From Synechococcus sp. PCC 7336 (GTDB lineage Bacteria; Cyanobacteriota; Cyanobacteriia; Thermostichales; PCC-7336), in contig NZ_CM001776.1 in assembly GCF_000332275.1 (NCBI RefSeq), positions 3,904,008 through 3,968,007 on the forward strand: 64,000 nt of DNA, in the 5' to 3' direction. Shown piece by piece: positions 1 through 64,000 of this stretch (its first letter is position 1; each line of letters begins with the position of its first letter). The position numbers were made by a program, and so were the translations under genes. Below the pieces are notes generated by a model. The model was not told where the DNA came from. It saw only the letters and a program-made list of their open reading frames with translations, and did no database searches.

Positions 1-1269
1 TTCCATCGTGGGAAACGGCAGTGTGGCGATCGCCATCAGGACGGGGGCCGCCCCTCGATCCGAGTTTGCCAGCCAATAGTCCCAATCGCACACCAATACC
101 CCCCGCTCGGGATGGTAGGGGGCATTGACCTTCACCCGCGAGCCAAACTCTGCCGCGAGGGCTGTACCCACTTGACCGTGTAAGGGGCGATCGGACACCA
201 GCACCACCACAGGGCCTCGGTTGGTGCGGGCCACCAGTTGTGCGAGGGTACTCAAAAGGCGATCGCGAAATTGTGGATTGTTGGGGGCCGGGAACGGCGT
301 GGGAGTGTAGAGATATAGAGGGCGATCGCGGCGATCGGGCAAAAACTTCAGGGCCGTCAACTCGGGCAACCCCAGCCGTTGGCGATAGGCAAAAGCAGTT
401 TTGTCTAAATCCAAAGCCTCGCCAATCGTTACCACCGACTGCGTCGGCCACAACTGCCGAGCCAAAATCGGCCCCACCCGCACCGGACTGAGATGAATCA
501 GAAACTGGCCGAAACTGGGCAGTTTCTCTGCCCACAGCACCCAATCTGGCTGCTGCCACTGCTGCTGCAGGCGAGCCCAGGGGAGCGGCAAGACAGGCTC
601 TAGCGTTCCCGCTAACTCGATCGCTTCAGCCAACAGCACCCGTTCGTCCCCATGCAGCAAAAACTGAACGGGGGGACGGCGGCATAGCCGAGCGAGTAGT
701 TCCATGCGAATCGCTCGCAACCGCTCCGACCAGTGGGGTAGGGCAATCTCCAAATGGTGCCAATCGTCTGCTGCCAGTGTCACCGTCAGGGCTTGCTGCG
801 CCCAATCCTCTAAGCTTTCAGCGCGATCGACAATGACTGGAATGTGGCGGGGAAAGCAAGCGTCGGAGCCTTCTACCGGCCAGAGGCGATCGTGCAACCA
901 CACCTGCGGTTCTACGAGCAAAACCCCTTCAAACCCCGCTGGGAACCGGTCCCCCTGCAAGACTGGCTTGCGTAAGTCTAAAGCCGACTGTAGCTGCGGC
1001 ACCCCATCGTAGATCAACTGTGCCTGCACCTTTGTCGGCGCACAGATGAGGGTAGCACCGGGCCACATCAAAGCCGGTAATAGATAGCTCAGGCGATAGG
1101 CATCCCCAGTCGGCACCTGAATCAGCGCATGCCGCTGCAGCCGCAATCCTCTTGCCACCAATCGAGCCATCGTCAATTGATGGGGCCAATCCGGCGGGAC
1201 GGAACCCGTCGGCGATCGCCGCTGGCGCAACAATCGGCGCAAATGTTGGTGGACTTCGACTTCAATCAC
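1..1269 (-). CDS. DinG-like ATP-dependent helicase, N-terminal part (3' end outside window)
   Basis: An open minus-strand frame of 423 codons runs off the left edge. It starts with GTG at 1269 (V-I-E-V-E-V-H-Q-H-L-R-R). Near residues 50-90 the frame reads ALIQVPTGDAYRLSYLLP, the place where superfamily-2 helicases carry the Walker A loop. Here it is degenerate (PTGD-A-Y rather than GTGKT/S). A segment like motif Ia follows (ATLICAPTKVQ), and a VIVDRAESLEDW segment lies where the DEAH-type Walker B motif would be. The overall plan resembles the helicase-C2/DinG-like proteins of cyanobacteria, some of which have degenerate ATPase motifs. If the family is right it would act on DNA in repair or replication, but ATPase activity is doubtful from what is visible. 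The 3' end with the C-terminal helicase motifs is missing, so the assignment rests on the first two-thirds. Confidence 0.6.
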   Translation of the reverse strand, partial: MIEVEVHQHLRRLLRQRRSPTGSVPPDWPHQLTMARLVARGLRLQRHALIQVPTGDAYRLSYLLPALMWPGATLICAPTKVQAQLIYDGVPQLQSALDLRKPVLQGDRFPAGFEGVLLVEPQVWLHDRLWPVEGSDACFPRHIPVIVDRAESLEDWAQQALTVTLAADDWHHLEIALPHWSERLRAIRMELLARLCRRPPVQFLLHGDERVLLAEAIELAGTLEPVLPLPWARLQQQWQQPDWVLWAEKLPSFGQFLIHLSPVRVGPILARQLWPTQSVVTIGEALDLDKTAFAYRQRLGLPELTALKFLPDRRDRPLYLYTPTPFPAPNNPQFRDRLLSTLAQLVARTNRGPVVVLVSDRPLHGQVGTALAAEFGSRVKVNAPYHPERGVLVCDWDYWLANSDRGAAPVLMAIATLPFPTME

Positions 1270-1992
1270 GCTTTAGACTTCTTTAGACTGCAATCGCGCA
1301 TTAGACTTCAATCGCGCTAGCTTAGGAGTGGCCTTCACTTTAGGGGTACCCCAATCGCCTGCCATCCAGTTCAGGCAAGGTGTTTTCACTCTATCAGACT
1401 CCTTCGGGCAGCCTGGCGATCGCCGCCCTCCTGCTGACACCCATGAGTTTTTCCAGTAACAATCGAGAGCTTGTCAATTGATCCCGAGCCCGCTGGAGGT
1501 GGGAACAGGCGCTCGGCCTATAAGGGTAACTACCGATAAGGGTAACTACCGATAAGGGTAACTATTGGATTGCGACGATTGGCTTGCGACGGGGACATTA
1601 AGAATTGAATCGCCCCGACGTTGCAAAGAGAAAGCAGGGGACACATCGGCATGCACAGAGTATAGAAATAGAGTAAATTAAGTGCAGCACGAATTGATTC
1701 TCCCAACAATGTAAAAGACAGCCCTCTGTGGCCCATCAATTTCCCCCTAGAACTACATTTCAATGGGGAATCGTCTTTCACATCGGGATGTCAGCGTTCA
1801 GTAACAGTCGAGTTTTACGTTTGAGCTCGTTACTGATGACATCTGGGCGATCGCTAGCATCGATCTTTGCTTAACGGCGATTTTGTAGCTAGCTTGCGTG
1901 CATTTTAGGCTCCCTTCGCCCAAGGTTCGTTGACTCAGTCAAAATTCAGTAAAAACACCGAGTGCTTTTACGGTAGTGAATGGTAGGTAAGC
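1270..1992. other. Long intergenic region between the helicase and the response regulator
   Basis: About 720 bp lie between two divergent genes. No convincing gene is seen: the longest frame inside (83 codons, minus strand, 1530-1781) looks like no known protein and covers a tandem repeat. The part next to the helicase start has near-repeats of the words TTAGACTTC and CAATCGCG. The region presumably holds the two divergent promoters. Confidence 0.6.
1521..1568. repeat. Three tandem copies of a 16-bp unit
   Basis: The unit TAAGGGTAACTACCGA occurs at 1521-1536 and 1537-1552. A third copy at 1553-1568 differs in its last few bases (ending TATTGG). It lies in the intergenic region about 425 bp upstream of the response regulator start. 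Its function is unknown. It may be a short-sequence tandem repeat or a set of binding sites. Confidence 0.8.
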
Positions 1993-2625
1993 GTGGAAAT
2001 CCAGAAAAAGCTGTTGCTTGTTGATGACGATCCCAACTTAATTTTGTTGGTTAAAGATTATTTGGAATTTCGTGGCTATGACGTGAAAACCGCTGGTAAC
2101 GGTTATGAAGCACTCGAAGCTATGGAAGATTTTCAACCGGATTTGATTATCTGTGATGTGATGATGCCGGAGATGGATGGCTACAGCTTTGTCGAGCGCA
2201 TCCGTGAAAATTCCGATACTAGTTGGATTCCGGTCATGTTTCTGTCGGCCAAAGGGCAAAGCTCGGATCGCGTGCGCGGCTTGACCACTGGAGCTGATGT
2301 CTACATGGTCAAACCCTTCGAACCCGAAGAGCTCGTGGCTCAGGTGGAATCTTCCCTCAAGCACACCGAGCGATTGTTGCAGATGCAAGGGGGCATGTTG
2401 CAACCCACCCTCACCCTCGATCGCGAAGTCGAGTTAACCCCGACCGAAACTCGAGTCATTCAGCTCGTTGCGAAAGGCATGTCCAACCGCGAAATTGCCG
2501 CCACCCTCAGCGTCAGCCAGCGAACTGTGGAAAGCCACGTCAGCAATATGCTGAGCAAGACGGGACTCCACAACCGTACCGAACTGGCTCGCTGGGCGAT
2601 GGAAGGCAGCATTGGCAAGCGCTAG
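1993..2625 (+). CDS. NarL/FixJ-type (LuxR-HTH) response regulator
   Basis: This is a two-component response regulator of 210 residues. The receiver domain spans residues 5-125. It has the acidic cluster DDD at 11-13, the probable phosphorylation site Asp55 (LIICDVMMPEMDG), the conserved Ser at 85 in FLSAKG, and Lys107 in MVKPFEPEE. The C-terminal LuxR-type helix-turn-helix (about 145-205) reads LTPTETRVIQLVAKGMSNRE and then SQRTVESHVSNMLSKTG, the classic DNA-binding helix. The gene starts with GTG at 1993, preceded by a purine-rich stretch (GGTAGGTAA). It converges on rpaB. It could belong to the cyanobacterial Ycf29/Rre1 lineage, but that needs a phylogeny. No cognate kinase gene is in the window. 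Confidence 0.9.
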   Translation: MEIQKKLLLVDDDPNLILLVKDYLEFRGYDVKTAGNGYEALEAMEDFQPDLIICDVMMPEMDGYSFVERIRENSDTSWIPVMFLSAKGQSSDRVRGLTTGADVYMVKPFEPEELVAQVESSLKHTERLLQMQGGMLQPTLTLDREVELTPTETRVIQLVAKGMSNREIAATLSVSQRTVESHVSNMLSKTGLHNRTELARWAMEGSIGKR

Positions 2626-2784
2626 CCTTTCCCTTACAGCTCTCATCCCGCCCGCTTCTTTCTACGGGTCCACATTTCACAACACACAACGATCTACATC
2701 AAAGCCAATACGCCAGGGGTAAGGGTTTCTTTAGCAAGCGGAAAGGGAAATCAGAAGTCGAAGGCGCGCGGAGCTTACAGCCAC

Positions 2785-3516
2785 TTACTCTTCGTCGTCT
2801 TTAACGATGCGCTGAAACAGATAACCGGTTCCTCGGGCAGTCAAGATCAACTCGGGATTGCTGGGGTCGTCCTCTAATTTGGCTCGCAAGCGGGAAATGT
2901 GAACGTCTACTACGCGAGTATCTACATGACGCTCGGGGGTATAGCCCCAGACCTCCTGCAAAATTTCCGAACGGGAAAACGGCTCGCCCGATCGCCCCAC
3001 CAACAGCTCTAACAAGCTAAACTCCATCCCCGTCAGGCGAATGCGCTCGTCCCCCTTATAGACCTGCCGCTTGTTGGTATCGATGCGCAGCGCGTTGACG
3101 TGAATGACTCCAGAACTGGGAATGCCTGCAGAGTTGGATTTCTCCACGCGGCGCAACACCGACCGAATGCGAGCTTCTAATTCCTTGGGAGAAAACGGCT
3201 TGACGACATAGTCATCAGCCCCCAACTCCAAACCAGTAATGCGATCGGCCACATCTCCCAAAGCCGTCAGCATAATGATGGGAATGTCCGACTCCTTGCG
3301 CAGTTCCTGACAAACGCCGTAGCCATCCAGCTTGGGCATCATCACATCCAGGACCACCAGATCGGGGTCTTGCGTGTGAAACACATCTAACGCCTCTTCT
3401 CCATCCGAGGCCGTCACGACATCGTAACCAATCATCGACAGACGAGTTTCTAAGATACGGCGAATGCTAGCTTCGTCATCCACCACCAAGATTCGTTCTT
3501 TTCTTTGAATTTCCAA
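2785..3516 (-). CDS. rpaB: OmpR-type response regulator RpaB (Ycf27)
   Basis: This essential cyanobacterial regulator is the partner of the NblS (Hik33) kinase and controls photosystem and high-light genes through HLR1 sites. The 243-residue protein has an N-terminal receiver with DDE near residues 13-15, phospho-acceptor Asp57 in LVVLDVMMPKLDG, Thr in MLTALGD, and Lys in DDYVVKPFSPKELEARI. A C-terminal winged-helix effector domain follows, with GMEFSLLELL, EVWGYTPERHVDTRVVDVHI and ARGTGYLF. The receiver stretch RRILETRLSMIGYDVVTA closely matches RpaB as I know it. The only start in frame after the upstream TGA is TTG at 3516, with a GAGAGG ribosome-binding site upstream. It is convergent with the neighbouring NarL-type regulator. 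Confidence 0.95.
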   Translation of the reverse strand: MEIQRKERILVVDDEASIRRILETRLSMIGYDVVTASDGEEALDVFHTQDPDLVVLDVMMPKLDGYGVCQELRKESDIPIIMLTALGDVADRITGLELGADDYVVKPFSPKELEARIRSVLRRVEKSNSAGIPSSGVIHVNALRIDTNKRQVYKGDERIRLTGMEFSLLELLVGRSGEPFSRSEILQEVWGYTPERHVDTRVVDVHISRLRAKLEDDPSNPELILTARGTGYLFQRIVKDDEE

Positions 3517-4329
3517 CGTTCAACCTCTCCGCTAGCGAAACAGTAAAAGTGCGCATCGAATTCACTAAACTCAACAGGCAGCGCCATCCCATCTCTCCGC
3601 GAGCTCGCGGCTACCCCCCACGAACCGAACGAGCGATAAACCGGGCGCAATCCCAGGCAAGAGGCATTCTGAGGCGATCTCGGGGTCGACTTTTTCGTCT
3701 GTATCCATAATTAAGTAAATTGGCACTTATCTTAAAATTTTTAATTATTGTTTCACGTCTAGCCCGCCTTTTGCAAGAATCGATCGCAGAGTGTTACTAA
3801 AATTTGCAACATTGGGCTCCTCAAACAGAGATTGAATGAGTATTTTTACCTCAAGTTCGAGCTCGAGAGCCTTACTTTTTGCGCTCCTCTTGCAGCTGAT
3901 TACTTTGCAGCGAGCGTCAGTCCTCCCCGCCAAATTACCAGACCTCGTATCCAAAATTGCAAAACTCTGGTGAAATCTTATCCTCGATGGCGCGGGCGGT
4001 CAGTGGCGACCGCGAGCGATAGAACTCTTCACTTCCAGACCAATTTTGCCCTCAATACTGCCTCGAATTTGCTTGGCGATCGCCCCTCGAACTCGAGTAG
4101 ATCGACCAGAATCGCTATTGTATCGAGACGGAAAACCAAGCTCATTTATTGGCGGCGATCGTAGGCCGCAACCGTTTGCCGACCGTTCACTTTCAGCCTT
4201 TTTGCGTTTCGATCGGGTGATATTGAGACCCAAATCAATTAAATTATTAAATATTGAGTGGTAAAAATCCTAGTTTCGCGCATAATGACGTCTAATTGTC
4301 CTGAGTTCGATCTTCCAGGTGAAGGTACG
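3517..4329. other. Divergent intergenic region between rpaB and ftsZ
   Basis: Roughly 810 bp separate two essential, divergently transcribed genes. Several short frames exist but none resembles a protein, and they overlap one another on both strands. The stretch at about 3700-3760 is AT-rich. It probably holds the rpaB and ftsZ promoters. I found no convincing HLR1 site or hairpin. Confidence 0.5.
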
Positions 4330-5535
4330 ATGCATGAAAACACAGCCTCAAGTGAATCTGACAACCCAATTTTAGGCGATGTCGAGCGGGTTAACGGCTA
4401 CGCTTGGAATGGTTCTCAATCGCAAGTGTCCGTCCAATTGGATGAAATCGTGCCTGGTAGTGCAGCAAAGATAAAAGTTGTCGGAGTTGGCGGTGGCGGT
4501 GGCAATGCCGTGAATCGCATGGTGGCGAGCTCGCTCAATGGCGTGGAGTTTTGGACGATCAATACTGACGCCCAGGCATTGGTTCAATCCCAATCGATGC
4601 AACGCTTGCAAATCGGCCAAAAGCTGACGCGCGGACTGGGGGCTGGGGGCAATCCTGCGGTGGGTCAAAAAGCAGCGGAAGAGTCCCACGACGAGATTCA
4701 AGCAGCTCTAGAAGGAGCCGATCTGGTTTTTATTGCCGCCGGTATGGGAGGGGGGACCGGCACGGGGGCAGCCCCGATCGTGGCCCAAATCGCTAAAGAA
4801 ACGGGGGCTTTGACCGTGGGTGTGGTGACGCGCCCGTTTACGTTCGAAGGGCGTCGGCGCACCAAGCAATCTAACGAGGGGATTGTGGCGCTGCAAACTT
4901 GCGTCGATACGCTGATCGTGATCCCAAATGACAAATTGCTCTCGGTGATTTCAGAGCAGACCCCCGTTCAGGAAGCATTTCGGGTGGCAGACGACGTCTT
5001 GCGCCAAGGGGTACAAGGCATTTCCGATATCATTACAATTCCCGGCTTGGTCAATGTTGACTTTGCCGACGTCCGCAGCGTCATGGCCGATGCAGGCTCG
5101 GCGCTGATGGGAATTGGTATGGGTTCTGGCAAGTCGCGGGCGCGAGAGGCTGCCATGACGGCGATTTCTTCGCCATTGTTGGAATCTTCCATTGATGGTG
5201 CGAAGGGAGTGCTCCTGAATGTGACGGGGGGCGAAGATTTGACCTTACACGAGGTAACGGCGGCTTCCGAAATTATCGCTGAAGCAGTGGACGAAGAGGC
5301 CAACATCATCTTTGGCGCAGTCATTGACGAGAAGATGCAGGGGGAAATCCGCATCACGGTGATTGCAACGGGTTTTCACGGATTGCCTGCCAATCAATTT
5401 ATCGCGGCGGTGGAGAGCAGGGTGGCAGAGCAGGCTGTTCCGCCAGCCGGTCCAGCGGCTCGCGAGGCCGAGGCTCCCAGTGAAGATCGCACGCTGGACA
5501 TTCCCGAGTTCCTACGCAAGCGTCGCGGTCGCTAG
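4330..5535 (+). CDS. ftsZ: Cell division GTPase FtsZ
   Basis: FtsZ is the tubulin-like GTPase that forms the Z-ring at midcell. From the chosen start the protein has 401 residues. Residues 1-45 form the low-complexity N-terminal extension usual in cyanobacteria. The nucleotide-binding glycine stretch ([14 protein letters not shown]) is at about 51-64, and the tubulin signature [10 protein letters not shown] is at 140-149. The T7-loop region reads [11 protein letters not shown]. The C-terminus ends in [12 protein letters not shown], the conserved tail that binds membrane-anchoring partners. The frame is open back to GTG 4258 and has another ATG at 4285. I prefer ATG 4330 because it alone has a good ribosome-binding site (AGGTGAAGG) at proper spacing. 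tsaB follows 20 bp downstream on the same strand. Confidence 0.96.
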
Positions 5536-5555
5536 GCAGACCTCTAGAGTGGCTT

Positions 5556-6182
5556 GTGGCGCATTTGATTCTGAGTCTGCATACGACAACGCCAACCTTG
5601 GGGTTGGCCTTGTTGAGCTATCCCGATCGCCAACCCCTGCGATCGCAATTTTGGTCGCTCGACCGGCAGATGGCCAGCCAACTGCACCCCTGTTTGACCG
5701 CCTTTATGGCTGACTGCCCTTGGCCGGAATTGCTGGCGGTGGCAGTGGCAGCAGGGCCAGGTAGTTTCACCGGTTGCCGGATGGGGGTGACGGTGGCGCG
5801 CACGTTGGGGCAAGCGCTATCAATTCCCGTATTTGGCATCTCGACGTTGGCGGCGATCGCGGCGGCAGTGCTATCCGATGGCGGGGAGGACCGAGCGCTG
5901 GCGGTACAAATGGACGCCAAGCGGGGAGAATGGTTTGGCGGAATTTACGAGCAGGTCGAGGGCGACCTGCAGGTTGCGAGTGGCGATCGGCTGTATTCTC
6001 CAGAAGACTGGGCGATCGCCTGCAAGGGATTGACAGCGGTCGATGCGGCAGATTGGAGCGAGCGACCGCCTGCGATGGCAGTAGCGGCGATCGCCGCGCG
6101 GCACTACGATCTGGGAGAGCGCCCCGATTGGAGTCAGGCGGTACCTCAGTACAGACGAACTCCCCCAATCCATCGGGGGTAA
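5556..6182 (+). CDS. tsaB: tRNA threonylcarbamoyladenosine biosynthesis protein TsaB
   Basis: TsaB is the non-catalytic partner of TsaD in making t6A at position 37 of ANN-decoding tRNAs. The 208-residue product has the ASKHA-fold N-terminus ILSLHTTTPTLGLALLSYPD. It also has the family's dimer-interface motif AVAAGPGSFTGCRMGVTVAR (near 65-84), followed by GISTLAAIA. The C-terminal half is more variable, as usual in TsaB. The start is GTG at 5556, 20 bp after ftsZ, suggesting cotranscription. It reads convergently toward tRNA-Ser, whose 3' end lies only 28 bp past the stop codon. That tRNA (anticodon UGA) decodes UCN and is not a t6A substrate. Confidence 0.93.
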   Translation: MAHLILSLHTTTPTLGLALLSYPDRQPLRSQFWSLDRQMASQLHPCLTAFMADCPWPELLAVAVAAGPGSFTGCRMGVTVARTLGQALSIPVFGISTLAAIAAAVLSDGGEDRALAVQMDAKRGEWFGGIYEQVEGDLQVASGDRLYSPEDWAIACKGLTAVDAADWSERPPAMAVAAIAARHYDLGERPDWSQAVPQYRRTPPIHRG

Positions 6183-6210
6183 AGCATCGCCTGCTGTGGA
6201 GCGGGAAACG

Positions 6211-6297
6211 GAGAGAGAGGGATTCGAACCCCCGGACCTCTTACGAGGTCTGCTGATTTCAAGTCAGCCGCAATCGACCGGACTCTGCCATCTCTCC
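6211..6297 (-). tRNA. trnS-UGA: tRNA-Ser (anticodon UGA)
   Basis: The 87-nt class II tRNA is read on the minus strand. The acceptor stem GGAGAGA pairs with TCTCTCC. The anticodon loop CTTGAAA gives UGA. There is a long variable arm as expected for serine, and the T-loop GGTTCGAATCC is intact. The 3' CCA is not encoded. Confidence 0.96.
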
Positions 6298-6427
6298 CGA
6301 CAGGAACCGCTGCGCTGCTTGCGCCGCCAGAGACCCTACTGGCAATGTAGCAGTAAACCCTTCGATTCAGCTACGCGGTATGTTAAGCTCTTTTGCAATA
6401 CTGAGCGAGATCGATAGAGGCTTTAAG

Positions 6428-6565
6428 ATGCACTTAATGATGCTAATGGCTTCCTTGCCTGAAGGTTACGAATTGTTCGATCCCCTGATCGACGTTCTGC
6501 CTGTCATTCCTGTTTTGTTTTTCCTGCTGGCATTTGTTTGGCAAGCCGCCGCTGGGTTCAAGTAA
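6428..6565 (+). CDS. psbK: Photosystem II reaction-centre protein K (precursor)
   Basis: PsbK is a single-helix subunit of the photosystem II core, in the thylakoid membrane near CP43. The 45-residue product has a short leader (MHLMMLMAS) followed by the mature form beginning [20 protein letters not shown], then the transmembrane part [15 protein letters not shown], which is nearly family consensus. The frame is open further upstream (ATG 6380), but the ATG at 6428 fits the known precursor length. A strong hairpin terminator follows directly. tRNA-Ser lies upstream on the other strand. Confidence 0.97.
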
Positions 6566-6593
6566 TCTCGAACCTTTCTCGAACTGAATGGGT

Positions 6594-6625
6594 GTCTGGC
6601 AAACTCTAGTTTGCCAGACATTTTT
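6594..6625 (+). terminator. Rho-independent terminator after psbK
   Basis: An 11-bp perfect stem (GTCTGGCAAAC, loop TCTA, GTTTGCCAGAC) is followed by ATTTTTG. It lies 28 bp past the psbK stop. Confidence 0.9.
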
Positions 6626-6678
6626 GTAATGTGAATTCAGCGATACCAAACCGCCCTCAACCAGAAAATTCTATTTTC

Positions 6679-6706
6679 GGTCGGTCTTTAATAGCCGACC
6701 TTTTTC
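6679..6706 (+). terminator. Second hairpin with T-run between psbK and murJ
   Basis: The stem GGTCGG/CCGACC is followed by TTTTT. It lies about 40 bp upstream of the murJ start, so it could end psbK readthrough or act as an attenuator in the murJ leader. Confidence 0.65.
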
Positions 6707-6743
6707 GTGTCAGGGTTGTTGAGAACTCTATCCCCCAGGTTCG

Positions 6744-8309
6744 ATGTCGGCCAAAACTGCAGGATCGCTGACGCGCATCGCCGGGTTGGTGGCGATCGCC
6801 ACTGCCGCGAGCAAAGTTATGGGCTTGGCACGCCAACTGTTGATCGCCGACCTTTTCGGAGCTGGCGAAGCCTACAGCGCCTTCGGGATTGCCTATATTC
6901 TGCCGGGGTTCTTACTCGTGTTGCTGGGGGGGCTGAATGGCCCGTTTCACAGTGCAGTGGTCAGTATCCTCAAAAAACGTCAGGGGCACAATCACGCCGT
7001 CCTAGTCGAAACTCTTTCCACTCTGTCTGCCCTAGCGCTGGCTGTCATTGCGATCGCGCTGGCGGTAGCGGCTAAACCCATTATCTTCCTGCTAGCCCCC
7101 GGAGCCAGCCCTGCCATTCGCGATCTGGCGGCCCAACACCTGCGCATCATGGCTCCCCTAGCCGTTCTTTCCGGTCAAATCGGCATCGGTTTTGGAGCCC
7201 TCAACGCCTCCGAACACTATCTTTTGCCCTCCATTAGCCCCCTCTTGTCCAGTTTGGCCGTCATTGTCGCGCTAGTGGGCTTCGGGGATGTCAACACTCC
7301 CACAGTCCTTGCCTGGGGCGTTCTGGCAGGGGGCATTGCCCAATGGGCGGCTCAACTGCCCCTACAACGCAAATTCCAACTGACCACCTTTTGCCCCCGG
7401 TTCGACTGGAAACGGCCCGAAGTGCGGGCAGTGGTAGCCCTGGTTATCCCCGCCATTATTTCCTCCGGCACCGTCCACATCAACGTCTACACCGACATCT
7501 TTTTCGCCTCGTTCATCCCCAGCGATCGCACCATCGGCAATCTTGCTTACGCCCAACTGCTCTATCTCACCCCCCTCGGCATCCTATCCAATGCCATCTT
7601 GGTGCCCTTGATGCCCTACTACGCCCAACTGGCGGTACCCGATCGCTGGCCGGAATTTCGCCTGCGCATTCGGCAGGGGCTGGTGGTTGTCGCTCTCGGC
7701 ATTCTGCCCTGCGCCATGTTACTCGGGGTTTTGGCGCGACCCATTGTACGGGTGGTGTATCAGCGGGGAGCGTTCGATAGCGAGGCTACGGTCGAGGTGG
7801 CAGCTTTGTTGGGTGCCTATGCCATCGGCATGCTGTTCTACCTCAGTCGCGACGTGCTGGTGCGCATCTACTACGCCCTCGAAGACAGTCGCACTCCGCT
7901 TCGCATTAGTGTTGCGGCGATCGCCTTTAATGCCATCTTTGACGCGATCGGCATTCATCTATTTGGGGCACCCGGTTTGGCGCTATCGACTGCGGGCGTC
8001 AATCTCGTGGCCGCCATTTGGCTGGGGAGGGGATTGCAGCGACATATCGGTCCGTGGCCCTGGCAACAAACTCTCTGGGATATTTGCAGGTTACTGGGGG
8101 TCGTGGCGATCGCCGCCGCTGCTATGTGGCAAACCTCGCGCCTGCTGGCCGTCATTTGGCCGGACTCGGGCGCGATCTCCACTCTCGTGCAGATGAGCCT
8201 TGCGGGAGGCGTTGGATTGCTGGGCTTTGTGGCTGGAGCACTGTGGCTGCGATTGCCAGAGGTAAATTTAGCAACACAACGCTTGCAACAGTTCATCTTG
8301 CGACGCTAA
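6744..8309 (+). CDS. murJ: Lipid II flippase MurJ (MviN)
   Basis: MurJ moves lipid II across the inner membrane for peptidoglycan synthesis. The 521-residue protein is almost wholly hydrophobic with about 14 helices. The N-terminus ITRIAGLVAIATAASKVMGLARQ matches the family's conserved first-helix region in plan, and LGFGFGA-like loops occur (IGIGFGALNASE). The segment around 330-345 (PIVRVVYQRGAFDSEAT) is the signature Arg-rich, gap-forming loop typical of MurJ. The start is ATG 6744 with AGG seven bases upstream. psbX follows about 100 bp downstream on the same strand. Confidence 0.93.
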   Translation: MSAKTAGSLTRIAGLVAIATAASKVMGLARQLLIADLFGAGEAYSAFGIAYILPGFLLVLLGGLNGPFHSAVVSILKKRQGHNHAVLVETLSTLSALALAVIAIALAVAAKPIIFLLAPGASPAIRDLAAQHLRIMAPLAVLSGQIGIGFGALNASEHYLLPSISPLLSSLAVIVALVGFGDVNTPTVLAWGVLAGGIAQWAAQLPLQRKFQLTTFCPRFDWKRPEVRAVVALVIPAIISSGTVHINVYTDIFFASFIPSDRTIGNLAYAQLLYLTPLGILSNAILVPLMPYYAQLAVPDRWPEFRLRIRQGLVVVALGILPCAMLLGVLARPIVRVVYQRGAFDSEATVEVAALLGAYAIGMLFYLSRDVLVRIYYALEDSRTPLRISVAAIAFNAIFDAIGIHLFGAPGLALSTAGVNLVAAIWLGRGLQRHIGPWPWQQTLWDICRLLGVVAIAAAAMWQTSRLLAVIWPDSGAISTLVQMSLAGGVGLLGFVAGALWLRLPEVNLATQRLQQFILRR

Positions 8310-8414
8310 CTGGGCCTGTCAAGATTGCGCAGCGTGAAATTTCCCCACAAAAAGCCAGAGATAGCCTTACTATGTATGGAGAAAATCTAGAGCAGTTGTT
8401 AAGAGCAGTTTGTA

Positions 8415-8531
8415 ATGACACCTTCTTTGATTAACTTCTTGCTGAGTCTCGTCTACGGTGGTGTGGTTCTGGGTCTCATCTTTGGCGGTATCGTCTTTCT
8501 GGGCTACCTCGATAAGGTGAAGCGCAGCTAA
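8415..8531 (+). CDS. psbX: Photosystem II protein X
   Basis: PsbX is a small single-helix photosystem II subunit near cytochrome b559 and the quinone exchange site. The 38-residue product begins MTPSLINFLLSLVYGG and ends YLDKVKRS, with one central hydrophobic helix. This fits cyanobacterial PsbX in length, start (MTPSL) and basic end (DK-x-x-RS). The region before the ATG has a direct repeat of GAGCAGTT. It lies downstream of murJ on the same strand and converges on the DUF3318 gene. Confidence 0.93.
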   Translation: MTPSLINFLLSLVYGGVVLGLIFGGIVFLGYLDKVKRS

Positions 8532-8565
8532 TTCACTCATTCCGCCGATGGCAGGCGAGCGTTGC

Positions 8566-9198
8566 TTACGAAGTCGCGATCGCTTTTAACCTTTGCAGCC
8601 TCAAAATCGTCAGAACGTCGGTCTGATCGACTTGCATTGCCGTTTCGAGTGCCGCGAGTAAATGGCGAGCGGCCTCGCGGCGCTCGTAGCCGCGATATTG
8701 TGCTCGCCGCAGGGCAAACTCGTCCGCATTGAATTGGGCGTTGTCGCTATGCAAGTTCTGCCACACTTGCCGCACCGCCAATCCCGTCACCCCTCCCGCC
8801 AGCAGAACTGACACTGGATTGTGCAGCGCCAGCTCCAGCACTGTAGCTAAGCCGCCTGCCGCTGCGACGATCTGGTATAGCCCCGGCTGTAGCCAAGCTC
8901 GACTATCAAACCAACCCGCTTCCCGCAAAAACAGCAAATCCCGTTGCGCTTGGGGAATATTCAGCCATTGCGAGAACTGAATTTGGATGGTGCCAGTGGG
9001 TTGCCAGGGGGGGCGCGGTTTGATGCCGATGAGCTGGCGATTCGGATCGCTGGCGATCGTGCCGTAGGGCATGGGGGCAATGGCCAGCAGGGGACGCAGG
9101 GAGGCAGGCAGCAAATCCCGCAACCGCTGAATTTCCTCTTGGGGATTGCTGATGGAAGCAGAGTAGGCCACAGTTGGGTCTTCGGGCAAAGAAAACAA
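8566..9198 (-). CDS. DUF3318-type cyanobacterial protein
   Basis: The 210-residue protein has the pattern of cyanobacterial DUF3318 proteins: an N-terminal segment EEIQRLRDLLPASLRP, a central FLREAGWFDSRAWLQPGLYQ, then two hydrophobic stretches (about 110-145: QIVAAAGGLATVLELALHNP and VSVLLAGGVTGLAVRQVWQN). The C-terminus is charged and helical (REAARHLLAALETAMQ). It may be membrane-attached. The function is unknown. It is divergent from the IMPase-family gene, with about 150 bp between the starts. Confidence 0.75.
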   Translation of the reverse strand: MFSLPEDPTVAYSASISNPQEEIQRLRDLLPASLRPLLAIAPMPYGTIASDPNRQLIGIKPRPPWQPTGTIQIQFSQWLNIPQAQRDLLFLREAGWFDSRAWLQPGLYQIVAAAGGLATVLELALHNPVSVLLAGGVTGLAVRQVWQNLHSDNAQFNADEFALRRAQYRGYERREAARHLLAALETAMQVDQTDVLTILRLQRLKAIATS

Positions 9199-9347
9199 TT
9201 CTTAGCCTAGCGCCAAGCGGCGGGTTGTCAGCAGATTTTGTCTGGCGATCGCCGCGAACTGGCGAAAATGTTTAACTCCACGGGAAACCGCCACCACTGT
9301 GCAGCATCGCTGTGTATGGTGTTGCCAGACAGGAACGATTCGATTGC

Positions 9348-10160
9348 ATGAACGCCTCTTTTTGGACGAACGTACTCAGCCTCTGCAGCACTCAAACCCG
9401 CCGCATTGGCCAACAGCTCGTGCAGGACTTTGCCCGAGTGCAGGCCACCCTGAAAGCAGATGGCAGTTTGGTGACCCGCTCGGATGAATGGGCCGATCGC
9501 GAGCTGCGGCAAGCGATTGCGCTAGCGTTTCCCGAACACGGCTTACTGACTGAAGAAAGCGATCGCACCTTTCCCGGGACCGAATGGTGTTGGGCAATCG
9601 ACCCGATCGACGGCACTAACAACTTTGCTCGCGGCATTCCCATTTGGGGCATCTCGATGGCCCTAATGTACCGAGGGACTCCCGTCTTCGGCTACCTGCA
9701 CATCCCCCCCCTCCAGCAAAGCCTTTACGGCTATTATCAAGCCAAACCCCACCTGCCCACCCTGCCAGCCAACAGCGCCTACCTCAACCAGCGCCCGATT
9801 CACCCCAGCCGCGATCCCCTCACTCGCCATCACTTTTTCAGCCTCTGCTCTCGCAGTTGGGATGCGGTCTCGCAATTGCCCTGCAAGCGCCGCATGTTGG
9901 GGGCTGCTGCCTACAATCTGGCCACTGTGGCGCTGGGGAGTACGTTGGGGGCGATCGAAGCCACCCCTAAAATTTGGGATATTGCTGCGGTCTGGGCGAT
10001 CGTCCAAGGTGCGGGAGCCACCTGGTATCCCCTCGACGGCAGCTCGATTTTCCCCCTCCAGCCCGGACAGGATTATGTCTCGCAGTCTTATCCGACCTTG
10101 GTGGTCAGTCGTCCCGAACTGATCGAGGATTTTACCTCGGCGATCGTCGGCCAGCTTTGA
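9348..10160 (+). CDS. Inositol monophosphatase family protein
   Basis: This is a metal-dependent, lithium-sensitive-type phosphatase. From ATG 9348 it has 270 residues (an ATG 36 bases upstream gives a longer form). The metal-binding motifs are present: EES (LLTEESDRTFPG), DPIDGTNNF in WAIDPIDGTNNFARG, and the C-terminal WDIAA in PKIWDIAAVWAIVQ. Substrates in this family include inositol-1-phosphate, histidinol phosphate, 3'-phosphoadenosine-5'-phosphate and fructose-1,6-bisphosphate, so the substrate cannot be named. It could recycle PAP formed by the three sulfotransferases found farther along, but that is speculation. It converges on psaD. Confidence 0.9.
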   Translation: MNASFWTNVLSLCSTQTRRIGQQLVQDFARVQATLKADGSLVTRSDEWADRELRQAIALAFPEHGLLTEESDRTFPGTEWCWAIDPIDGTNNFARGIPIWGISMALMYRGTPVFGYLHIPPLQQSLYGYYQAKPHLPTLPANSAYLNQRPIHPSRDPLTRHHFFSLCSRSWDAVSQLPCKRRMLGAAAYNLATVALGSTLGAIEATPKIWDIAAVWAIVQGAGATWYPLDGSSIFPLQPGQDYVSQSYPTLVVSRPELIEDFTSAIVGQL

Positions 10161-10271
10161 TCTCGCGGCCAATATGTAAGCGTCATGGCCCAAACCACAA
10201 TTCCCCCACGCCAGAGAGTGGAGGAACTGCGGTCATTCGGAAAGGGGGGGGGGAAATCAACAGCTACGAGC

Positions 10272-10688
10272 TTAGGGATCGTAAGTCTCTCTATCGGAGA
10301 ACTTAACCGTAACGGGTTCGGGGTTGTTGCCGAGGTTGCGATCGACCTTGTTAATCATTTCGCGTCCTTCGTTACTTTTCTCGGGAAAGACACCATCTTT
10401 GGGATGAACCAAAACAGGCTCTTCGCCAGGGAGGATGCGGTAGATTTTGTAGTCCTTAATTTTATAGTCGCGCAATTGAGCGCCCAGCGCCAGACAAGTC
10501 TCTTTGCGGGGCAGGTAGATGCAGTTGGTGCCCTCTACCATGACAGCTGCACCGCTCGTAGGCATTTCGAATACCTGGCCTGCTTTACCGGTCCAGGTAA
10601 TGCAGTACTTTTCCTCGCGCTCGGCAGCACTGAGCAATCCGCCCGTGGTACCGCCAAAAATTGGAGTTTTGGCATCTGCGATAGTCAT
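10272..10688 (-). CDS. psaD: Photosystem I subunit II (PsaD)
   Basis: PsaD is the stromal-side ferredoxin-docking subunit of photosystem I. The 138-residue product matches cyanobacterial PsaD in length. Typical segments are [20 protein letters not shown] at the N-terminus, [40 protein letters not shown], and [20 protein letters not shown] in the basic ferredoxin-binding part. The start is ATG 10688. A run of ten G (10244-10253) sits just past the stop codon. Confidence 0.98.
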
Positions 10689-10842
10689 CGTATCTCCAGC
10701 CGTAACTTATGTTTTTCAAAGGGTTGGGAGCATCCTACCATCGTCCCTAAATCAGTTCTGGACCGCGATCGAGAACTGTAATCATTTGTTGCAGACCGGT
10801 GAAGATATTCGCGGCAGGGCTAGGAGCGAGCGTTCTGTGCCG

Positions 10843-10965
10843 TTAGTGGGCCGACCCATTGCCGCGATATTTATCCGTATTGTAGAAGCCGTTTTGGGTG
10901 CCGAAAAACAGGGCTAGCACCGACATCGCGATGGTCAGTCCGAGCAGGATGACTTTAAAGTCCAT
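10843..10965 (-). CDS. 40-residue single-helix membrane protein
   Basis: A short minus-strand frame starts at ATG 10965 and ends with TAA at 10843. It encodes one hydrophobic helix, VILLGLTIAMSVLALFF, followed by a polar tail GTQNGFYNTDKYRGNGSAH. The composition and length resemble small photosynthetic membrane subunits, and it lies 154 bp upstream of psaD on the same strand. I cannot match it to a named Psb, Psa, Pet or Ndh subunit. The clean start, TM helix and polar C-terminal tail make a real gene likely. Confidence 0.65.
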   Translation of the reverse strand: MDFKVILLGLTIAMSVLALFFGTQNGFYNTDKYRGNGSAH

Positions 10966-10982
10966 GGATTGCGTGCCTCTCT

Positions 10983-11050
10983 GTCAATATCTTTGAACAG
11001 TCAATATCTCTGAACAGTCAATATCTCCGAACAGTCAATATCTTTATACA
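10983..11050. repeat. Four tandem copies of a 17-bp unit
   Basis: Units of the form GTCAATATCTTTGAACA lie at 10983-10999, 11000-11016, 11017-11033 and 11034-11050, with changes only at positions 11-15. They fill the divergent promoter region between the small membrane protein gene and the DNA glycosylase gene, ending 17 bp before the latter's ATG. Confidence 0.88.
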
Positions 11051-11067
11051 GACATAGGTTAACTGAG

Positions 11068-11688
11068 ATGTCGCAGTTTGTTCCAGACTCTTTAGAAAGA
11101 ACCCAGATCTGGGGGCAAGAGCGGTTGGCGCGGCCCTCGCCCGAGGTTGCCCCAGAGCTGTTAGGGCAAGTGCTGGTGCGGCAAATGGCCGATGGCACCT
11201 GCTATCGCGGCAGGATTGTCGAGGTCGAGGCCTATGGGCCAGGAGACCCAGCCTGTCATGCCTACAAGCGCCAGACCGATCGCAATCGCTCGATGTTTGG
11301 TCCAGCAGGTCATTTATACGTCTACTTAATCTATGGGGTCTATCACTGCCTCAATCTTGTCACTGATGCAGAAGGGGTCGGCAGTGCGGTGTTGGTGCGG
11401 GCACTAGAGTTAGAGCAATTGCCGGATTGGGTGCCGGATAAGAAGCGCGGGCGGCCATTGCGGGTGGCAGCCGGACCGGGGTTGTTGTGTCGGGCCTTAA
11501 GGATCGATCGCACTCAGGATGGATGGCCCTTAGCGATCCGCGAGGGGGAAGCGATCTGGCTGGAATCGGGGCGGGAATTGATTGCTAGCGAAGATATCGT
11601 GCAAACGATCCGGATCGGTCTGACTCGGGGGATTGAAACGCCGTGGCGATGGTACTTGCGGGGGCATGGGGCAGTATCGAAGCGTTAG
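11068..11688 (+). CDS. DNA-3-methyladenine glycosylase (AAG/MPG family)
   Basis: This monofunctional base-excision glycosylase removes alkylated purines such as 3-methyladenine. It has 206 residues. Family motifs are clear: [20 protein letters not shown], where the Glu is the catalytic base, then [21 protein letters not shown], the family's active-site core, and YHCLNLVTD. The C-terminus carries the helix containing [18 protein letters not shown]. The start is ATG 11068 directly after the 17-bp tandem repeats, which may set its expression. Confidence 0.95.
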
Positions 11689-11809
11689 GGAGTGAATTTT
11701 TTAGGAGTCTTGTGTTGTCAAAGGCAAACTTGAGATGGCACTATGGATGAGCGCCAATTGAATCACTGGCAGATTTTGCCTCGAACGGTTTGGTTTCAGT
11801 GCGTTTTGT

Positions 11810-11895
11810 GGGTCGATGCCCGAGTGGTTAAAGGGGGCGGACTGTAAATCCGCTGGCTTAGTCCTACGTTGGTTCAAATCCAACTCGGCCCACCA
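11810..11895 (+). tRNA. trnY-GUA: tRNA-Tyr (anticodon GUA)
   Basis: This class II tRNA has acceptor stem GGGTCGA/TCGGCCC (one G-T pair), anticodon loop CTGTAAA giving GUA, a long variable arm and T-loop GTTCAAATC. CCA is encoded at 11893-11895. Confidence 0.96.
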
Positions 11896-11899
11896 TTTC

Positions 11900-11971
11900 G
11901 CCCATGTGGCTCAGGGGTAGAGCACCCCCTTGGTAAGGGGGAGGTCACCAGTTCAAATCTGGTCATGGGCT
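11900..11971 (+). tRNA. trnT-GGU: tRNA-Thr (anticodon GGU)
   Basis: The 72-nt tRNA has acceptor stem GCCCATG/CATGGGC, anticodon loop TTGGTAA giving GGU and T-loop GTTCAAATC. It lies four bases after tRNA-Tyr, so both are probably in one transcript. CCA is not encoded. Confidence 0.96.
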
Positions 11972-12313
11972 TGTCGAGCGATTGTTTCTGCAGGATCGAA
12001 AGGTGCTCGAACTCGAAATATCGGGTTCGACTGATTGAACCTTTACGATTGAAGTGGATTGCGATCGCGGTCTGGATGCCTGGAATTGACTGAAATTCCA
12101 TCTGGCACAGACAAAACGGTATCCTGCCTCAGTTTTGTCTCGGGCTTTCCATAATGAGTGGGATGGCAAGATTGCAGAGGCTTTCGCCCAGACGAAAGAC
12201 TATTTTGGCGTTGTTCCAGAGCGATCGCAATTCCAGGCATCGATCGCGGCTGGCGAGATTCACTTGCAGCTCGAATGAGAACGTTGGCTATTGAATTGGG
12301 GGCTACAGCAATC
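11972..12313. other. Region between tRNA-Thr and treZ
   Basis: About 340 bp. The treZ frame is open back to 12158, but the extra residues do not look like treZ. No other gene or hairpin is apparent. The treZ promoter probably lies here. Confidence 0.5.
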
Positions 12314-14161
12314 ATGGAAATTGGAGCGAACTATTTGGCGGACGGTCGTTGCAAGTTTACGGTTTGGGCTCCCCGATGCCAAAAAGTTGGCTTGCAACTT
12401 TCGCAAGAATCTGAGTCGAGACGGGTCGAGATGCAGCAGCAAGAGCGGGGCTATTGGACAGCCACTGTTGCCTCTGCGAGCCCAAACTCGACATACCTCT
12501 ATCAATTGGATGACAGTTCTACCTTACGCCCCGATCCAGCTTCTCAACTGCAACCGCAAGGGGTTCACGGCCCCTCTCAGGTGGTCGATCGCAACGCCCT
12601 TCAGTGGACGGATTCTTCCTGGTCGGGAATGCCTCTCGAAGAATTCGTTATCTACGAACTGCATGTGGGCACGTTCACTCCTGAAGGAACTTTGGCGGCG
12701 ATTGTGCCCAGATTGCAGTCCTTGAAGGAACTGGGAATCACTGCAATTGAATTAATGCCGCTAGCTCAGTTCCCTGGCGATCGCAATTGGGGCTATGACG
12801 GGACGTACCCCTTTTCCGTTCACACAGCTTATGGCGGTCCCAATGGCTTAAAACAACTTGTGGATGCATGCCACCAACAAGGACTGGCAGTTGTTTTAGA
12901 TGTGGTATACAACCACTTCGGGCCGGAAGGAAACTACAGTAGCTGTTATGGTCCCTATCTCACCGATCGCTATCGAACCCCTTGGGGCAGCGCGCTCGAC
13001 TTTGATGGCCCCAACAGCGATGGCATACGCAACTTTTTTATTCAAAATGCACTATTTTGGTTGCGCGAGTATCGGATTGATGCTCTGCGGCTCGATGCCA
13101 TACATGCTATCTACGACTTCAGTGCCAAGCACTTTCTAGCGGAACTTGCAGAGGCAGTTGACACCTTCGAGGAGCAGAGCCATCGACAGGTTCACCTAAT
13201 CGCTGAAAGCGATCTGAACGATACTCGAATTATTCGCCCAGCTGATATCGGAGGTTATGGGATTGATGCCCAATGGAGTGATGATTTTCACCATGCCCTC
13301 CATGCATTGCTCACTGGAGAACAGCAGGGTTACTACCAAGACTTCGGTCAATTATGCGATTTCGAGAAAGCGTGGCGGGCGAGCTTTGTCTACGACTGGA
13401 AATATTCCCATTATCGCCAGCGCTATCACGGTAGCGATGCGAGCGATCGCCCCACATATCAGTTTGCCATCTGCGCTCAAAATCACGATCAGGTGGGCAA
13501 TCGCATGCTGGGAGAACGACTCGCGCGGTTAGTTTCGTTTGAAGCTATCAAGTTATCAGCAGCAGCAACCTTGCTATCTCCCTACATTCCGTTGCTATTT
13601 ATGGGAGAGGAATATGGCGAAACAGCTCCTTTTCGATATTTCGTGAGTCATACCGATCCAGAGTTAGTGGAAGCGGTGCGCCAGGGACGAAAAGCTGAAT
13701 TTGCCCATTGGCGCAATGCAAATGAAATGCCCGACCCGCAAAGCATTCACACTTTTGAACAATCCAAACTCGACTGGGATATGCAATTTCGAGGCAAACA
13801 CGCGGTATTGCGTCAGTTCTACAGAGAGCTGTTACAAATACGTCGGCACAATCCCGCCCTGCGCCAATTCGATCGTGCTTGCCAAGAGGTATCGAGTCTG
13901 AAAACCGAAGGTATTCTTCTATTTAGGCGATGGCAGGCTAATAGCCAAATACTCGGGGTGATGAACTTTGGCGATCGCAAAACTACAATCGCTCCCGTGA
14001 CTGCCGCTAACCAATGGACTAAGCGATTGGACTCTGCCGATATGAAGTGGGAAGGACCGGGGAACGCTGCGCCAAGCGTACTCCAACAGAATGAAGCCTT
14101 CGAGATACAAGCACTGAGTGCCATTCTTTACGAGAAATCTACCCTAACAAGAGCAAGCTAA
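12314..14161 (+). CDS. treZ: Malto-oligosyltrehalose trehalohydrolase
   Basis: TreZ (GH13_10) releases trehalose from maltooligosyl-trehalose made by TreY. From ATG 12314 the product has 615 residues, the usual length, beginning MEIGANYLADGRCKFTVWAP, which starts the N-terminal carbohydrate-binding-like domain. The GH13 core follows: LDVVYNHFGPEGNY, IDALRLDAIHAI with the nucleophile Asp, HLIAESDLND with the acid/base Glu, and CAQNHDQVGNRMLGERL with the transition-state Asp. The signature FMGEEYGETAPFRYFVSHTD is also TreZ-like. An in-frame extension to 12158 is open but not family-like. The gene is separated from treY by a small coiled-coil gene. Confidence 0.95.
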   Translation: MEIGANYLADGRCKFTVWAPRCQKVGLQLSQESESRRVEMQQQERGYWTATVASASPNSTYLYQLDDSSTLRPDPASQLQPQGVHGPSQVVDRNALQWTDSSWSGMPLEEFVIYELHVGTFTPEGTLAAIVPRLQSLKELGITAIELMPLAQFPGDRNWGYDGTYPFSVHTAYGGPNGLKQLVDACHQQGLAVVLDVVYNHFGPEGNYSSCYGPYLTDRYRTPWGSALDFDGPNSDGIRNFFIQNALFWLREYRIDALRLDAIHAIYDFSAKHFLAELAEAVDTFEEQSHRQVHLIAESDLNDTRIIRPADIGGYGIDAQWSDDFHHALHALLTGEQQGYYQDFGQLCDFEKAWRASFVYDWKYSHYRQRYHGSDASDRPTYQFAICAQNHDQVGNRMLGERLARLVSFEAIKLSAAATLLSPYIPLLFMGEEYGETAPFRYFVSHTDPELVEAVRQGRKAEFAHWRNANEMPDPQSIHTFEQSKLDWDMQFRGKHAVLRQFYRELLQIRRHNPALRQFDRACQEVSSLKTEGILLFRRWQANSQILGVMNFGDRKTTIAPVTAANQWTKRLDSADMKWEGPGNAAPSVLQQNEAFEIQALSAILYEKSTLTRAS

Positions 14162-14582
14162 ACCTTAATTGCCTGCAGTAGAGCTCTTGCATAGAATTCG
14201 CGATCGGTACGATTCCATATATGCGCAAAGAATGATGCATCCAAGCTTGAGGCACCGTCAACGAAGGGCAGAATACGTGTGTCTGTCTGGTCGATAAAGG
14301 ATGTTTTGTGAATGTATAGAGAAATGGCAAGTGATGTTGCAAGTGACTGAAGTCGAGAGAGGATTGGAAAGGTTTGTCAGCTCTGATAGTCTGTCATTTA
14401 AATAGCCAGTTCTAAAAATTCTATAAGTATTGCATTATTTGAGTAGTACTGTTACTGTAAAAGCGTATTGATTTTATTCACTGTAAGTTTGTATAGAAAA
14501 CAACTCGTAGATATCGCGCGAATGTACGAAAGCTAACTTGCAGAGCTGTTTGAACTAAAGACTTTGCCATAAGGAGAGGGTT
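14162..14582. other. AT-rich region between treZ and the coiled-coil gene
   Basis: About 420 bp, noticeably richer in A and T than its surroundings at 14380-14480. No gene is seen. It probably carries the promoter for the coiled-coil protein. A purine-rich ribosome-binding site (AAGGAGAG) lies just before ATG 14583. Confidence 0.5.
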
Positions 14583-14960
14583 ATGACTGGGCAAAAAGAT
14601 ACCCGTCCTATGCAAGACACAAATCGCGACACACAAGTCCAAAGTGACCGATCGTCTGTCAGCCAAGCGCAAGGCGATCGCAGCCAGTACCAGAAGAAAG
14701 TGCAGGCTGAGTTTGACAAGCTCAATGCTCAAATTGACGAGTTGAAGGCCAAAGCTCGCCAAGCTGAGGCAGAAACCAAGCTGGAATACGAAAATCAGAT
14801 CGAGTCTCTGGCTGCCAAGAGCGAAGCCGCACAGATGAAGCTGCAAGAGCTGCAAGCCAGTGGCGAAGCAGCATGGAAAGACATTCAGACAGGATTCGAG
14901 CAGGCTTGGTCGGAGTTGGTGGATGCGTTCGACGTTGCAGTGAAGCGTTTCGAGCGGTAA
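14583..14960 (+). CDS. Small charged coiled-coil protein in the trehalose locus
   Basis: The 125-residue product is hydrophilic and Gln/Asp-rich in its first 35 residues, followed by a long helical coiled coil (about 40-100: AEFDKLNAQIDELKAKARQA and onward with EYENQIESLAAKSEAA). It ends in a short amphipathic helix (SELVDAFDVAVKRFER). There is no signal peptide or TM helix. A strong ribosome-binding site precedes the ATG. Its place between treZ and treY suggests a stress role, as expected for heat-soluble or LEA-like proteins, but I recognise no family and no LEA motif. The function is unknown. Confidence 0.7.
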   Translation: MTGQKDTRPMQDTNRDTQVQSDRSSVSQAQGDRSQYQKKVQAEFDKLNAQIDELKAKARQAEAETKLEYENQIESLAAKSEAAQMKLQELQASGEAAWKDIQTGFEQAWSELVDAFDVAVKRFER

Positions 14961-15422
14961 TCAAGGCTTCCCATATACTGATACACTTCCGATTCTCAAC
15001 AAGAATGAGATCCAAAGAGGTGTCTGTCACGAATTTCTATAGCTTTCACCGAAGCTTTTTGCTCGTTATTAACTCTTTTACTTTCAGAGAGAATAAATCT
15101 AGATCGAGTAAAACAAGGCTAGATTTAGTGCAGAGTTACCCTCGGCAATCTAAGTCTTTATCATTTTCGCCAGATACTTAACTTGGCAAACCCTAATTAC
15201 TGAGAATACTCAACGAGTTCCTAAAAGTTCTAGACCTGTTTTTTGGACACAAACAATTATTTGAGCCCCTCTGCAAGCATTTAAGCTTTTTTGTTTCTAA
15301 AAAAATTTTTGTTACCTATTAGCGATCTAGAATCGAGGGCTGATTTAAAATGGAAAGAGCATCAATAGCTCCAAACAAAACAGTGTAAATACTAGTGAAA
15401 TTGCCTCGATCTTGGTATCGGT
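14961..15422. other. AT-rich region upstream of treY
   Basis: About 460 bp of AT-rich sequence with no convincing gene. A run of A and T near 15290-15320 and the distance to treY suggest a separate treY promoter. No terminator hairpin was recognised. Confidence 0.5.
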
Positions 15423-18248
15423 ATGTATATTCCAGTATCAACGTATCGCATTCAGCTAACACCTGACTTTGGATTGGATGCTGTTCGACAGATTATTCCC
15501 TATCTAGAGAAGCTCGGTATTTCAGATATCTATGCATCGCCCATTTTGAAGGCGAGGCAGGGAAGTACCCACGGGTACGATGTGGTGGATTGGAATCAGC
15601 TCAACCCCGAATTAGGTTCCCGAGAAAAATATGATGCCCTGCGGGACGATCTGCAAGACAGGGGAATGGGATGGATTCAAGATATCGTTCCCAACCACAT
15701 GGCTTACGACAGTCAAAATCAATACTTAATGGATGTGCTCGAACGCGGACCGAATTCTGAGTTTGTTAATTATTTTGACATCGAATGGGAACATCCTTAC
15801 GAAGATATTAAAGGCAAGGTTTTAGTACCTTTACTGGGTGACTTTTATGGTAATTGTCTCGAAAAGGGTCAAATACAACTGAAGTACGAACGAGAAAGAC
15901 TTGCTGTCAGTTATTACGATCTACAAATTCCATTGAGAATTGAGTCATATGCGAGGCTAGTTACCTACGATCTGAACGAGCTGTCGCACGCTCTAGGTAA
16001 AGATCATCCTGATTTTATTAAGTTAATGGGAATTCTGTACATTTTACAGAATATTTCTGAAGGAGAATCTGGCGAGCAGCGAAACGAACAATTACTATTT
16101 GGCAAAGGTCTTCTCTGGGAGCTGTATGAGGCAAATACGGAAGTCCAGAAGTTTATCGATCGCAATCTGAAGACTTTCAACGGGACCCCTGGCGAGCCAG
16201 AAAGTTTCAATTTACTAGATGAGTTACTAGCCAAGCAGTTTTTCCGACTGTCCTTCTGGAAAGTGGGTGCAGAGGAGCTGAACTATCGGCGCTTTTTTAC
16301 CATTAATGACCTTGTTTGTCTGCGCATTGAAGATCGAGAGGTATGCGAGCAAACTCACAAGCTTATTCTTCAGCTCGTTCGAGAAGACTACTTTCAAGGA
16401 CTGAGAATCGACCACATCGATGGTCTATACGATCCGACAGATTATTTGATTTGGCTGCGCGAGCAAATTGGCGATCGGTATCTCATTGTTGAAAAGATTC
16501 TCGAACTAGAGCGCGATTTTTTCTCAAGATATGAAGAGCTGCCCCAAGAGTGGCCCGTTCAAGGAACATCGGGATACGACTTTTTGAATGTTGTCAATCA
16601 AGTTTTTTGCCAGAAAGATAATGTGCGTCACTTTGATGAGATTTACTCCGATTTCACCGGACTGAGCGAGCTATATGATACTCTTTGCGTTCAGAAAAAG
16701 CGCTTAATTGTCGATACCAACTTGGCAGGCGATCTGGAAAACTTAGCAAATTTATTGAAGAAGTTCTCGGGCTTATATCGCTATGGCCGAGATTTTACAC
16801 TCAATGGTCTGCGCAAGGCGATTCAGGAGGTCCTCGTTTTATTCCCGGTCTATCGAACTTATATTTCTTCTGGAACAGAGGTGAGAGAACGAGATCGTAA
16901 CTATATCGAAGAGGTTATTCGTAGAGCCAAACAGAATATCCCCCAGTTATTGAATGAGTTAAGTTTGATTGAGAAGGTTTTACTACTACAATTTGATGGC
17001 TGGCTCACTGATGAGGAAAAAGCTCAGTGGCTTCGCTTTGTCATGTGCTTTCAGCAAGTGACCGGACCGCTTACTGCTAAAGGAATTGAAGATACGTTGC
17101 TTTACGTCTACAATCGCCTTATTTCCCTCAATGAAGTTGGAGGTATTCCCGCTCAATTTGGAATTACAACTGCTTCGTTTCATAATTTCAATCGCATGCA
17201 ACAAGACCACTGGCCGCATTCTCTAAACACAACCTCTACGCACGATACCAAGCGTAGCGAAGATGTTCGAGCTCGAGTTAACGTCCTATCGGAAATTCCC
17301 GATCGGTGGAGCGATCGAGTTAACTATTGGAAACAGCTCAACCGAGCTCGCAAGTTAATCACCGATCGCCGCGAGGTTCCAGACGCGAACGACGAGTATT
17401 TCCTCTACCAAACACTAGTCGGAGCTTTTCCGTTAAACGATCGCGATCGCACTCAGTTTACCGAACGCATTAAACAGTATTCCATCAAGGCCGTTCGCGA
17501 AGCCAAGGTACATACTGCTTGGTTGCAGCCAGATACAGAATACGAAGAAGGGTACCTAAACTTCATCGATCGCCTCCTCCAACCTGCCGACGAAAACGGG
17601 TTTTCGAGTGCATTTTTGCCCTTTCAGCAGAGTGTTGCCTACTACGGGATGTATAACTCGCTCTCGCAAACACTGCTTAAAATTGCCTCGCCAGGGATTC
17701 CCGACTTCTATCAGGGAACAGAACTCTGGGATTTTAGCTTGGCAGATCCCGACAATCGCCGCCCAGTTGACTTCGAATATCGCTTGCACCTTTTAGAAGA
17801 ACTCGATCGGCAATCCAGTGAAGATCTCTCCGGCTTACTAAAGGTACTTCTGAGCTCCTGGACAGACGGTCGCATCAAGCTGTTTGCGATCGCGCGATCG
17901 CTTCGCGCAAGACAGGAATATGCAGATGTTTTCCAACACGGCACTTACGTCCCATTAGAGGTTGTGGGGTCGCTATCCGATTGCGCGATCGCGTTTGCCT
18001 GGCATTATGGCGATACGGTGGCGCTTGTGGTTGTACCGAGGTTTTTGACCCAGTTCATTAAACCTGGCGAGTATCCTCTAGGTTCGGCAGTCTGGAGGGA
18101 CACGCACTTGGCGATACCTGCGGAACTCGAACTGCAGTGGACAAATGTTTTCACCGATCGAGTGCTTCAGAGTCGGGAGGCGATCGGCATCGGAGAGATT
18201 TTGGAGCTTTTTCCGGTGGCTTTACTGATAGGTCGCTACGAAAAATAA
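15423..18248 (+). CDS. treY: Malto-oligosyltrehalose synthase
   Basis: TreY (GH13_26) turns the reducing end of a glucan chain into a trehalosyl unit, which TreZ then cuts off. The 941-residue protein has the TreY N-terminus PVSTYRIQLTPDFGLDAVRQ, IYASPILKARQGSTHGYDVV, IQDIVPNHMAYDS, GLRIDHIDGLYDP with the nucleophile Asp, and late motifs TSTHDTKRSEDVRAR and GIPDFYQGTELWDFSLADPD. The 5' half uses more A/T-ending codons and fewer HIP1 sites than nearby genes, which may hint at a separate origin. The start is ATG 15423. The DUF5752 and treT genes follow on the same strand. Confidence 0.96.
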   Translation: MYIPVSTYRIQLTPDFGLDAVRQIIPYLEKLGISDIYASPILKARQGSTHGYDVVDWNQLNPELGSREKYDALRDDLQDRGMGWIQDIVPNHMAYDSQNQYLMDVLERGPNSEFVNYFDIEWEHPYEDIKGKVLVPLLGDFYGNCLEKGQIQLKYERERLAVSYYDLQIPLRIESYARLVTYDLNELSHALGKDHPDFIKLMGILYILQNISEGESGEQRNEQLLFGKGLLWELYEANTEVQKFIDRNLKTFNGTPGEPESFNLLDELLAKQFFRLSFWKVGAEELNYRRFFTINDLVCLRIEDREVCEQTHKLILQLVREDYFQGLRIDHIDGLYDPTDYLIWLREQIGDRYLIVEKILELERDFFSRYEELPQEWPVQGTSGYDFLNVVNQVFCQKDNVRHFDEIYSDFTGLSELYDTLCVQKKRLIVDTNLAGDLENLANLLKKFSGLYRYGRDFTLNGLRKAIQEVLVLFPVYRTYISSGTEVRERDRNYIEEVIRRAKQNIPQLLNELSLIEKVLLLQFDGWLTDEEKAQWLRFVMCFQQVTGPLTAKGIEDTLLYVYNRLISLNEVGGIPAQFGITTASFHNFNRMQQDHWPHSLNTTSTHDTKRSEDVRARVNVLSEIPDRWSDRVNYWKQLNRARKLITDRREVPDANDEYFLYQTLVGAFPLNDRDRTQFTERIKQYSIKAVREAKVHTAWLQPDTEYEEGYLNFIDRLLQPADENGFSSAFLPFQQSVAYYGMYNSLSQTLLKIASPGIPDFYQGTELWDFSLADPDNRRPVDFEYRLHLLEELDRQSSEDLSGLLKVLLSSWTDGRIKLFAIARSLRARQEYADVFQHGTYVPLEVVGSLSDCAIAFAWHYGDTVALVVVPRFLTQFIKPGEYPLGSAVWRDTHLAIPAELELQWTNVFTDRVLQSREAIGIGEILELFPVALLIGRYEK

Positions 18249-18323
18249 TTGTATTGAGGTTCGCCGCCCTTGCTCCAAGCTCCTGACAATCGATCGCACC
18301 TTGTTTCGCTGAGGAAGAACACC

Positions 18324-19019
18324 ATGGCTGCTAACGATAATACCGACCATGGAAATGGATTAGAAACTTTTGCTTTGAAAGATTGCGCCCTGATTGCGAT
18401 CGCGACTGGCTACAAAGCAGAGACTTTGAAAGAGATGCGCGATCGCCTGCAAACCATCGTCCCCGACAGCATTTACTTTCACTTTTGGGGCAGCCTACTC
18501 GAACCTCTATTTGAAGAACGAGAATATAACAACGACTTTGCCGCTTGGGCGCGGCGCGGTCTCCACGACGATAAATTGGCCGAGCGTCTGGCGATGATCG
18601 ATCCCTCCGCATATATCGACATGGAGGGGCTGCGGCAGGAACTGATCGACATCATTGAGGAGCGATTAGATGAAGCCGGTACTGTTCCTTGGATAGTTGC
18701 GACGGAGCAGTTTCAATTCATTCGCTCTCAGATCGTTGTTTTCGACACCTACAAGCGAGTCAAACATCCAGAAGAGATGGCAGAATTGATGCCCCATCTG
18801 TCGGTGGGTAGTATCTTCTATCATTTCATCGACGCCAGGAGGCGATTGCCAGAAGGTGTAGACGACTTCCGACTCTGGCTGAGAGGATTGGATCGCAAGT
18901 ACGGCAACTTAGAATGCCAGCTTGCGGAGATCGATCCCTATTTCGAACCCCTGATCGATTGCCGCTCCCGCTTGGCAGAGATTTTTAGAGCCTGTTGTAG
19001 GTCAGGAGTAGCTGCATGA
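18324..19019 (+). CDS. DUF5752 family protein paired with treT
   Basis: From ATG 18324 the protein has 231 residues (the frame is open to 18270). It contains two similar halves: CALIAIATGYKAETLKEMRD with IYFHFWGSLLEP, and later QFQFIRSQIVVFDTYKRVKH with SIFYHFIDARRRLPEGVDD. So it looks like a duplicated domain built on an xIFYHFxxAR motif. It matches DUF5752, which I associate with trehalose glycosyltransferring synthases. Its stop overlaps the treT start (ATGA at 19016-19019), implying coupled translation and a shared role. The biochemical function is unknown. Confidence 0.82.
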   Translation: MAANDNTDHGNGLETFALKDCALIAIATGYKAETLKEMRDRLQTIVPDSIYFHFWGSLLEPLFEEREYNNDFAAWARRGLHDDKLAERLAMIDPSAYIDMEGLRQELIDIIEERLDEAGTVPWIVATEQFQFIRSQIVVFDTYKRVKHPEEMAELMPHLSVGSIFYHFIDARRRLPEGVDDFRLWLRGLDRKYGNLECQLAEIDPYFEPLIDCRSRLAEIFRACCRSGVAA

Positions 19020-20254
19020 ATATTCTCGATACCTACGCTCGGGTGACGGGTCAGGAAGTGATCGATCGCCTGCTGCAATTGGCTAAGCCCCTCAAGGGCA
19101 AAACAGTCTTGCACGTTAACTCCACCGCTAAGGGAGGTGGCGTAGCTGAGATTCTCACCCAGTTGGTTCCTTTGATGCGGGAGCTCGACATCGATGCTTA
19201 CTGGGAAGTCATCGAAGGCGACGTCAAGTTTTACCAATGTACGAAAGGAATGCACAACGCTCTACAGGGCAATGCCGTTCCCATTCCCGAGACCCTTTTG
19301 AAGCACTATAAAGCGGTTAATGTCAGTAATGCCGATACCTTACGCGATCGCTTAGAAGCGTCAGATTTTGTCTTCATTCACGATCCGCAACCTGCCCCCC
19401 TGCTGCAGTACTGCCCCAATCGCCAGGGCAAGTGGGTCTGGCGCTGCCATATCGATGCCAGCCATCCCTATCGCTCGGTGTGGAAGTTCCTTCGCCCGTT
19501 TATTGCCCCCTACGATGCCAGCATTTTCTCGCTGGCTGCTTTTGCCCAGGCATTACCGCATCCGAAATACATCGTTCCCCCCAGCATCGATCCCTTGACC
19601 GATAAGAATATCGATCTCGAACCCGACGAGATTGAAGCGGTTTGCAAGCAATTCGAGATCGATCGCGATCGCCCTTTGCTGATCCAGGTTTCTCGTTACG
19701 ATCGTTTCAAAGACCCTTTAGGGGTTATCCAAGGCTATCAACTGGCTACTCGTTTCATTCCTTCACTTCAACTGGTGCTTGCTGGAGGAGGAGCTGCAGA
19801 CGATCCCGAAGGGCAAATCGTATTGGATGAAGTCAAAGCGGCTGCAGAGGGAGATCCAGACATTCATATCCTTTTGCTTCCGCCAGACGCCCACCGCACC
19901 ATTAATGCTCTCCAGCGAGCCGCTGACATTGTGCTGCAAAAATCGATTCGCGAAGGATTTGGCTTGACAGTGACTGAAGGAATGTGGAAAGGAAAGCCTG
20001 TGATTGGCGGAGATACGGGGGGAATTCGCTTGCAGGTCATCGACTATCACACCGGTTTTTTAGTGAATACGCCCGAGGGAGCTGCCCTACGCATTCGATA
20101 TTTATTGCACGAACCGAAACGCATTGCCGAGATGGGAGCTAAAGCCAGGGAATTCGTTCGGGAGAACTTTCTATTGACCCGACAGTTACGGGAGTATTTG
20201 ACATTGATGGTTGCACTTCAAAATGAGGCGCGGGATCGAATCGAGTTGAAATAA
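19016..20254 (+). CDS. treT: Trehalose glycosyltransferring synthase (GT4, TreT-like)
   Basis: TreT joins NDP-glucose and glucose to make trehalose in a reversible reaction. The 412-residue GT4 (GT-B fold) protein has KTVLHVNSTAKGGGVAEILT at residues 29-48, typical of TreT. It also has FIHDPQPAPLL, then ISRYDRFKDP-like sequence (VSRYDRFKDPLGVI), and the nucleotide-sugar site SIREGFGLTVTEGMWKGKPV with GGDTGGIRLQV. The start codon overlaps the DUF5752 stop. A 7-bp hairpin (GTACAGA/TCTGTAC) lies just after the stop without a clear T-run. Trehalose phosphorylase relatives share this fold, so the exact acceptor is inferred. Confidence 0.88.
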   Translation: MNILDTYARVTGQEVIDRLLQLAKPLKGKTVLHVNSTAKGGGVAEILTQLVPLMRELDIDAYWEVIEGDVKFYQCTKGMHNALQGNAVPIPETLLKHYKAVNVSNADTLRDRLEASDFVFIHDPQPAPLLQYCPNRQGKWVWRCHIDASHPYRSVWKFLRPFIAPYDASIFSLAAFAQALPHPKYIVPPSIDPLTDKNIDLEPDEIEAVCKQFEIDRDRPLLIQVSRYDRFKDPLGVIQGYQLATRFIPSLQLVLAGGGAADDPEGQIVLDEVKAAAEGDPDIHILLLPPDAHRTINALQRAADIVLQKSIREGFGLTVTEGMWKGKPVIGGDTGGIRLQVIDYHTGFLVNTPEGAALRIRYLLHEPKRIAEMGAKAREFVRENFLLTRQLREYLTLMVALQNEARDRIELK

Positions 20255-20329
20255 GTACAGACAGAAATTCTGTACGCTCTCCGAGCGCCTGTCAGAGCAA
20301 AGGCTAATTTAACCTGAGTTGAATGGCTT

Positions 20330-20382
20330 TGCATGGCCCTCACCCCCGGCCCCTCTCCCAAACTTGGGAGAGGGGAGAAACA
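20330..20382 (+). repeat. Dispersed GC-rich palindromic repeat (copy 1)
   Basis: The core reads GGCCCTCACCCCCGGCCCCT and continues into a hairpin CTCTCCC/GGGAGAG. Further copies lie at 34706-34745 and 45966-46010, all in the same orientation. Upstream flanking words (TGGCTTTGCA) are also shared with the second copy. Confidence 0.85.
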
Positions 20383-20425
20383 GCCGAAAATCCTTACGGG
20401 GCCTCGTTCCCCTGCCCCCAAAGTT

Positions 20426-20539
20426 GGGGGTAGGGGTTAGGGGAAGGGGGCCACAGGCATCTAGACAAATGGCCAATGTTTCGGAATATGAATTTCGCCA
20501 GCAGTATCAATTTTGGGGGAAGGGGTTAGGGGATGGGGG
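20426..20539 (+). repeat. Two G-run repeats with quadruplex-forming pattern
   Basis: Two segments, 20426-20450 and 20515-20539, each have four G-runs (5-4-4-5) separated by 2-3 bases, with the shared middle GGGGTTAGGGG. They fill the intergenic space between treT and the FHA gene, downstream of both converging genes. Confidence 0.75.
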
Positions 20540-20583
20540 CCTGAAACCTGTCGAACTGACGTTAATTGATGCCCGGATTCGGG

Positions 20584-21096
20584 CTAAAACTGTATCGGCT
20601 GGGGGGAGACCAAAGCAAAGAAATAGGCTCTCACCTCGGGGCCGATCTGAATCAAATCGCCACTTTTGAGATAGTGAGTTGCAACTCGCTCGCCATTGAC
20701 CAATACGCCATTGGTACTGGAGCCTCCCTGACGATTGCCGTCCACTAGACAATAGGTAAATCCCATGGCCCCGGCACTGCGATGGGGAACTCGAATTAGG
20801 TAGGCATGCCGTCGGGATACAAATCGATTGGAGATGGGGATGGCATTGCTGGCGTCGCGACCCAGAGTGTATATCCCTTGCGCGAGCAGATAGCTGCGCG
20901 GCTGTCTGCCGTCGTGAACGCCGAGGGTAAAGTTGGGGCTATCGCCTGCGTCAGGAGACAGCCAGTCAGCATCGAGAGCTCCATCCGCGATCGCAGGGGG
21001 AATTGCCGGAAGGGGACCAGAAGCCACTTCCGTCGAGGGTTGTGGATATGGCTGGCCCTCCACATCGGGCACAATGAGTTCAGTGTATTCGGACAT
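20584..21096 (-). CDS. FHA domain protein
   Basis: From ATG 21096 the protein has 170 residues. A GTG at 21135 would add 13 residues. The first 55 residues are Pro/Ala-rich. The rest is a forkhead-associated phosphothreonine-binding domain: GIYTLGRDASNAIPISNRFV with the GR motif, SRRHAYLI with the conserved SxxH, and later GGSSTNGVLVNGERV with NG. It probably binds a Thr-phosphorylated partner. The gene lies about 120 bp downstream of bcsB on the same strand and may link the exopolysaccharide operon to Ser/Thr kinase signalling. No kinase gene of that type is in the window. Confidence 0.88.
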   Translation of the reverse strand: MSEYTELIVPDVEGQPYPQPSTEVASGPLPAIPPAIADGALDADWLSPDAGDSPNFTLGVHDGRQPRSYLLAQGIYTLGRDASNAIPISNRFVSRRHAYLIRVPHRSAGAMGFTYCLVDGNRQGGSSTNGVLVNGERVATHYLKSGDLIQIGPEVRAYFFALVSPQPIQF

Positions 21097-21214
21097 ATCC
21101 GCATTGGGTTGCCACAGCCTGCGGATAGAACCCACAGGGGGTATGGGGGATGTTTACCTCTTGGGTTAGACTACCCGCCGAGTGCAGCGAGCCGATCGCA
21201 TCGCGCCCCAGGCT

Positions 21215-23578
21215 TCAAGAGGGGTTGCCCTTCATACGAGAGAGAATGGTCTGGATAATGATATAGAGCGCCAGCGCCAGCACCACAAAACCGGCAATCA
21301 GCAAGAGCCAGTTTTCCTGCAGTTGTCGGGAGATTTTGGCCAGCAGAGAAAGATTTTCAAACCGTCGGGTGGGAGCGCCACTGAGAAATTCCAGCTCGAA
21401 GGTGTTGGGGTTGAACGGATCGGGGGTAGGGCTGAAGGTCTTGATAAATGCCGTGTCGCCCTCTAGCTGAAAGAACCAGGCATCGAAGGCCAAAAAGTCT
21501 TGGATGCGTTCGAGTGCTGTGGGGGTTTGCCCGCTAAGCGACAACAACAACCGCTGCGAGTTCCAAGGGGAGAGGGAGGTTTGGATGGCCCCTTCACTAT
21601 CCGTCAGGGTTTGAATGGTGTTTCCCTGCCACCGCCGAGTCATGACATTGTAAAGGCGGAAGTTACCGGAGGTGAGGAGTTCGGGGAAGGGGAACCGCTG
21701 CCGATCGCCAATGGCAATCAGATGTCGCTCGTCCCGGACTCGAGCGGGCAAAGTGCTGGCCGTATACACCTCCCACTTCACATCTCGGGCGCGGCTGAGG
21801 CGACCTAGACGCAAGGCCAACTGCATCAGCGTTTGCATCTCCTGGAAGGAGGGTCGATCGGGCAATACTGCCGCGCTGGAGGAGAGATCTTGGGGAGCAG
21901 CAAACGGGTAACCGTAGCGCAATAGGGCTAAGTCGGGTAACTCCACCGATTGCTGTCGCCGCAGATTGACGGTCGAATCGGCATGGAGGGTGCCCCAGAG
22001 ATGGCCGCGAGAGACTAAACCGCAGGCGGCGGATTGGCGCGGGTTGAGGCGAAAGGCGATGGTCATGCGGGTGTTGGGGGCAATCAGCCCCTCGGGGAGA
22101 GCGACCTCCGCTCGAACCCCGGTTTCGCCATCGAGATTGGTGAGTCGGTGACCCCCCACGACGATGTCGTCGAGCAAGACCTCGATCGCCGATGTACGGG
22201 GATTGGTCTGGGGACCATAGCTGTAGTGCAGTTTAATATGATTGCCGCGAGTGAAGCGATCGTCCGGCAGTGCCCGAAAATCAAACTCGATTTCTCCAGA
22301 GTCTGTCCCCCGTACAGTGGTATCGCGAATGGGGCTGCCATCTGCAAAGCTCAGATCGCTGAGGGGAAAGCGATCGCGATCGGGCAAATAGCGGGGCCAG
22401 TCCCGCGCGGGGGGGGAGGGCAGGTCGGCGATCGTGGTGGCCAGCAGAGCCTGCCCCGTACCGATCTCTCGATTGGTGGGGGAAATTAGGGTACGAACCC
22501 CATTCAATACTCCCGCACTGCCATTGCCGCTGATGACTAATAGGGGGACTTGTCCACTCCGCACAGTTGTCAGCATCAGCACCCCCACATCTGTCGGCAG
22601 GGGGCGATTGTTGCCATCTGTCCACTGATTGTTGACGAGGTCGAAGGGCAGGTCGAGGCTGGCCAAGACGGGATGGTCGCTGGGGGTGCCCACGATCGCG
22701 ACCGGCTCGCTGGAACTGGCTTCTGCTAAGTCGGGCACGAGACGGGTTTGGAGGGGACGAAAATCGGCGAGGCGACCCATATCCACCTGAAAGCGGGAGA
22801 CAGCGGTGAGCCATTCGGGAGTCACCTGTTGCGGCACGAGATAGGCCAAGCGGCTGCGACCCAAGGCTTGGGTATCGAAAAAGGGATAGGGATAGCGACT
22901 GAAGTCGAGGTCGACCGGGACGGGGGTATAGCGGACGGAGATATAGGAATCGGGCAGGATTTCTGTCCACAGTCCCGGATTGGCAGGATCGGTGCAGGCT
23001 TGGCTGTCGTATTGCTGGGCCAGCACCGATAGGATATTGAAGCGCTCGAATCGCTCGGGGGGGATGTCGAAGACCGCCGTGGCAATACCGGCTTCCGGTC
23101 GATCGAGGGGCAGGCTGCCGATGCTGGAACCGTTGAACCGCACTGTGATGTTAGAGCGTCCGGGATCGAGCAGATCGGAGTGTTGGAATCGGATAGTGGC
23201 CCGCGCGGATTCTACCGACCAGTTGCGGGGGCTGGGAAAGGCGAGTTGGTTGACATCGACGATGCCCTGCAAGCGCAGAGCATTCCCCACCACTGGGCTG
23301 CGGGAAAATTCGAGGATATATTCCGATTGTCCTGCGGGCAGATCGTCAGAGGGGGGGATGCCCGAGGGCGGATTGAAGCGAGGGGTGGTTCCTGTGTCGG
23401 AGGGCAGGGAAAACCGCCGAATCAGCTCTTCTTCCTGTTGGGTAATGTCGTCGGGCATTTGCGCTGCCGCAGGTAGCCCCGCCCAGAGGAGTGGAACTAT
23501 GCCGCACCCCAATAGGGCGAGGGCAGGCGATCGCGGTTGGCGCAACAGTAAGCCAACCAGTCTAAACAGGCGATTCAT
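21215..23578 (-). CDS. bcsB: BcsB-like cyclic-di-GMP-linked cellulose synthase subunit
   Basis: BcsB is the periplasmic, membrane-anchored partner of cellulose synthase BcsA and guides the glucan through the periplasm. The 787-residue product has a signal peptide (LALLGCGIVPLLWAGLPAAA, about 19-38). It has alternating carbohydrate-binding-like and flavodoxin-like regions (for example ILEFSRSPVVGNALRLQGIV and PLLVISGNGSAGVLNGVRTL) and a C-terminal TM anchor (NWLLLIAGFVVLALALYIII). Its start is 24 bp after the GH8 stop. The striking point is the absence of a bcsA gene on either side in this window; the catalytic subunit must be elsewhere or be another GT2 protein. Confidence 0.88.
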   Translation of the reverse strand: MNRLFRLVGLLLRQPRSPALALLGCGIVPLLWAGLPAAAQMPDDITQQEEELIRRFSLPSDTGTTPRFNPPSGIPPSDDLPAGQSEYILEFSRSPVVGNALRLQGIVDVNQLAFPSPRNWSVESARATIRFQHSDLLDPGRSNITVRFNGSSIGSLPLDRPEAGIATAVFDIPPERFERFNILSVLAQQYDSQACTDPANPGLWTEILPDSYISVRYTPVPVDLDFSRYPYPFFDTQALGRSRLAYLVPQQVTPEWLTAVSRFQVDMGRLADFRPLQTRLVPDLAEASSSEPVAIVGTPSDHPVLASLDLPFDLVNNQWTDGNNRPLPTDVGVLMLTTVRSGQVPLLVISGNGSAGVLNGVRTLISPTNREIGTGQALLATTIADLPSPPARDWPRYLPDRDRFPLSDLSFADGSPIRDTTVRGTDSGEIEFDFRALPDDRFTRGNHIKLHYSYGPQTNPRTSAIEVLLDDIVVGGHRLTNLDGETGVRAEVALPEGLIAPNTRMTIAFRLNPRQSAACGLVSRGHLWGTLHADSTVNLRRQQSVELPDLALLRYGYPFAAPQDLSSSAAVLPDRPSFQEMQTLMQLALRLGRLSRARDVKWEVYTASTLPARVRDERHLIAIGDRQRFPFPELLTSGNFRLYNVMTRRWQGNTIQTLTDSEGAIQTSLSPWNSQRLLLSLSGQTPTALERIQDFLAFDAWFFQLEGDTAFIKTFSPTPDPFNPNTFELEFLSGAPTRRFENLSLLAKISRQLQENWLLLIAGFVVLALALYIIIQTILSRMKGNPS

Positions 23579-23602
23579 AGTGCTGCACAGAAATCCTTCG
23601 AA

Positions 23603-24967
23603 TTAGCGGGCCAGACTGGCGGGAGGCGGTTCCGAGGCCAGTAGGCCAAAGGCCACGAGATTTTGGGTGTAGTAGGCAGAGTTGTTTTCCCAGATACCGT
23701 CTCGGTATTGGGGCAACAACTTTTGCTGGCGAATGTCTGCTGCAATATCGGGGTCGACGAGGGCAAACGCGGCATACAGCATGCCATATTGTGCGGTCGA
23801 TTCGAAGTCTGCGAGGGCGATACCGGACAGATCGATCTCGGCGGGAATGGCTTGTTGACTGCGCCACAGGTGCTGGAGATGCGTCAGGTGGGTGTTGAGG
23901 TAGGCGACGGCTCTGGGCTCGCCAAACCAGCGGGCATCCAGCACCAGTCGCCACCACACTCGGATGGCATCGAATCCGTAGCGGCTGCTGAGGGAACCAG
24001 CGGTGGAGAGGGGCACGTAGCGTTCGGTGCGATCGCTAAACCCCACCCAGTTTCCGGGCAAATTGACGGCGGACAAACTAGAAGCCTCTGTCAAAAGGCG
24101 GTAGCTGCCCTCCACCAGTTTGCCCCAATCGCGATCGCCATCTACGAGATCGAACAGGCGAAAGGCGTAGGGGGCGACGTAGGAGGGGTTGAGAATGAGA
24201 ATCCCGTTGGGGTTGCGAAACGGGGCTTCGGGGCCGGGCAGGAGATAGCGGCGATCGCTATCAGTGACTGCGATTGTGCCCAAATTCCAAATATCGTCTA
24301 GCTTGGCGAGGGCGAGCTGCTCGTAGTCGGGGCGATGCCAGCGACGTGCAGCCAGGATTAAGGCGGTGACGGCGTCCACATCCGCATCGGTGGCAAAGTT
24401 GGTATCGACAATACCCCAACTGCCATCCGATCGCTGTTCCCATTTCCAAGCCCACAACCGATCCGCTGGGGGGGGCTCGACGGGCTCCGTTTGGGAATCG
24501 GGGGAGGGGTAGCGATCGGCGTCTGCTGCCAACCGTTCGGTGGTGCGCTGCAGGTGGCGCTCGGCCCAGCCGAGCACGAGATCGAAGGTGTCGGGATCGT
24601 CATTCCACACCGCCAACAACAGACCGTAGGCTTGCCCTTCCGAAACGGTGCGGGCATTGGCTTCCCAATCAATCACGCGACCGTCTGCCTGAATAAAGCG
24701 AGCGCGGTAGGCTGTCCAACTGCGGGCAACAAGCTGTGCGTTCGTGAGGTCGGGTAAAGGACTGTCGGAGGGTGGGGGAGCGGACACATCCACGGGAGGG
24801 GCGACAGGGGATTCGATCGCCACTGGGGGCTGGGGCGTCGAGGTGGCTGACGGCGACGGCGCAGTGACGCAGCCCCACAGGGCCAAGACGAGGATAGTGC
24901 AGACAGCGATCGCCATTGCAGACAAGCGGCGCAAATGCATGCGAGAAGGAGAGGTAGTTCTGTCCAT
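23603..24967 (-). CDS. GH8 family endoglucanase lipoprotein (BcsZ-like)
   Basis: This enzyme would hydrolyse beta-1,4-glucan during cellulose export. The product from ATG 24967 has 454 residues. The N-terminus carries a lipobox (ILVLALWGCVTAPSPS), suggesting a lipoprotein. The GH8 plan follows: WTAYRARFIQADGRVIDWEA, then SEGQAYGLLLAVWNDDPDTF with the general-acid Glu, and FATDADVDAVTALILAARRW, which fits the GH8 signature. Later segments include NPSYVAPYAFRLF and SSRYGFDAIRVWWRL. The start overlaps the stop of the TPR gene (TGATG), so the two are translationally coupled. A longer open frame to 25120 overlaps the TPR gene and is unlikely. Confidence 0.92.
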   Translation of the reverse strand: MDRTTSPSRMHLRRLSAMAIAVCTILVLALWGCVTAPSPSATSTPQPPVAIESPVAPPVDVSAPPPSDSPLPDLTNAQLVARSWTAYRARFIQADGRVIDWEANARTVSEGQAYGLLLAVWNDDPDTFDLVLGWAERHLQRTTERLAADADRYPSPDSQTEPVEPPPADRLWAWKWEQRSDGSWGIVDTNFATDADVDAVTALILAARRWHRPDYEQLALAKLDDIWNLGTIAVTDSDRRYLLPGPEAPFRNPNGILILNPSYVAPYAFRLFDLVDGDRDWGKLVEGSYRLLTEASSLSAVNLPGNWVGFSDRTERYVPLSTAGSLSSRYGFDAIRVWWRLVLDARWFGEPRAVAYLNTHLTHLQHLWRSQQAIPAEIDLSGIALADFESTAQYGMLYAAFALVDPDIAADIRQQKLLPQYRDGIWENNSAYYTQNLVAFGLLASEPPPASLAR

Positions 24968-27102
24968 CAACGTTCCCACTCTGGCTGAAATCCCCGTCGC
25001 TGCAGTAGGCTCTTTTGCAACTCTTGCAGGCGAGCGCGCACTTGAGGCGTCACGCCATCGCCCTGCTGCTGTCGGGCCAAGTCTCGATAGTAGCGCAGGG
25101 CGTTGAAAGTGGAGTCCCAACCGAGGCGAGCTCCATCAAACTCTTCCTCTGCTGGAGCAGAGGGGGGAGGGGGAGTGCCCGCCTCTAGATGAGAACGGGA
25201 AGACGAGTCCCCCGAGTCGATCGCCGCCAAGACGGGGGGTTGCCGTTGGGCGGAATGGGGCGCAAAAGCCAGCATCGTTTCGTAGAGGTCGCTCCAATGG
25301 GGTTGAGCGGGCAAATCGGCAGTCAGGGAATACAGTTCGAGGGGCGGTACGCTGCCGGGGGCCGAGGTCTGCCAGCGATCGATGAGGGCGATCGCCGCTG
25401 CGGTCGAAATGGCCTGCAGTTGCTGAGCTGCTGCCACCTGTCCCAGCACCGCCCGCCAATCCTCGGGGTTCTGCTGCAGCAGTTGTTCGTATAGGTAGAT
25501 GGCAGCCCGAGGCTGGCTCTGTTGCAAGCGGACCCATGCCAATCCCAATGCAGCTTCGCGGGCAGTCGGCCAATGGGAGGCATAGGTTGACATGATGACT
25601 TCGTAGCGCTGGCTGCTAGCCGCGAACTTCCCCTGCCGCCGCTCGATATCGGCCAACAGCAGTTCTGCTGCGGGTGCAGTCTCTCGCCGATTGAACTGGC
25701 GGTAGTCCGCTAAGGCCAATTGGGCCGACTGCAGGTCTCCCCGCGCCACCAACATCTGAGCCACCCGCAGCAACAGGGGGGGATGCCGAGCTCCCCGCTG
25801 CAGCAATTCCAAATATACGGGCAACAGGTCTGGATCGGGGGGATCGATGGAAGCGAGGGCGATCGCCCAATCTTGTCGCTCTGTAGGGTTTTCGGGTAGG
25901 GTCTGGACGATCTGCCGCAGTTGCTGCCGCAGTTGTAGCCGCCGCAGCGGCGGCACGGAGGCTGCGGTGGGGAGGTTGCCAGCCGCTAAGAGGGCGGCTT
26001 CGAGGCTGAGGGTGTGGAGGGCATAGCTGCGGTTGTGGGGATCTTGCTGGAGTAGGTGGCGATAGAGCTGATGGGCGTTTGCTAGCAGTTCGGGGCGGCG
26101 ACGCATAAACTGGGCAGCGGCCTGCAGCACTGCGGCATCGGGGGAGGGGCGAGCCAAGAGCTGGCGATAGAGGTCTATGGCAGCCAGTTCGAAATTCAGC
26201 GATACTTCGGGACGTTGGGCCACCTCGTCTAAAGCGCGAGCCAAGCTGACTGCGGTGCCGGGATCGTCGATTAAAGGCTGCAGGGTGGCGATCGCACTTT
26301 GGGGTTGATTCGAGAAGTAATAGCTTTCGGCGATCGCCACCTGCAACCTCACCCCCAACTCGCTGCGCCCATCGACGTAGGCCAATTCAGTTCGGGCGAG
26401 ATCGAGGGCAGTAAGGGTCCGAGCATCGGCCCGCAAAGCCCGCAGGTATAAGAGCAGATCTTCCCCCAAAATCGCCTGCCCCGTTTGGCGATAGCGATCG
26501 TAAAAGGCGATCGCGGCGGCAAACCCCTCCCCCCTCACCGCAGCTTCCGCCGCCTGCAAGAGCACCTGCGACTCGACAGCTCCTGCCGCCACCACAAGGC
26601 GGTAATCGGCCAAAGCCTCGTTATAGAGCCCCAAGAGGGAATAGAGTCGCGCCCGATGGGTTCTGGCCTCCACGCGATCGGGCGATCGCTCCAGCAGTTG
26701 AGTTAGAGCAGCCACCCCCGAGCGATACCGCTGCGGCTCCAGCAGCGCCAGCAACCCAACCGTTTCCAGGGCCAATTCGTGGCTGGGATCCTGGTGCAGC
26801 ACCGCTTGAAACGCCGCCCAAGTCTCTGCTTCCCGCCCCGCCCGACGATAGGCGATCGCCAGACCGAACTTGGCCTGCAGCGATTCTGGATAGTCTCTCA
26901 CTGCCGTCTCGAATTGGGCGATCGCCGACACTACATTCCCCTGCTGTAAAACCTCATAGGCTTGGCTGACTGGAGCCGGCACGGGCGGCACTCGAGCCCC
27001 TGCGAGGGGCGTAATGGCCGAGCAACTGCTGCAGGCGATCGCCACCACTGCCGCGAATCTCCCGAACCTGCCAATTCCCCTAACCCGCCTGCATCCTGCC
27101 AT
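24967..27102 (-). CDS. TPR-repeat periplasmic protein (BcsC N-terminal-like)
   Basis: From ATG 27102 the protein has 711 residues (TTG at 27123 is an alternative). The N-terminus looks exported (AAVVAIACSSCSAITPLAGA, possibly with a lipobox). The rest is a long series of tetratricopeptide-like helical repeats with Leu/Ala-rich motifs, for example YEVLQQGNVVSAIAQFETAV and LQAKFGLAIAYRRAGREAET. In proteobacteria, BcsC joins periplasmic TPRs to an outer-membrane barrel in one chain. Here the TPR part stands alone, directly after a separate barrel gene (13 bp gap) and overlapping the GH8 gene. It probably forms the periplasmic scaffold of the exporter. Confidence 0.78.
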   Translation of the reverse strand: MAGCRRVRGIGRFGRFAAVVAIACSSCSAITPLAGARVPPVPAPVSQAYEVLQQGNVVSAIAQFETAVRDYPESLQAKFGLAIAYRRAGREAETWAAFQAVLHQDPSHELALETVGLLALLEPQRYRSGVAALTQLLERSPDRVEARTHRARLYSLLGLYNEALADYRLVVAAGAVESQVLLQAAEAAVRGEGFAAAIAFYDRYRQTGQAILGEDLLLYLRALRADARTLTALDLARTELAYVDGRSELGVRLQVAIAESYYFSNQPQSAIATLQPLIDDPGTAVSLARALDEVAQRPEVSLNFELAAIDLYRQLLARPSPDAAVLQAAAQFMRRRPELLANAHQLYRHLLQQDPHNRSYALHTLSLEAALLAAGNLPTAASVPPLRRLQLRQQLRQIVQTLPENPTERQDWAIALASIDPPDPDLLPVYLELLQRGARHPPLLLRVAQMLVARGDLQSAQLALADYRQFNRRETAPAAELLLADIERRQGKFAASSQRYEVIMSTYASHWPTAREAALGLAWVRLQQSQPRAAIYLYEQLLQQNPEDWRAVLGQVAAAQQLQAISTAAAIALIDRWQTSAPGSVPPLELYSLTADLPAQPHWSDLYETMLAFAPHSAQRQPPVLAAIDSGDSSSRSHLEAGTPPPPSAPAEEEFDGARLGWDSTFNALRYYRDLARQQQGDGVTPQVRARLQELQKSLLQRRGFQPEWER

Positions 27103-27115
27103 CAGTTCAAATACT

Positions 27116-28885
27116 TCACTCAAACTCGCGATTCAACAAATCGAGCGTCGTTCTCACCCGCACCCCCAGATCCACCTCGCTAAACTCATCCCGCGCCACA
27201 ACGGTAAACCCCACCCGGAAATTATCGAGCGGTTGAAAATCATAAAATGCTTCCACAACGCTGGGAAACGGCTCGTCTAGATCCTCTCGCAAATCATTAT
27301 TGTCTAAGCCGAAACCAATCCCCAGACCCAAGCGGTCTTCGGGCAGGGCAATGTCGAATAGGTTAATTCCAGCACTAGCTGTAATGGCGGAGACGTCGAG
27401 ATCGTTGTTGAAATACTGGCCGAAGCGGCCAAAAATGCCCAAATTGATGCTTTCGGCAAAATACTCGAAGTTAATGCCGTAGGCTTGTTCGCGATCGTCC
27501 GGTAGCGGGCCAAACGCGCCGTCTCCTCGCGGTACTGAAAACGCTGCCGGAAAGGCTGTCTCGGTCCCGGCATCGGTGCCCGTGACGTAGGTGGCGCGCA
27601 CAATCGCATTGCCCACTCGAAACGCCACTTCCCCCACAAACCCATCCAGGTCGAACTCATCCAAGCGGCGGGAGGATGAAAAGGTGCCTAACTTGACCTC
27701 CAATTGGTCCGTCGCAGTCCAGTTGAGCAACGCACCAGTGCTGGCCTCCAAGCCTGCAGCCGCAAGGGCGGGATTGGTCTGAAAGACCGTATCGAAGAAG
27801 TGGGTGCCCACATCTTTGGCAAAACTATTGCGATCGAAGTACGACGTCAGATCGATTTGACCGAGAATCAAGCGCAGGTTGGGTACCCCTGGAGGGGCTA
27901 CCGCCACAAATAACTCGTTGACGGTCAAGCCATCTAAAAAGGCACTGGAGAGTTCGCTGCCCTCGGCAAAATCGACTGCTCCGCCGATCAGCACATTGGC
28001 ATTAATCGGCACGTCACCCCGCACCCGCACCCGCACGGAGGTGGTATCCCCCAGTTGAATCCCCAATCCATCCACGACTAGGGTGGGCTGAAATTCTGGC
28101 AGCGTGGCGATGTCGAAGGGCGTTTCCAGGGGAGGTTCCGCTAAGGGAGGGGGCTCCAGTTCCGATTCCGCCAGCGGAACGGGAGGGGCGGGGGCTCGGG
28201 CAGGCGGCGGCGGCGCGTCGGGGGGAGCTGGTGGGGCAACGGGGGCAACGGGGGCAGCGGGCGGGGGGGACGGCGGGTCGAAGATAATGGGACCGCCTCC
28301 AGCCAATGTGTTGGGGGCGAGGGGGAGTCTCGTTTCGGCTCGTTCTAGATTGGCATTGAGTTGCTGGTTGGGAGGAGGGGGAGTGAGATCGCAGACGGAG
28401 CAATTCAGTCCCGCGATCGCCTCCGAGCTGTGGGGGTTGCTCTCGGAAGCGCGAGCGAAAGAGGGCGAAAAAAATTCTGTCACGCCTCGTGCTGCCGGAG
28501 GTAGGTCTGAAGGGGGGGGAGGCGGAGCTGAGAGGGGGGCTGTTGCCGGTGGGGAGAGGGGCGATCGCAAGACTTGGCGAATCAGTTCGTCTTCTCGGGC
28601 TTGTCGGTCTGCCGAATCGAGCCGATCGCGTGTCGCCGCTCGCTCTCGCTCGGAGGGCAAGGCTTGGGCGATCGCTATCCCGTGCAACCTAACCGCAACG
28701 TCCGCTGGTTCCTCTTCGAGCGCGGCTGTGCCGAAAGCTCGTCCCTGCCATCCTCCAACGCCTGTGCTTAAGAGCACCAGTGCAGCCAAAGGCGATCGCC
28801 ACTGCAGGGTAAAGTCCCGACAGACTGCAGTGGCTGACCAACTGCCGAGCGGCCAATATCGACCTGGCTGGATACGGTAACGCAC
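27116..28885 (-). CDS. Outer-membrane beta-barrel protein with Pro-rich N-terminal region
   Basis: The 589-residue protein starts at GTG 28885. Residues about 25-50 look like a signal peptide (LAALVLLSTGVGGWQGRAFG). Residues about 100-240 are a low-complexity Pro/Ala linker. The C-terminal 330 residues have alternating strands typical of cyanobacterial outer-membrane barrels (VRVRVRGDVPINANVLIGGA, GINFEYFAESINLGIFGRFG) and end in aromatic-flanked strands closing LLNREFE. It is the first gene of the barrel-TPR-GH8-bcsB operon and is a candidate for the export pore that BcsC's barrel supplies elsewhere. It could also be an OprB-like porin. Confidence 0.7.
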   Translation of the reverse strand: MRYRIQPGRYWPLGSWSATAVCRDFTLQWRSPLAALVLLSTGVGGWQGRAFGTAALEEEPADVAVRLHGIAIAQALPSERERAATRDRLDSADRQAREDELIRQVLRSPLSPPATAPLSAPPPPPSDLPPAARGVTEFFSPSFARASESNPHSSEAIAGLNCSVCDLTPPPPNQQLNANLERAETRLPLAPNTLAGGGPIIFDPPSPPPAAPVAPVAPPAPPDAPPPPARAPAPPVPLAESELEPPPLAEPPLETPFDIATLPEFQPTLVVDGLGIQLGDTTSVRVRVRGDVPINANVLIGGAVDFAEGSELSSAFLDGLTVNELFVAVAPPGVPNLRLILGQIDLTSYFDRNSFAKDVGTHFFDTVFQTNPALAAAGLEASTGALLNWTATDQLEVKLGTFSSSRRLDEFDLDGFVGEVAFRVGNAIVRATYVTGTDAGTETAFPAAFSVPRGDGAFGPLPDDREQAYGINFEYFAESINLGIFGRFGQYFNNDLDVSAITASAGINLFDIALPEDRLGLGIGFGLDNNDLREDLDEPFPSVVEAFYDFQPLDNFRVGFTVVARDEFSEVDLGVRVRTTLDLLNREFE

Positions 28886-29126
28886 GCACTTCCAAGAATC
28901 CTGCCACTACAGCGCCACAATTGATGTGGACACTACAGCTAGCGCTTAGTCTATCAATCAAATGCTAGATATGGGGCCTAGCTCAGCCGAGGGTTACAGC
29001 CCGACAGGTATTTCTCAAGCAAATCAGCAATCTTTCTGTCGATCGGGGTGTTGGTGGGCTCTTCGGTATCGGTGCCTAACGACCTTTCTTGGCGGTGACT
29101 TCGAGGTTATTGACTGCCGCTCAACT

Positions 29127-29987
29127 TCACTGTTTCGTGTCGGGCTCTTGGCTGGAATCAACTCGATCGGCAATCTCTGCGAGCTGTTCGAGGGACAATC
29201 CCGTCGCCTTTGCGATTGTTTCAAGAGGAATCCCTGCTTGTAAGCAGTTAGCGGCAATTTCCATGACTGCCTTTCTCCGAGCCTCTGCTTGAATTTCTGC
29301 TGTTGCTTGTTCTAGAACCTCGGCTTCGATCTCGCGATAGACGCGGGTGTCTTTTAGGTTGCTCAATCCCAACATGCGCTCGATGTCTCCTTTGCTTAAT
29401 TGTGGAAACTTTTCGATGGCTAACTTTCTCAGTAGCTCTATTATGTCTGACTTGATGGCGCGATCGCCGATCGCCTGTGTCTGTTGCATCACCTGTTGAA
29501 AGCGTTGCGGGGCAGTGGTGTTGGGTTCGATGGTGAGTTGGGCGATCGCGGCTCCTAGGGGGAGGCGATCGGGGTTGAGTTCGTCGAGGTAGATGCGGGT
29601 GACTCGGGGACTTTGCAGGAGGTCGCTGTAGAGGTGGGTGTCGTGGGTGTCGGCGCGGCGGCTGGGGAAGATGACGCTGGCTCGCCAGTCGGGGATGCGA
29701 TCGGGGTAGCGCAGGTAGAGGAAGAGTTCGCCGAAGAGGCGGCGGTAGATTTTGTCTTCGGGTTGGAATTGGATTTCGCAGAACCAGACGGGTTTGGGCG
29801 ATCGCTCGTCTTTGGGGACGAAGACGCCGTCGATGCGAAAGGCTTTGTCGCGGACGAAGACGGTTTGTTTGACTTCGATGGAGTCGAAGCGGTAGGCGTC
29901 GGCGTCGGTATCGGTTTGGCCTTGCAGTTGGAAGAAGCTGGCGGGGTAGGTGGCGAATAGGGTGTAGAAGATGGAGTCGGTTCGCAC
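29127..29987 (-). CDS. Rpn/DUF2887-type PD-(D/E)XK family protein
   Basis: Rpn-family proteins are recombination-promoting nuclease or transposase-like proteins that are common in cyanobacteria. From GTG 29987 (RTDSIFYTLFATYPASFFQL, the usual family start) there are about 286 residues. An upstream TTG at 30044 extends the frame by 19 Pro/Ser-rich residues. The nuclease motif is visible as DGVFVPKD followed by VWFCEIQFQPEDKIYRRLF (D...ExQ). A helical C-terminal region (AGIPLETIAKATGLSLEQLA) carries the ATGLS-type motif seen in many Rpn proteins. It stands alone beside the CRISPR array and need not be functionally linked. Confidence 0.85.
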   Translation of the reverse strand: MRTDSIFYTLFATYPASFFQLQGQTDTDADAYRFDSIEVKQTVFVRDKAFRIDGVFVPKDERSPKPVWFCEIQFQPEDKIYRRLFGELFLYLRYPDRIPDWRASVIFPSRRADTHDTHLYSDLLQSPRVTRIYLDELNPDRLPLGAAIAQLTIEPNTTAPQRFQQVMQQTQAIGDRAIKSDIIELLRKLAIEKFPQLSKGDIERMLGLSNLKDTRVYREIEAEVLEQATAEIQAEARRKAVMEIAANCLQAGIPLETIAKATGLSLEQLAEIADRVDSSQEPDTKQ

Positions 29988-30071
29988 GGTGGAGGGGTCT
30001 GGGGGGTTGGGGGAACTGTATCGGAATTGAGGCGGGATAACCAACGTAAATTTGGGGCGATCGCTGTGGGT

Positions 30072-30126
30072 TTCAAGGGGGTCGGGCGATCGCTGAAACC
30101 CGCATTCTCTCGTTGACCCCCTTGAA
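30072..30126. repeat. 12-bp inverted repeat upstream of CRISPR array 1
   Basis: TTCAAGGGGGTC at 30072-30083 pairs perfectly with GACCCCCTTGAA at 30115-30126 across a 31-base gap. A third partial copy (CCCCCTTGAA) follows at about 30210. It lies between the Rpn gene and the array, in what should be the leader region. Confidence 0.75.
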
Positions 30127-30262
30127 TCGCTTGTGGGGTAAGGGGTTGAGGCTGTTTTTTGGATTGGTTGTTGATGCTATTCTCAATTATTTTGAGGGCG
30201 ACTTGCACCCCCTTGAATTTTGGCTCTAGAATCCTTGTATGGTGGGGCTCTCAGAGCTCGCC

Positions 30263-31446
30263 CCTTTTCCCATTCGTTGGAATGGATTAGTTGGAAACAA
30301 ATAACTGCGCACACCATTTGTGTCCAAAGAAGTCCTTTTCCCATTCGTTGGAATGGATTAGTTGGAAACAAGCAGTAAGACCGTATCCTTGACTTTGAGT
30401 TTCAGCCTTTTCCCATTCGTTGGAATGGATTAGTTGGAAACCTATTATATTTTCTAAATAGAGTACCCTACTTTCTAACCTTTTCCCATTCGTTGGAATG
30501 GATTAGTTGGAAACCAGCTCAAGCGGGAAAAGACGATAGTGGGTGACATCCTTTTCCCATTCGTTGGAATGGATTAGTTGGAAACTTAACAAAAAAACAT
30601 TCGTCTGGGCGGATCGATACCTTTTCCCATTCGTTGGAATGGATTAGTTGGAAACCTCGTCAAAACTGATAGTTGACCTACGAAATGATTTTCCCTTTTC
30701 CCATTCGTTGGAATGGATTAGTTGGAAACCCACCGAAATTTTCTTCTAATAGTTCAATGTTATTCCTTTTCCCATTCGTTGGAATGGATTAGTTGGAAAC
30801 GTGTCTCTACTGGTATCTATATAGGTGAGTTGATTCCCTTTTCCCATTCGTTGGAATGGATTAGTTGGAAACAAGTCTCCCATGTGAGAAGCTGTACACT
30901 TTGGAGAGCCCTTTTCCCATTCGTTGGAATGGATTAGTTGGAAACATATAGCATCCCATCGAATAGAACCTCAGGTGTTTCCCTTTTCCCATTCGTTGGA
31001 ATGGATTAGTTGGAAACGTTATCTATATCAAACCAAATCAGATGATCTATACCCCTTTTCCCATTCGTTGGAATGGATTAGTTGGAAACGGCTTCCTCCT
31101 TTTTAAAATGGACTGCTACATAATCGTCTTTTCCCATTCGTTGGAATGGATTAGTTGGAAACAATGGTAGACTTTGAGGCTTTGCGCGGGATAAATAACC
31201 TTTTCCCATTCGTTGGAATGGATTAGTTGGAAACAAGACAGACAGGCGCTCGTTGAGCTCTTTATTTCGACCTTTTCCCATTCGTTGGAATGGATTAGTT
31301 GGAAACAGGGGTAAAGGGTGGTGATTTGGTACTTCGAGATTGCCTTTTCCCATTCGTTGGAATGGATTAGTTGGAAACGGGTCTTACTGCGGGCCTTTTT
31401 GACCTCATGTCCGCCCTTTTCCCATTCGTTGGAATGGATTAGTTGG
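30263..31446 (+). CRISPR. CRISPR array 1: 17 repeats of 36 bp, 16 spacers
   Basis: The repeat begins CCTTTTCC, carries a hairpin CCATTC-GTTG-GAATGG and ends in ATTAGTTGGAAAC. Repeats 1-16 are essentially identical (the 13th has T for the first C). Repeat 17 (31415-31446) lacks the final AAAC. Spacers are 34-38 bp, all different. The GAAAC end and the decayed last repeat point to transcription rightward, with the leader on the left (before 30263). The array lies 226 bp downstream of the effector operon end. The 3' handle would be GTTGGAAAC-like. Short frames inside the array are repeat artefacts. Confidence 0.97.
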
Positions 31447-31510
31447 TGATGCGATCGCCTAAAATTGACTGGTGCGATCGAAGATGACTCGGACTGGCAT
31501 TCTAAGCTGC

Positions 31511-31550
31511 TGCATTAGCCCCCTAAATCCCCCATTCTGGGGGACTTGTG
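31511..31550 (-). mobile_element. MITE remnant
   Basis: TGCATTAGCCCCCTAAATCC and the following 20 bases are the inverse of the inner right arm of the MITE seen at 38733 and elsewhere (AAGTCCCCCAGAATGGGGGA side). The termini are missing. It lies just past the decayed end of array 1. Confidence 0.7.
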
Positions 31551-31672
31551 AGAGATGATTTGCTATTGCTTTGGGGTTGCTGGCGATCGCGTAATACCTG
31601 GTTTAAAGGCTCTATGCTATCGAGCTTTTGAGGAGGACGATCGCAACATTTGAACGCAAACAGGCGATCGTC

Positions 31673-33358
31673 TTACTGCTCCAGTGGCCACAACTTCTCA
31701 AACTCACTTCGAGTCTCCAAAAACTCTAAAAACTCATCAAACGTTTCAGACCCATCGGGAAACAAAGTCAGCAACTCGTTATAGTTTTTCGTTTTGACAT
31801 ACTCCGCCGTCTTTGGGTCCGCCTTGCGATCTTTCGGGACCGCGATCGCATACAGCCGATGCCACAACCGCCCCACCTGCCCCAAATGACCCGTCACCGA
31901 TGACTTGGCGATCGTATAATTCGGCGATCGATACGGCCCGTGCAACCAAGCTGCTGCATGACATTCCTCGGGGTTGAGATGCGGATTCACCGCCCGCCGC
32001 CCCCAAACCTGTACTGTCTCGGGATGCCACACCTCTCGCCAATGTGGGTAAGGCCCCTCCACAGAAAACTCGCACTCTTCCATCCACTTGGCAGCAGCCT
32101 GCCGCACTGCATCAATAAACTTGCCCACACTCTGAAGTTTCAATCTCCCCTGCCGCAGCGATCGCCCATCCGCCCAATCCCACTGACAGCCAATCAAAGG
32201 CTTGCGATCGCTCCCCATCCCCTCCGACCAATTGGGGTAATACTCCTTAAAAAACAAACGATGGTCCGCCCGCCGCCAAGACTTGCCAAACCCACCCAAC
32301 AGCACCGCAAACCGAGTCAAGAACACCATCAACCGCTGTAGCGCCCTGCGCTTCTCCTCCGGCAACTCCCTCAGCAACCGCCAGCGCAACTCCCCCGTCA
32401 CTTCATAAGTGGGCACTCGATAGCGATCGCGCCCAAACGAGCCCATCTCTAAAGCTCGCAGCTCGAACTCCATCCCCAACAGTCCCACCGTCGCCCCACC
32501 CCGCACGCCGCCAAACAACTTCTCTACCAACCGTACTGCCGACTCCTCTGTCGTCAAGCCGCCAAAAATCCGTAATGCATGACCCCGCAGCGCCGCCCGA
32601 AACAGATTGGGCCGAAACTCCCCCGAACCATCCAATAACTTCGCCGCCGCCCCCTGCCCCCACAGCGAACCGCGAAACAACAGCGTCCCCTGGGCGCGAC
32701 CCACAACCTGACCGTATCCGGCACAAGTACGACCGCCGAGACCCGAGGCGATCGCCCGCTCCCAAATCTGCCAAACCTCCTGCCATTGCGAATCCGAGAG
32801 CGATTTCTCCGCTGAAATGCCAAACCGCATCAGCGGACGATAGAGCGAGATCGCTGCCAACGCTCCGGTTTTATTGCCCGACATCCCTACCTGGTAGTCC
32901 TGCTGCGGGTGAACGATATCCTCCAGCCTCTCAGTCCAACTGGCATCAGTCGGATAGCCGCCGTGAAACCGCAAACTCCCCGGTTCGTAACCGTCTGCCG
33001 CTTGCAACCCGCAATAATCCTTCGCTTGTTCGCCCGAACAGGCTCGGCGGAACAAACCCTTCATACTGCTGCCGGGGAAAAACGGCCAACCCCGCGCCCC
33101 CAACAGCGGTCGAATAACGGTATCGTCCTGGCCGCCATTGGTCAGCAACCGCCAATTCACCTGATAGTCCCGCGTTTGAACGCGATCGCCAAACTGCGGC
33201 ACCGCCTCATCGATCTGCCAAGTCCACTCCGTTGTCCAGCGCTGAATATCCTCCTCCTGCCCCGCTCGATTCAGAATCCGCTGCACCTGACAGCGCCCCT
33301 GCGCCTGTGCCCGAAACATCATCGGTACTTTTGTATGAGCATTGGGAATCACCGTCAT
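31673..33358 (-). CDS. Two-domain RAMP protein, probable Cmr6-Cmr1 fusion
   Basis: In type III-B complexes Cmr1 and Cmr6 cap the end of the Cmr4 filament. This 561-residue protein shows both in one chain. Residues about 60-220 resemble Cmr6: GWPFFPGSSMKGLFRRA (the family's GSSxKGxxR), YPTD and VHPQQDYQVG, and the glycine-rich loop GLGGRTCAGYG at 206-216. Residues about 225-370 resemble Cmr1: FRGSLWGQ, GEFRPNLFRAALRG, EKLFGG and the closing GGFGKSWRRAD (355-365). The last 190 residues are not assigned. It is the last gene of the effector operon, 51 bp after cmr5, with a GAGG ribosome-binding site. Separate cmr1 and cmr6 genes are not present in the window. Confidence 0.78.
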   Translation of the reverse strand: MTVIPNAHTKVPMMFRAQAQGRCQVQRILNRAGQEEDIQRWTTEWTWQIDEAVPQFGDRVQTRDYQVNWRLLTNGGQDDTVIRPLLGARGWPFFPGSSMKGLFRRACSGEQAKDYCGLQAADGYEPGSLRFHGGYPTDASWTERLEDIVHPQQDYQVGMSGNKTGALAAISLYRPLMRFGISAEKSLSDSQWQEVWQIWERAIASGLGGRTCAGYGQVVGRAQGTLLFRGSLWGQGAAAKLLDGSGEFRPNLFRAALRGHALRIFGGLTTEESAVRLVEKLFGGVRGGATVGLLGMEFELRALEMGSFGRDRYRVPTYEVTGELRWRLLRELPEEKRRALQRLMVFLTRFAVLLGGFGKSWRRADHRLFFKEYYPNWSEGMGSDRKPLIGCQWDWADGRSLRQGRLKLQSVGKFIDAVRQAAAKWMEECEFSVEGPYPHWREVWHPETVQVWGRRAVNPHLNPEECHAAAWLHGPYRSPNYTIAKSSVTGHLGQVGRLWHRLYAIAVPKDRKADPKTAEYVKTKNYNELLTLFPDGSETFDEFLEFLETRSEFEKLWPLEQ

Positions 33359-33409
33359 ATCAGTAGTCCTCTCATGGGCGACGAAATTCGGGCTCGCTTT
33401 GCTCTCGGG

Positions 33410-33802
33410 TTACTTGTACCGTTGCGTCCACCACACCAAGCAGTCGCACAACTGCATCAGCACCGCCAACGCCACCCGCTGCTCTTCGGTCTCGATCTGC
33501 CACAGCCTTGCCGACATCGCCAACACTTGTGCAGTATCGTTCGCGTCTACATCGTCATTGGGAATCTCTAAGCCAGCAGCAGCGACAATCTCAACAAATG
33601 CATCCCAAGTGGCCTTCCAATAATCGGCTTTGGCCTGTTCCTTGCCGCGCAAGCGCAGTTGCTCGCCCCAAAACCGTTCCAAACCGTAGGCGATCGCCAT
33701 TCGCATTTTGTAAGACTGATTGAGGCTGTTGGGGTCGTTTTGTTTGGCTGCCAACACCAATTTTTGCGCCTCGCGATCGAGGCCGTAAGATTTCCATGCC
33801 AT
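33410..33802 (-). CDS. cmr5: Type III-B small subunit Cmr5 (Cas11-like)
   Basis: The 130-residue all-helical protein has the size, composition and operon position of Cmr5, which lines the inside of the Cmr complex along the crRNA-target duplex. Helical segments include YGLDREAQKLVLAAKQN, YKMRMAIAYGLERFWGEQLR and AVLMQLCDCLVWWTQRY. There are no motifs that single out the family, so the call depends on context. The start is 3 bp after the cmr4 stop, and its ribosome-binding site (AGGAGGAG) lies inside the end of cmr4, implying coupling. Confidence 0.8.
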   Translation of the reverse strand: MAWKSYGLDREAQKLVLAAKQNDPNSLNQSYKMRMAIAYGLERFWGEQLRLRGKEQAKADYWKATWDAFVEIVAAAGLEIPNDDVDANDTAQVLAMSARLWQIETEEQRVALAVLMQLCDCLVWWTQRYK

Positions 33803-33805
33803 CGC

Positions 33806-34660
33806 TTATAAGTCTCCTCCTAAAAACACCTGACAGCGACCGAAGCCGATTGATTCCAGGCCGCCAAAATAGAGTTCCGCTTCGCTCTTCTCCCCAAACG
33901 GCGCCCAGCCGGTTTCTTTCAAGGCGATGGGAAACACCAACACCGTGCCTTCGGGCAAGGCTTCCACATTGAAAAAGGCTCCGTCTTCAACTTTCTTTTG
34001 CTCGTCAGCTAGCTTGACGCGGCTTTGGCGGTAGAGGGCCATGTCGTGCAACATGCCGATGTCGTTGTCGTCGACGACGACGAGGCGATCGCTTGGCAGA
34101 TCGACCCCTTCGGGCACCCAATCGGAGAGATCGGCTTCGTGCTCGATTTCTAAAAAGCCCAGATTGAAGAACAGGACTCTTTGCTTGCTGGGTCCAGAGC
34201 CTATTTGTCTGCCCTGAAGGGTTTTGGGGGCGGTGTAGGCTTTGGGCAATTGCCGATCGAGCCCTCGGATGCGCTGATAGCGGGCCAATAACCTGGGGCA
34301 AGTCACCCACACAATGGGCTGGCCGGGACAGAAGATGGGCAGCCAGACAATGGAAGCATATTCGAACTTGACCAGAGCTTCAAAATTTTTATTCTCCTCT
34401 TGCGACGTTTCGGAGGATTCCTTACTGTCTGACGTAGCAGCTCGTCCATACCAGTTATTTGCATTCCGCTGATTTTCCGCGCTATTGTCGCCGCGCATAT
34501 CCGCCCGGAATCGTCCCCGAATGGAGCTGCCGGGAATAATGCCTGTCTGGGTGAATTGGTCGCGGAAAATTAAGTTGAGATTGCCTGTCTCCTCTCCCGC
34601 GCTGGCTCCGACGTGAACTGGAGCCTCGGTATGAATCACTCCGTAAGCTTTGGAATACAT
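33806..34660 (-). CDS. cmr4: Type III-B backbone RAMP protein Cmr4 (Cas7), catalytic Asp apparently missing
   Basis: Cmr4 forms the crRNA-binding filament and cuts target RNA every six bases, using an Asp in an IDLPIQRE-like loop. The 284-residue product has the family frame: EAPVHVGASAGEE, GIIPGSSIRGRFR, SIVWLPIFCPGQPIVWVTCP and the late glycine-rich ESIGFGRCQVFLGG. In the catalytic loop the sequence reads NLIFRDQFTQTG. Aligning on the R and the following GSS, Leu or Asn stands where Asp is expected, although an Asp lies just after the Arg. Target-RNA slicing may thus be lost or altered. The ATG is preceded by AAGGTG. A dispersed palindromic repeat separates this gene from cmr3. Confidence 0.88.
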   Translation of the reverse strand: MYSKAYGVIHTEAPVHVGASAGEETGNLNLIFRDQFTQTGIIPGSSIRGRFRADMRGDNSAENQRNANNWYGRAATSDSKESSETSQEENKNFEALVKFEYASIVWLPIFCPGQPIVWVTCPRLLARYQRIRGLDRQLPKAYTAPKTLQGRQIGSGPSKQRVLFFNLGFLEIEHEADLSDWVPEGVDLPSDRLVVVDDNDIGMLHDMALYRQSRVKLADEQKKVEDGAFFNVEALPEGTVLVFPIALKETGWAPFGEKSEAELYFGGLESIGFGRCQVFLGGDL

Positions 34661-34705
34661 GGGTCACCTTGATGAAGACTCGATATTGATTGAGTGGCTC
34701 TGCAT

Positions 34706-34745
34706 TGCCCTCACCCCCGGCCCCTCTCCCTGGGGAGAGGGGAGG
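34706..34745 (+). repeat. Dispersed GC-rich palindromic repeat (copy 2), inside the cmr operon
   Basis: The same core as at 20330 (CCCTCACCCCCGGCCCCTCT, hairpin arms CTCTCCC/GGGAGAGG), with the flank GTGGCTCTGCATTG. It occupies the 100-bp gap between cmr3 and cmr4, the only sizeable gap within the operon apart from the 51 bp before the last gene. Confidence 0.85.
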
Positions 34746-34759
34746 AAGAGGTTGGAATC

Positions 34760-35872
34760 TCAGTTTGTTGGAGTGGGGTGAAATGCTGCTGGTAGTGGCA
34801 GTGCTAGACCGCATCCCCAGCGGCTGAGATGGGGACCCTCTTTGGGGAACCACTGGTTGGGCCAGTGGTTCCAGGCGGGTTGGGGAGCTGCTAACACGTA
34901 TACGCTGCCTGCTGGCGTGGTGTAACGCCCTCTGGACAAGCGCTTGACATGTCCTTTGCCTCCCATGCGGTAGCGATAGGGCTCGGGTCGTTCCGTCAGC
35001 AAAGCCACTCGACCCTCCCAAGCGGTTGGATAGCGTCGCGACAGGCGGTTAGAGCCCCAGACTGACGGGGCGATGGTGGCAAAACTATGGCCCAAATCGC
35101 GATCGAGTAACTGTGCGGTGGACTGGCTCAAGGGTTGGCAATCCACTGATGCCAGATGTCCTTCGCCGCCAAATCGATACCATCCTGACCTCAGAGACTT
35201 GTTGGCGAGATATACGAGACAGGTGTCGGGGTGCATCTGCACGCCATTTTCTAGAAATAAGCCGCCTCGGCCCTCCTCTATATCTACCTTGCGCTGCTCG
35301 GTTTCTAGGCGGGGGTGGAGGTGGGGGACAAATTGCCAGGGCTCGCCGTAGAGTTTGAGTTCGGGCCAACGATCGCGATCGCCGAGCCGATCCCAAGCGG
35401 AGAGGGGCACCCAGGTGTGAGAACTAAATTTGCCAGACGGCATGTTGCCATCGAAGTCCAGCCATTCTCCTTCCGCTCCGGGCTGCCCGCTCCAGCGCAG
35501 CGCTTGCACGATGGCGTAGTGCTCTGGCTCGGTTTCATCATCCGCGTCTTGCGGCGGGAGTTGTCGAGCCAGTATCGAAAAAGGAGTGGGGACGCAGAAG
35601 TTTTGCGGTTGCGATCGGAAGCTCCAAAACGGTCCGGCTAAATACAGGGACTGCACCTCTGCATTGCCGTGGGTTGCGGCAAACAAGCCAGATAGGGTGG
35701 GGGTGTCTGGGGGAAAATGTTGGCCCGATCGCCCCACGAGATTTTCGGGGGATAGAAACCGTCCGGTGCTGCCGTAAAGCAAGCCCAAGGGCTCGATCGC
35801 AATGAGATACCGGAACGTTTTGAGGGCAGATTCCGCTGGGGAGGCCGGGGTTGAGCGTTCGGTTACTGGCAT
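34760..35872 (-). CDS. cmr3: Type III-B protein Cmr3 (Cas5-like)
   Basis: Cmr3 caps the 5' handle of the crRNA and contacts Cas10. The 370-residue product shows the family N-terminus FRYLIAIEPLGLLYGSTGRF and the middle signature WYRFGGEGHLASVDC, where GGEG is highly conserved in Cmr3. The C-terminal end has RWGCGLALPLPAAF, close to the usual GYGLxxP type end. The start overlaps the cas10 stop by ten bases (ATG 35872 within the last cas10 codons), so the two proteins, which bind each other, are translated together. Confidence 0.9.
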   Translation of the reverse strand: MPVTERSTPASPAESALKTFRYLIAIEPLGLLYGSTGRFLSPENLVGRSGQHFPPDTPTLSGLFAATHGNAEVQSLYLAGPFWSFRSQPQNFCVPTPFSILARQLPPQDADDETEPEHYAIVQALRWSGQPGAEGEWLDFDGNMPSGKFSSHTWVPLSAWDRLGDRDRWPELKLYGEPWQFVPHLHPRLETEQRKVDIEEGRGGLFLENGVQMHPDTCLVYLANKSLRSGWYRFGGEGHLASVDCQPLSQSTAQLLDRDLGHSFATIAPSVWGSNRLSRRYPTAWEGRVALLTERPEPYRYRMGGKGHVKRLSRGRYTTPAGSVYVLAAPQPAWNHWPNQWFPKEGPHLSRWGCGLALPLPAAFHPTPTN

Positions 35873-37665
35873 AGATGAAATCCCACTTTGGCAAGGTTAG
35901 TCACCCACTGGTTGAGGGCGCGTCGGACGTTGGGGCTAGAAGACAGTTGCGCGATCGCCTCGTCAGCGCGATCGGGGAGCAAAAATCGTTGCGGATCGCC
36001 CAAAATGCCCGATGAAACTCGACCTTCGTCGCCATCGACATTCCACCAATGCTGTTCTGACAGGGGATTCGCTGCTTGGCGGAAATCGGGGAAGTAGACT
36101 TCGAAGAGTGCGGTGGCTACCTCGATTGGGTTGCCCTCAAAGGCGTGGCGGCTTTCCAGCTCGACAACGTCGTTATAGAAATGAGTCCAGTTTTGGCCGC
36201 CTTCGCGATCGCGGTAGCCCGAGAGCAAGTCTTTTTCCAGCCAGTGCCAGGGGCAGACCCACTCCAATGTGTTGCCTCCGGCAAATAAAATGCGCAGGGC
36301 GAGACGATCGCGTCCCAGTTGTTTGGCGGATTGTTCGGCGGCTTTGCAGTGTTGCAAGACATCCCGCTGGGGCACGCGGGGACTGCACCAGACAAATCCC
36401 ACGCTGACGGTGATGGGTTTGGGGCTGTTGCCGTGCCAGACATCGCGACTGAAGGTTTGCAGCCAATTCACGCAGTCTTTGGCCAGAATTTGTGCTTGCG
36501 GGCGATACAAAACCCCTAAAAAATCGTCTCCTCCGGCGTAGATGGTGCGTCCGCCGGGAGGAAGGTCTTGTTGTACCAACTCGTGTCCCCAAGTTCTCAT
36601 CAGCGCGCTAAATGCTTGCGTGTTTTGGGCGGCTGTGGATTGAGACTGGCTGTTTTGTTGTCGTTCGAGATACTGTCCGACAGAGTCGCCGTCTCCCTGA
36701 AACCAGCCGGTCCAGAATTTGGGTTCTTTCTCCATTTTGGCATTGGGTTTGGCTAAGCGATTGAGATCGCGAAAGCTATCTGGGTTGAGTTCGTTTTGGA
36801 GTTTGGCGAGCAGGTCGCTTAATTCAGAACAGCCTATTGCGGGGCGATCGAGGGCGGTGGTGAGGCGATCGACAAACTGTTCGCCAATGGCTTCGTGGGT
36901 GATGAGGCGCTTGACCAGTTCGGGAATGCTGAGTTCTTCATCGGGATCGAGAAAGGCTTGACCGATGCTTGCTTTGAGGGTTTCTCTGTCTCGACCGGAA
37001 GTCCCATTCTTGCGTCGCAAAAGATAGGCTTCTCCCAGTTCGGCGCTGAGTTTGCGGGCAAAGGCTGTCGCTTCGAGTTTGGCTCGACCGTAGTTGAGTT
37101 GTCTGAGATCGCCTTCTCGGCCCATTCCCGGTCTGACAATCGCGTCTGCGCCTGAGAGGGTCGAGCTTTCGCCCGTCCAGTTAACGCCTACCCAGTCGCG
37201 CGATCGCTTGGTGTTGTTCAATTTTTGGCGCACGGCGGAGATGCTGTCTCCGGCAACTCCCGATGCGTAGAAAAATTCCCAGGCATGGTTGCGCCAGTGG
37301 CTCCAGGCTCGTTGCCAGCCTTCGCCGTAGGTCCAATCGTCTGACTGGACGCGTTCTGCGATCCAAGCGCGGCAGGTGTCGATCGCGCTCGACCAGGTGA
37401 GGGAAAAGCTTTGGTGGGCGAGGTCGTGAGGGAAGGGGGTTGTGCCTGCGATGAGGATGAGGTTGGGTAAGCCTTGGGCGATGTTGGGGAGGGCGGGGGA
37501 GATGACGGTGTAGTTGTGGCGATTCGCTGCGGTACAGACGGACCAAGATAGGAGTGATAGCAGATAGGAGCTACCGTACAAATCTCTCAGCTTGCGAGAT
37601 TTTTCGATAAAGCCTTGCACTGGTGCAAAGGTTACGACAGTGTAGATATTGCTGTCACTATCCAT
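35863..37665 (-). CDS. cas10: Type III-B Cas10 (Cmr2), HD domain absent, GGDD intact
   Basis: Cas10 is the large signature subunit of type III complexes. Its Palm domain with GGDD makes cyclic oligoadenylates, and an HD domain, when present, cuts DNA. The 600-residue product starts directly with the first ferredoxin-like domain (TFAPVQGFIEKSRKLRDLYG). No HD motif precedes it, and most Cmr2 proteins are some hundreds of residues longer. The second Palm domain carries IYAGGDDFLGVLYRP with GGDD at 378-381. WFQGDGDSVGQYL lies shortly before it, as in Cmr2. Thus signalling is expected to remain while DNA cleavage is not. No CARF- or SAVED-domain effector gene is seen in the window. Confidence 0.94.
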   Translation of the reverse strand: MDSDSNIYTVVTFAPVQGFIEKSRKLRDLYGSSYLLSLLSWSVCTAANRHNYTVISPALPNIAQGLPNLILIAGTTPFPHDLAHQSFSLTWSSAIDTCRAWIAERVQSDDWTYGEGWQRAWSHWRNHAWEFFYASGVAGDSISAVRQKLNNTKRSRDWVGVNWTGESSTLSGADAIVRPGMGREGDLRQLNYGRAKLEATAFARKLSAELGEAYLLRRKNGTSGRDRETLKASIGQAFLDPDEELSIPELVKRLITHEAIGEQFVDRLTTALDRPAIGCSELSDLLAKLQNELNPDSFRDLNRLAKPNAKMEKEPKFWTGWFQGDGDSVGQYLERQQNSQSQSTAAQNTQAFSALMRTWGHELVQQDLPPGGRTIYAGGDDFLGVLYRPQAQILAKDCVNWLQTFSRDVWHGNSPKPITVSVGFVWCSPRVPQRDVLQHCKAAEQSAKQLGRDRLALRILFAGGNTLEWVCPWHWLEKDLLSGYRDREGGQNWTHFYNDVVELESRHAFEGNPIEVATALFEVYFPDFRQAANPLSEQHWWNVDGDEGRVSSGILGDPQRFLLPDRADEAIAQLSSSPNVRRALNQWVTNLAKVGFHLCQ

Positions 37666-37833
37666 CAGAACGGTTTTTAGGGAGTGAGTTGACGATAATT
37701 TGCTTGTCTAGCTCGAACGGGAGATTCTAATGCTTTCTTCAGAGTTGGTGATTTTTCTCAACTGAGTGCCACGATGCGTAACGTTCGATTGTCTTGCGAT
37801 GAGTCTAAGAGTCAGAACGAGAAATACCTCCCG

Positions 37834-38396
37834 CTATTTCTGTGTTAGGTCGAATTGCTCGAATTCTTCTTGGTTGCAAGGAATCATCAACGTTGAATCG
37901 CGATCGCCTTCTTGGATCTCATGGATTTGCTGTAGAAAAATTGGGGTATTAAAGAATCGAATTGAGAATTTTTTTTCTTCTCCTTTTAATGGAATCATGC
38001 CAATGCGCCCTAAGACTTCAGCTCGTGTGAGCTCTGAACGGCGTAGTTCGAGGGGTAATTCAAATTTATTATCGCCATAGCACAGCATTACCTTTACCTT
38101 TTGGTGCTGAAGCTTTTTCTGATGCTCTTTCTCCTGCTCGAACCTGTGTTCTAAATTTGCGATCTTCTGCAAAATAGCTCTGGAAGATTCTCCTTCACCC
38201 AAGACAAATATGCGATTCAAGAAAAAGAAGAGTATACCAACTGCCAGAAGTTCTGATGACAGGTTAATTGCGATCGCCTGGAGAGTTCCTTGAAAGAAGC
38301 GATCGCCAACTAAAGCAAGGGTGACAGACAGAGCTATCAGGAGTCCATAAACCGCTAGCTCGTAGCGTTTCAGTCCGATCTTATCTTATTTGGCAT
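37834..38396 (-). pseudogene. Frameshifted two-TM accessory gene upstream of cas10
   Basis: An intact frame from TTG 38220 to 37834 encodes 128 residues, but the same frame continues upstream without ATG, GTG or TTG to a TAA at 38386-38388. It covers two obvious TM helices (YELAVYGLLIALSVTLALVG and LSSELLAVGILFFFLNRIF). An ATG at 38396 (or 38411) with AGGTG upstream is in another frame and stops after a few codons. A one-base shift would join it to the TM part. After the helices come a short coiled coil (AILQKIANLEHRFEQEKEHQ) and an 80-residue domain (VKVMLCYGDNKFELPLELRR, FNTPIFLQQIHEIQEGDRDS, LMIPCNQEEFEQFD). I do not recognise the domain. It lies 168 bp before cas10 on the same strand, as expected for a membrane accessory of type III systems. 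Confidence 0.62.
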
Positions 38397-38732
38397 TGGC
38401 TTTGTCGGCATCACCTACGTCTCACCGATTCTTTGCGATCGGATTAGTTGGAAAAGCAAATGCAATCCACTTACATCGAAATCCTAAACGGTCTCACCGA
38501 TTCTTTGCGATCGGATTAGTTGGAAAAATCTCAGCTACGAATGGGCTAGTCTGCCGGTAGGTCTCACCGAATTCTTTGCGATCGGATTAGTTGGAAACAG
38601 TCCTAAACGCCACCTCTCGTTCAGAACAGTGAGCATCTCACCGATTCTTTGCGATCGGATTAGTTGGAAACAAACACGCGAGCACCACTGTCTGTGTTCT
38701 CTCCGTCTCACCGATTCTTTGCGATCGGATTA

Positions 38733-38995
38733 AACCTCTTCCATGTTGAGACCTAGAGTTTTCAGACATTGCACTCAGCCCCCTAAATCCCCCACCAGTG
38801 GGGGACTTCCGCGAGGCTATTGGCTTCGTTCTGCAACTGTCGATCGCAGCGATCGCCGCTCGCCTTCCCCGTCTCCCAATTCCAACCGGCACTGCACACA
38901 AGTCCCCCAGAATGGGGGATTTAGGGGGCTAATGCAGCAAACCACAGCGCTAGTAGGAAAAACTCAAAGCTATGGGTTTCAAAACAGACTCGGTT
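38733..38995. mobile_element. MITE copy 1 inside a CRISPR repeat
   Basis: A 263-bp element beginning AACCTCTTCC and ending CTCGGTT, flanked by TA on both sides (TA target duplication). The ~30-bp ends are imperfect inverted repeats, and two inner ~30-bp arms (AGCCCCCTAAATCCCCCAC and its inverse) pair. It has no transposase. It is slightly diverged from the other six copies here. Confidence 0.92.
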
Positions 38996-39070
38996 TAGTT
39001 GGAAACTTGAGTTAATGCAACCTCCTCCAGATTTCCATATGCATCTCACCGATTCTTTGCGATCGGATTA

Positions 39071-39333
39071 AACCTCTTCCATGTTGAGACCTAGAGTTTT
39101 CAGACATTGCACTCAGCCCCCTAAATCCCCCACCAGTGGGGGACTTCCGCGAGGCTATTGGCTTTGTTCTGCAACTGTCGATCGCAGCGATCGCCGCTCG
39201 CCTTCCCCGTCTCCCAATTCCAACCGGCACTGCACACAAGTCCCCCAGAATGGGGGATTTAGGGGGCTAATGCAGTGAACCACAGCGCTAGTAGAAAAAA
39301 CTCAAAACTATGGGTTTCAAACCAGACTCGGTT
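39071..39333. mobile_element. MITE copy 2 inside a CRISPR repeat
   Basis: Same 263-bp element in the same repeat position, 338 bp from copy 1, flanked by TA. Confidence 0.92.
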
Positions 39334-39408
39334 TAGTTGGAAACTTGAGTTAATGAAACCTCCTCCAGATTTCCATATGCGTCTCACCGATTCTTTGCGA
39401 TCGGATTA

Positions 39409-39671
39409 AACCTCTTCCATGTTGAGACCTAGAGTTTTCAGACATTGCACTCAGCCCCCTAAATCCCCCACCAGTGGGGGACTTCCGCGAGGCTATTGGC
39501 TTCGTTCTGCAACTGTCGATCGCTGCGATCGCCGCTCGCCTTCCCCGTCTCCCAATTCCAACCGGCACTGCACACAAGTCCCCCAGAATGGGGGATTTAG
39601 GGGGCTAATGCAGCGAACCACAGCGCTAGTAGGAAGAATTCAAAACTAAGGGTTTCAAACCAGACTCGGTT
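39409..39671. mobile_element. MITE copy 3 inside a CRISPR repeat
   Basis: Same 263-bp element in the same repeat position, 338 bp from copy 2, flanked by TA. Confidence 0.92.
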
Positions 39672-39746
39672 TAGTTGGAAACTTGAGTTAATGAAACCTC
39701 CTCCAGATTTCCATATGCGTCTCACCGATTCTTTGCGATCGGATTA

Positions 39747-40009
39747 AACCTCTTCCATGTTGAGACCTAGAGTTTTCAGACATTGCACTCAGCCCCCTAA
39801 ATCCCCCACCAGTGGGGGACTTCCGCGAGGCTATTGGCTTCGTTCTGCAACTGTCGATCGCTGCGATCGCCGATCTCCTTCCCCGTCTCCCAATTCCAAC
39901 CGGCACTGCACACAAGTCCCCCAGAATGGGGGATTTAGGGGGCTAATGCAGCGAACCACAGCGCTAGTAGGAAGAATTCAAAACTAAGGGTTTCAAACCA
40001 AACTCGGTT
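39747..40009. mobile_element. MITE copy 4 inside a CRISPR repeat
   Basis: Same 263-bp element in the same repeat position. It differs from copy 3 mainly by GATCTC for GCTCGC near the middle, a change shared with copy 5. Confidence 0.92.
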
Positions 40010-40084
40010 TAGTTGGAAACTTGAGTTAATGAAACCTCCTCCAGATTTCCATATGCGTCTCACCGATTCTTTGCGATCGGATTA

Positions 40085-40347
40085 AACCTCTTCCATGTTG
40101 AGACCTAGAGTTTTCAGACATTGCACTCAGCCCCCTAAATCCCCCACCAGTGGGGGACTTCCGCGAGGCTATTGGCTTCGTTCTGCAACTGTCGATCGCT
40201 GCGATCGCCGATCTCCTTCCCCGTCTCCCAATTCCAACCGGCACTGCACACAAGTCCCCCAGAATGGGGGATTTAGGGGGCTAATGCAGTGAACCACAGC
40301 GCTAGTAGAAAAAACTCAAAACTATGGGTTTCAAACCAGACTCGGTT
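40085..40347. mobile_element. MITE copy 5 inside a CRISPR repeat
   Basis: Same 263-bp element. The middle matches copy 4 while the right end (AGTAGAAAAAACTC) matches copy 2, suggesting exchange between copies. Confidence 0.92.
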
Positions 40348-40422
40348 TAGTTGGAAACTTGAGTTAATGAAACCTCCTCCAGATTTCCATATGCGTCTCA
40401 CCGATTCTTTGCGATCGGATTA

Positions 40423-40685
40423 AACCTCTTCCATGTTGAGACCTAGAGTTTTCAGACATTGCACTCAGCCCCCTAAATCCCCCACCAGTGGGGGACTTCC
40501 GCGAGGCTATTGGCTTCGTTCTGCAACTGTCGATCGCTGCGATCGCCGCTCGCCTTCCCCGTCTCCCAATTCCAACCGGCACTGCACACAAGTCCCCCAG
40601 AATGGGGGATTTAGGGGGCTAATGCAGCGAACCACAGCGCTAGTAGGAAGAATTCAAAACTAAGGGTTTCAAACCAGACTCGGTT
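40423..40685. mobile_element. MITE copy 6 inside a CRISPR repeat
   Basis: Same 263-bp element, nearly identical to copy 3. Confidence 0.92.
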
Positions 40686-40760
40686 TAGTTGGAAACTTGA
40701 GTTAATGAAACCTCCTCCAGATTTCCATATGCGTCTCACCGATTCTTTGCGATCGGATTA

Positions 40761-41023
40761 AACCTCTTCCATGTTGAGACCTAGAGTTTTCAGACATTGC
40801 ACTCAGCCCCCTAAATCCCCCACCAGTGGGGGACTTCCGCGAGGCTATTAGCTTCGTTCTGCAACTGTCGATCGCTGCGATCGCCGATCGCCTTCCCCGT
40901 CTCCCAATTCCAACCGGCACTGCACACAAGTCCCCCAGAATGGGGGATTTAGGGGGCTAATGCAGCGAACCACAGCGCTAGTAGGAAAAACTCAAAACTA
41001 AGGGTTTCAAACCAGACTCGGTT
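40761..41023. mobile_element. MITE copy 7 inside a CRISPR repeat
   Basis: Same 263-bp element, the last in the series, with small private changes (CTATTAGCTTC). It is followed by the shared spacer and the terminal repeat. Confidence 0.92.
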
Positions 41024-41122
41024 TAGTTGGAAACTTGAGTTAATGAAACCTCCTCCAGATTTCCATATGCGTCTCACCGATTCTTTGCGATCGAATTAGT
41101 TGAAAACACCATTTACTGCTGG

Positions 41123-42442
41123 CTATTTTGAATCGCGCGACAAACTTGGCCGAGCTTGGCCGAGAGAAAATACTGATGCTAGGTATAGCACCCAAAAGAT
41201 ATTAATTGAGGCATCCCTCATCAAAAGACTTTCCGTAAAGTTATTGGCAACGATCGTCGTGAGAAAACAAAGGGGGAACCAATCTCCGGCCCTATTTGAG
41301 TAATAGGCCTTAGATAAGGCGCGACAGTAGCCAATTCCCCAACTCAAGACAAAGCAAGCAAACCCGATCGCACCTACATCTAATAGCATGTCAATAAACC
41401 CATTATGGGAATGGGGCGGCAGGTATTCGAGACCCAACGAAAATCTCTGCCCCGCCTCGATTTGATAAATCCCTCCCGCAGTCCAAAATGACCCGCGACC
41501 GAACCCCAGCCAAGGGCGATCGCTCAAACGCTCGAAGGCATAATCCCAAATCAACGTGCGCCCAGACAGTGTAGGATTGCGATCTAAGCCGAGCAGGATT
41601 TCATTCCAGTTAGCGATCGAGATCGCAGTGACACTACCGATTAACAATAACCCCAAAGATAAGAAAAGGATTGTGGTTTTGCCTCTCCAGCGATACCGCT
41701 TAAACTGATAGATGGCAGCTAGAATAAAAAACAATAACAGGAGAGAAGATTTCGATGTCGTCTGGAGTATTAAAAGGATCGATAGCCCCAGCCCTCCCCA
41801 ATCCAGCCAGCATTTAGAGATCGAGTTCACTGGGTTAAACAGCAGTTTTAGATAGAACGCAATCGCACTCAAAACCATTACGGCACCCAATGTATTTTTG
41901 TGCTCGTAAATACCTTTCCACGCTCCGGGATGATCGACATAGTGAATGGCAATACCGGGCAAGATGAATGCGTAGATAGCGCTGAGAACAGCAGCTAAAG
42001 CTAGAACCCACGAGAGAGCTTTGAGGCGATCTTCGGGGCGAAAAGTTGCAGCCAGATAGACTCCAAATGTACTCATGCGCAAAAGCTCAATTGCTCGGCT
42101 GATGGTGTTCTGGGGGTAGTCAGACCATAGGAAAGAAAGGCAAGATAGCACGATTAATATGCAGATGAAGTAATCATTACTCAGCACTTGAAGTGTTTTG
42201 GCGGGGCGGCGAAAGACTGAGAACCCGAGGGCAGCCAACCAAATGGCGTAACGGGCGAGTTTGAGTGCAATGCCGGGGAGAATGGCAGGCAAAACTCCAG
42301 AGAATAGTGCGATACCAGCGATCGCCAAGAGAATTTCCAGTCGATCGAAAAATGCCGAGGAAATCTTCAATTGCCTCAGTCCCTTCAAGCGGCAGGCCAC
42401 TGAACTGGATTGGGCAGAAGCCCTTGGGAGATGGTCAATCAT
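41123..42442 (-). CDS. O-antigen ligase/polymerase (Wzy-like) membrane protein
   Basis: This protein probably polymerises exopolysaccharide repeat units at the periplasmic face. The 439-residue protein has about ten TM helices. The Wzy_C-type signature region is at about 160-400: YEHKNTLGAVMVLSAIA, then SGRTLIWDYAFERLSDRPWL with GFGRGSFWTAGG, and the periplasmic loop PPHSHNGFIDMLLDVGAIGF with the conserved H-x-x-N. The start overlaps the GH9 stop (ATGA at 42439-42442), so galE, GH9 and wzy form one operon. It ends 16 bp before the terminal repeat of CRISPR array 2. Confidence 0.9.
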   Translation of the reverse strand: MIDHLPRASAQSSSVACRLKGLRQLKISSAFFDRLEILLAIAGIALFSGVLPAILPGIALKLARYAIWLAALGFSVFRRPAKTLQVLSNDYFICILIVLSCLSFLWSDYPQNTISRAIELLRMSTFGVYLAATFRPEDRLKALSWVLALAAVLSAIYAFILPGIAIHYVDHPGAWKGIYEHKNTLGAVMVLSAIAFYLKLLFNPVNSISKCWLDWGGLGLSILLILQTTSKSSLLLLFFILAAIYQFKRYRWRGKTTILFLSLGLLLIGSVTAISIANWNEILLGLDRNPTLSGRTLIWDYAFERLSDRPWLGFGRGSFWTAGGIYQIEAGQRFSLGLEYLPPHSHNGFIDMLLDVGAIGFACFVLSWGIGYCRALSKAYYSNRAGDWFPLCFLTTIVANNFTESLLMRDASINIFWVLYLASVFSLGQARPSLSRDSK

Positions 42443-44859
42443 GGCGAGGGCTCAGATGCTGAATGGGTGGATTGAGCAGCGAGATAGCCCCAGGTATAGG
42501 CTGTTGGGGCGATGGTTTGCTGAATCGTAAATTCAGAGACGGCAGGGAAGTGGTAGAGATCGAAATAGGCTTCAGCAGCGGGCCATGCTTGCGGAGATGG
42601 CATGAGTTGCTGGGCGAGTAGTTGCTTGACAAACCAATAGTCTGCGAATTGAACTAGGTCGAGGGGACCGTAGATGGTGATGCCGGGTGGGGGCGATGGG
42701 TTGGCGATACGGGCATCGACGATGAGGGGATGTTGCGGACTGCGATGGCCCAAGCCCGTCGTAAAAACGGTATTGCTTGGGTTGGCTCCTGCCGCAAATT
42801 GAGTGGCAAGCTGGGCGGCTTTTAAATAGCGGGGCTCTTGGGTTAAGGAGTGGGCTCGCAGGAGGGCGATCGCCTTGGGGGTGCCAAAACTATTGCCCCA
42901 GCCGATGGGAGTATGGGGATCGACTTTCGTCCATTTGAAAGCGGTGTCTTGCCCTTGACTGAGAGCGCGATTGGCCTCTCTGAGTAGGGCTGACTCTGCG
43001 TTGGCTTGCACCTCCCGATCCACGCTTGCTTGGGGCAGGCGAGCATAAACGTAGGCGGCATCCCGCCGATCGTGATGTTGCCATTGGTAAGTGTCGCGAT
43101 CGCCCTCCACAAAGACAGTGGTATCGAGAAAGAGCTGATGCCAGCGCTTGTCCCCCGTCAAGGCATAGAGTTCGATCGCCGCTAAATCCCGGCTGTCTGT
43201 CACCCGATAAGACGCGATCGCCTCACCCGAGTGAGATTCTGCATAGTCCATTGCCTTAAGCGCGCTGTCTCGATAAACTGCAGCGCTATCCGGGCTTGTC
43301 GCCTCCAACCAACGAGCCGCCCGAGCCGCTACCCCGGCATATTCGTAGCTCGACCAAACATCTGGGGCATAGGCCATCACATCCAGCGATTCTTGCCAAC
43401 TGGTTTCCCCAAACTTGGGATGAGCCCCTGATTCAATCCCGCCGCGAATTCCTCCCTCAGCCGTTTGCAGTCGCCGGAAGAAATCCACCCCCCACAGGGC
43501 TTCGTCCACTAGATCGGGCCGGTCGTTACTCGACTCGGGAATCTCCAAATTGACCCGCGCAAAATAGTCTGGAAACAGATCGGCTAGCTCCAACAGCAGT
43601 CGTGCCACGCGCAAGTGTTGAATGCGGCGATCCCAGTCCCCCGCATCGAAATATCCTCCCCAGGCGTCGGCCACCACCTCATCGGTTCGGGTTTCCTGCA
43701 ACGCTTCAAAGACATTGCGATCGCCCAGGCCCATCGTCGTGTCCATCAACGACACTTGCGACTGGTAGACCTCGACGCCATCGTCGGGGTGAAAGGCTCG
43801 GGGTCGGCGGTAGTCACTGTAGGGCGGTCCCAGTTCGACGCCGCTGCGCTGGTGGTACAGCCCTCGGGCGGAGACATAGAAAGCGTCTTGCCAAGCCGTT
43901 TCGGCGATCGCAAATGACTGGGAACATCCCACCCCCTCGACACAGAGGCGATAGTCTCCCGGTTGCTGCAACGGGCTGAAGTCGGCGAGATACACATCGG
44001 TACCGTTGTAGTTGCGCCCTCGGGGATCTTCTGGGGTGACTTCGGGTTTGGAGAGTTGGGTGGTGCCGCTGAAGGCAACGCGATCGGTGGCATTATCGAT
44101 GATCGAAAATGGGACGCCTTCGGGGTAATCGAGTCCGCCGCCATTGCCCATCCAGGTGGATAGAAAGCCGACTTTAGCCAGATCGGAGGGCCGAAAACCG
44201 AGCTGTGAAACGTGGATGGCTTCGCTCGCAGAACGGGACGAATCGAACGCGAAGTTTTGGAGGGGAAGGTCGCTGTTGGGAAAGGCGATCGCGTAGGTTT
44301 GACCTTCCTCAAGTGCCTGCGGCAAGTCTAAATAAAGGGTGTGGGACATGGCCCAACGGTAATCCCAGCTTCCTACACGAGCTGAATCGGTGGGCTTGCT
44401 CTTGCGAAAGACGGTTGTGGGAGAGCGACTGTCGAGATAGTGGGCATCGTTTGGGGAGGCGATCGCGTAACTTTGAGGGCGATCGGCCCAGTCGGTGTCT
44501 AGGGGGTCTCCGGCAAAGCGATCGAGGGAATAGAGAATTTGGCGATCGTCCCCCACCAAGACGCCAAGGGCTCGACCATTGCGCGTCACCCAAGCCTCCC
44601 CCTTACCATTTTCGGCAATCTCATCCCTCGGATCGGGAACGTAAATCTGTTGTTCTCCCCTGATAACCCGCCCCGTCTCGATTTCAAGCGCCAATACATC
44701 CTCTCGCACCGGGTACACTCGGGCGATTTGGGGAGCGGAGGTCTCGGCTGCTGTGAGGGAATTGGACTGAAGGGTGTCAGCCCCAGAGCCAAACCGAAAT
44801 AGCCCCGAGACGAACAGGACGGCGACGACACTGCCCAGCCAAAACGATTTCCATTTCAT
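42439..44859 (-). CDS. Glycoside hydrolase family 9 (endoglucanase-like)
   Basis: GH9 enzymes cleave beta-1,4-glucans with inversion. The 806-residue product has an N-terminal hydrophobic segment (FWLGSVVAVLFVSGLF) for export or membrane anchoring. Residues about 230-350 form an N-terminal Ig-like (CelD_N) domain (AIHVSQLGFRPSDLAKVGFL and GDYRLCVEGVGCSQSF). The (alpha/alpha)6 catalytic domain follows, with AWGGYFDAGDWDRRIQHLRV carrying the catalytic base Asp, PDLVDEALWGVDFFRRLQ, and late GWGNSFGTPKAIALL and GANPSN. Start and stop overlap galE and wzy. Lying inside an export operon it probably edits or trims the polymer being made rather than feeding on cellulose. Confidence 0.9.
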   Translation of the reverse strand: MKWKSFWLGSVVAVLFVSGLFRFGSGADTLQSNSLTAAETSAPQIARVYPVREDVLALEIETGRVIRGEQQIYVPDPRDEIAENGKGEAWVTRNGRALGVLVGDDRQILYSLDRFAGDPLDTDWADRPQSYAIASPNDAHYLDSRSPTTVFRKSKPTDSARVGSWDYRWAMSHTLYLDLPQALEEGQTYAIAFPNSDLPLQNFAFDSSRSASEAIHVSQLGFRPSDLAKVGFLSTWMGNGGGLDYPEGVPFSIIDNATDRVAFSGTTQLSKPEVTPEDPRGRNYNGTDVYLADFSPLQQPGDYRLCVEGVGCSQSFAIAETAWQDAFYVSARGLYHQRSGVELGPPYSDYRRPRAFHPDDGVEVYQSQVSLMDTTMGLGDRNVFEALQETRTDEVVADAWGGYFDAGDWDRRIQHLRVARLLLELADLFPDYFARVNLEIPESSNDRPDLVDEALWGVDFFRRLQTAEGGIRGGIESGAHPKFGETSWQESLDVMAYAPDVWSSYEYAGVAARAARWLEATSPDSAAVYRDSALKAMDYAESHSGEAIASYRVTDSRDLAAIELYALTGDKRWHQLFLDTTVFVEGDRDTYQWQHHDRRDAAYVYARLPQASVDREVQANAESALLREANRALSQGQDTAFKWTKVDPHTPIGWGNSFGTPKAIALLRAHSLTQEPRYLKAAQLATQFAAGANPSNTVFTTGLGHRSPQHPLIVDARIANPSPPPGITIYGPLDLVQFADYWFVKQLLAQQLMPSPQAWPAAEAYFDLYHFPAVSEFTIQQTIAPTAYTWGYLAAQSTHSASEPSP

Positions 44860-45905
44860 CAGTAGGGAAGACCTAAGAGGTTGTTAGATATTGCACTCGG
44901 GGGCAGCGGATTTGGAACAGGCAATCTCTCGCCACTGTGCCACTGCCAAGCATGGCGAACAATCGTATTCAAATCGCTATAGCGAGGGGTCCAGCCCAAC
45001 ATTTCAGCGGCGCGTTGGTTGCTGCCCACCAGCAAGGGGGGATCTCCCGCCCGACGGGGGGCAACTCGAACGTCAAACGATCGCCCGGACACCTGCATGA
45101 CGGTCTCGGCAACTTCCTTCACAGAGAAGCCCTGCATATTGCCCAAATTCAAGGTTAGGGAAGTCTGTTCTCGCTGGAGATAGCGCAGCGAGAGTTTGAA
45201 TGCCTCGGCTAAATCCATCACGTGGACGTAATCGCGCACGCAGGTGCCGTCAGGGGTGTTGTAGTCGTCCCCAAAGATTTTCAGGTGCGATCGTAGGCCG
45301 AGGGCGGCTTCGATCGCGATCGGAATCAGATGGGTTTCTGGCTCGTGGGCTTCGCCGATGCTGCCGTCGGGGGCAGCCCCAGCCGCGTTAAAAAAGCGCA
45401 GAATCGCCGACTGGAGCTCGAAGGCTCGGCTGTAATCTTGCAGGATGCGCTCCACCATCAACTTGGTCGCTCCGTAGGGGCTGATGGGGTTGAGGGGGTG
45501 GGATTCGGGGATGGGTTGAATGCTGGGGGCACCGTAGACGGCGCAGGTGGAGGGGAAGACCAACTGTTTGACGTTGGCCGCTACCATCGCGTCTAGCAAT
45601 GTCAGGGTGTTGGCGACATTGTTGCGATAGTACAGACTGGGCAAAAGGGTGGATTCTCCCACTTGAATGGATGCGGCTAGATGGCAGACAGCGGCAAAGG
45701 AATGGGCTGCAAATAAATGATTGAGAAACGCCCTATTGCCGATATCCCCCACCACCAGGCGTCCGTCCGGGACAAAGTCTCCGCGACCGTTCGACAAATT
45801 ATCGAGAACGATCGCGTCATAGCCTGCCTCCAACAAGACTTTCGTGACGTGAGCGCCAATGTAGCCTGCACCACCTGTGACTAGGATTTTTTCTGGCATG
45901 GTCAA
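44859..45905 (-). CDS. galE: UDP-glucose 4-epimerase GalE
   Basis: GalE interconverts UDP-glucose and UDP-galactose, supplying galactose donors. The 348-residue product has the Rossmann motif TGGAGYIGAHVTKVLLEAG, AVCHLAASIQVGES, FPSTCAVYG and the catalytic SPYGATKLMVERILQ (YxxxK). Other GalE-typical parts are ILRFFNAAGAAPDGSIGE and GTCVRDYVHVMDLAEA. The stop overlaps the GH9 start (TGATG). It is the first gene of the galE-GH9-wzy operon. Confidence 0.95.
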   Translation of the reverse strand: MTMPEKILVTGGAGYIGAHVTKVLLEAGYDAIVLDNLSNGRGDFVPDGRLVVGDIGNRAFLNHLFAAHSFAAVCHLAASIQVGESTLLPSLYYRNNVANTLTLLDAMVAANVKQLVFPSTCAVYGAPSIQPIPESHPLNPISPYGATKLMVERILQDYSRAFELQSAILRFFNAAGAAPDGSIGEAHEPETHLIPIAIEAALGLRSHLKIFGDDYNTPDGTCVRDYVHVMDLAEAFKLSLRYLQREQTSLTLNLGNMQGFSVKEVAETVMQVSGRSFDVRVAPRRAGDPPLLVGSNQRAAEMLGWTPRYSDLNTIVRHAWQWHSGERLPVPNPLPPSAISNNLLGLPY

Positions 45906-45965
45906 CTTACGCTCCGGTGAATTTTGTGTACTGAGAGCTCAGTGTTTTTTCAACTCAACTAGTGC

Positions 45966-46010
45966 TTTTGGCCCTCACCCCCGGCCCCTCTCCCCAGGGA
46001 GAGGGGAGTG
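45966..46010 (+). repeat. Dispersed GC-rich palindromic repeat (copy 3)
   Basis: The same core as at 20330 and 34706 (GGCCCTCACCCCCGGCCCCT, then the CTCTCCCC/GGGAGAGG hairpin). It sits between galE and the first sulfotransferase gene. Confidence 0.85.
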
Positions 46011-46075
46011 ATATTCCTCAATCCTTTTTGGCTTGACGATGAACTCGGTTGGTGTCGAGATGAAAACGCTACATT

Positions 46076-46720
46076 TCAAGCTTGCGGCAGGCGTTTGCGA
46101 CAGTACCACATTACTTTCTTGAGATTGTGGGAGATGTTGGCTGGATTTAAGGTTAGGGGATCGAACTTTCTTGAATTTGAACGGGGAAAGTCTCGCTCGG
46201 GAATTGAAACATTTAAAAAAGGACAAAGCTTCTCCCATCCGTCTCCTTTTGTAATGTCCATGACAAGCAATTGCAATGCCTTATTTCCAGAGAAATAGCT
46301 ACGAACCCGATCGTTGTGGGACTGGTATGCTCGGGCAAACACGGATTCGTCAAAGGTCGTCTGGCCGTATATCAAAGTACGATAATAATGACGGTAGTGG
46401 TTGCTGCTAGGCACTGCCTTGTCTGAATTAAAGGGGGCGCTTCTACATGAATCGATCCACTTATCTAGGCTACGAACTGTGAGAATAAACTTTGAATTGG
46501 GCCAGCATTCATCTAACTGTTTGAAAATAGCTGGAATAGGGGCGTCAGAGATGGCATCGTAGCGATCGAGGATCGATAGGCGGTAGTTCTCCGATCTAAG
46601 TTCAGCTACTGTTTTCCGATCGCGAACGAAATGAATTGAGCGATAATTAAGCATTTTTAGGGCATTATGCAAGCTGGTGGTTGCTGTTTTGGGCATGCCA
46701 ATTCCGAAGATCTTGTTCAT
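46076..46720 (-). CDS. Sulfotransferase family protein 1
   Basis: This enzyme is expected to transfer sulfate from PAPS to a carbohydrate. From ATG 46720 it has 214 residues; a longer open frame to 46861 overlaps the oxidoreductase gene and lacks family features. The 5'-phosphosulfate loop is FGIGMPKTATTSLHNALK at the N-terminus. The 3'-phosphate-binding region reads SKFILTVRSLDKWIDSCRSA. The shape recalls the P-loop sulfotransferases found in cyanobacterial polysaccharide clusters. It is one of three in this locus, each different, suggesting more than one sulfation position or substrate. Confidence 0.85.
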   Translation of the reverse strand: MNKIFGIGMPKTATTSLHNALKMLNYRSIHFVRDRKTVAELRSENYRLSILDRYDAISDAPIPAIFKQLDECWPNSKFILTVRSLDKWIDSCRSAPFNSDKAVPSSNHYRHYYRTLIYGQTTFDESVFARAYQSHNDRVRSYFSGNKALQLLVMDITKGDGWEKLCPFLNVSIPERDFPRSNSRKFDPLTLNPANISHNLKKVMWYCRKRLPQA

Positions 46721-46773
46721 GAGATGCCGATAACCTCCATTAATGAAAACTGAGAATAACATTACAAATAAAT

Positions 46774-47976
46774 CTAAGCTCTTAGAAGTTCGAGCTGCTT
46801 TTGGAATAGCTTGAATGGGTAAGGCGATCGCGGTTCTGTGACCGCAGGAGAGCTGGCCCAATCCATCGGGAGAATAGGTTCGAAGCTAGTTTGCAATGGA
46901 TAGGAGGCTCCAGTGTCTAGGGCGTTGTGAATGGCCAGCACAATTTCGTTGATGTGAAGGGAATAGCGAGCAGACAGGCGCTGGGGGCGGTTTTGGCCGA
47001 TCGCGTCGGCCATTTCAGCCACCCCCCGGCAAAAGTCCATGACTTGCGAGACGTTAGAACGATGGCGGCGGCTCGCCGGTCTCGCCAGCGGCAGGGTCTC
47101 TTTCCAGGGGGCGAGCATCATTTTTCGGCGGATCTTGATGCGGCGTTGAATCTGCACGGGGGAGCGATAATCCCAGCAATCTTTTGTGGAGAGAATACCC
47201 TCGTCGCCAACAATGTGCAGGGAGCGATCGCGGGGGGCGACGATGCTGCAAGTGAGACGGGCAACGACGCCGGAGGCAAATTTGATGCAGGCAACGGAGA
47301 AGTCGGGGGCGTTGCGATCGAGGGGGATATCGGTTTGTTTGTCGGGGACGAGGCAGGAGGAGAAGGCAGATACGGAGAGGGCGGGGCCGAAGAAGGCGGC
47401 TAGCCAGGTGACGTAATATCCGGCATGTTCGAGGGTGCAACCCACTTCAAATTCATCCTTATAGGGCCAAGGGATGCCCGAGTCGCTATACCACTTGCGG
47501 TAGGGCATTCGATGCACGAGCCCGTCATCCATTTCGGCATAGACGAGGCGCACCTGACCGATGTGGTTTTCTCGCAGGGCTTTCCAGATGCTTTGGGCGG
47601 TTTCTCCCAGTAGGCTGCAGGGGGCGGAGGAGAGGCAGAGTCTGCGATCTTCGGCGATCGCCACCAGTTCCTGTGCCTGGGTCATGTCTGTGGCTAGCGG
47701 CTTTTCGGAGTAGACGTGTTTGCCCGCTTCCAGGCTGGCTTTAGACACTTCGTAGTGGCTGTCGGGGTTGGTGAGATTGAGAACGATGTCGATGCGATCG
47801 TCGTTTAACAGATCCGCGAGGGTTTCGTAGACCGGTACGGCATAGCGATCGCTAAACTGAACGGCCCGATCGCGATCGCGATCCATCACGCCCAATAGAC
47901 GGAGCTGGGGATGATTCTTGAGGGTTTTGGCGTAGTAATCGGCCACAAAGCCGCATCCAACAAAGGCAATATTCAC
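46774..47976 (-). CDS. Gfo/Idh/MocA family oxidoreductase
   Basis: This NAD(P)-dependent sugar dehydrogenase is of the type that oxidises sugar nucleotides or sugars at C3. The 400-residue product starts with GTG 47976 (MNIAFVGCGFVADYYAKTLK, a Rossmann motif). It has the family's signature EKPLATDMTQAQELV and the C-terminal catalytic half with GCTLEHAGYYVTWLAAFFGP, which holds the conserved H. Its place in a polysaccharide cluster suggests a role in making a modified sugar donor. The substrate cannot be read from the sequence. Confidence 0.9.
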   Translation of the reverse strand: MNIAFVGCGFVADYYAKTLKNHPQLRLLGVMDRDRDRAVQFSDRYAVPVYETLADLLNDDRIDIVLNLTNPDSHYEVSKASLEAGKHVYSEKPLATDMTQAQELVAIAEDRRLCLSSAPCSLLGETAQSIWKALRENHIGQVRLVYAEMDDGLVHRMPYRKWYSDSGIPWPYKDEFEVGCTLEHAGYYVTWLAAFFGPALSVSAFSSCLVPDKQTDIPLDRNAPDFSVACIKFASGVVARLTCSIVAPRDRSLHIVGDEGILSTKDCWDYRSPVQIQRRIKIRRKMMLAPWKETLPLARPASRRHRSNVSQVMDFCRGVAEMADAIGQNRPQRLSARYSLHINEIVLAIHNALDTGASYPLQTSFEPILPMDWASSPAVTEPRSPYPFKLFQKQLELLRA

Positions 47977-48021
47977 GATTTACATGCTCCTAAAATTTGG
48001 TCTAGTGATGTCGAAATAGCA

Positions 48022-48924
48022 TTAGGCCAGCCAGTGGCTTAAATCGCGCTGAATCAATTCCTGGAGTTGGAAAATATCCTGGCGATACTCTTGCATGAGT
48101 TGATGTCGCAATTGAGGCGAGAGCTGAGGCTTGTGCAAGCTGCGCTGAATCAGACTATTGACAATAGGGCGACGGACGGATTCTGGCAGGAAGGTTTTGA
48201 CAATCGTTTTGAGGGGGTCGTTCTCTTTCAGAAGATAGTTATAGACGCCGCGATTTTTGGGAATTCCTGAAGGGTTATGTTTGGACGAGGTGTCGAGAGT
48301 AAAGGCATCGCTAACCCCTAAAAACTGACAAATATTTTTAACTAAGCCGATCGCGTCGCTACACAGATCCTCGTAGAGATACACTCGAATGCGATCGCGA
48401 TCGAATTTGCTGTAATACCGCTGCAGTTGTTGGAAATAAAAGCCCAATTCTTTGTAACGCCAGAGAAATTCCCAATTTTGTGCCCTGCGCTTGGGTTCCG
48501 CCTGCAGGGCTCGACCGAAGTCGGCATAGGGTTCGTGGTTGTCTCGTTTGAGGTGGAGGTAGCTGGAGTAGGCGCGATCGGCGGGCTGGCGCAAGATGGC
48601 AATCAGTTTGGCGTTGGGGATGTGCTGGTGGATGCGATCGGCGGCCTCGGGAACGGCAAGATAGGCAGTAGATGCCTCCCCGATCGCCACTTCGTTGGAG
48701 ACCCCCTCAAACAGGGATTGATAAGTGGTTAAGTCTGTAATGGTGTCGTCGTTAATGTCGCGTTGATTCGGACCCCTAAACTCTAAAGGTCGATCCTCAA
48801 AGGCAAAAAACCTGGGTTCTTTGTGGGGGCTCATATAGATCTCTGGATGTCGGTTGAGATATTGGTAGAGAGCTGTTGTGCCGGATTTGGCTGCTCCGAT
48901 AATCAGGAAGTTTGGCATTGACAT
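48022..48924 (-). CDS. Sulfotransferase family protein 2
   Basis: This is a 300-residue PAPS-dependent sulfotransferase of the heparan-sulfate type. The N-terminus carries PNFLIIGAAKSGTTALYQYL (5'-PSB loop) and MSPHKEPRFFAFED. The 3'-PB motif is KLIAILRQPADRAYSSYLHL, which is very typical. It also has HNPSGIPKNRGVYNYLLKEN near the C-terminus. The start may be ATG 48924 or the ATG two codons later. It lies between the oxidoreductase and the third sulfotransferase on the same strand. Confidence 0.92.
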   Translation of the reverse strand: MSMPNFLIIGAAKSGTTALYQYLNRHPEIYMSPHKEPRFFAFEDRPLEFRGPNQRDINDDTITDLTTYQSLFEGVSNEVAIGEASTAYLAVPEAADRIHQHIPNAKLIAILRQPADRAYSSYLHLKRDNHEPYADFGRALQAEPKRRAQNWEFLWRYKELGFYFQQLQRYYSKFDRDRIRVYLYEDLCSDAIGLVKNICQFLGVSDAFTLDTSSKHNPSGIPKNRGVYNYLLKENDPLKTIVKTFLPESVRRPIVNSLIQRSLHKPQLSPQLRHQLMQEYRQDIFQLQELIQRDLSHWLA

Positions 48925-48987
48925 AAGGGTGTTTGGAAAGAGGAAAGGATAGATGGAGATCGGCGATCGATCGCGGTCTCAATAGAA

Positions 48988-50037
48988 TTAGACAGACAGT
49001 TCTAGCTGGGGCCACATCACCATCAGCGGCGAGTCCCGAACAATTGAGGCGATGTCGTCTTTCTGTTGCTTTGAAAGCTGCTTTTGCCACTTATCTAGCG
49101 TAGTTTTACTGTCGCGATACACGCTGAAATAAGCCTTGGACTGGCTGCGGAATTTGCGATCGCCAGCACGGGTTCGATCGACGAACGCTCGGGTGGCTGC
49201 TCCGAGTTCCCAACCGAGGAATTCAAACAGAGATGCGACAGTGGCTTGAGGGTCTCGGCAGAGGTCTTCGTACACCAGCACTCCAGCACGAGGGTTCCGT
49301 AGGGTGTAATCAACCAGGGGTTCCGCCAGCAGTCGCCAGTTGAGGGTATGCAGTTGGGTTTCGGACAAGTCTGCAAGGCGATCGCGATATTCGCTCAGAT
49401 ACACCCCCGCCAAACTGTCGATGCCCTGACGGACTCGGGCCATCAGTTGGGAGCGATCGTTGTGGGAGTGCAAGCCCAGTTCTCGACCCTTAAGAAATGA
49501 CGCGAGGGTGGCGAAGGGATTGCGAACGGTGGAGATCGTCATGGGATTGAGCACTTCGCACAGCTTTGGGAACAAATAGCTGGGGAAGTTGACCTCTTTA
49601 ATCAAGACAGGCGTGGCGGAGGTCAAAGGAACGCGCCCGTAAGTTTCGTAGAGAAATTTGAGTGCGTCGAGACGCTTGCCCGCGCCGAACAAGAGGTGTA
49701 GCAGTTGGGAGCTTTGCTGGCGAAAGCTTTTGGCGGGGAAAGGGGGCAGATCGACCGCCATGTGACAGTCGCGGCAGAGGGCATCAAAGCGATCGCGCAG
49801 TTCCCGCACCTCTCCACGGGCCAAGTCATCCTTCCAGTCGGTGTAGGGGGAGGGTTTCGCCGACAGAAACGGCTCGTATTTGAGCAGGCAATGTTCGTAG
49901 GTGTTGAGGATTTGGCACAGCCAAGTGGTGCCCGATCGCCCCGGTCCTGCAATCAGAACGTAGTTGAGTGGGGAAGCAGGGGCGGCGGCAGCGGCTGATG
50001 AATGCTGCGCGGAGTGAAGGGAAAGCGTGTCTATCAC
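48988..50037 (-). CDS. Sulfotransferase family protein 3
   Basis: From GTG 50037 (GAGG ribosome-binding site) the product has 349 residues; ATG 50073 would overlap the previous gene. The P-loop is VLIAGPGRSGTTWLCQILNT and the 3'-phosphate region reads MTISTVRNPFATLASFLKGR. VLVYEDLCRDPQATVASLFE is the usual late segment of this family. It directly follows the Wzc-like gene (11 bp from that stop to this start), suggesting cotranscription with the export machinery. Confidence 0.9.
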   Translation of the reverse strand: MIDTLSLHSAQHSSAAAAAPASPLNYVLIAGPGRSGTTWLCQILNTYEHCLLKYEPFLSAKPSPYTDWKDDLARGEVRELRDRFDALCRDCHMAVDLPPFPAKSFRQQSSQLLHLLFGAGKRLDALKFLYETYGRVPLTSATPVLIKEVNFPSYLFPKLCEVLNPMTISTVRNPFATLASFLKGRELGLHSHNDRSQLMARVRQGIDSLAGVYLSEYRDRLADLSETQLHTLNWRLLAEPLVDYTLRNPRAGVLVYEDLCRDPQATVASLFEFLGWELGAATRAFVDRTRAGDRKFRSQSKAYFSVYRDSKTTLDKWQKQLSKQQKDDIASIVRDSPLMVMWPQLELSV

Positions 50038-50047
50038 AGTGAAAACC

Positions 50048-52288
50048 TCAATGAAAATGCTCGATTTTGGCAAACAACTGACCCGTTTTTACGGCTTGGC
50101 AGCGATCGCTGGGGTTCGCTCGCGAAGCTTGCAATTGAGTGCCCGTCAGGTGGGGAGGGTAATAGTAGGTGTACAGATCGGCAGCTTGCGCGAGCCCGTT
50201 CGCCACCAAACCCAAAACAGAGATATTGGAATTCACCAAGTAATCATTGGCAGCGCTGGCGCTGGCGACATCCAGCAGGCCGGGACGGACCACAACCAAC
50301 GCCCCATCGGCCATGCTCGCCAAAATGCCCGCATCGGCGGTGGCGAGTAGGGGCGGACTGTCCAAAACGATGCGATCGTAGTGGCGGGAGAGGACGGCTA
50401 ACATCGATCTGAATTTGCGGTAGTCGAGCGTAGGGGGGCTGGGGCGATCGCCCATTGCCAGCACATCCAGATGGGGCGAGACCGGTTGAATCACTTGTGA
50501 CAGTTGGGCACTCCCCTGCAAGACCTGTCTCAAACCGATGCCGCCATCCAACTGCCAGATCTCGTGCTGTGCGGGGCGGAAGAGATCGCCGTCGATCGAG
50601 AGGGTACGATAGCGGTTTTGGGCCATGACGCTGGCGAGGTTAGCCGCGACGGTGGTTTTCCCCTCCTGCGGCAGGGCGCTGGTCACGGCAATGATTTGGG
50701 GGGCATTGTCCAGTTGAGCAAAGTTGAGGTTGGTTTGCAGGGCGTGGTAGGCAGCACTCGCAGGGGTGAAGGAAGCAGGCGCAGAAGAGCGATCGCCGCC
50801 TGCCAGTTGAAATAAAGGTTGGCGAGGATCGAGCTGGAGGGAGTCTAGATCGGGAATGGTCGCCAAAGACCGATAGGCAAATAGTTTTTTGATATCGCGG
50901 GCAGTTTTAACGGATGGGTCCAGCAGGTCGAGGGCGAAGGCAGTGGCGATCGCCAATAAGCCACCGGCCACCCCTGCCCCTGCCACCAACAACTTGCCAT
51001 TGCGACCCGTAGGACTGGTGGGCGGCAGTGCGGCAGAAATCACGCGGGCATTACCAATGGTTTGGTTCTCGGCAGCTTGCACTTCCCGCAGGCGACCGAG
51101 TAGTGCCTCGTAGGTGCTTTGCGCGGCCTGCAGTCGGCGCTCCAACTCCCGTTGGCTTTGCTCCAGTTCGGGCAGGCTGCTAGCCCGTTCGCGGTTGGCG
51201 GCTAGAGTGGCATTGACTGCGGCAATTTGGCTGCTGAGGGACTGGCGTTCGATTTCCGCTCGCACGAATTCCCCAATCAGATTGGTGCGCAGATCGCTCA
51301 GTTGCAATCCCCCGACAGCGGCGGTCGTCCCGTGGGTCAGTCGCTCGGCTACGCGGGTATCTAACAGTTGCTGCAACTGCTCCAGCTCGGCCTGCAAGCC
51401 CAGAACTACGGGGCTATCGCTGCGGAAGCGGGCGCGTTCGACGGCTAAGTCCGCTTGGATGTCTTGCACTTGCGCCAGGGCGTCGTTCACGCCGGGGGAA
51501 CGGGCCACATCCACCACTTCGAGGGCGCCTTCGAAGGAGAGTCCGAGCTGGTTGCGCAAGGCTTCCGCTCGCCGCGCCATCGCTGCCAACTGGATATTGA
51601 GCTGAGCCGCCTGACCCTTGAGGGCATTCAGCGTTCCCACCGTTGCATTGGCTTCCTGCTGCAGGTCTAAGATGCCGTGCTCCTCTTTAAATGCCCGCAG
51701 CGCTGCTTCTGCTTCATTCACGGTGGCTTCGCTGCGGGGTAACTGAGTTTCAATAAATTGGCGGGCGGCGGCAGCGGCGGCTTGGTTGGCTCGAACGTTG
51801 TTTTCGAGATAGACCTCCATCAGTTTGTTTGCCACCCGCGCAGCCATTTGCGGGTCGGGGCTGAGGTAGCTGACGGCGATCGCATCCGTACCGAGCACGG
51901 AGTCAGTGGAGAGATTGCGCACAAATGTGGCGTAAGAGAGCGGTTCGCCTTCTTCTGTTTGCAAGCCCAGCTCGGCAATGGTCTCTTGCACCACAGTGAC
52001 CGATCGCAAAATTTCCAGTTGAGTATCAGCCGGATTATTCTGCAATCCCAGCGTGTCCACTTCCCCCAATGTCCCCCCCAAGCCCGTCAGCGAGGCTGTT
52101 CGATCCACTTCCACCAATAGCTTCCCCTCGGCCTCGTACGCGGGGGTCTGCAGCACAATCGCTGCGGCAGTGAGAACCGGTAGAGACAGAAACACCGCGA
52201 TCGCGGGCTTCCAGTGGCGTTTCAGCACCAGCCAATATTCTTCTAGTTCGATGTCTTCGTGACGCAGTTCGGCAGACACGGGATTCAT
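50048..52288 (-). CDS. Wzc-like polysaccharide co-polymerase / tyrosine autokinase
   Basis: This protein controls chain length and export of exopolysaccharide from the inner membrane. From ATG 52288 it has 746 residues; the frame is open into the MITE upstream (52345), but those residues are element sequence. It has an N-terminal Wzz domain with a TM helix (PAIAVFLSLPVLTAAAIVLQ), a long periplasmic coiled-coil region with many Gln/Ala, and a second TM helix (LLVAGAGVAGGLLAIATAFA). The BY-kinase domain follows: Walker A SALPQEGKTTVAANLASVM, A' LSIDGDLFRP and Walker B RIVLDSPPLL. A tyrosine cluster (LYTYYYPPH) lies near the C-terminus and is the likely autophosphorylation site. Confidence 0.93.
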   Translation of the reverse strand: MNPVSAELRHEDIELEEYWLVLKRHWKPAIAVFLSLPVLTAAAIVLQTPAYEAEGKLLVEVDRTASLTGLGGTLGEVDTLGLQNNPADTQLEILRSVTVVQETIAELGLQTEEGEPLSYATFVRNLSTDSVLGTDAIAVSYLSPDPQMAARVANKLMEVYLENNVRANQAAAAAARQFIETQLPRSEATVNEAEAALRAFKEEHGILDLQQEANATVGTLNALKGQAAQLNIQLAAMARRAEALRNQLGLSFEGALEVVDVARSPGVNDALAQVQDIQADLAVERARFRSDSPVVLGLQAELEQLQQLLDTRVAERLTHGTTAAVGGLQLSDLRTNLIGEFVRAEIERQSLSSQIAAVNATLAANRERASSLPELEQSQRELERRLQAAQSTYEALLGRLREVQAAENQTIGNARVISAALPPTSPTGRNGKLLVAGAGVAGGLLAIATAFALDLLDPSVKTARDIKKLFAYRSLATIPDLDSLQLDPRQPLFQLAGGDRSSAPASFTPASAAYHALQTNLNFAQLDNAPQIIAVTSALPQEGKTTVAANLASVMAQNRYRTLSIDGDLFRPAQHEIWQLDGGIGLRQVLQGSAQLSQVIQPVSPHLDVLAMGDRPSPPTLDYRKFRSMLAVLSRHYDRIVLDSPPLLATADAGILASMADGALVVVRPGLLDVASASAANDYLVNSNISVLGLVANGLAQAADLYTYYYPPHLTGTQLQASRANPSDRCQAVKTGQLFAKIEHFH

Positions 52289-52337
52289 CCTCAGTTCGTC
52301 AGGGTTTTGGGATCGATCGGAGAAAATCATCGGACTA

Positions 52338-52606
52338 AACCTCATCCATGTTGAGACCTGGAGTTTTTAGGCATTGCACTCAGCCCCCTAAATCCCCCAC
52401 CAGTGGGGGACTTGTGAAAGGTTCTCGACTTCGTTCTACAGCTTCAAAAACAGCGATCTCGTTCCCCGTCTCCCAAAGCCAGCTAGTCCTGTAGTCAAGT
52501 CCCCCAGAATGGGGGATTTAGGGGGCGAATGCAGCGAGTGACAGCGCTAGTGAGATCGGCTAATAGGCATCTCCTCAAAACTACGGGTTTCAGACTAGAT
52601 GCGGTT
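52338..52606. mobile_element. MITE copy between the Wzc-like and sugar-transferase genes
   Basis: A 269-bp copy with ends AACC...GGTT and TA duplications (52336-52337 and 52607-52608). It has the same inner inverted arms as the array-2 copies, but the centre has diverged (TTGTGAAAGG, CAGCTTCAAA). Its right edge forms part of the stop codon of the upstream sugar transferase. Confidence 0.93.
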
Positions 52607-53319
52607 TAACAGGCTCCTTTTTGTTGTAGGACAATCCAAAAGGTTTTGAGCAGGAGGTTGAGGTCGTACCCGATGGACCATCGCTGTTGGTAGCGCAAAT
52701 CTAGTGCCACAATGTCTTCGAAATCTCGCACCTGCGATCGCCCGTAAACCTGCCATTCCCCTGTAATTCCGGGCTTGACCCGCAGTCTGAGAAAGTGATG
52801 GGGTTCGTATTGGCTGACTTCTTCTAGGGTGGGGGGACGTGTGCCAATTAAACTCATTTCCCCGCGCCAAACATTCCAAAACTGCGGCAATTCGTCCAGG
52901 CTAGTGCGACGTAAAAAACGTCCAATTCGGGTGGTGCGAGGATCGCATTTACTTTTGAAAATATGGCCTTCTGCTTCATTTTTGACGAGATGCTTGAGGC
53001 CCTCTGCATCCCGAACCATCGAGCGAAACTTCCACAATCGGAAGGGCTTTCCCTGCAGGCCACATCGCCGCTGCGAAAAGAGAATGGGGCCGGGACTGTC
53101 TAGCTTAATGGCGATCGCAATGGGGACAAATAAGATCGATGTGAGCAATAGGCCGACTGAAGAACCGATCAGATCGAGGGTTCGTTTGAGCCCGCTGCTC
53201 GCGGCTGGGTGAATCCCTGCGACGTTCCAGCATATCTGTGGGGTCTGACGGCCAGACCTCGACGAGATGGCTGCGATGGGGGAATCTCGGGCCAGTTTTG
53301 GGGATGAAATGGGTTTCAT
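52606..53319 (-). CDS. Initiating sugar-phosphate transferase (WcaJ/EpsE family)
   Basis: This enzyme transfers the first sugar-1-phosphate to undecaprenyl phosphate. The 237-residue protein has an N-terminal hydrophobic helix (SVGLLLTSILFVPIAIAIKL). The catalytic core is complete: SPGPILFSQRRCGLQGKPFR, WKFRSMVRDAEGLKHL, TRIGRFLRRTSLDELPQFWN with the DE motif, SLIGTRPPTLEE and KPGITGEWQVYGRSQVRDFE. It ends FWIVLQQKGAC and then a TAA made together with the MITE junction (52606-52608). The length at the C-terminus is normal for the family. The start is ATG 53319. Confidence 0.94.
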   Translation of the reverse strand: MKPISSPKLARDSPIAAISSRSGRQTPQICWNVAGIHPAASSGLKRTLDLIGSSVGLLLTSILFVPIAIAIKLDSPGPILFSQRRCGLQGKPFRLWKFRSMVRDAEGLKHLVKNEAEGHIFKSKCDPRTTRIGRFLRRTSLDELPQFWNVWRGEMSLIGTRPPTLEEVSQYEPHHFLRLRVKPGITGEWQVYGRSQVRDFEDIVALDLRYQQRWSIGYDLNLLLKTFWIVLQQKGAC

Positions 53320-53358
53320 ACTGCAATCCCTCTAAGCGTGAGTGAACCGTCTTTGGGT

Positions 53359-54558
53359 TTAAGCAGACAATAACGGTGGGGTGGAAAAGGCAGCGTAGGG
53401 GAGTGTTTCGCATTCGGGGGCGACATACCGCAGAAAGAAATCCACGGTCGTTCTCGACACCCAGCCCTTACGGATCGCCAACTCTCCAAAGCCAATCCGG
53501 TAATGTTTGTGTTCCTCTAGCAGGTGGCGGATTTGCCCCTCGTTCAGGAGACCGGCTTGCCTGAGGTATTCCCCTAACGGTCGCTGGCGCATGTCCGAGG
53601 CGAGCTGGGGTAGCCGATGGGCGAAAAAGTCCACGGTTTGTTTGCTGAGCCAGCCTTTGATACCGATAATTTCGCCACATTTGAGGTGGGGATAGTCTGC
53701 CTGGAGCTGTTGGGCGATCGCCAGTTGTTGGGGGGACAGTAGGCCAGCTCGATAGAGCAGGCGATCGCAGTTTTGAGAGGCGATCGCAGTTTTCGCCGCG
53801 AGGCCGAGGCGTTCGGGGGGTCGGTAGAGTTGCAGCATTTGTAGGGGCAACAACCAGAACAGTGGCAGACTTTCCCACAAATATCGCTTCCACAATCGTT
53901 TGGGCTCGCTCATCAGGCGGTGTAGCCATTCCAAACCGCTCTCACTCATCCAGCGGGGCGATCGCTGCTGGGTTCCTGCCTCAAAATCTAACGCGGCACC
54001 AATGGCTAGAAATACTTTAATGCCAGTCAATCTGTGGCGATTCTTGTAGATCCAGATCTCTTGCTTGGGTGCGCCCAATCCGATCGCTAAAGTAGTTGCT
54101 CTCGAACGGTTAATCCGCTCAATAATTTCCTGACACTCGCCAGGATTATTTTCAAAACTATAGGATGGAGAGTAGACATCGACGACCATCATTCGACCTG
54201 TCATCTCGTTCACTCTATGTCGAGTAATCTCGGCGACTCCAGACCCAGCCCCGAGCAAAAATAGCGTGACACTTGGGTCGTTTTGGTAGTGTCGAATATA
54301 AGATGGCAGGAGGTCTGAACCCGAGATTTTTTCTCGGATTGGCTGACCCAATAGAGTCGAGGCATACTTGAGGATTTGACTGTCGCAGACGCGATAGGTG
54401 GCAGATGTATAGGCTCGATAAAATTCCCAATCCTTTTGAAGCTTCATCAGGTGATCGACATTCAGCGTGAAAACCGAGCCGCCGTGTCGCAGGTTTTCTA
54501 GCAATTGATGGCTATAAATATTGTCCAGAGAAGCATTGAGGATCTTGACTTGTTCCAT
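53359..54558 (-). CDS. WecB/TagA/CpsF glycosyltransferase with duplicated C-terminal domain
   Basis: From ATG 54558 (GGAGG ribosome-binding site) the product has 399 residues. The first 240 are a GT26 domain: VFTLNVDHLMKLQKDWEFYR, GSDLLPSYIRHYQN, LAIGLGAPKQEIWIYKNRHR and FLAIGAALDFEAGTQQRSPR. GT26 enzymes add the second sugar, often ManNAcA or a GlcA-like sugar. Residues about 280-390 hold two copies of a helical motif: GEIIGIKGWLSKQTVDFFAH and GELAIRKGWVSRTTVDFFLR, each preceded by an L-x-x-A-GLL-x-x-QI/L-type helix. I know such C-terminal repeats in cyanobacterial proteins but not their function; perhaps they recruit the enzyme to a partner. Confidence 0.9.
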   Translation of the reverse strand: MEQVKILNASLDNIYSHQLLENLRHGGSVFTLNVDHLMKLQKDWEFYRAYTSATYRVCDSQILKYASTLLGQPIREKISGSDLLPSYIRHYQNDPSVTLFLLGAGSGVAEITRHRVNEMTGRMMVVDVYSPSYSFENNPGECQEIIERINRSRATTLAIGLGAPKQEIWIYKNRHRLTGIKVFLAIGAALDFEAGTQQRSPRWMSESGLEWLHRLMSEPKRLWKRYLWESLPLFWLLPLQMLQLYRPPERLGLAAKTAIASQNCDRLLYRAGLLSPQQLAIAQQLQADYPHLKCGEIIGIKGWLSKQTVDFFAHRLPQLASDMRQRPLGEYLRQAGLLNEGQIRHLLEEHKHYRIGFGELAIRKGWVSRTTVDFFLRYVAPECETLPYAAFSTPPLLSA

Positions 54559-54763
54559 ATTAACCTCCTTTATCGAGTCAAGTGAGCACCAATCTCTAGC
54601 AGCGAGCAGCCTAAATATTGCGATCGCCAAGGAGCGATCGCCCTTATCAAAAGGGATGAAAAATTATTAGTAATTTCTAAGAAAAAAGATGGTATCCATG
54701 TCAAACGATCGAGCTATTGATAGGTATTTGTCGATCTGGTCTGGATTTTGCTGGGAATACATA

Positions 54764-55039
54764 AACCCCATCCATATTGAGATCTGGAGTTTTCAGACAT
54801 TGCACTCGGCCCCCTAAATCCCCCACCAGTGGGGGACTTCCGAGAGGCTATTGGCTTCGTTCTACAACTTTAACGATCGCGATCTCCATCGCCTTCCCTG
54901 CCTCCCAACCTTCAACTGGAACTGTACTCAAGTCCCCCAGAATGGGGGATTTAGGGGGCTAATGCAGCGAACCACAGTGCCAGTGAGAGGGTCTAATAGA
55001 CACATTCTCAAAACTATGGGTCTCTACTTAGACGGGGTT
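54764..55039. mobile_element. MITE copy upstream of the WecB-like gene
   Basis: A 276-bp copy with ends AACC...GGTT and TA duplications (54762-54763 and 55040-55041). The inner arms are conserved (AGTCCCCCAGAATGGGGGAT). It is intergenic between the GT4 gene and the WecB-like gene. Confidence 0.9.
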
Positions 55040-55432
55040 TAGAGCTATAGAATTGCGCTCGGGATCGCCTTTCTAAGCTGAATATATCCTAGGCCAAGAT
55101 GAAGCTAATGTAAAGTTGCATAGATTACTTTTTACGTATTTCTTGAAAAGTTCTTTTGTATCAGTAATTCTATTTTTAAATATGAGTATTTTTGGTCTTT
55201 AAATCTGTAGTTAATTTTTCTTTTATTTGTCAATACTTGTTCTGATTTTCCGATTTAATTGTGTTCGTCAATATCCTGCTAAATATAAGTCCCTATGTTT
55301 GCATTTTTGCCTACTTCGGATAGGTGTTTGGGAAAACTTTGTTGGAGTTTCTGGAAATAACCTATGCTGTATTGGTCAGTTTTTTGGAGGTTGAGATTCC
55401 CGAGCCTTTCTGCAGAAAGAGCGCTGACCGTC
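55040..55432. other. AT-rich intergenic region with no gene seen
   Basis: About 390 bp, strongly AT-rich at 55130-55270. It contains no frame that looks coding and no repeat apart from the adjoining MITE. It lies 5' of the WecB-like gene and 3' of the GT4 gene, so it could carry the WecB-like gene's promoter. Confidence 0.5.
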
Positions 55433-55461
55433 AAAAAAATCTCCCGCCTTTAGACGGGAGA
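55433..55461 (-). terminator. Rho-independent terminator after the GT4 gene
   Basis: Read on the minus strand: stem TCTCCCGTC, loop TAAAG, GGCGGGAGA, then TTTTTTT. It lies 37 bp past the GT4 stop and probably ends the GT2-to-GT4 transcript. Confidence 0.88.
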
Positions 55462-55498
55462 ATTAGCGCGGTCTGTTGCAACTCATAGATTGAGGACG

Positions 55499-56773
55499 CT
55501 ACACTCCACGCCCCAGTGGCTGCAAAACTTCTACCTGCCGATCGCCCTCGGGACGCAAAGGCTCGGCCTGTCCGGCCAGCCGACTGCCCATCACCCGATA
55601 CAGCCACGCCACCTCGCGAGCAATGTCGAACTCTGCCGCTACCTTCGCTCGCCCCGCCGCTCCCAGCCGCGATCGCAACCGATCGTCCCCCAACAGCGTG
55701 GAGATGCGATTGCCCAACGCCAGCGCATCCCCTGGCGGCACCAAATATCCACTCTCGCCGTCATCCACCAACTCGCTAATGCCGGCAATCCGCGTTGCCA
55801 CCACCGGCAATCCCGCTGCCATTGCCTCCATCAACACCACCGGCACCCCTTCCGCAAAACTGGGCAACACCAACAGGTCCGACTCTTGCAAGCACTGCCG
55901 CACCTCCAATCGCGACTTGTATCCCACAAACCGAACCTGTTCGCGAATTCCCAACTGCCGAACCCTGGCCTCTAATTGGGGGCGATCGCCGCCATCCCCA
56001 ACCACCGTTAACAGCAGATCGGGGTGGCGTTCTTTCAAAGCAGCAAGACTGTCAAATAACACGGGTAACCCTTTGGCAGCGTCTAGGCGACCCACATAGA
56101 GTAGATGCCGACCGAGGCGATCGCGATCTGCGGGACGAAACTCGCTCGGGTCCACCCCACAGTGAACGACGTGCAGTTTGTCCCAACAGTCGGGAGTGGA
56201 AAACAACATCGCTTGGCTGCGACAGAAGTGACTGATGCAGCAGACAAACAGAGACTTGGCAATCTTGATGTCGATGCGCCAGCGGTGGGGTTCGAAAAAG
56301 ACGTAAGGGCCGTGCAGGGTGAAGCTAAAGCGAATGCCCGCCAACTCGGCAGCGAGCATAGCCACGGTGCAACTGGAATCGGCGAAATGGTTGTGCAGGT
56401 GTCGGACGGCCTCCCGCTGGAGGTGACGGGCCAGCAATCCCGCCTCGGCGAAATAGAACAGTTGGTACAGGACTCCCCGCAGGCCGGGAGGACAAATGGC
56501 GATCGCCAGCCGCAGTGCTTGCCAGTAGCGTCGAGGATTGGCGATCGCCAACTGCAGGTGAGCGATCGCCAGTTCCAAGGGATTGCCCGGCAGGATGTAA
56601 AACGTCCGTTCCCGCTCGGCCCTTTGCTCTGGCCCCACCCAATGCTCGCTGCCGGTGGGGCGGACAGAACAGGTCAATACTTCAGCCCCCAGCTCGCGCA
56701 GGGTTTCCACTTCCCGCTGGATAAAGGTGTCAGTGGCGCGGGGATATTCTCCAGTGAGGTAGGCAAGACGCAT
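55499..56773 (-). CDS. Glycosyltransferase family 4
   Basis: This 424-residue cytoplasmic GT-B glycosyltransferase probably adds a sugar to the growing lipid-linked unit. The N-terminus MRLAYLTGEYPRATDTFIQR is a common GT4 opening. The acceptor side has HLHNHFADSSCTVAMLAAEL and SFTLHGPYVFFEP. The donor side has LHVVHCGVDPSEFRP, YVGRLDAAKGLPVLFDSLAA and SFAEGVPVVLMEAMAAGLPV with the conserved E-x7-E. The C-terminus DIAREVAWLYRVM is also usual. It is the last gene of the unit ending at the terminator at 55433; the SDR gene lies 9 bp upstream. Confidence 0.93.
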   Translation of the reverse strand: MRLAYLTGEYPRATDTFIQREVETLRELGAEVLTCSVRPTGSEHWVGPEQRAERERTFYILPGNPLELAIAHLQLAIANPRRYWQALRLAIAICPPGLRGVLYQLFYFAEAGLLARHLQREAVRHLHNHFADSSCTVAMLAAELAGIRFSFTLHGPYVFFEPHRWRIDIKIAKSLFVCCISHFCRSQAMLFSTPDCWDKLHVVHCGVDPSEFRPADRDRLGRHLLYVGRLDAAKGLPVLFDSLAALKERHPDLLLTVVGDGGDRPQLEARVRQLGIREQVRFVGYKSRLEVRQCLQESDLLVLPSFAEGVPVVLMEAMAAGLPVVATRIAGISELVDDGESGYLVPPGDALALGNRISTLLGDDRLRSRLGAAGRAKVAAEFDIAREVAWLYRVMGSRLAGQAEPLRPEGDRQVEVLQPLGRGV

Positions 56774-56782
56774 AGCAGGCTC

Positions 56783-57862
56783 CTAGAGGGTAGGGGTCTT
56801 GGCGGGAGTGCGGGGTGAGGTTTGGGAAGATCTCGGTTGGACCATGCTTGGGGTCGGCAGTTCGGGCAAAGGGAACTTGCCGCGACTGCGGGCGATCGCC
56901 GTTGCCAGAAAATAGCTGGGCCGCCACCGCAGCAGTTGTTTGGCGCGGGAGTTGCTGTAGTTGAGGGGCTTGAAGCGGGCGTGGAGGCGGGCGGGGGTGA
57001 GAATGCCGGGAAGGGCGAAGGGATGGTTTGCGCTTTGGCTGAGGGTCCACACAGCGCGGGCTAGAAGGCGCATGGCTGTCCAGCCGATCGGGATGGTGCG
57101 GGGCATCTCCACCCCTTGTGCGGCCAACAGCTCGACGAACTCCCGCTGGGTGGGCAGGTCGTCATCCACAATATTGAGGGTTTGGCCGATGGCCTCGGGC
57201 GACTCCAGGGCTTTGACAATTGCTGACGCGCAGTTTTCCACATAGGTAAGGGGAATGCGGGCGCGATCGCCAACGGCCAGCCACAGATCCTCCTGTAGCT
57301 TGGCCCCCAGATGGGCATTCCACAAATTCTCCCGCCCGTAGATCGCCCCCGGTCGCAACAGCGTTACCGCCCCGTTGCGGTTCTGTTCGAAGGCACGCAC
57401 CAGCCGCTCTTGCAACAGCTTCATCTGGGCGTATGCGTCGCGATATTGGGGAGCCGGTTCTAGAGAACTGCTTTCATCCAAAAGAGTTCCCTCTGGCGGG
57501 TGGAGGCGATCGTACACCGAGAAGCTACTAATCGCCACAAGGCGAGTCAGGCCCAATTCCCCCATCACCGCCAGCAGCTTTTGGGTGGCTGCGACCGTAT
57601 CGGTAAATTGGCTGGCAAAGTCACCGGATTTTGCAGCGGCTAAATGGATCGCGGCATCTACTCCCCGCACGGCGGGGTACAGTCCCTCGCGGTCGTTGAG
57701 ATTCAAGCGCACCCCTTCCACATCTGGGCGATCGCGCCATCTCACCTGCGACAGATCTGTAGAAGGTCGCACCACTGCTCGAACGGCGTGTCCGCGACAT
57801 AGCGCCTCTGCCACCACGTACTGTCCCAAAAATCCTGCTGCACCCGTAATCAGTACTTTCAT
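56783..57862 (-). CDS. NAD-dependent epimerase/dehydratase (extended SDR)
   Basis: This enzyme probably modifies a nucleotide sugar. The 359-residue protein has the Rossmann motif VLITGAAGFLGQYVVAEALC, AAIHLAAAKSGDF, VAISSFSVYDRL with the catalytic Ser, and DAYAQMKLLQERLVRAF (YxxxK). The later VTLLRPGAIYGREN is typical of extended SDRs. The tail from about residue 320 is Pro/Thr/Ser-rich and ends without clear structure. The substrate cannot be named. It lies 9 bp upstream of the GT4 gene. Confidence 0.9.
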   Translation of the reverse strand: MKVLITGAAGFLGQYVVAEALCRGHAVRAVVRPSTDLSQVRWRDRPDVEGVRLNLNDREGLYPAVRGVDAAIHLAAAKSGDFASQFTDTVAATQKLLAVMGELGLTRLVAISSFSVYDRLHPPEGTLLDESSSLEPAPQYRDAYAQMKLLQERLVRAFEQNRNGAVTLLRPGAIYGRENLWNAHLGAKLQEDLWLAVGDRARIPLTYVENCASAIVKALESPEAIGQTLNIVDDDLPTQREFVELLAAQGVEMPRTIPIGWTAMRLLARAVWTLSQSANHPFALPGILTPARLHARFKPLNYSNSRAKQLLRWRPSYFLATAIARSRGKFPLPELPTPSMVQPRSSQTSPRTPAKTPTL

Positions 57863-57918
57863 GCGTCGTTCTCCTTCAAACGTTTATGCCGCCCTTGCTA
57901 TGGAGGGGACGATCGGTC

Positions 57919-58968
57919 TTACCAGTAACCCAGTCCCCTTCCCTGCTGAATTTGGCGATTGGCTCGGACAAATAAGGCGAGGTCGGCGACAAATGCACTG
58001 AGGGCGATCGGGAGTCGCACGATCGCCCCCAACAGCGAATGGCTTTTCAGTTTGCGAAATCTGCGAAACAGCAGTCGGGGGGGCACAATCCAACCTCCCT
58101 TGCGAACAGCAACCTCCCGCAGCCAGCGGGCCAGCCAGTCGGGATCGCGATGGTTATTCCGCCGAATCAGCTCTCCCGCATCCTGCCGTGGGGAACATTT
58201 CGCCCACAAATACCGAAACAGCAGGCTATTGATGACATCCCCCACAATCAGCCGCCGCTCGTGCCGCAGCAGCGATCGCCACCCCACATAGGCTTCAAAC
58301 AGGTGGGCAGCCCCCTCCACCCGCTGCACCCGATGCTCCACTTCCGGCCCGGTAAAGCGATCGGTCAACACCATCCCCCGCAAAAAACCATCCTCCACCG
58401 GCAGCCCCTTCGGCATCCAAATCCGCCTCAACACCGCCGCCTGTCCGCAATAAAACTGCCCGCACAAAGCACTCGGGCGGGGGCTGCAACTGGCTAGCGA
58501 CGCCTGTGCTAACAGTCCCTTCTGCCGTTTGAGCTGAATGTCTTTAAGCGGCAAATCGGTGACCACCCAAGTTTCGGGAGCCAGGGCTAGTTTGGCGATC
58601 GCCCGTTCGATCGTGCCGTCCTGCAAAAACTGGATGTCGGCATCCATCAAGCACAGCAGTGACGCATCCCCAGCGGAATGCTCGTGAACGAACAGATTCC
58701 AAGCATTACTTTTGCCTGCCTCGGCAATCTCCAGCACTGTCCAACTGAGCAGCGGAATCGAGATCTCGCGGGCCAAGCGAGTCAGTGCCGCTGTGGCAAT
58801 CTCCACCGTGCGATCGCCACAGCCATTCGCCACCACCATCACCTCAACGGCACTGGCGATCTCCGCCTTGTGGAACACCGTCTGCCGAAACAGCGACTCC
58901 AGCGTGCGCTGAATGTTGCTAGCTTCGTTGTGGGCCAAAATGCCAATGCTGATTGCCGGTTTCATCAC
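57919..58968 (-). CDS. Glycosyltransferase family 2 (first)
   Basis: This 349-residue GT-A enzyme (or one residue shorter from the second Met) opens with ISIGILAHNEASNIQRTLES, the nucleotide-binding start of GT2. The DxD-type motif is CLMDADIQFLQDGTIERAIA. Late parts have FKAYVGW-like (LFEAYVGWRSLLRHERR) and basic segments. A C-terminal hydrophobic stretch (LLGAIVRLPIALSAFVADLA) may attach it to the membrane. It probably adds one sugar of the repeat unit. Confidence 0.88.
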   Translation of the reverse strand: MMKPAISIGILAHNEASNIQRTLESLFRQTVFHKAEIASAVEVMVVANGCGDRTVEIATAALTRLAREISIPLLSWTVLEIAEAGKSNAWNLFVHEHSAGDASLLCLMDADIQFLQDGTIERAIAKLALAPETWVVTDLPLKDIQLKRQKGLLAQASLASCSPRPSALCGQFYCGQAAVLRRIWMPKGLPVEDGFLRGMVLTDRFTGPEVEHRVQRVEGAAHLFEAYVGWRSLLRHERRLIVGDVINSLLFRYLWAKCSPRQDAGELIRRNNHRDPDWLARWLREVAVRKGGWIVPPRLLFRRFRKLKSHSLLGAIVRLPIALSAFVADLALFVRANRQIQQGRGLGYW

Positions 58969-58979
58969 ACCAACCTCCC

Positions 58980-59864
58980 CTAAGCGACCAGAGCGCGATC
59001 GCGACTGAACGGACAGGCATCCAACAGCCGATCCAAATCGAGAGTGACCTCCCGCAGGTTGCAGCCATTGATGAGATCGAAAACCGTCGTAGCTTCCGTC
59101 AAGTCAATGGGCTCGAGACCTATCAGCCCTAGCGAGGCAAAGTAGTCGTAAAACTTAAAGTCATTGCCAGGAATTTTTGCGGAAACCTTAATCCAGGCAG
59201 AAGGGATTTCGTAGGCATCTGCAGCAATCAAACCGTGCAGGGAGCTAGACGCAACGCAGTCGCACTTGCACAGGTCGTCCACCACCTTTTCGATGGGATC
59301 TTTGATGTCAATGACGAGAATGTCCGGCCGACTGCGGAAGCGCTCGATCTTTGGATCGCGGCTATCGAGGTAATGGGGGATGATGCCGAGGCTGTATTGC
59401 TTGCGCGGTTTGGGATGGTAATAGCGGGGGAACAGGAGGGCGGGATCGCCGAAAATATCGGGACAGCTAACCCCTTGCGATCGCGCGTGGGCCGCACTTA
59501 AAGGACCGCGAACCGCATAAATCTGCTTGGGTTTTTCCGCAAACAGACAGGTGTTGGAGGTGAACCCAGCCCCCCACACTACAGTGTTGGCATCGGCATG
59601 TTGCAATGTGCTGCCGACGAGCAGGTGCAAGTCACCCACGTCGCCGGGATAGGTGCCGCCAGATTCGCTCTTCAGGTTGATGTCAAACCCCCGCCCCTTG
59701 CGACCGGAGATCTGTTCGATCAGGACTGGATTGAGGGCATCTCCCCAATTTTTGGTGTCGTACCAGAGGAAGTTAATGTGGTCGGACCAAACAGTATTCC
59801 ATACAGGCGCTTGCATGAAAGACTTGGTGCGCAAATATTGGCTTCTCAAGTGTTGGCGAATCAC
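58980..59864 (-). CDS. Polysaccharide pyruvyl transferase family protein
   Basis: Members of this family add pyruvate ketals to exopolysaccharide sugars. The 294-residue product opens with a short basic region, then NFLWYDTKNWGDALNPVLIE, a typical start for the family (N-x-GD). Conserved parts are VVWGAGFTSN, IYAVRGPLSAAHARSQGV, DIFGDPALLFPRYY and the late CVASSSLHGLIAADAYEIP. The start is ATG 59864. It suggests the polymer may carry pyruvate as well as sulfate. Some family members have other roles (CsaB), so the pyruvylation is inferred. Confidence 0.85.
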   Translation of the reverse strand: MIRQHLRSQYLRTKSFMQAPVWNTVWSDHINFLWYDTKNWGDALNPVLIEQISGRKGRGFDINLKSESGGTYPGDVGDLHLLVGSTLQHADANTVVWGAGFTSNTCLFAEKPKQIYAVRGPLSAAHARSQGVSCPDIFGDPALLFPRYYHPKPRKQYSLGIIPHYLDSRDPKIERFRSRPDILVIDIKDPIEKVVDDLCKCDCVASSSLHGLIAADAYEIPSAWIKVSAKIPGNDFKFYDYFASLGLIGLEPIDLTEATTVFDLINGCNLREVTLDLDRLLDACPFSRDRALVA

Positions 59865-59909
59865 GATTCAAGCTCCACTAAAACAATGGTTTGACAAGTC
59901 AGAAACCGG

Positions 59910-61292
59910 TTAGGGCAGAAATCCGCCGAGGCGATCGAACGGCAACTCAATTCCCAGCAGCAACCGCAGCAGCAGCACCGCTGCCAGTGCCCCCACAAAC
60001 AGGCCCGTGAAGGCCATATCCTGTCGCAGAGTAGAAATGTTTTCTCGCGTCAGCCCCACCTGAATGGCCGCATAGGTCGGCAAATCGCTCGTGCCGATCG
60101 CCACGATCGCCCCCAAGGTGCCTGCCACGTAAAAGCCCGCCGGCACCCCCACCACAATGGCGAGGAAGCGCAGAAAATTGCTTTGGGCACTGTATTGGGG
60201 CTTGCCGAGGCCCAATAAACAGGGGCTGCTGGTATAGAACAGGGCCGAGAGCCATGCCCCGCAACTGAGGATGGGTACGGCCCAGGCGGCATCCGCGTAG
60301 CGATCGTCGTACAGCCACCCCACCAGCACATCGCCGAAACCGACGAGCAAGAGCAGCAGCGCCACCACCCCCAGCAGAATGTATTTGCGCTGTTGCAAAA
60401 ACCTGGCTCGCAGTTGTGCCCGAGGTAATGCCGCCTTGCGCGACACCAACGGAAAAATCACCTTGAAGCCAATCCGTTTCAACACCTGCTTGGGCAGCTC
60501 CGCCAGCACGAACGCCACCGTCAGCACCCCCAACATCTCCAGCGACAGCAACTTGCCGAGGATCAGGCGATCGGACTGCTCCGCCAAAAACATCATGATG
60601 GAGGCAATAAAAATCCATTTGCCAAACGACAGCAGCTCCCGCGCGGCACTGCCATCCCACTCCAGCCGATTGAGTTTGCCGGGAATCAGTAGGTGGGAGG
60701 AGGCCAACTTAAAAACCCCTGCAGCGATCGCCCCCGCCGCCAGTGCCCACACCGTGGGGCTAACTAACGCCCAAACCAACATCGCCACCAGACCGATCGA
60801 TTGCTTGCTCAACTCCAGAGCCGTTAATTTCCCCAGCGTCATCTTGCGGTTGAGGGTGTAAAGCTTGGTGGAACTAAAACCGCTTAACAGCAGAGTGAGG
60901 CAGACGACGGCAATCAGACCTGCTAGCTGCGGTTCGTCATAAAACTCTGCCATTGGCTGAGCCACCAGCAGACAAGCAGACCAGAGCACAATTCCCCGTA
61001 AAATTTGTATCGACCAGGCTGTATTTAAAAATTGGCTTTCATCGCCACGCGGACTTTGGATGATGTTTTGACCGATACCCACATCGGAAAACAGTTCCAA
61101 GCCCATGCGCAGAGAGTTAACCAGCGCCATCAAGCCAAAAAATTCCGGCACTAAAAGACGCGTCAGAATTAAATTATTGCCAAATCTCAACACCTGGCTG
61201 GAGCCATAGGCCGCCACCGTCCACAACACCCCGCGTACCGCCGGACTGCTGAGGGAAAACATTGGCTTCGACTTTGCAATTGTAGATTCCAT
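59910..61292 (-). CDS. Wzx-type oligosaccharide flippase
   Basis: This protein flips the lipid-linked repeat unit across the inner membrane. The 460-residue protein has 12-14 TM helices and the family opening RGVLWTVAAYGSSQVLRFGN with LILTRLLVPEFFGLMALVNS. It also has DVGIGQNIIQSPRGDESQFL, which is characteristic of the MATE-like polysaccharide exporters. The start is ATG 61292. It sits between the pyruvyl-transferase-family gene and a GT2 gene, in the usual Wzx/Wzy cluster setting together with the Wzy-like protein at 41123. Confidence 0.93.
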   Translation of the reverse strand: MESTIAKSKPMFSLSSPAVRGVLWTVAAYGSSQVLRFGNNLILTRLLVPEFFGLMALVNSLRMGLELFSDVGIGQNIIQSPRGDESQFLNTAWSIQILRGIVLWSACLLVAQPMAEFYDEPQLAGLIAVVCLTLLLSGFSSTKLYTLNRKMTLGKLTALELSKQSIGLVAMLVWALVSPTVWALAAGAIAAGVFKLASSHLLIPGKLNRLEWDGSAARELLSFGKWIFIASIMMFLAEQSDRLILGKLLSLEMLGVLTVAFVLAELPKQVLKRIGFKVIFPLVSRKAALPRAQLRARFLQQRKYILLGVVALLLLLVGFGDVLVGWLYDDRYADAAWAVPILSCGAWLSALFYTSSPCLLGLGKPQYSAQSNFLRFLAIVVGVPAGFYVAGTLGAIVAIGTSDLPTYAAIQVGLTRENISTLRQDMAFTGLFVGALAAVLLLRLLLGIELPFDRLGGFLP

Positions 61293-61344
61293 ACCGCTCT
61301 CAACACAGCTAAGAAATGGCTCTAGACAGTTCTGGCAATGACCA

Positions 61345-62343
61345 TTAAGCAGACTTATATTCGATTAATTGGGCGGGTTGTTTTCGCCATCGATGCAGCC
61401 AATATTTCAGTTGTCCCATGGCTTGAGCTGGCTTGGATAACACGCAAAAGACTGCATACAACCTGGCGCGAGCGCGATCGCCTCCCTGCCGCCGCCGGTA
61501 CCGATAAACTCGATGGCCCAGCCAGAGATAAGCCCCCAACGCCAGCAGACTAGTCCCTGAGGTGATGGCTGCCAAAGCGAAGGAAACTGTCGGAACGACT
61601 GCTCCCCAAATCCAACCGCTCAACTGTTCGCGCACCCTATAGCGTTCGGCAGAATTGCCATACATGGCCGCGCCCTCGGCCACAGCCCAACCGCCCCGCA
61701 GCGATCGCTGCCACCATTGGGAAAAGCGCTGCATATCGGCGTCGTGCAGGGTCATCTCTGCCTCCAGTCGCCAGATGCTCCACCCCCGCCGTCGCAAGCG
61801 AATGCACAGTTCCGGCTCTTCGCCGCAAATCAAGCTGCCATCAAACCTGCCCACTTCTCGAAGCGCCACCACCCGCGCCAGAGCATCCCCTCCGCAAGCC
61901 TTGGTTTGGCCCACAGGGGTATCCCATTCCATATCCGCCATCTGGTTATAGATCGATGCGTTTGGAAAGCGCTCCCGCCGCCTGCCACAGACCGCGGCGG
62001 CTGTAGCATCGCCATCTAACTTGGCGATCGCCCGTTCGAGCCATCCATCCACAAGCTCGCAATCCCCATCAATAAATTGCACGTATTCCAGTTGGGGGAA
62101 ATGCTCGACCAAATAATCAAACCCAGCATTCCGACCGCGCGCCATCGTGAATGGCAGCGATCGATCGAGTTCGATGACAATCGCCTCTAATTTCCGCGCC
62201 ATTTCAACGCTGCCATCCGTCGAGCCGGAATCCACATAAACAATCGGGATCTCGCGAGATAATCTCTCGCGCAAAGAGGTCAGGCAGCGCACCAGACGCA
62301 CGCCTTCATTTCGACCGATCGCCACGACGCCAACTCTTCTCAT
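61345..62343 (-). CDS. Glycosyltransferase family 2 (second)
   Basis: The 332-residue enzyme opens with VGVVAIGRNEGVRLVRCLTS and has IVYVDSGSTDGSVEMARKLE. The DxD-like motif is YVQFIDGDCELVDGWLERAI, followed by CGGDALARVVALREVGRFDG and EEPELCIRLRRRGWSIWRLE (ED-type catalytic region). A C-terminal hydrophobic stretch (VSFALAAITSGTSLLALGAY) suggests membrane attachment. It starts with ATG 62343, 39 bp after the next GT2 gene. Confidence 0.92.
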   Translation of the reverse strand: MRRVGVVAIGRNEGVRLVRCLTSLRERLSREIPIVYVDSGSTDGSVEMARKLEAIVIELDRSLPFTMARGRNAGFDYLVEHFPQLEYVQFIDGDCELVDGWLERAIAKLDGDATAAAVCGRRRERFPNASIYNQMADMEWDTPVGQTKACGGDALARVVALREVGRFDGSLICGEEPELCIRLRRRGWSIWRLEAEMTLHDADMQRFSQWWQRSLRGGWAVAEGAAMYGNSAERYRVREQLSGWIWGAVVPTVSFALAAITSGTSLLALGAYLWLGHRVYRYRRRQGGDRARARLYAVFCVLSKPAQAMGQLKYWLHRWRKQPAQLIEYKSA

Positions 62344-62381
62344 CGGTTTATCCCACTCGTCACATCAAACAAACTTTCAAC

Positions 62382-63593
62382 TCAAGATTCAGACAAACGC
62401 TTTGTGCGAATCCATTGCCGTTCTGGATTGACTAAAAAGCTGAAATACAGCGGCATCTTCCACGCCACATAAGCGGGAATGGAAAGCAGGGTCAGCAGTG
62501 AAATATCCTGTCTGCCAAACCTCCACCAACCCAGCGCAACCGCGATCGCCAACAATCCGCTCGCCACGCCCAAAATTGTTGCGGGCAGCCAAATACCCGC
62601 CAGCAGACCGACCAGTCCGGCGATCGCTGACAATCCCGCGATCGTCAGTGCAAACAGCGACAGCGGCGGCACCCCCAATTCCAGCGCCAGCGCTAGCAGC
62701 TCGAACCGCCGTTGCCGAAACGCTTCCCGCAGCAGTCGCGGGCAATGGGTCAGCAGCGACTGCAAATGACCGTGTTCCCACCGAGTTCGTTGGGTTTTAG
62801 CCGTTTGTTGGCGATCGGGCAGGCGACCCACCACCCGTGCTGACGGGCAAAACATGGGTGCAAATCCCGCACAGGCCAGGTCGATCCCCAGCGTCATGTC
62901 CTCCACAATGTCGCCGCTGGCCAAATTCGCGGCGGCGATCGCCACCCAAGGCAATGCCATCCCGGTGCCCGTCAGCAAACAAGGCAGCCCCAACCGAGCT
63001 AACCCTAGAGGTCGCACCAAATTCTTGACGCGAAAGGCAAAGGCCGAAACCGCATCTTTGGCGCTGGGAACAGGGGGTTTGTCCAACAGGTATTGAGCCT
63101 GCACCGGACGTCCGGCGATCGCAGCCTGCAGGCAAATTTTGGCGATCGCCCCCGGAGCCACCCAACAATCGGCATCCACAATCGCCACCACATCCGGCGG
63201 ATCCTCCGCCAGCAACGCGAGGCCACAATCGAGCGCATATCCTTTCCCTCGCAGTTGAGGGTTCTGCCGTTCAACGACTGCCGCCCCCGCTGCCCGAGCA
63301 ATGGCTGCTGTATTGTCGTTGCAGTTATCCGCCACAACTAACAGGCGATCGCCTTGGCCCAACTGCGATTTCACTGCTGCCAGCGTCGCTCCAATTCCGG
63401 CTGCTTCGTTGTGGGCGGGAACGAGAACTGCGATGCGAGGACGCGACGGCAAAAAATAGCGCTTCGACCGTTGCCGCGATAGAGCTGCCAGACATTCCAG
63501 GCAAAATGTGGCACTTAATAGCAAGGCCGCGACCGCAAGAATGAAGAGAAAAAATGAGATGACTTCGCCAGCAATGCTCCCTAAATCCACCAC
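62382..63593 (-). CDS. Glycosyltransferase family 2 with membrane helices (third)
   Basis: The 403-residue protein has an N-terminal TM helix (VISFFLFILAVAALLLSATF). A processive-type GT2 core follows: RIAVLVPAHNEAAGIGATLA, LLVVADNCNDNTAAIARAAG, VAIVDADCWVAPGAIAKICL with DAD, EDMTLGIDLACAGFAPMF and QQTAKTQRTRWEHGHLQSLL (the Q-x-x-R-W motif of polymerising synthases). Then come several TM helices (LALTIAGLSAIAGLVGLL region). The motifs resemble hyaluronan- or cellulose-synthase relatives. It may therefore itself make a polymer. It is the first gene of the long minus-strand run. Confidence 0.9.
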   Translation of the reverse strand: MVDLGSIAGEVISFFLFILAVAALLLSATFCLECLAALSRQRSKRYFLPSRPRIAVLVPAHNEAAGIGATLAAVKSQLGQGDRLLVVADNCNDNTAAIARAAGAAVVERQNPQLRGKGYALDCGLALLAEDPPDVVAIVDADCWVAPGAIAKICLQAAIAGRPVQAQYLLDKPPVPSAKDAVSAFAFRVKNLVRPLGLARLGLPCLLTGTGMALPWVAIAAANLASGDIVEDMTLGIDLACAGFAPMFCPSARVVGRLPDRQQTAKTQRTRWEHGHLQSLLTHCPRLLREAFRQRRFELLALALELGVPPLSLFALTIAGLSAIAGLVGLLAGIWLPATILGVASGLLAIAVALGWWRFGRQDISLLTLLSIPAYVAWKMPLYFSFLVNPERQWIRTKRLSES

Positions 63594-63802
63594 AGCACCT
63601 CCGAGAAGTTAGCTGTGGGAATATCCCCGTTGGTGTGACGGGCTCCTTTTTCGCAGGGCGAAAAGAGACCTCTACAGGTCGGCAATATTTTCAGAATCAT
63701 TTTCAGGACGTGATTTGCAGGACAGGTATCGATACTGAGGCGTCGAAAAAACAGCCGTTTTCTCCTAAACTCCGAAGTTCCGGGGACATCAATGCCGCCA
63801 CC

Positions 63803-64000
63803 CTAAGTTCGCTGGGCAACAGGGAACGACAGTTCGACAGTGTCAGCATCCCAGTGCTCGAGCAGTTGCTGAGCCTGTGGGGGAGTGACTCGTGCGAGGT
63901 AGACCAGTTGGCGGTAGGCATGACGCTTGCTCTCCCGCTCCCCATCGGATTGTTGATAGGCCACTCGAATGAATTCGAGTAAGCATCTTCTGTTGAGGTG
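63803..64000 (-). CDS. C-terminal part of an unrecognised protein (5' end outside window)
   Basis: An open minus-strand frame of 65 codons enters from the right edge and stops at TAG 63803-63805. The residues (for example LLEFIRVAYQQSDGERESKR and AYRQLVYLARVTPPQAQQLL) suggest a helical C-terminal domain. Codon use looks ordinary. I do not recognise the family. The gap to the GT2 gene is about 210 bp and shows nothing clear. Confidence 0.5.
   Translation of the reverse strand, partial: HLNRRCLLEFIRVAYQQSDGERESKRHAYRQLVYLARVTPPQAQQLLEHWDADTVELSFPVAQRT

Follow-up and report, generated by a model that had tools for sequence, protein, structure and literature searches.

A type III-B CRISPR array of Synechococcus sp. 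PCC 7336 in which a MITE-split repeat and its spacer are present in seven tandem units

How does one transposable element come to lie at exactly the same position in seven successive CRISPR repeats, each followed by the same spacer? The question is raised by a 64,000-nucleotide stretch of the Synechococcus sp. PCC 7336 genome (GCF_000332275.1, contig NZ_CM001776.1, positions 3,904,008 to 3,968,007; hereafter, the window). A first-pass annotation had described seven units with a strict 338-bp period, each with a 263-bp TA-flanked element and a 36-nt spacer, and both Tandem Repeats Finder and our unit bookkeeping agree with that description: the tandem block (38704-41098) has a period of 338, 7.1 copies, 98% matches and no indels. 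Each unit opens with 28 nt of a 37-nt repeat; the 263-bp element with its single TA duplication comes next, and the remaining 9 nt of the repeat and a 36-nt spacer close the unit (37-nt repeat + 263-bp element + 2-bp TA duplication + 36-nt spacer = 338), and the element with its two TA flanks measures 267 bp in every unit (Table 1). The ends of the element rejoin the two repeat parts into a perfect repeat, as had been claimed. The spacer of the split units, spacer X, is identical throughout apart from one substitution in copy 1. The tandem array is thus real as assembled, and chance is not at issue.

Table 1. Coordinates of the array, its seven MITE copies and the neighboring type III-B features in the window.
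Feature	Coordinates	Strand	Remarks
Second CRISPR array	30263..31450	+	Different repeat body, same 3' end (GGATTAGTTGGAAAC); 17 repeats, no MITE
Type III-B cmr6-cmr5-cmr4-cmr3-cmr2(cas10b) operon	31673..37665	-	Adjoins the array
csx23-like type III accessory gene	37834..38220	-	Divergent from the array
Leader-proximal part of the array	38418..38703	+	Four intact repeats, spacers 32-34 nt
Seven head-to-tail 338-bp units	38704..41069	+	Repeat 5' part, MITE, repeat 3' part, spacer X; unit starts 38704, 39042, 39380, 39718, 40056, 40394, 40732
MITE copy 1	38731..38997	+	With both flanking TA, 267 bp (element proper 263 bp)
MITE copy 2	39069..39335	+	
MITE copy 3	39407..39673	+	Identical to copy 6
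MITE copy 4	39745..40011	+	
MITE copy 5	40083..40349	+	Shares the middle variant with copy 4 and the right-end variant with copy 2
MITE copy 6	40421..40687	+	
MITE copy 7	40759..41025	+	
Terminal repeat	41071..41107	+	Unsplit, degenerate at two positions (CGAATTA, TTGAAAAC)

The intact repeats, which span 38418-38671 upstream of the split units, and the single degenerate terminal repeat mark the locus as a CRISPR array with spacers of 32-36 nt overall; the split section, where all seven spacers are spacer X, departs from the rule of unique spacers. Leader-distal repeats typically carry trailer-end polymorphisms (PMC8047081), and from the degenerate terminal repeat at the right end it follows that the leader lies to the left and that the split unit holds the oldest position among the spacers. 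Effector genes (cmr6-5-4-3-2 and csx23) adjoin the array. This type III-B region (31673-38220) encodes a 561-aa Cmr6-type protein, a 600-aa Cas10/Cmr2 and the csx23-like protein. Among the genes scanned there is no separate cmr1, and neither cas1 nor cas6 was found beside the operon; elsewhere the genome has three matches to Cas6, at G000:C1:3250070, 144411 and 154014, and two strong ones to Cas1. The second CRISPR array is flanked by a gene for an Rpn-family recombination-promoting nuclease/putative transposase (29127-30044, TIGR01784).

Outside the array, the genome (5,066,637 bp) holds roughly 40 further copies of the inserted element, ~260-280 bp where full length, among 73 matches listed, some of which are short arm-to-arm matches. 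Where the ends of a copy can be read, they are mostly TA|AACC...GGTT|TA within unrelated flanks, and some copies have degenerate or truncated ends; the family is multi-copy, short and non-coding with a TA target-site duplication, as is typical of IS630-type MITEs. A 25-nt left-end pattern of the MITE is present in many other cyanobacteria, and a 1207-bp element bounded by related ends in Cylindrospermum sp. NIES-4074 has a 321-aa frame that matches DDE_3 and HTH_33. Elements of the IS630/Tc1-mariner kind such as ISY100 insert at TA and duplicate it (PMC2170065), a likeness that extends to their MITEs; the array element differs from them in being non-autonomous. Because related ends bound a DDE_3 element, and because insertion occurs at TA with duplication, we assign the array element by sequence comparison to the MITEs of the IS630/Tc1-mariner group. 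The Synechococcus genome has four DDE_3 matches of its own, parts of which align with the Cylindrospermum transposase at 24-43% identity, and the stretches read near these four contain no full-length partner with the ends of the MITE. Scans for a promoter or terminator role of the MITE gave results at or below shuffled expectation. Three further observations concern this family. The window has partial matches at 52336-52551 and 54762-54984, with 82% and 87% identity across the first 224 positions, and overlapping matches on both strands at L018 (G000:C1:770874-771096) suggest a rearranged or nested copy. Finally, 43 bp at 31508-31550, ~60 bp past the end of the other CRISPR array, are 100% identical to MITE positions 167-209 and may represent a separate short palindromic repeat common to the MITE core.

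The CRISPR repeat (GTCTCACCGATTCTTTGCGATCGGATTAGTTGGAAAC) contains a single TA, at nt 27-28, and this is the insertion point of the MITE, one nucleotide ahead of the last 8 nt of the repeat. The 5' tag of type III crRNAs is usually 8 nt. Five other cyanobacterial genomes of the same class carry closely similar repeats; the stretches read there hold at least 109 intact copies of GATCGGATTAGTTGGAAA, and none of the arrays examined has a repeat split by this MITE. At three of these loci (L085-L087) this repeat type lies beside cmr2-cmr6 homologues and at a fourth (L089) beside cmr6; because intact copies of the same type occur beside cmr genes in other cyanobacteria, the intact repeat is taken as the ancestral state. 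The four arrays also have gaps of 0.85-1.1 kb between members of the repeat type, with neither the MITE core nor such a split repeat in the parts inspected, and three of the four carry a few repeats on the opposite strand too. No orthologous spacer set was found in these genomes, and no orthologous array with one or no MITE among the genomes compared, in which the source genome is the sole member of its family. No array of this kind is present in relatives of the same order, the searched genome-contig collection gave no match to the repeat core, and a plasmid search gave no match to the array.

The seven array copies form one clade (support 0.963) in a tree with 32 genomic MITE copies, which argues for one insertion followed by amplification. 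They are ~86% identical to the nearest genomic copies and ≥96% identical to each other, and the amplification is therefore later than the split from known relatives. The amplified unit extends from repeat start to repeat start. No comparable tandem cluster of near-identical copies exists at the other MITE sites in the genome, which fits the presence of only a 2-bp TA direct repeat there, as opposed to CRISPR repeats here. A single MITE insertion and subsequent tandem amplification, as proposed at first reading, is thus well supported by the genome-wide TA-flanked family, the monophyly of the array copies, the lone TA as insertion site and the intact repeats elsewhere. We consider it very probable that one MITE inserted into the last full repeat, that recombinational duplication followed and grew to seven units, and that the segment is at best weakly functional. 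The sequence itself shows the insertion with its TA duplication, the single origin of the copies, the boundaries of the units and the conflicts between haplotypes, whereas the recombination mechanism and the weak function are inferred. In this scheme, the last full repeat of the type III-B array would have received an IS630-type MITE at its only TA, in a single transposition that left a 28-nt repeat half on the left, with the terminal repeat ~338 bp downstream as its direct-repeat partner. The split-repeat-plus-spacer unit would have been duplicated when these partners misaligned during replication or recombined unequally, and the resulting 338-bp homology would then have driven both growth to seven units and exchange between units. 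A repeat-to-repeat unit is the product expected if the 28-nt half misaligned with the terminal repeat. The split segment would be a neutral or mildly harmful by-product, the four leader-proximal spacers keeping normal repeats; retention of seven copies of a terminal unit is somewhat unexpected under pure neutrality.

Variation among the units bears on what followed. Sixteen columns vary across the seven units (0-11 differences per pair), which represent six distinct haplotypes, and private alleles mark copies 1 and 7, one at each end of the series. The unit alignment also contains the middle variant shared by copies 4 and 5 and the right-end variant shared by copies 2 and 5, from which later exchange between copies had been deduced. 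Four-gamete conflicts between left-block and right-block variants (12 site pairs) agree with this deduction, though assembly phasing errors could mimic them, and suggest exchange between units after amplification. Ectopic gene conversion from genomic MITEs was considered as the main source of variation and appears not to be needed, since several array alleles are private.

The same conflicts enter into two other accounts of the array. Spacer X might have been amplified first in ordinary repeats, with the MITE spreading later by gene conversion or by repeated TA insertion; the unique TA does allow repeated insertion at the same base, and the conflicts do suggest conversion between units. This order of events nonetheless appears highly improbable, as it leaves the MITE in seven of seven units yet absent from adjacent repeats with the same TA, must accommodate copies that form one clade in one orientation, and needs more events than a single insertion before amplification. 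Copy number and the mosaic pattern also rest on one assembly, and either could in whole or in part be an artefact, with fewer or more true units and haplotype blocks shuffled by the assembler. Short reads cope poorly with 338-bp units whose identity reaches 100% (copies 3 and 6), and mis-phasing would also yield the observed haplotype conflicts. Against this, six distinct haplotypes are hard to obtain by pure assembly error, and the private alleles at both ends, in a single-contig genome, point to a real multi-copy array; we regard an artefact as unlikely.

What the split section does for immunity is a further point on which readings diverge. For the RNA of a unit, a single long hairpin is predicted (-120.4 kcal/mol, z -5.4). 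In six of the seven units the repeat stem-loop retains its outer pairs with a probability of ~0.9 or more, and the sequence of the tag, TTGGAAAC, is intact. These features would suit an amplification under selection, in which the MITE folds out, the repeat stem-loop and the 8-nt tag come to adjoin, and spacer X crRNA is made at a higher dose; the predicted pairing of the MITE ends, strong in three of the seven units, points the same way. The pairing is, however, weak in the other four, the tag is itself predicted to be paired, and hairpin folding is a general property of MITEs. Spacer X has no target in its own genome at up to three mismatches over 29 nt, only chance-level matches in phages, and three sub-sequences with no exact match in viral contigs; the four intact leader-proximal spacers likewise gave nothing convincing against phages. 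Nor is there excess conservation of repeat or spacer: variable sites number 2/71 in repeat plus spacer and 14/267 in the MITE (p=0.54), a low-power comparison with only 16 variable sites that gives no sign of selection preserving the crRNA parts. We therefore judge selection for a higher crRNA dose to be very unlikely. A bolder reading holds that the split repeats are still read as CRISPR repeats, their MITE hairpin folded out or trimmed, under selected amplification, and we give this very little credence. If it were true, a transposon would have been domesticated into an enlarged CRISPR repeat, the seven copies of spacer X would deliver one type III crRNA at high dose, and processing of the split repeats would yield a mature RNA of the form 5'-UUGGAAAC-spacer X. 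Because the tag is predicted to be paired and the MITE ends to pair strongly in three units only, and because repeat and spacer show no detectable sparing from variation and no target of spacer X was found in the collections searched, the split section is most likely a non-functional or nearly non-functional by-product with little or no crRNA output.

The array had also been called unusual, and this holds in part. CRISPR repeats interrupted by transposons are commoner than this would suggest: a published catalogue counts 59 cases, among them a 180-bp MITE in a CRISPR direct repeat of Microcystis aeruginosa NIES-843 (PMC4852346). The Microcystis MITE resembles the one described here in its position inside a repeat, its target duplication and its cyanobacterial host; the catalogued insertions, however, split arrays, with no amplified split repeat plus spacer mentioned in the text consulted, and the target duplication there is 5 bp rather than TA (PMC4852346). 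The MITE HqIRS37 of Haloquadratum walsbyi HBSQ001 likewise lies in a reduced CRISPR array (PMC3119063) but occupies a spacer in one copy with no cas genes left, as compared with a repeat, seven copies and an adjacent cmr operon here. Spacer-repeat duplication by recombination or replication misalignment is known but rare (PMC8047081, PMC11472070); such duplications share with this array unit boundaries at repeats and the proposed mechanism, whereas the unit here is the terminal one, carries a transposon and grew to seven copies. Searches of an open-licence literature library turned up no amplified MITE-split repeat, and within that library it is this amplification that appears to be unreported.

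The array is a rare and informative accident of CRISPR evolution and probably not a new immune mechanism. It indicates how a single transposon insertion can become a tandem array through the repeat structure of the CRISPR locus, with the next repeat serving as partner for the split one. The MITE variants also keep a natural record of duplication and exchange inside a CRISPR array, for which spacer duplications of the ordinary kind provide hardly any markers. Finally, with a 265-bp hairpin one base from the expected processing site, the locus is a natural test case for whether type III crRNA can still form.
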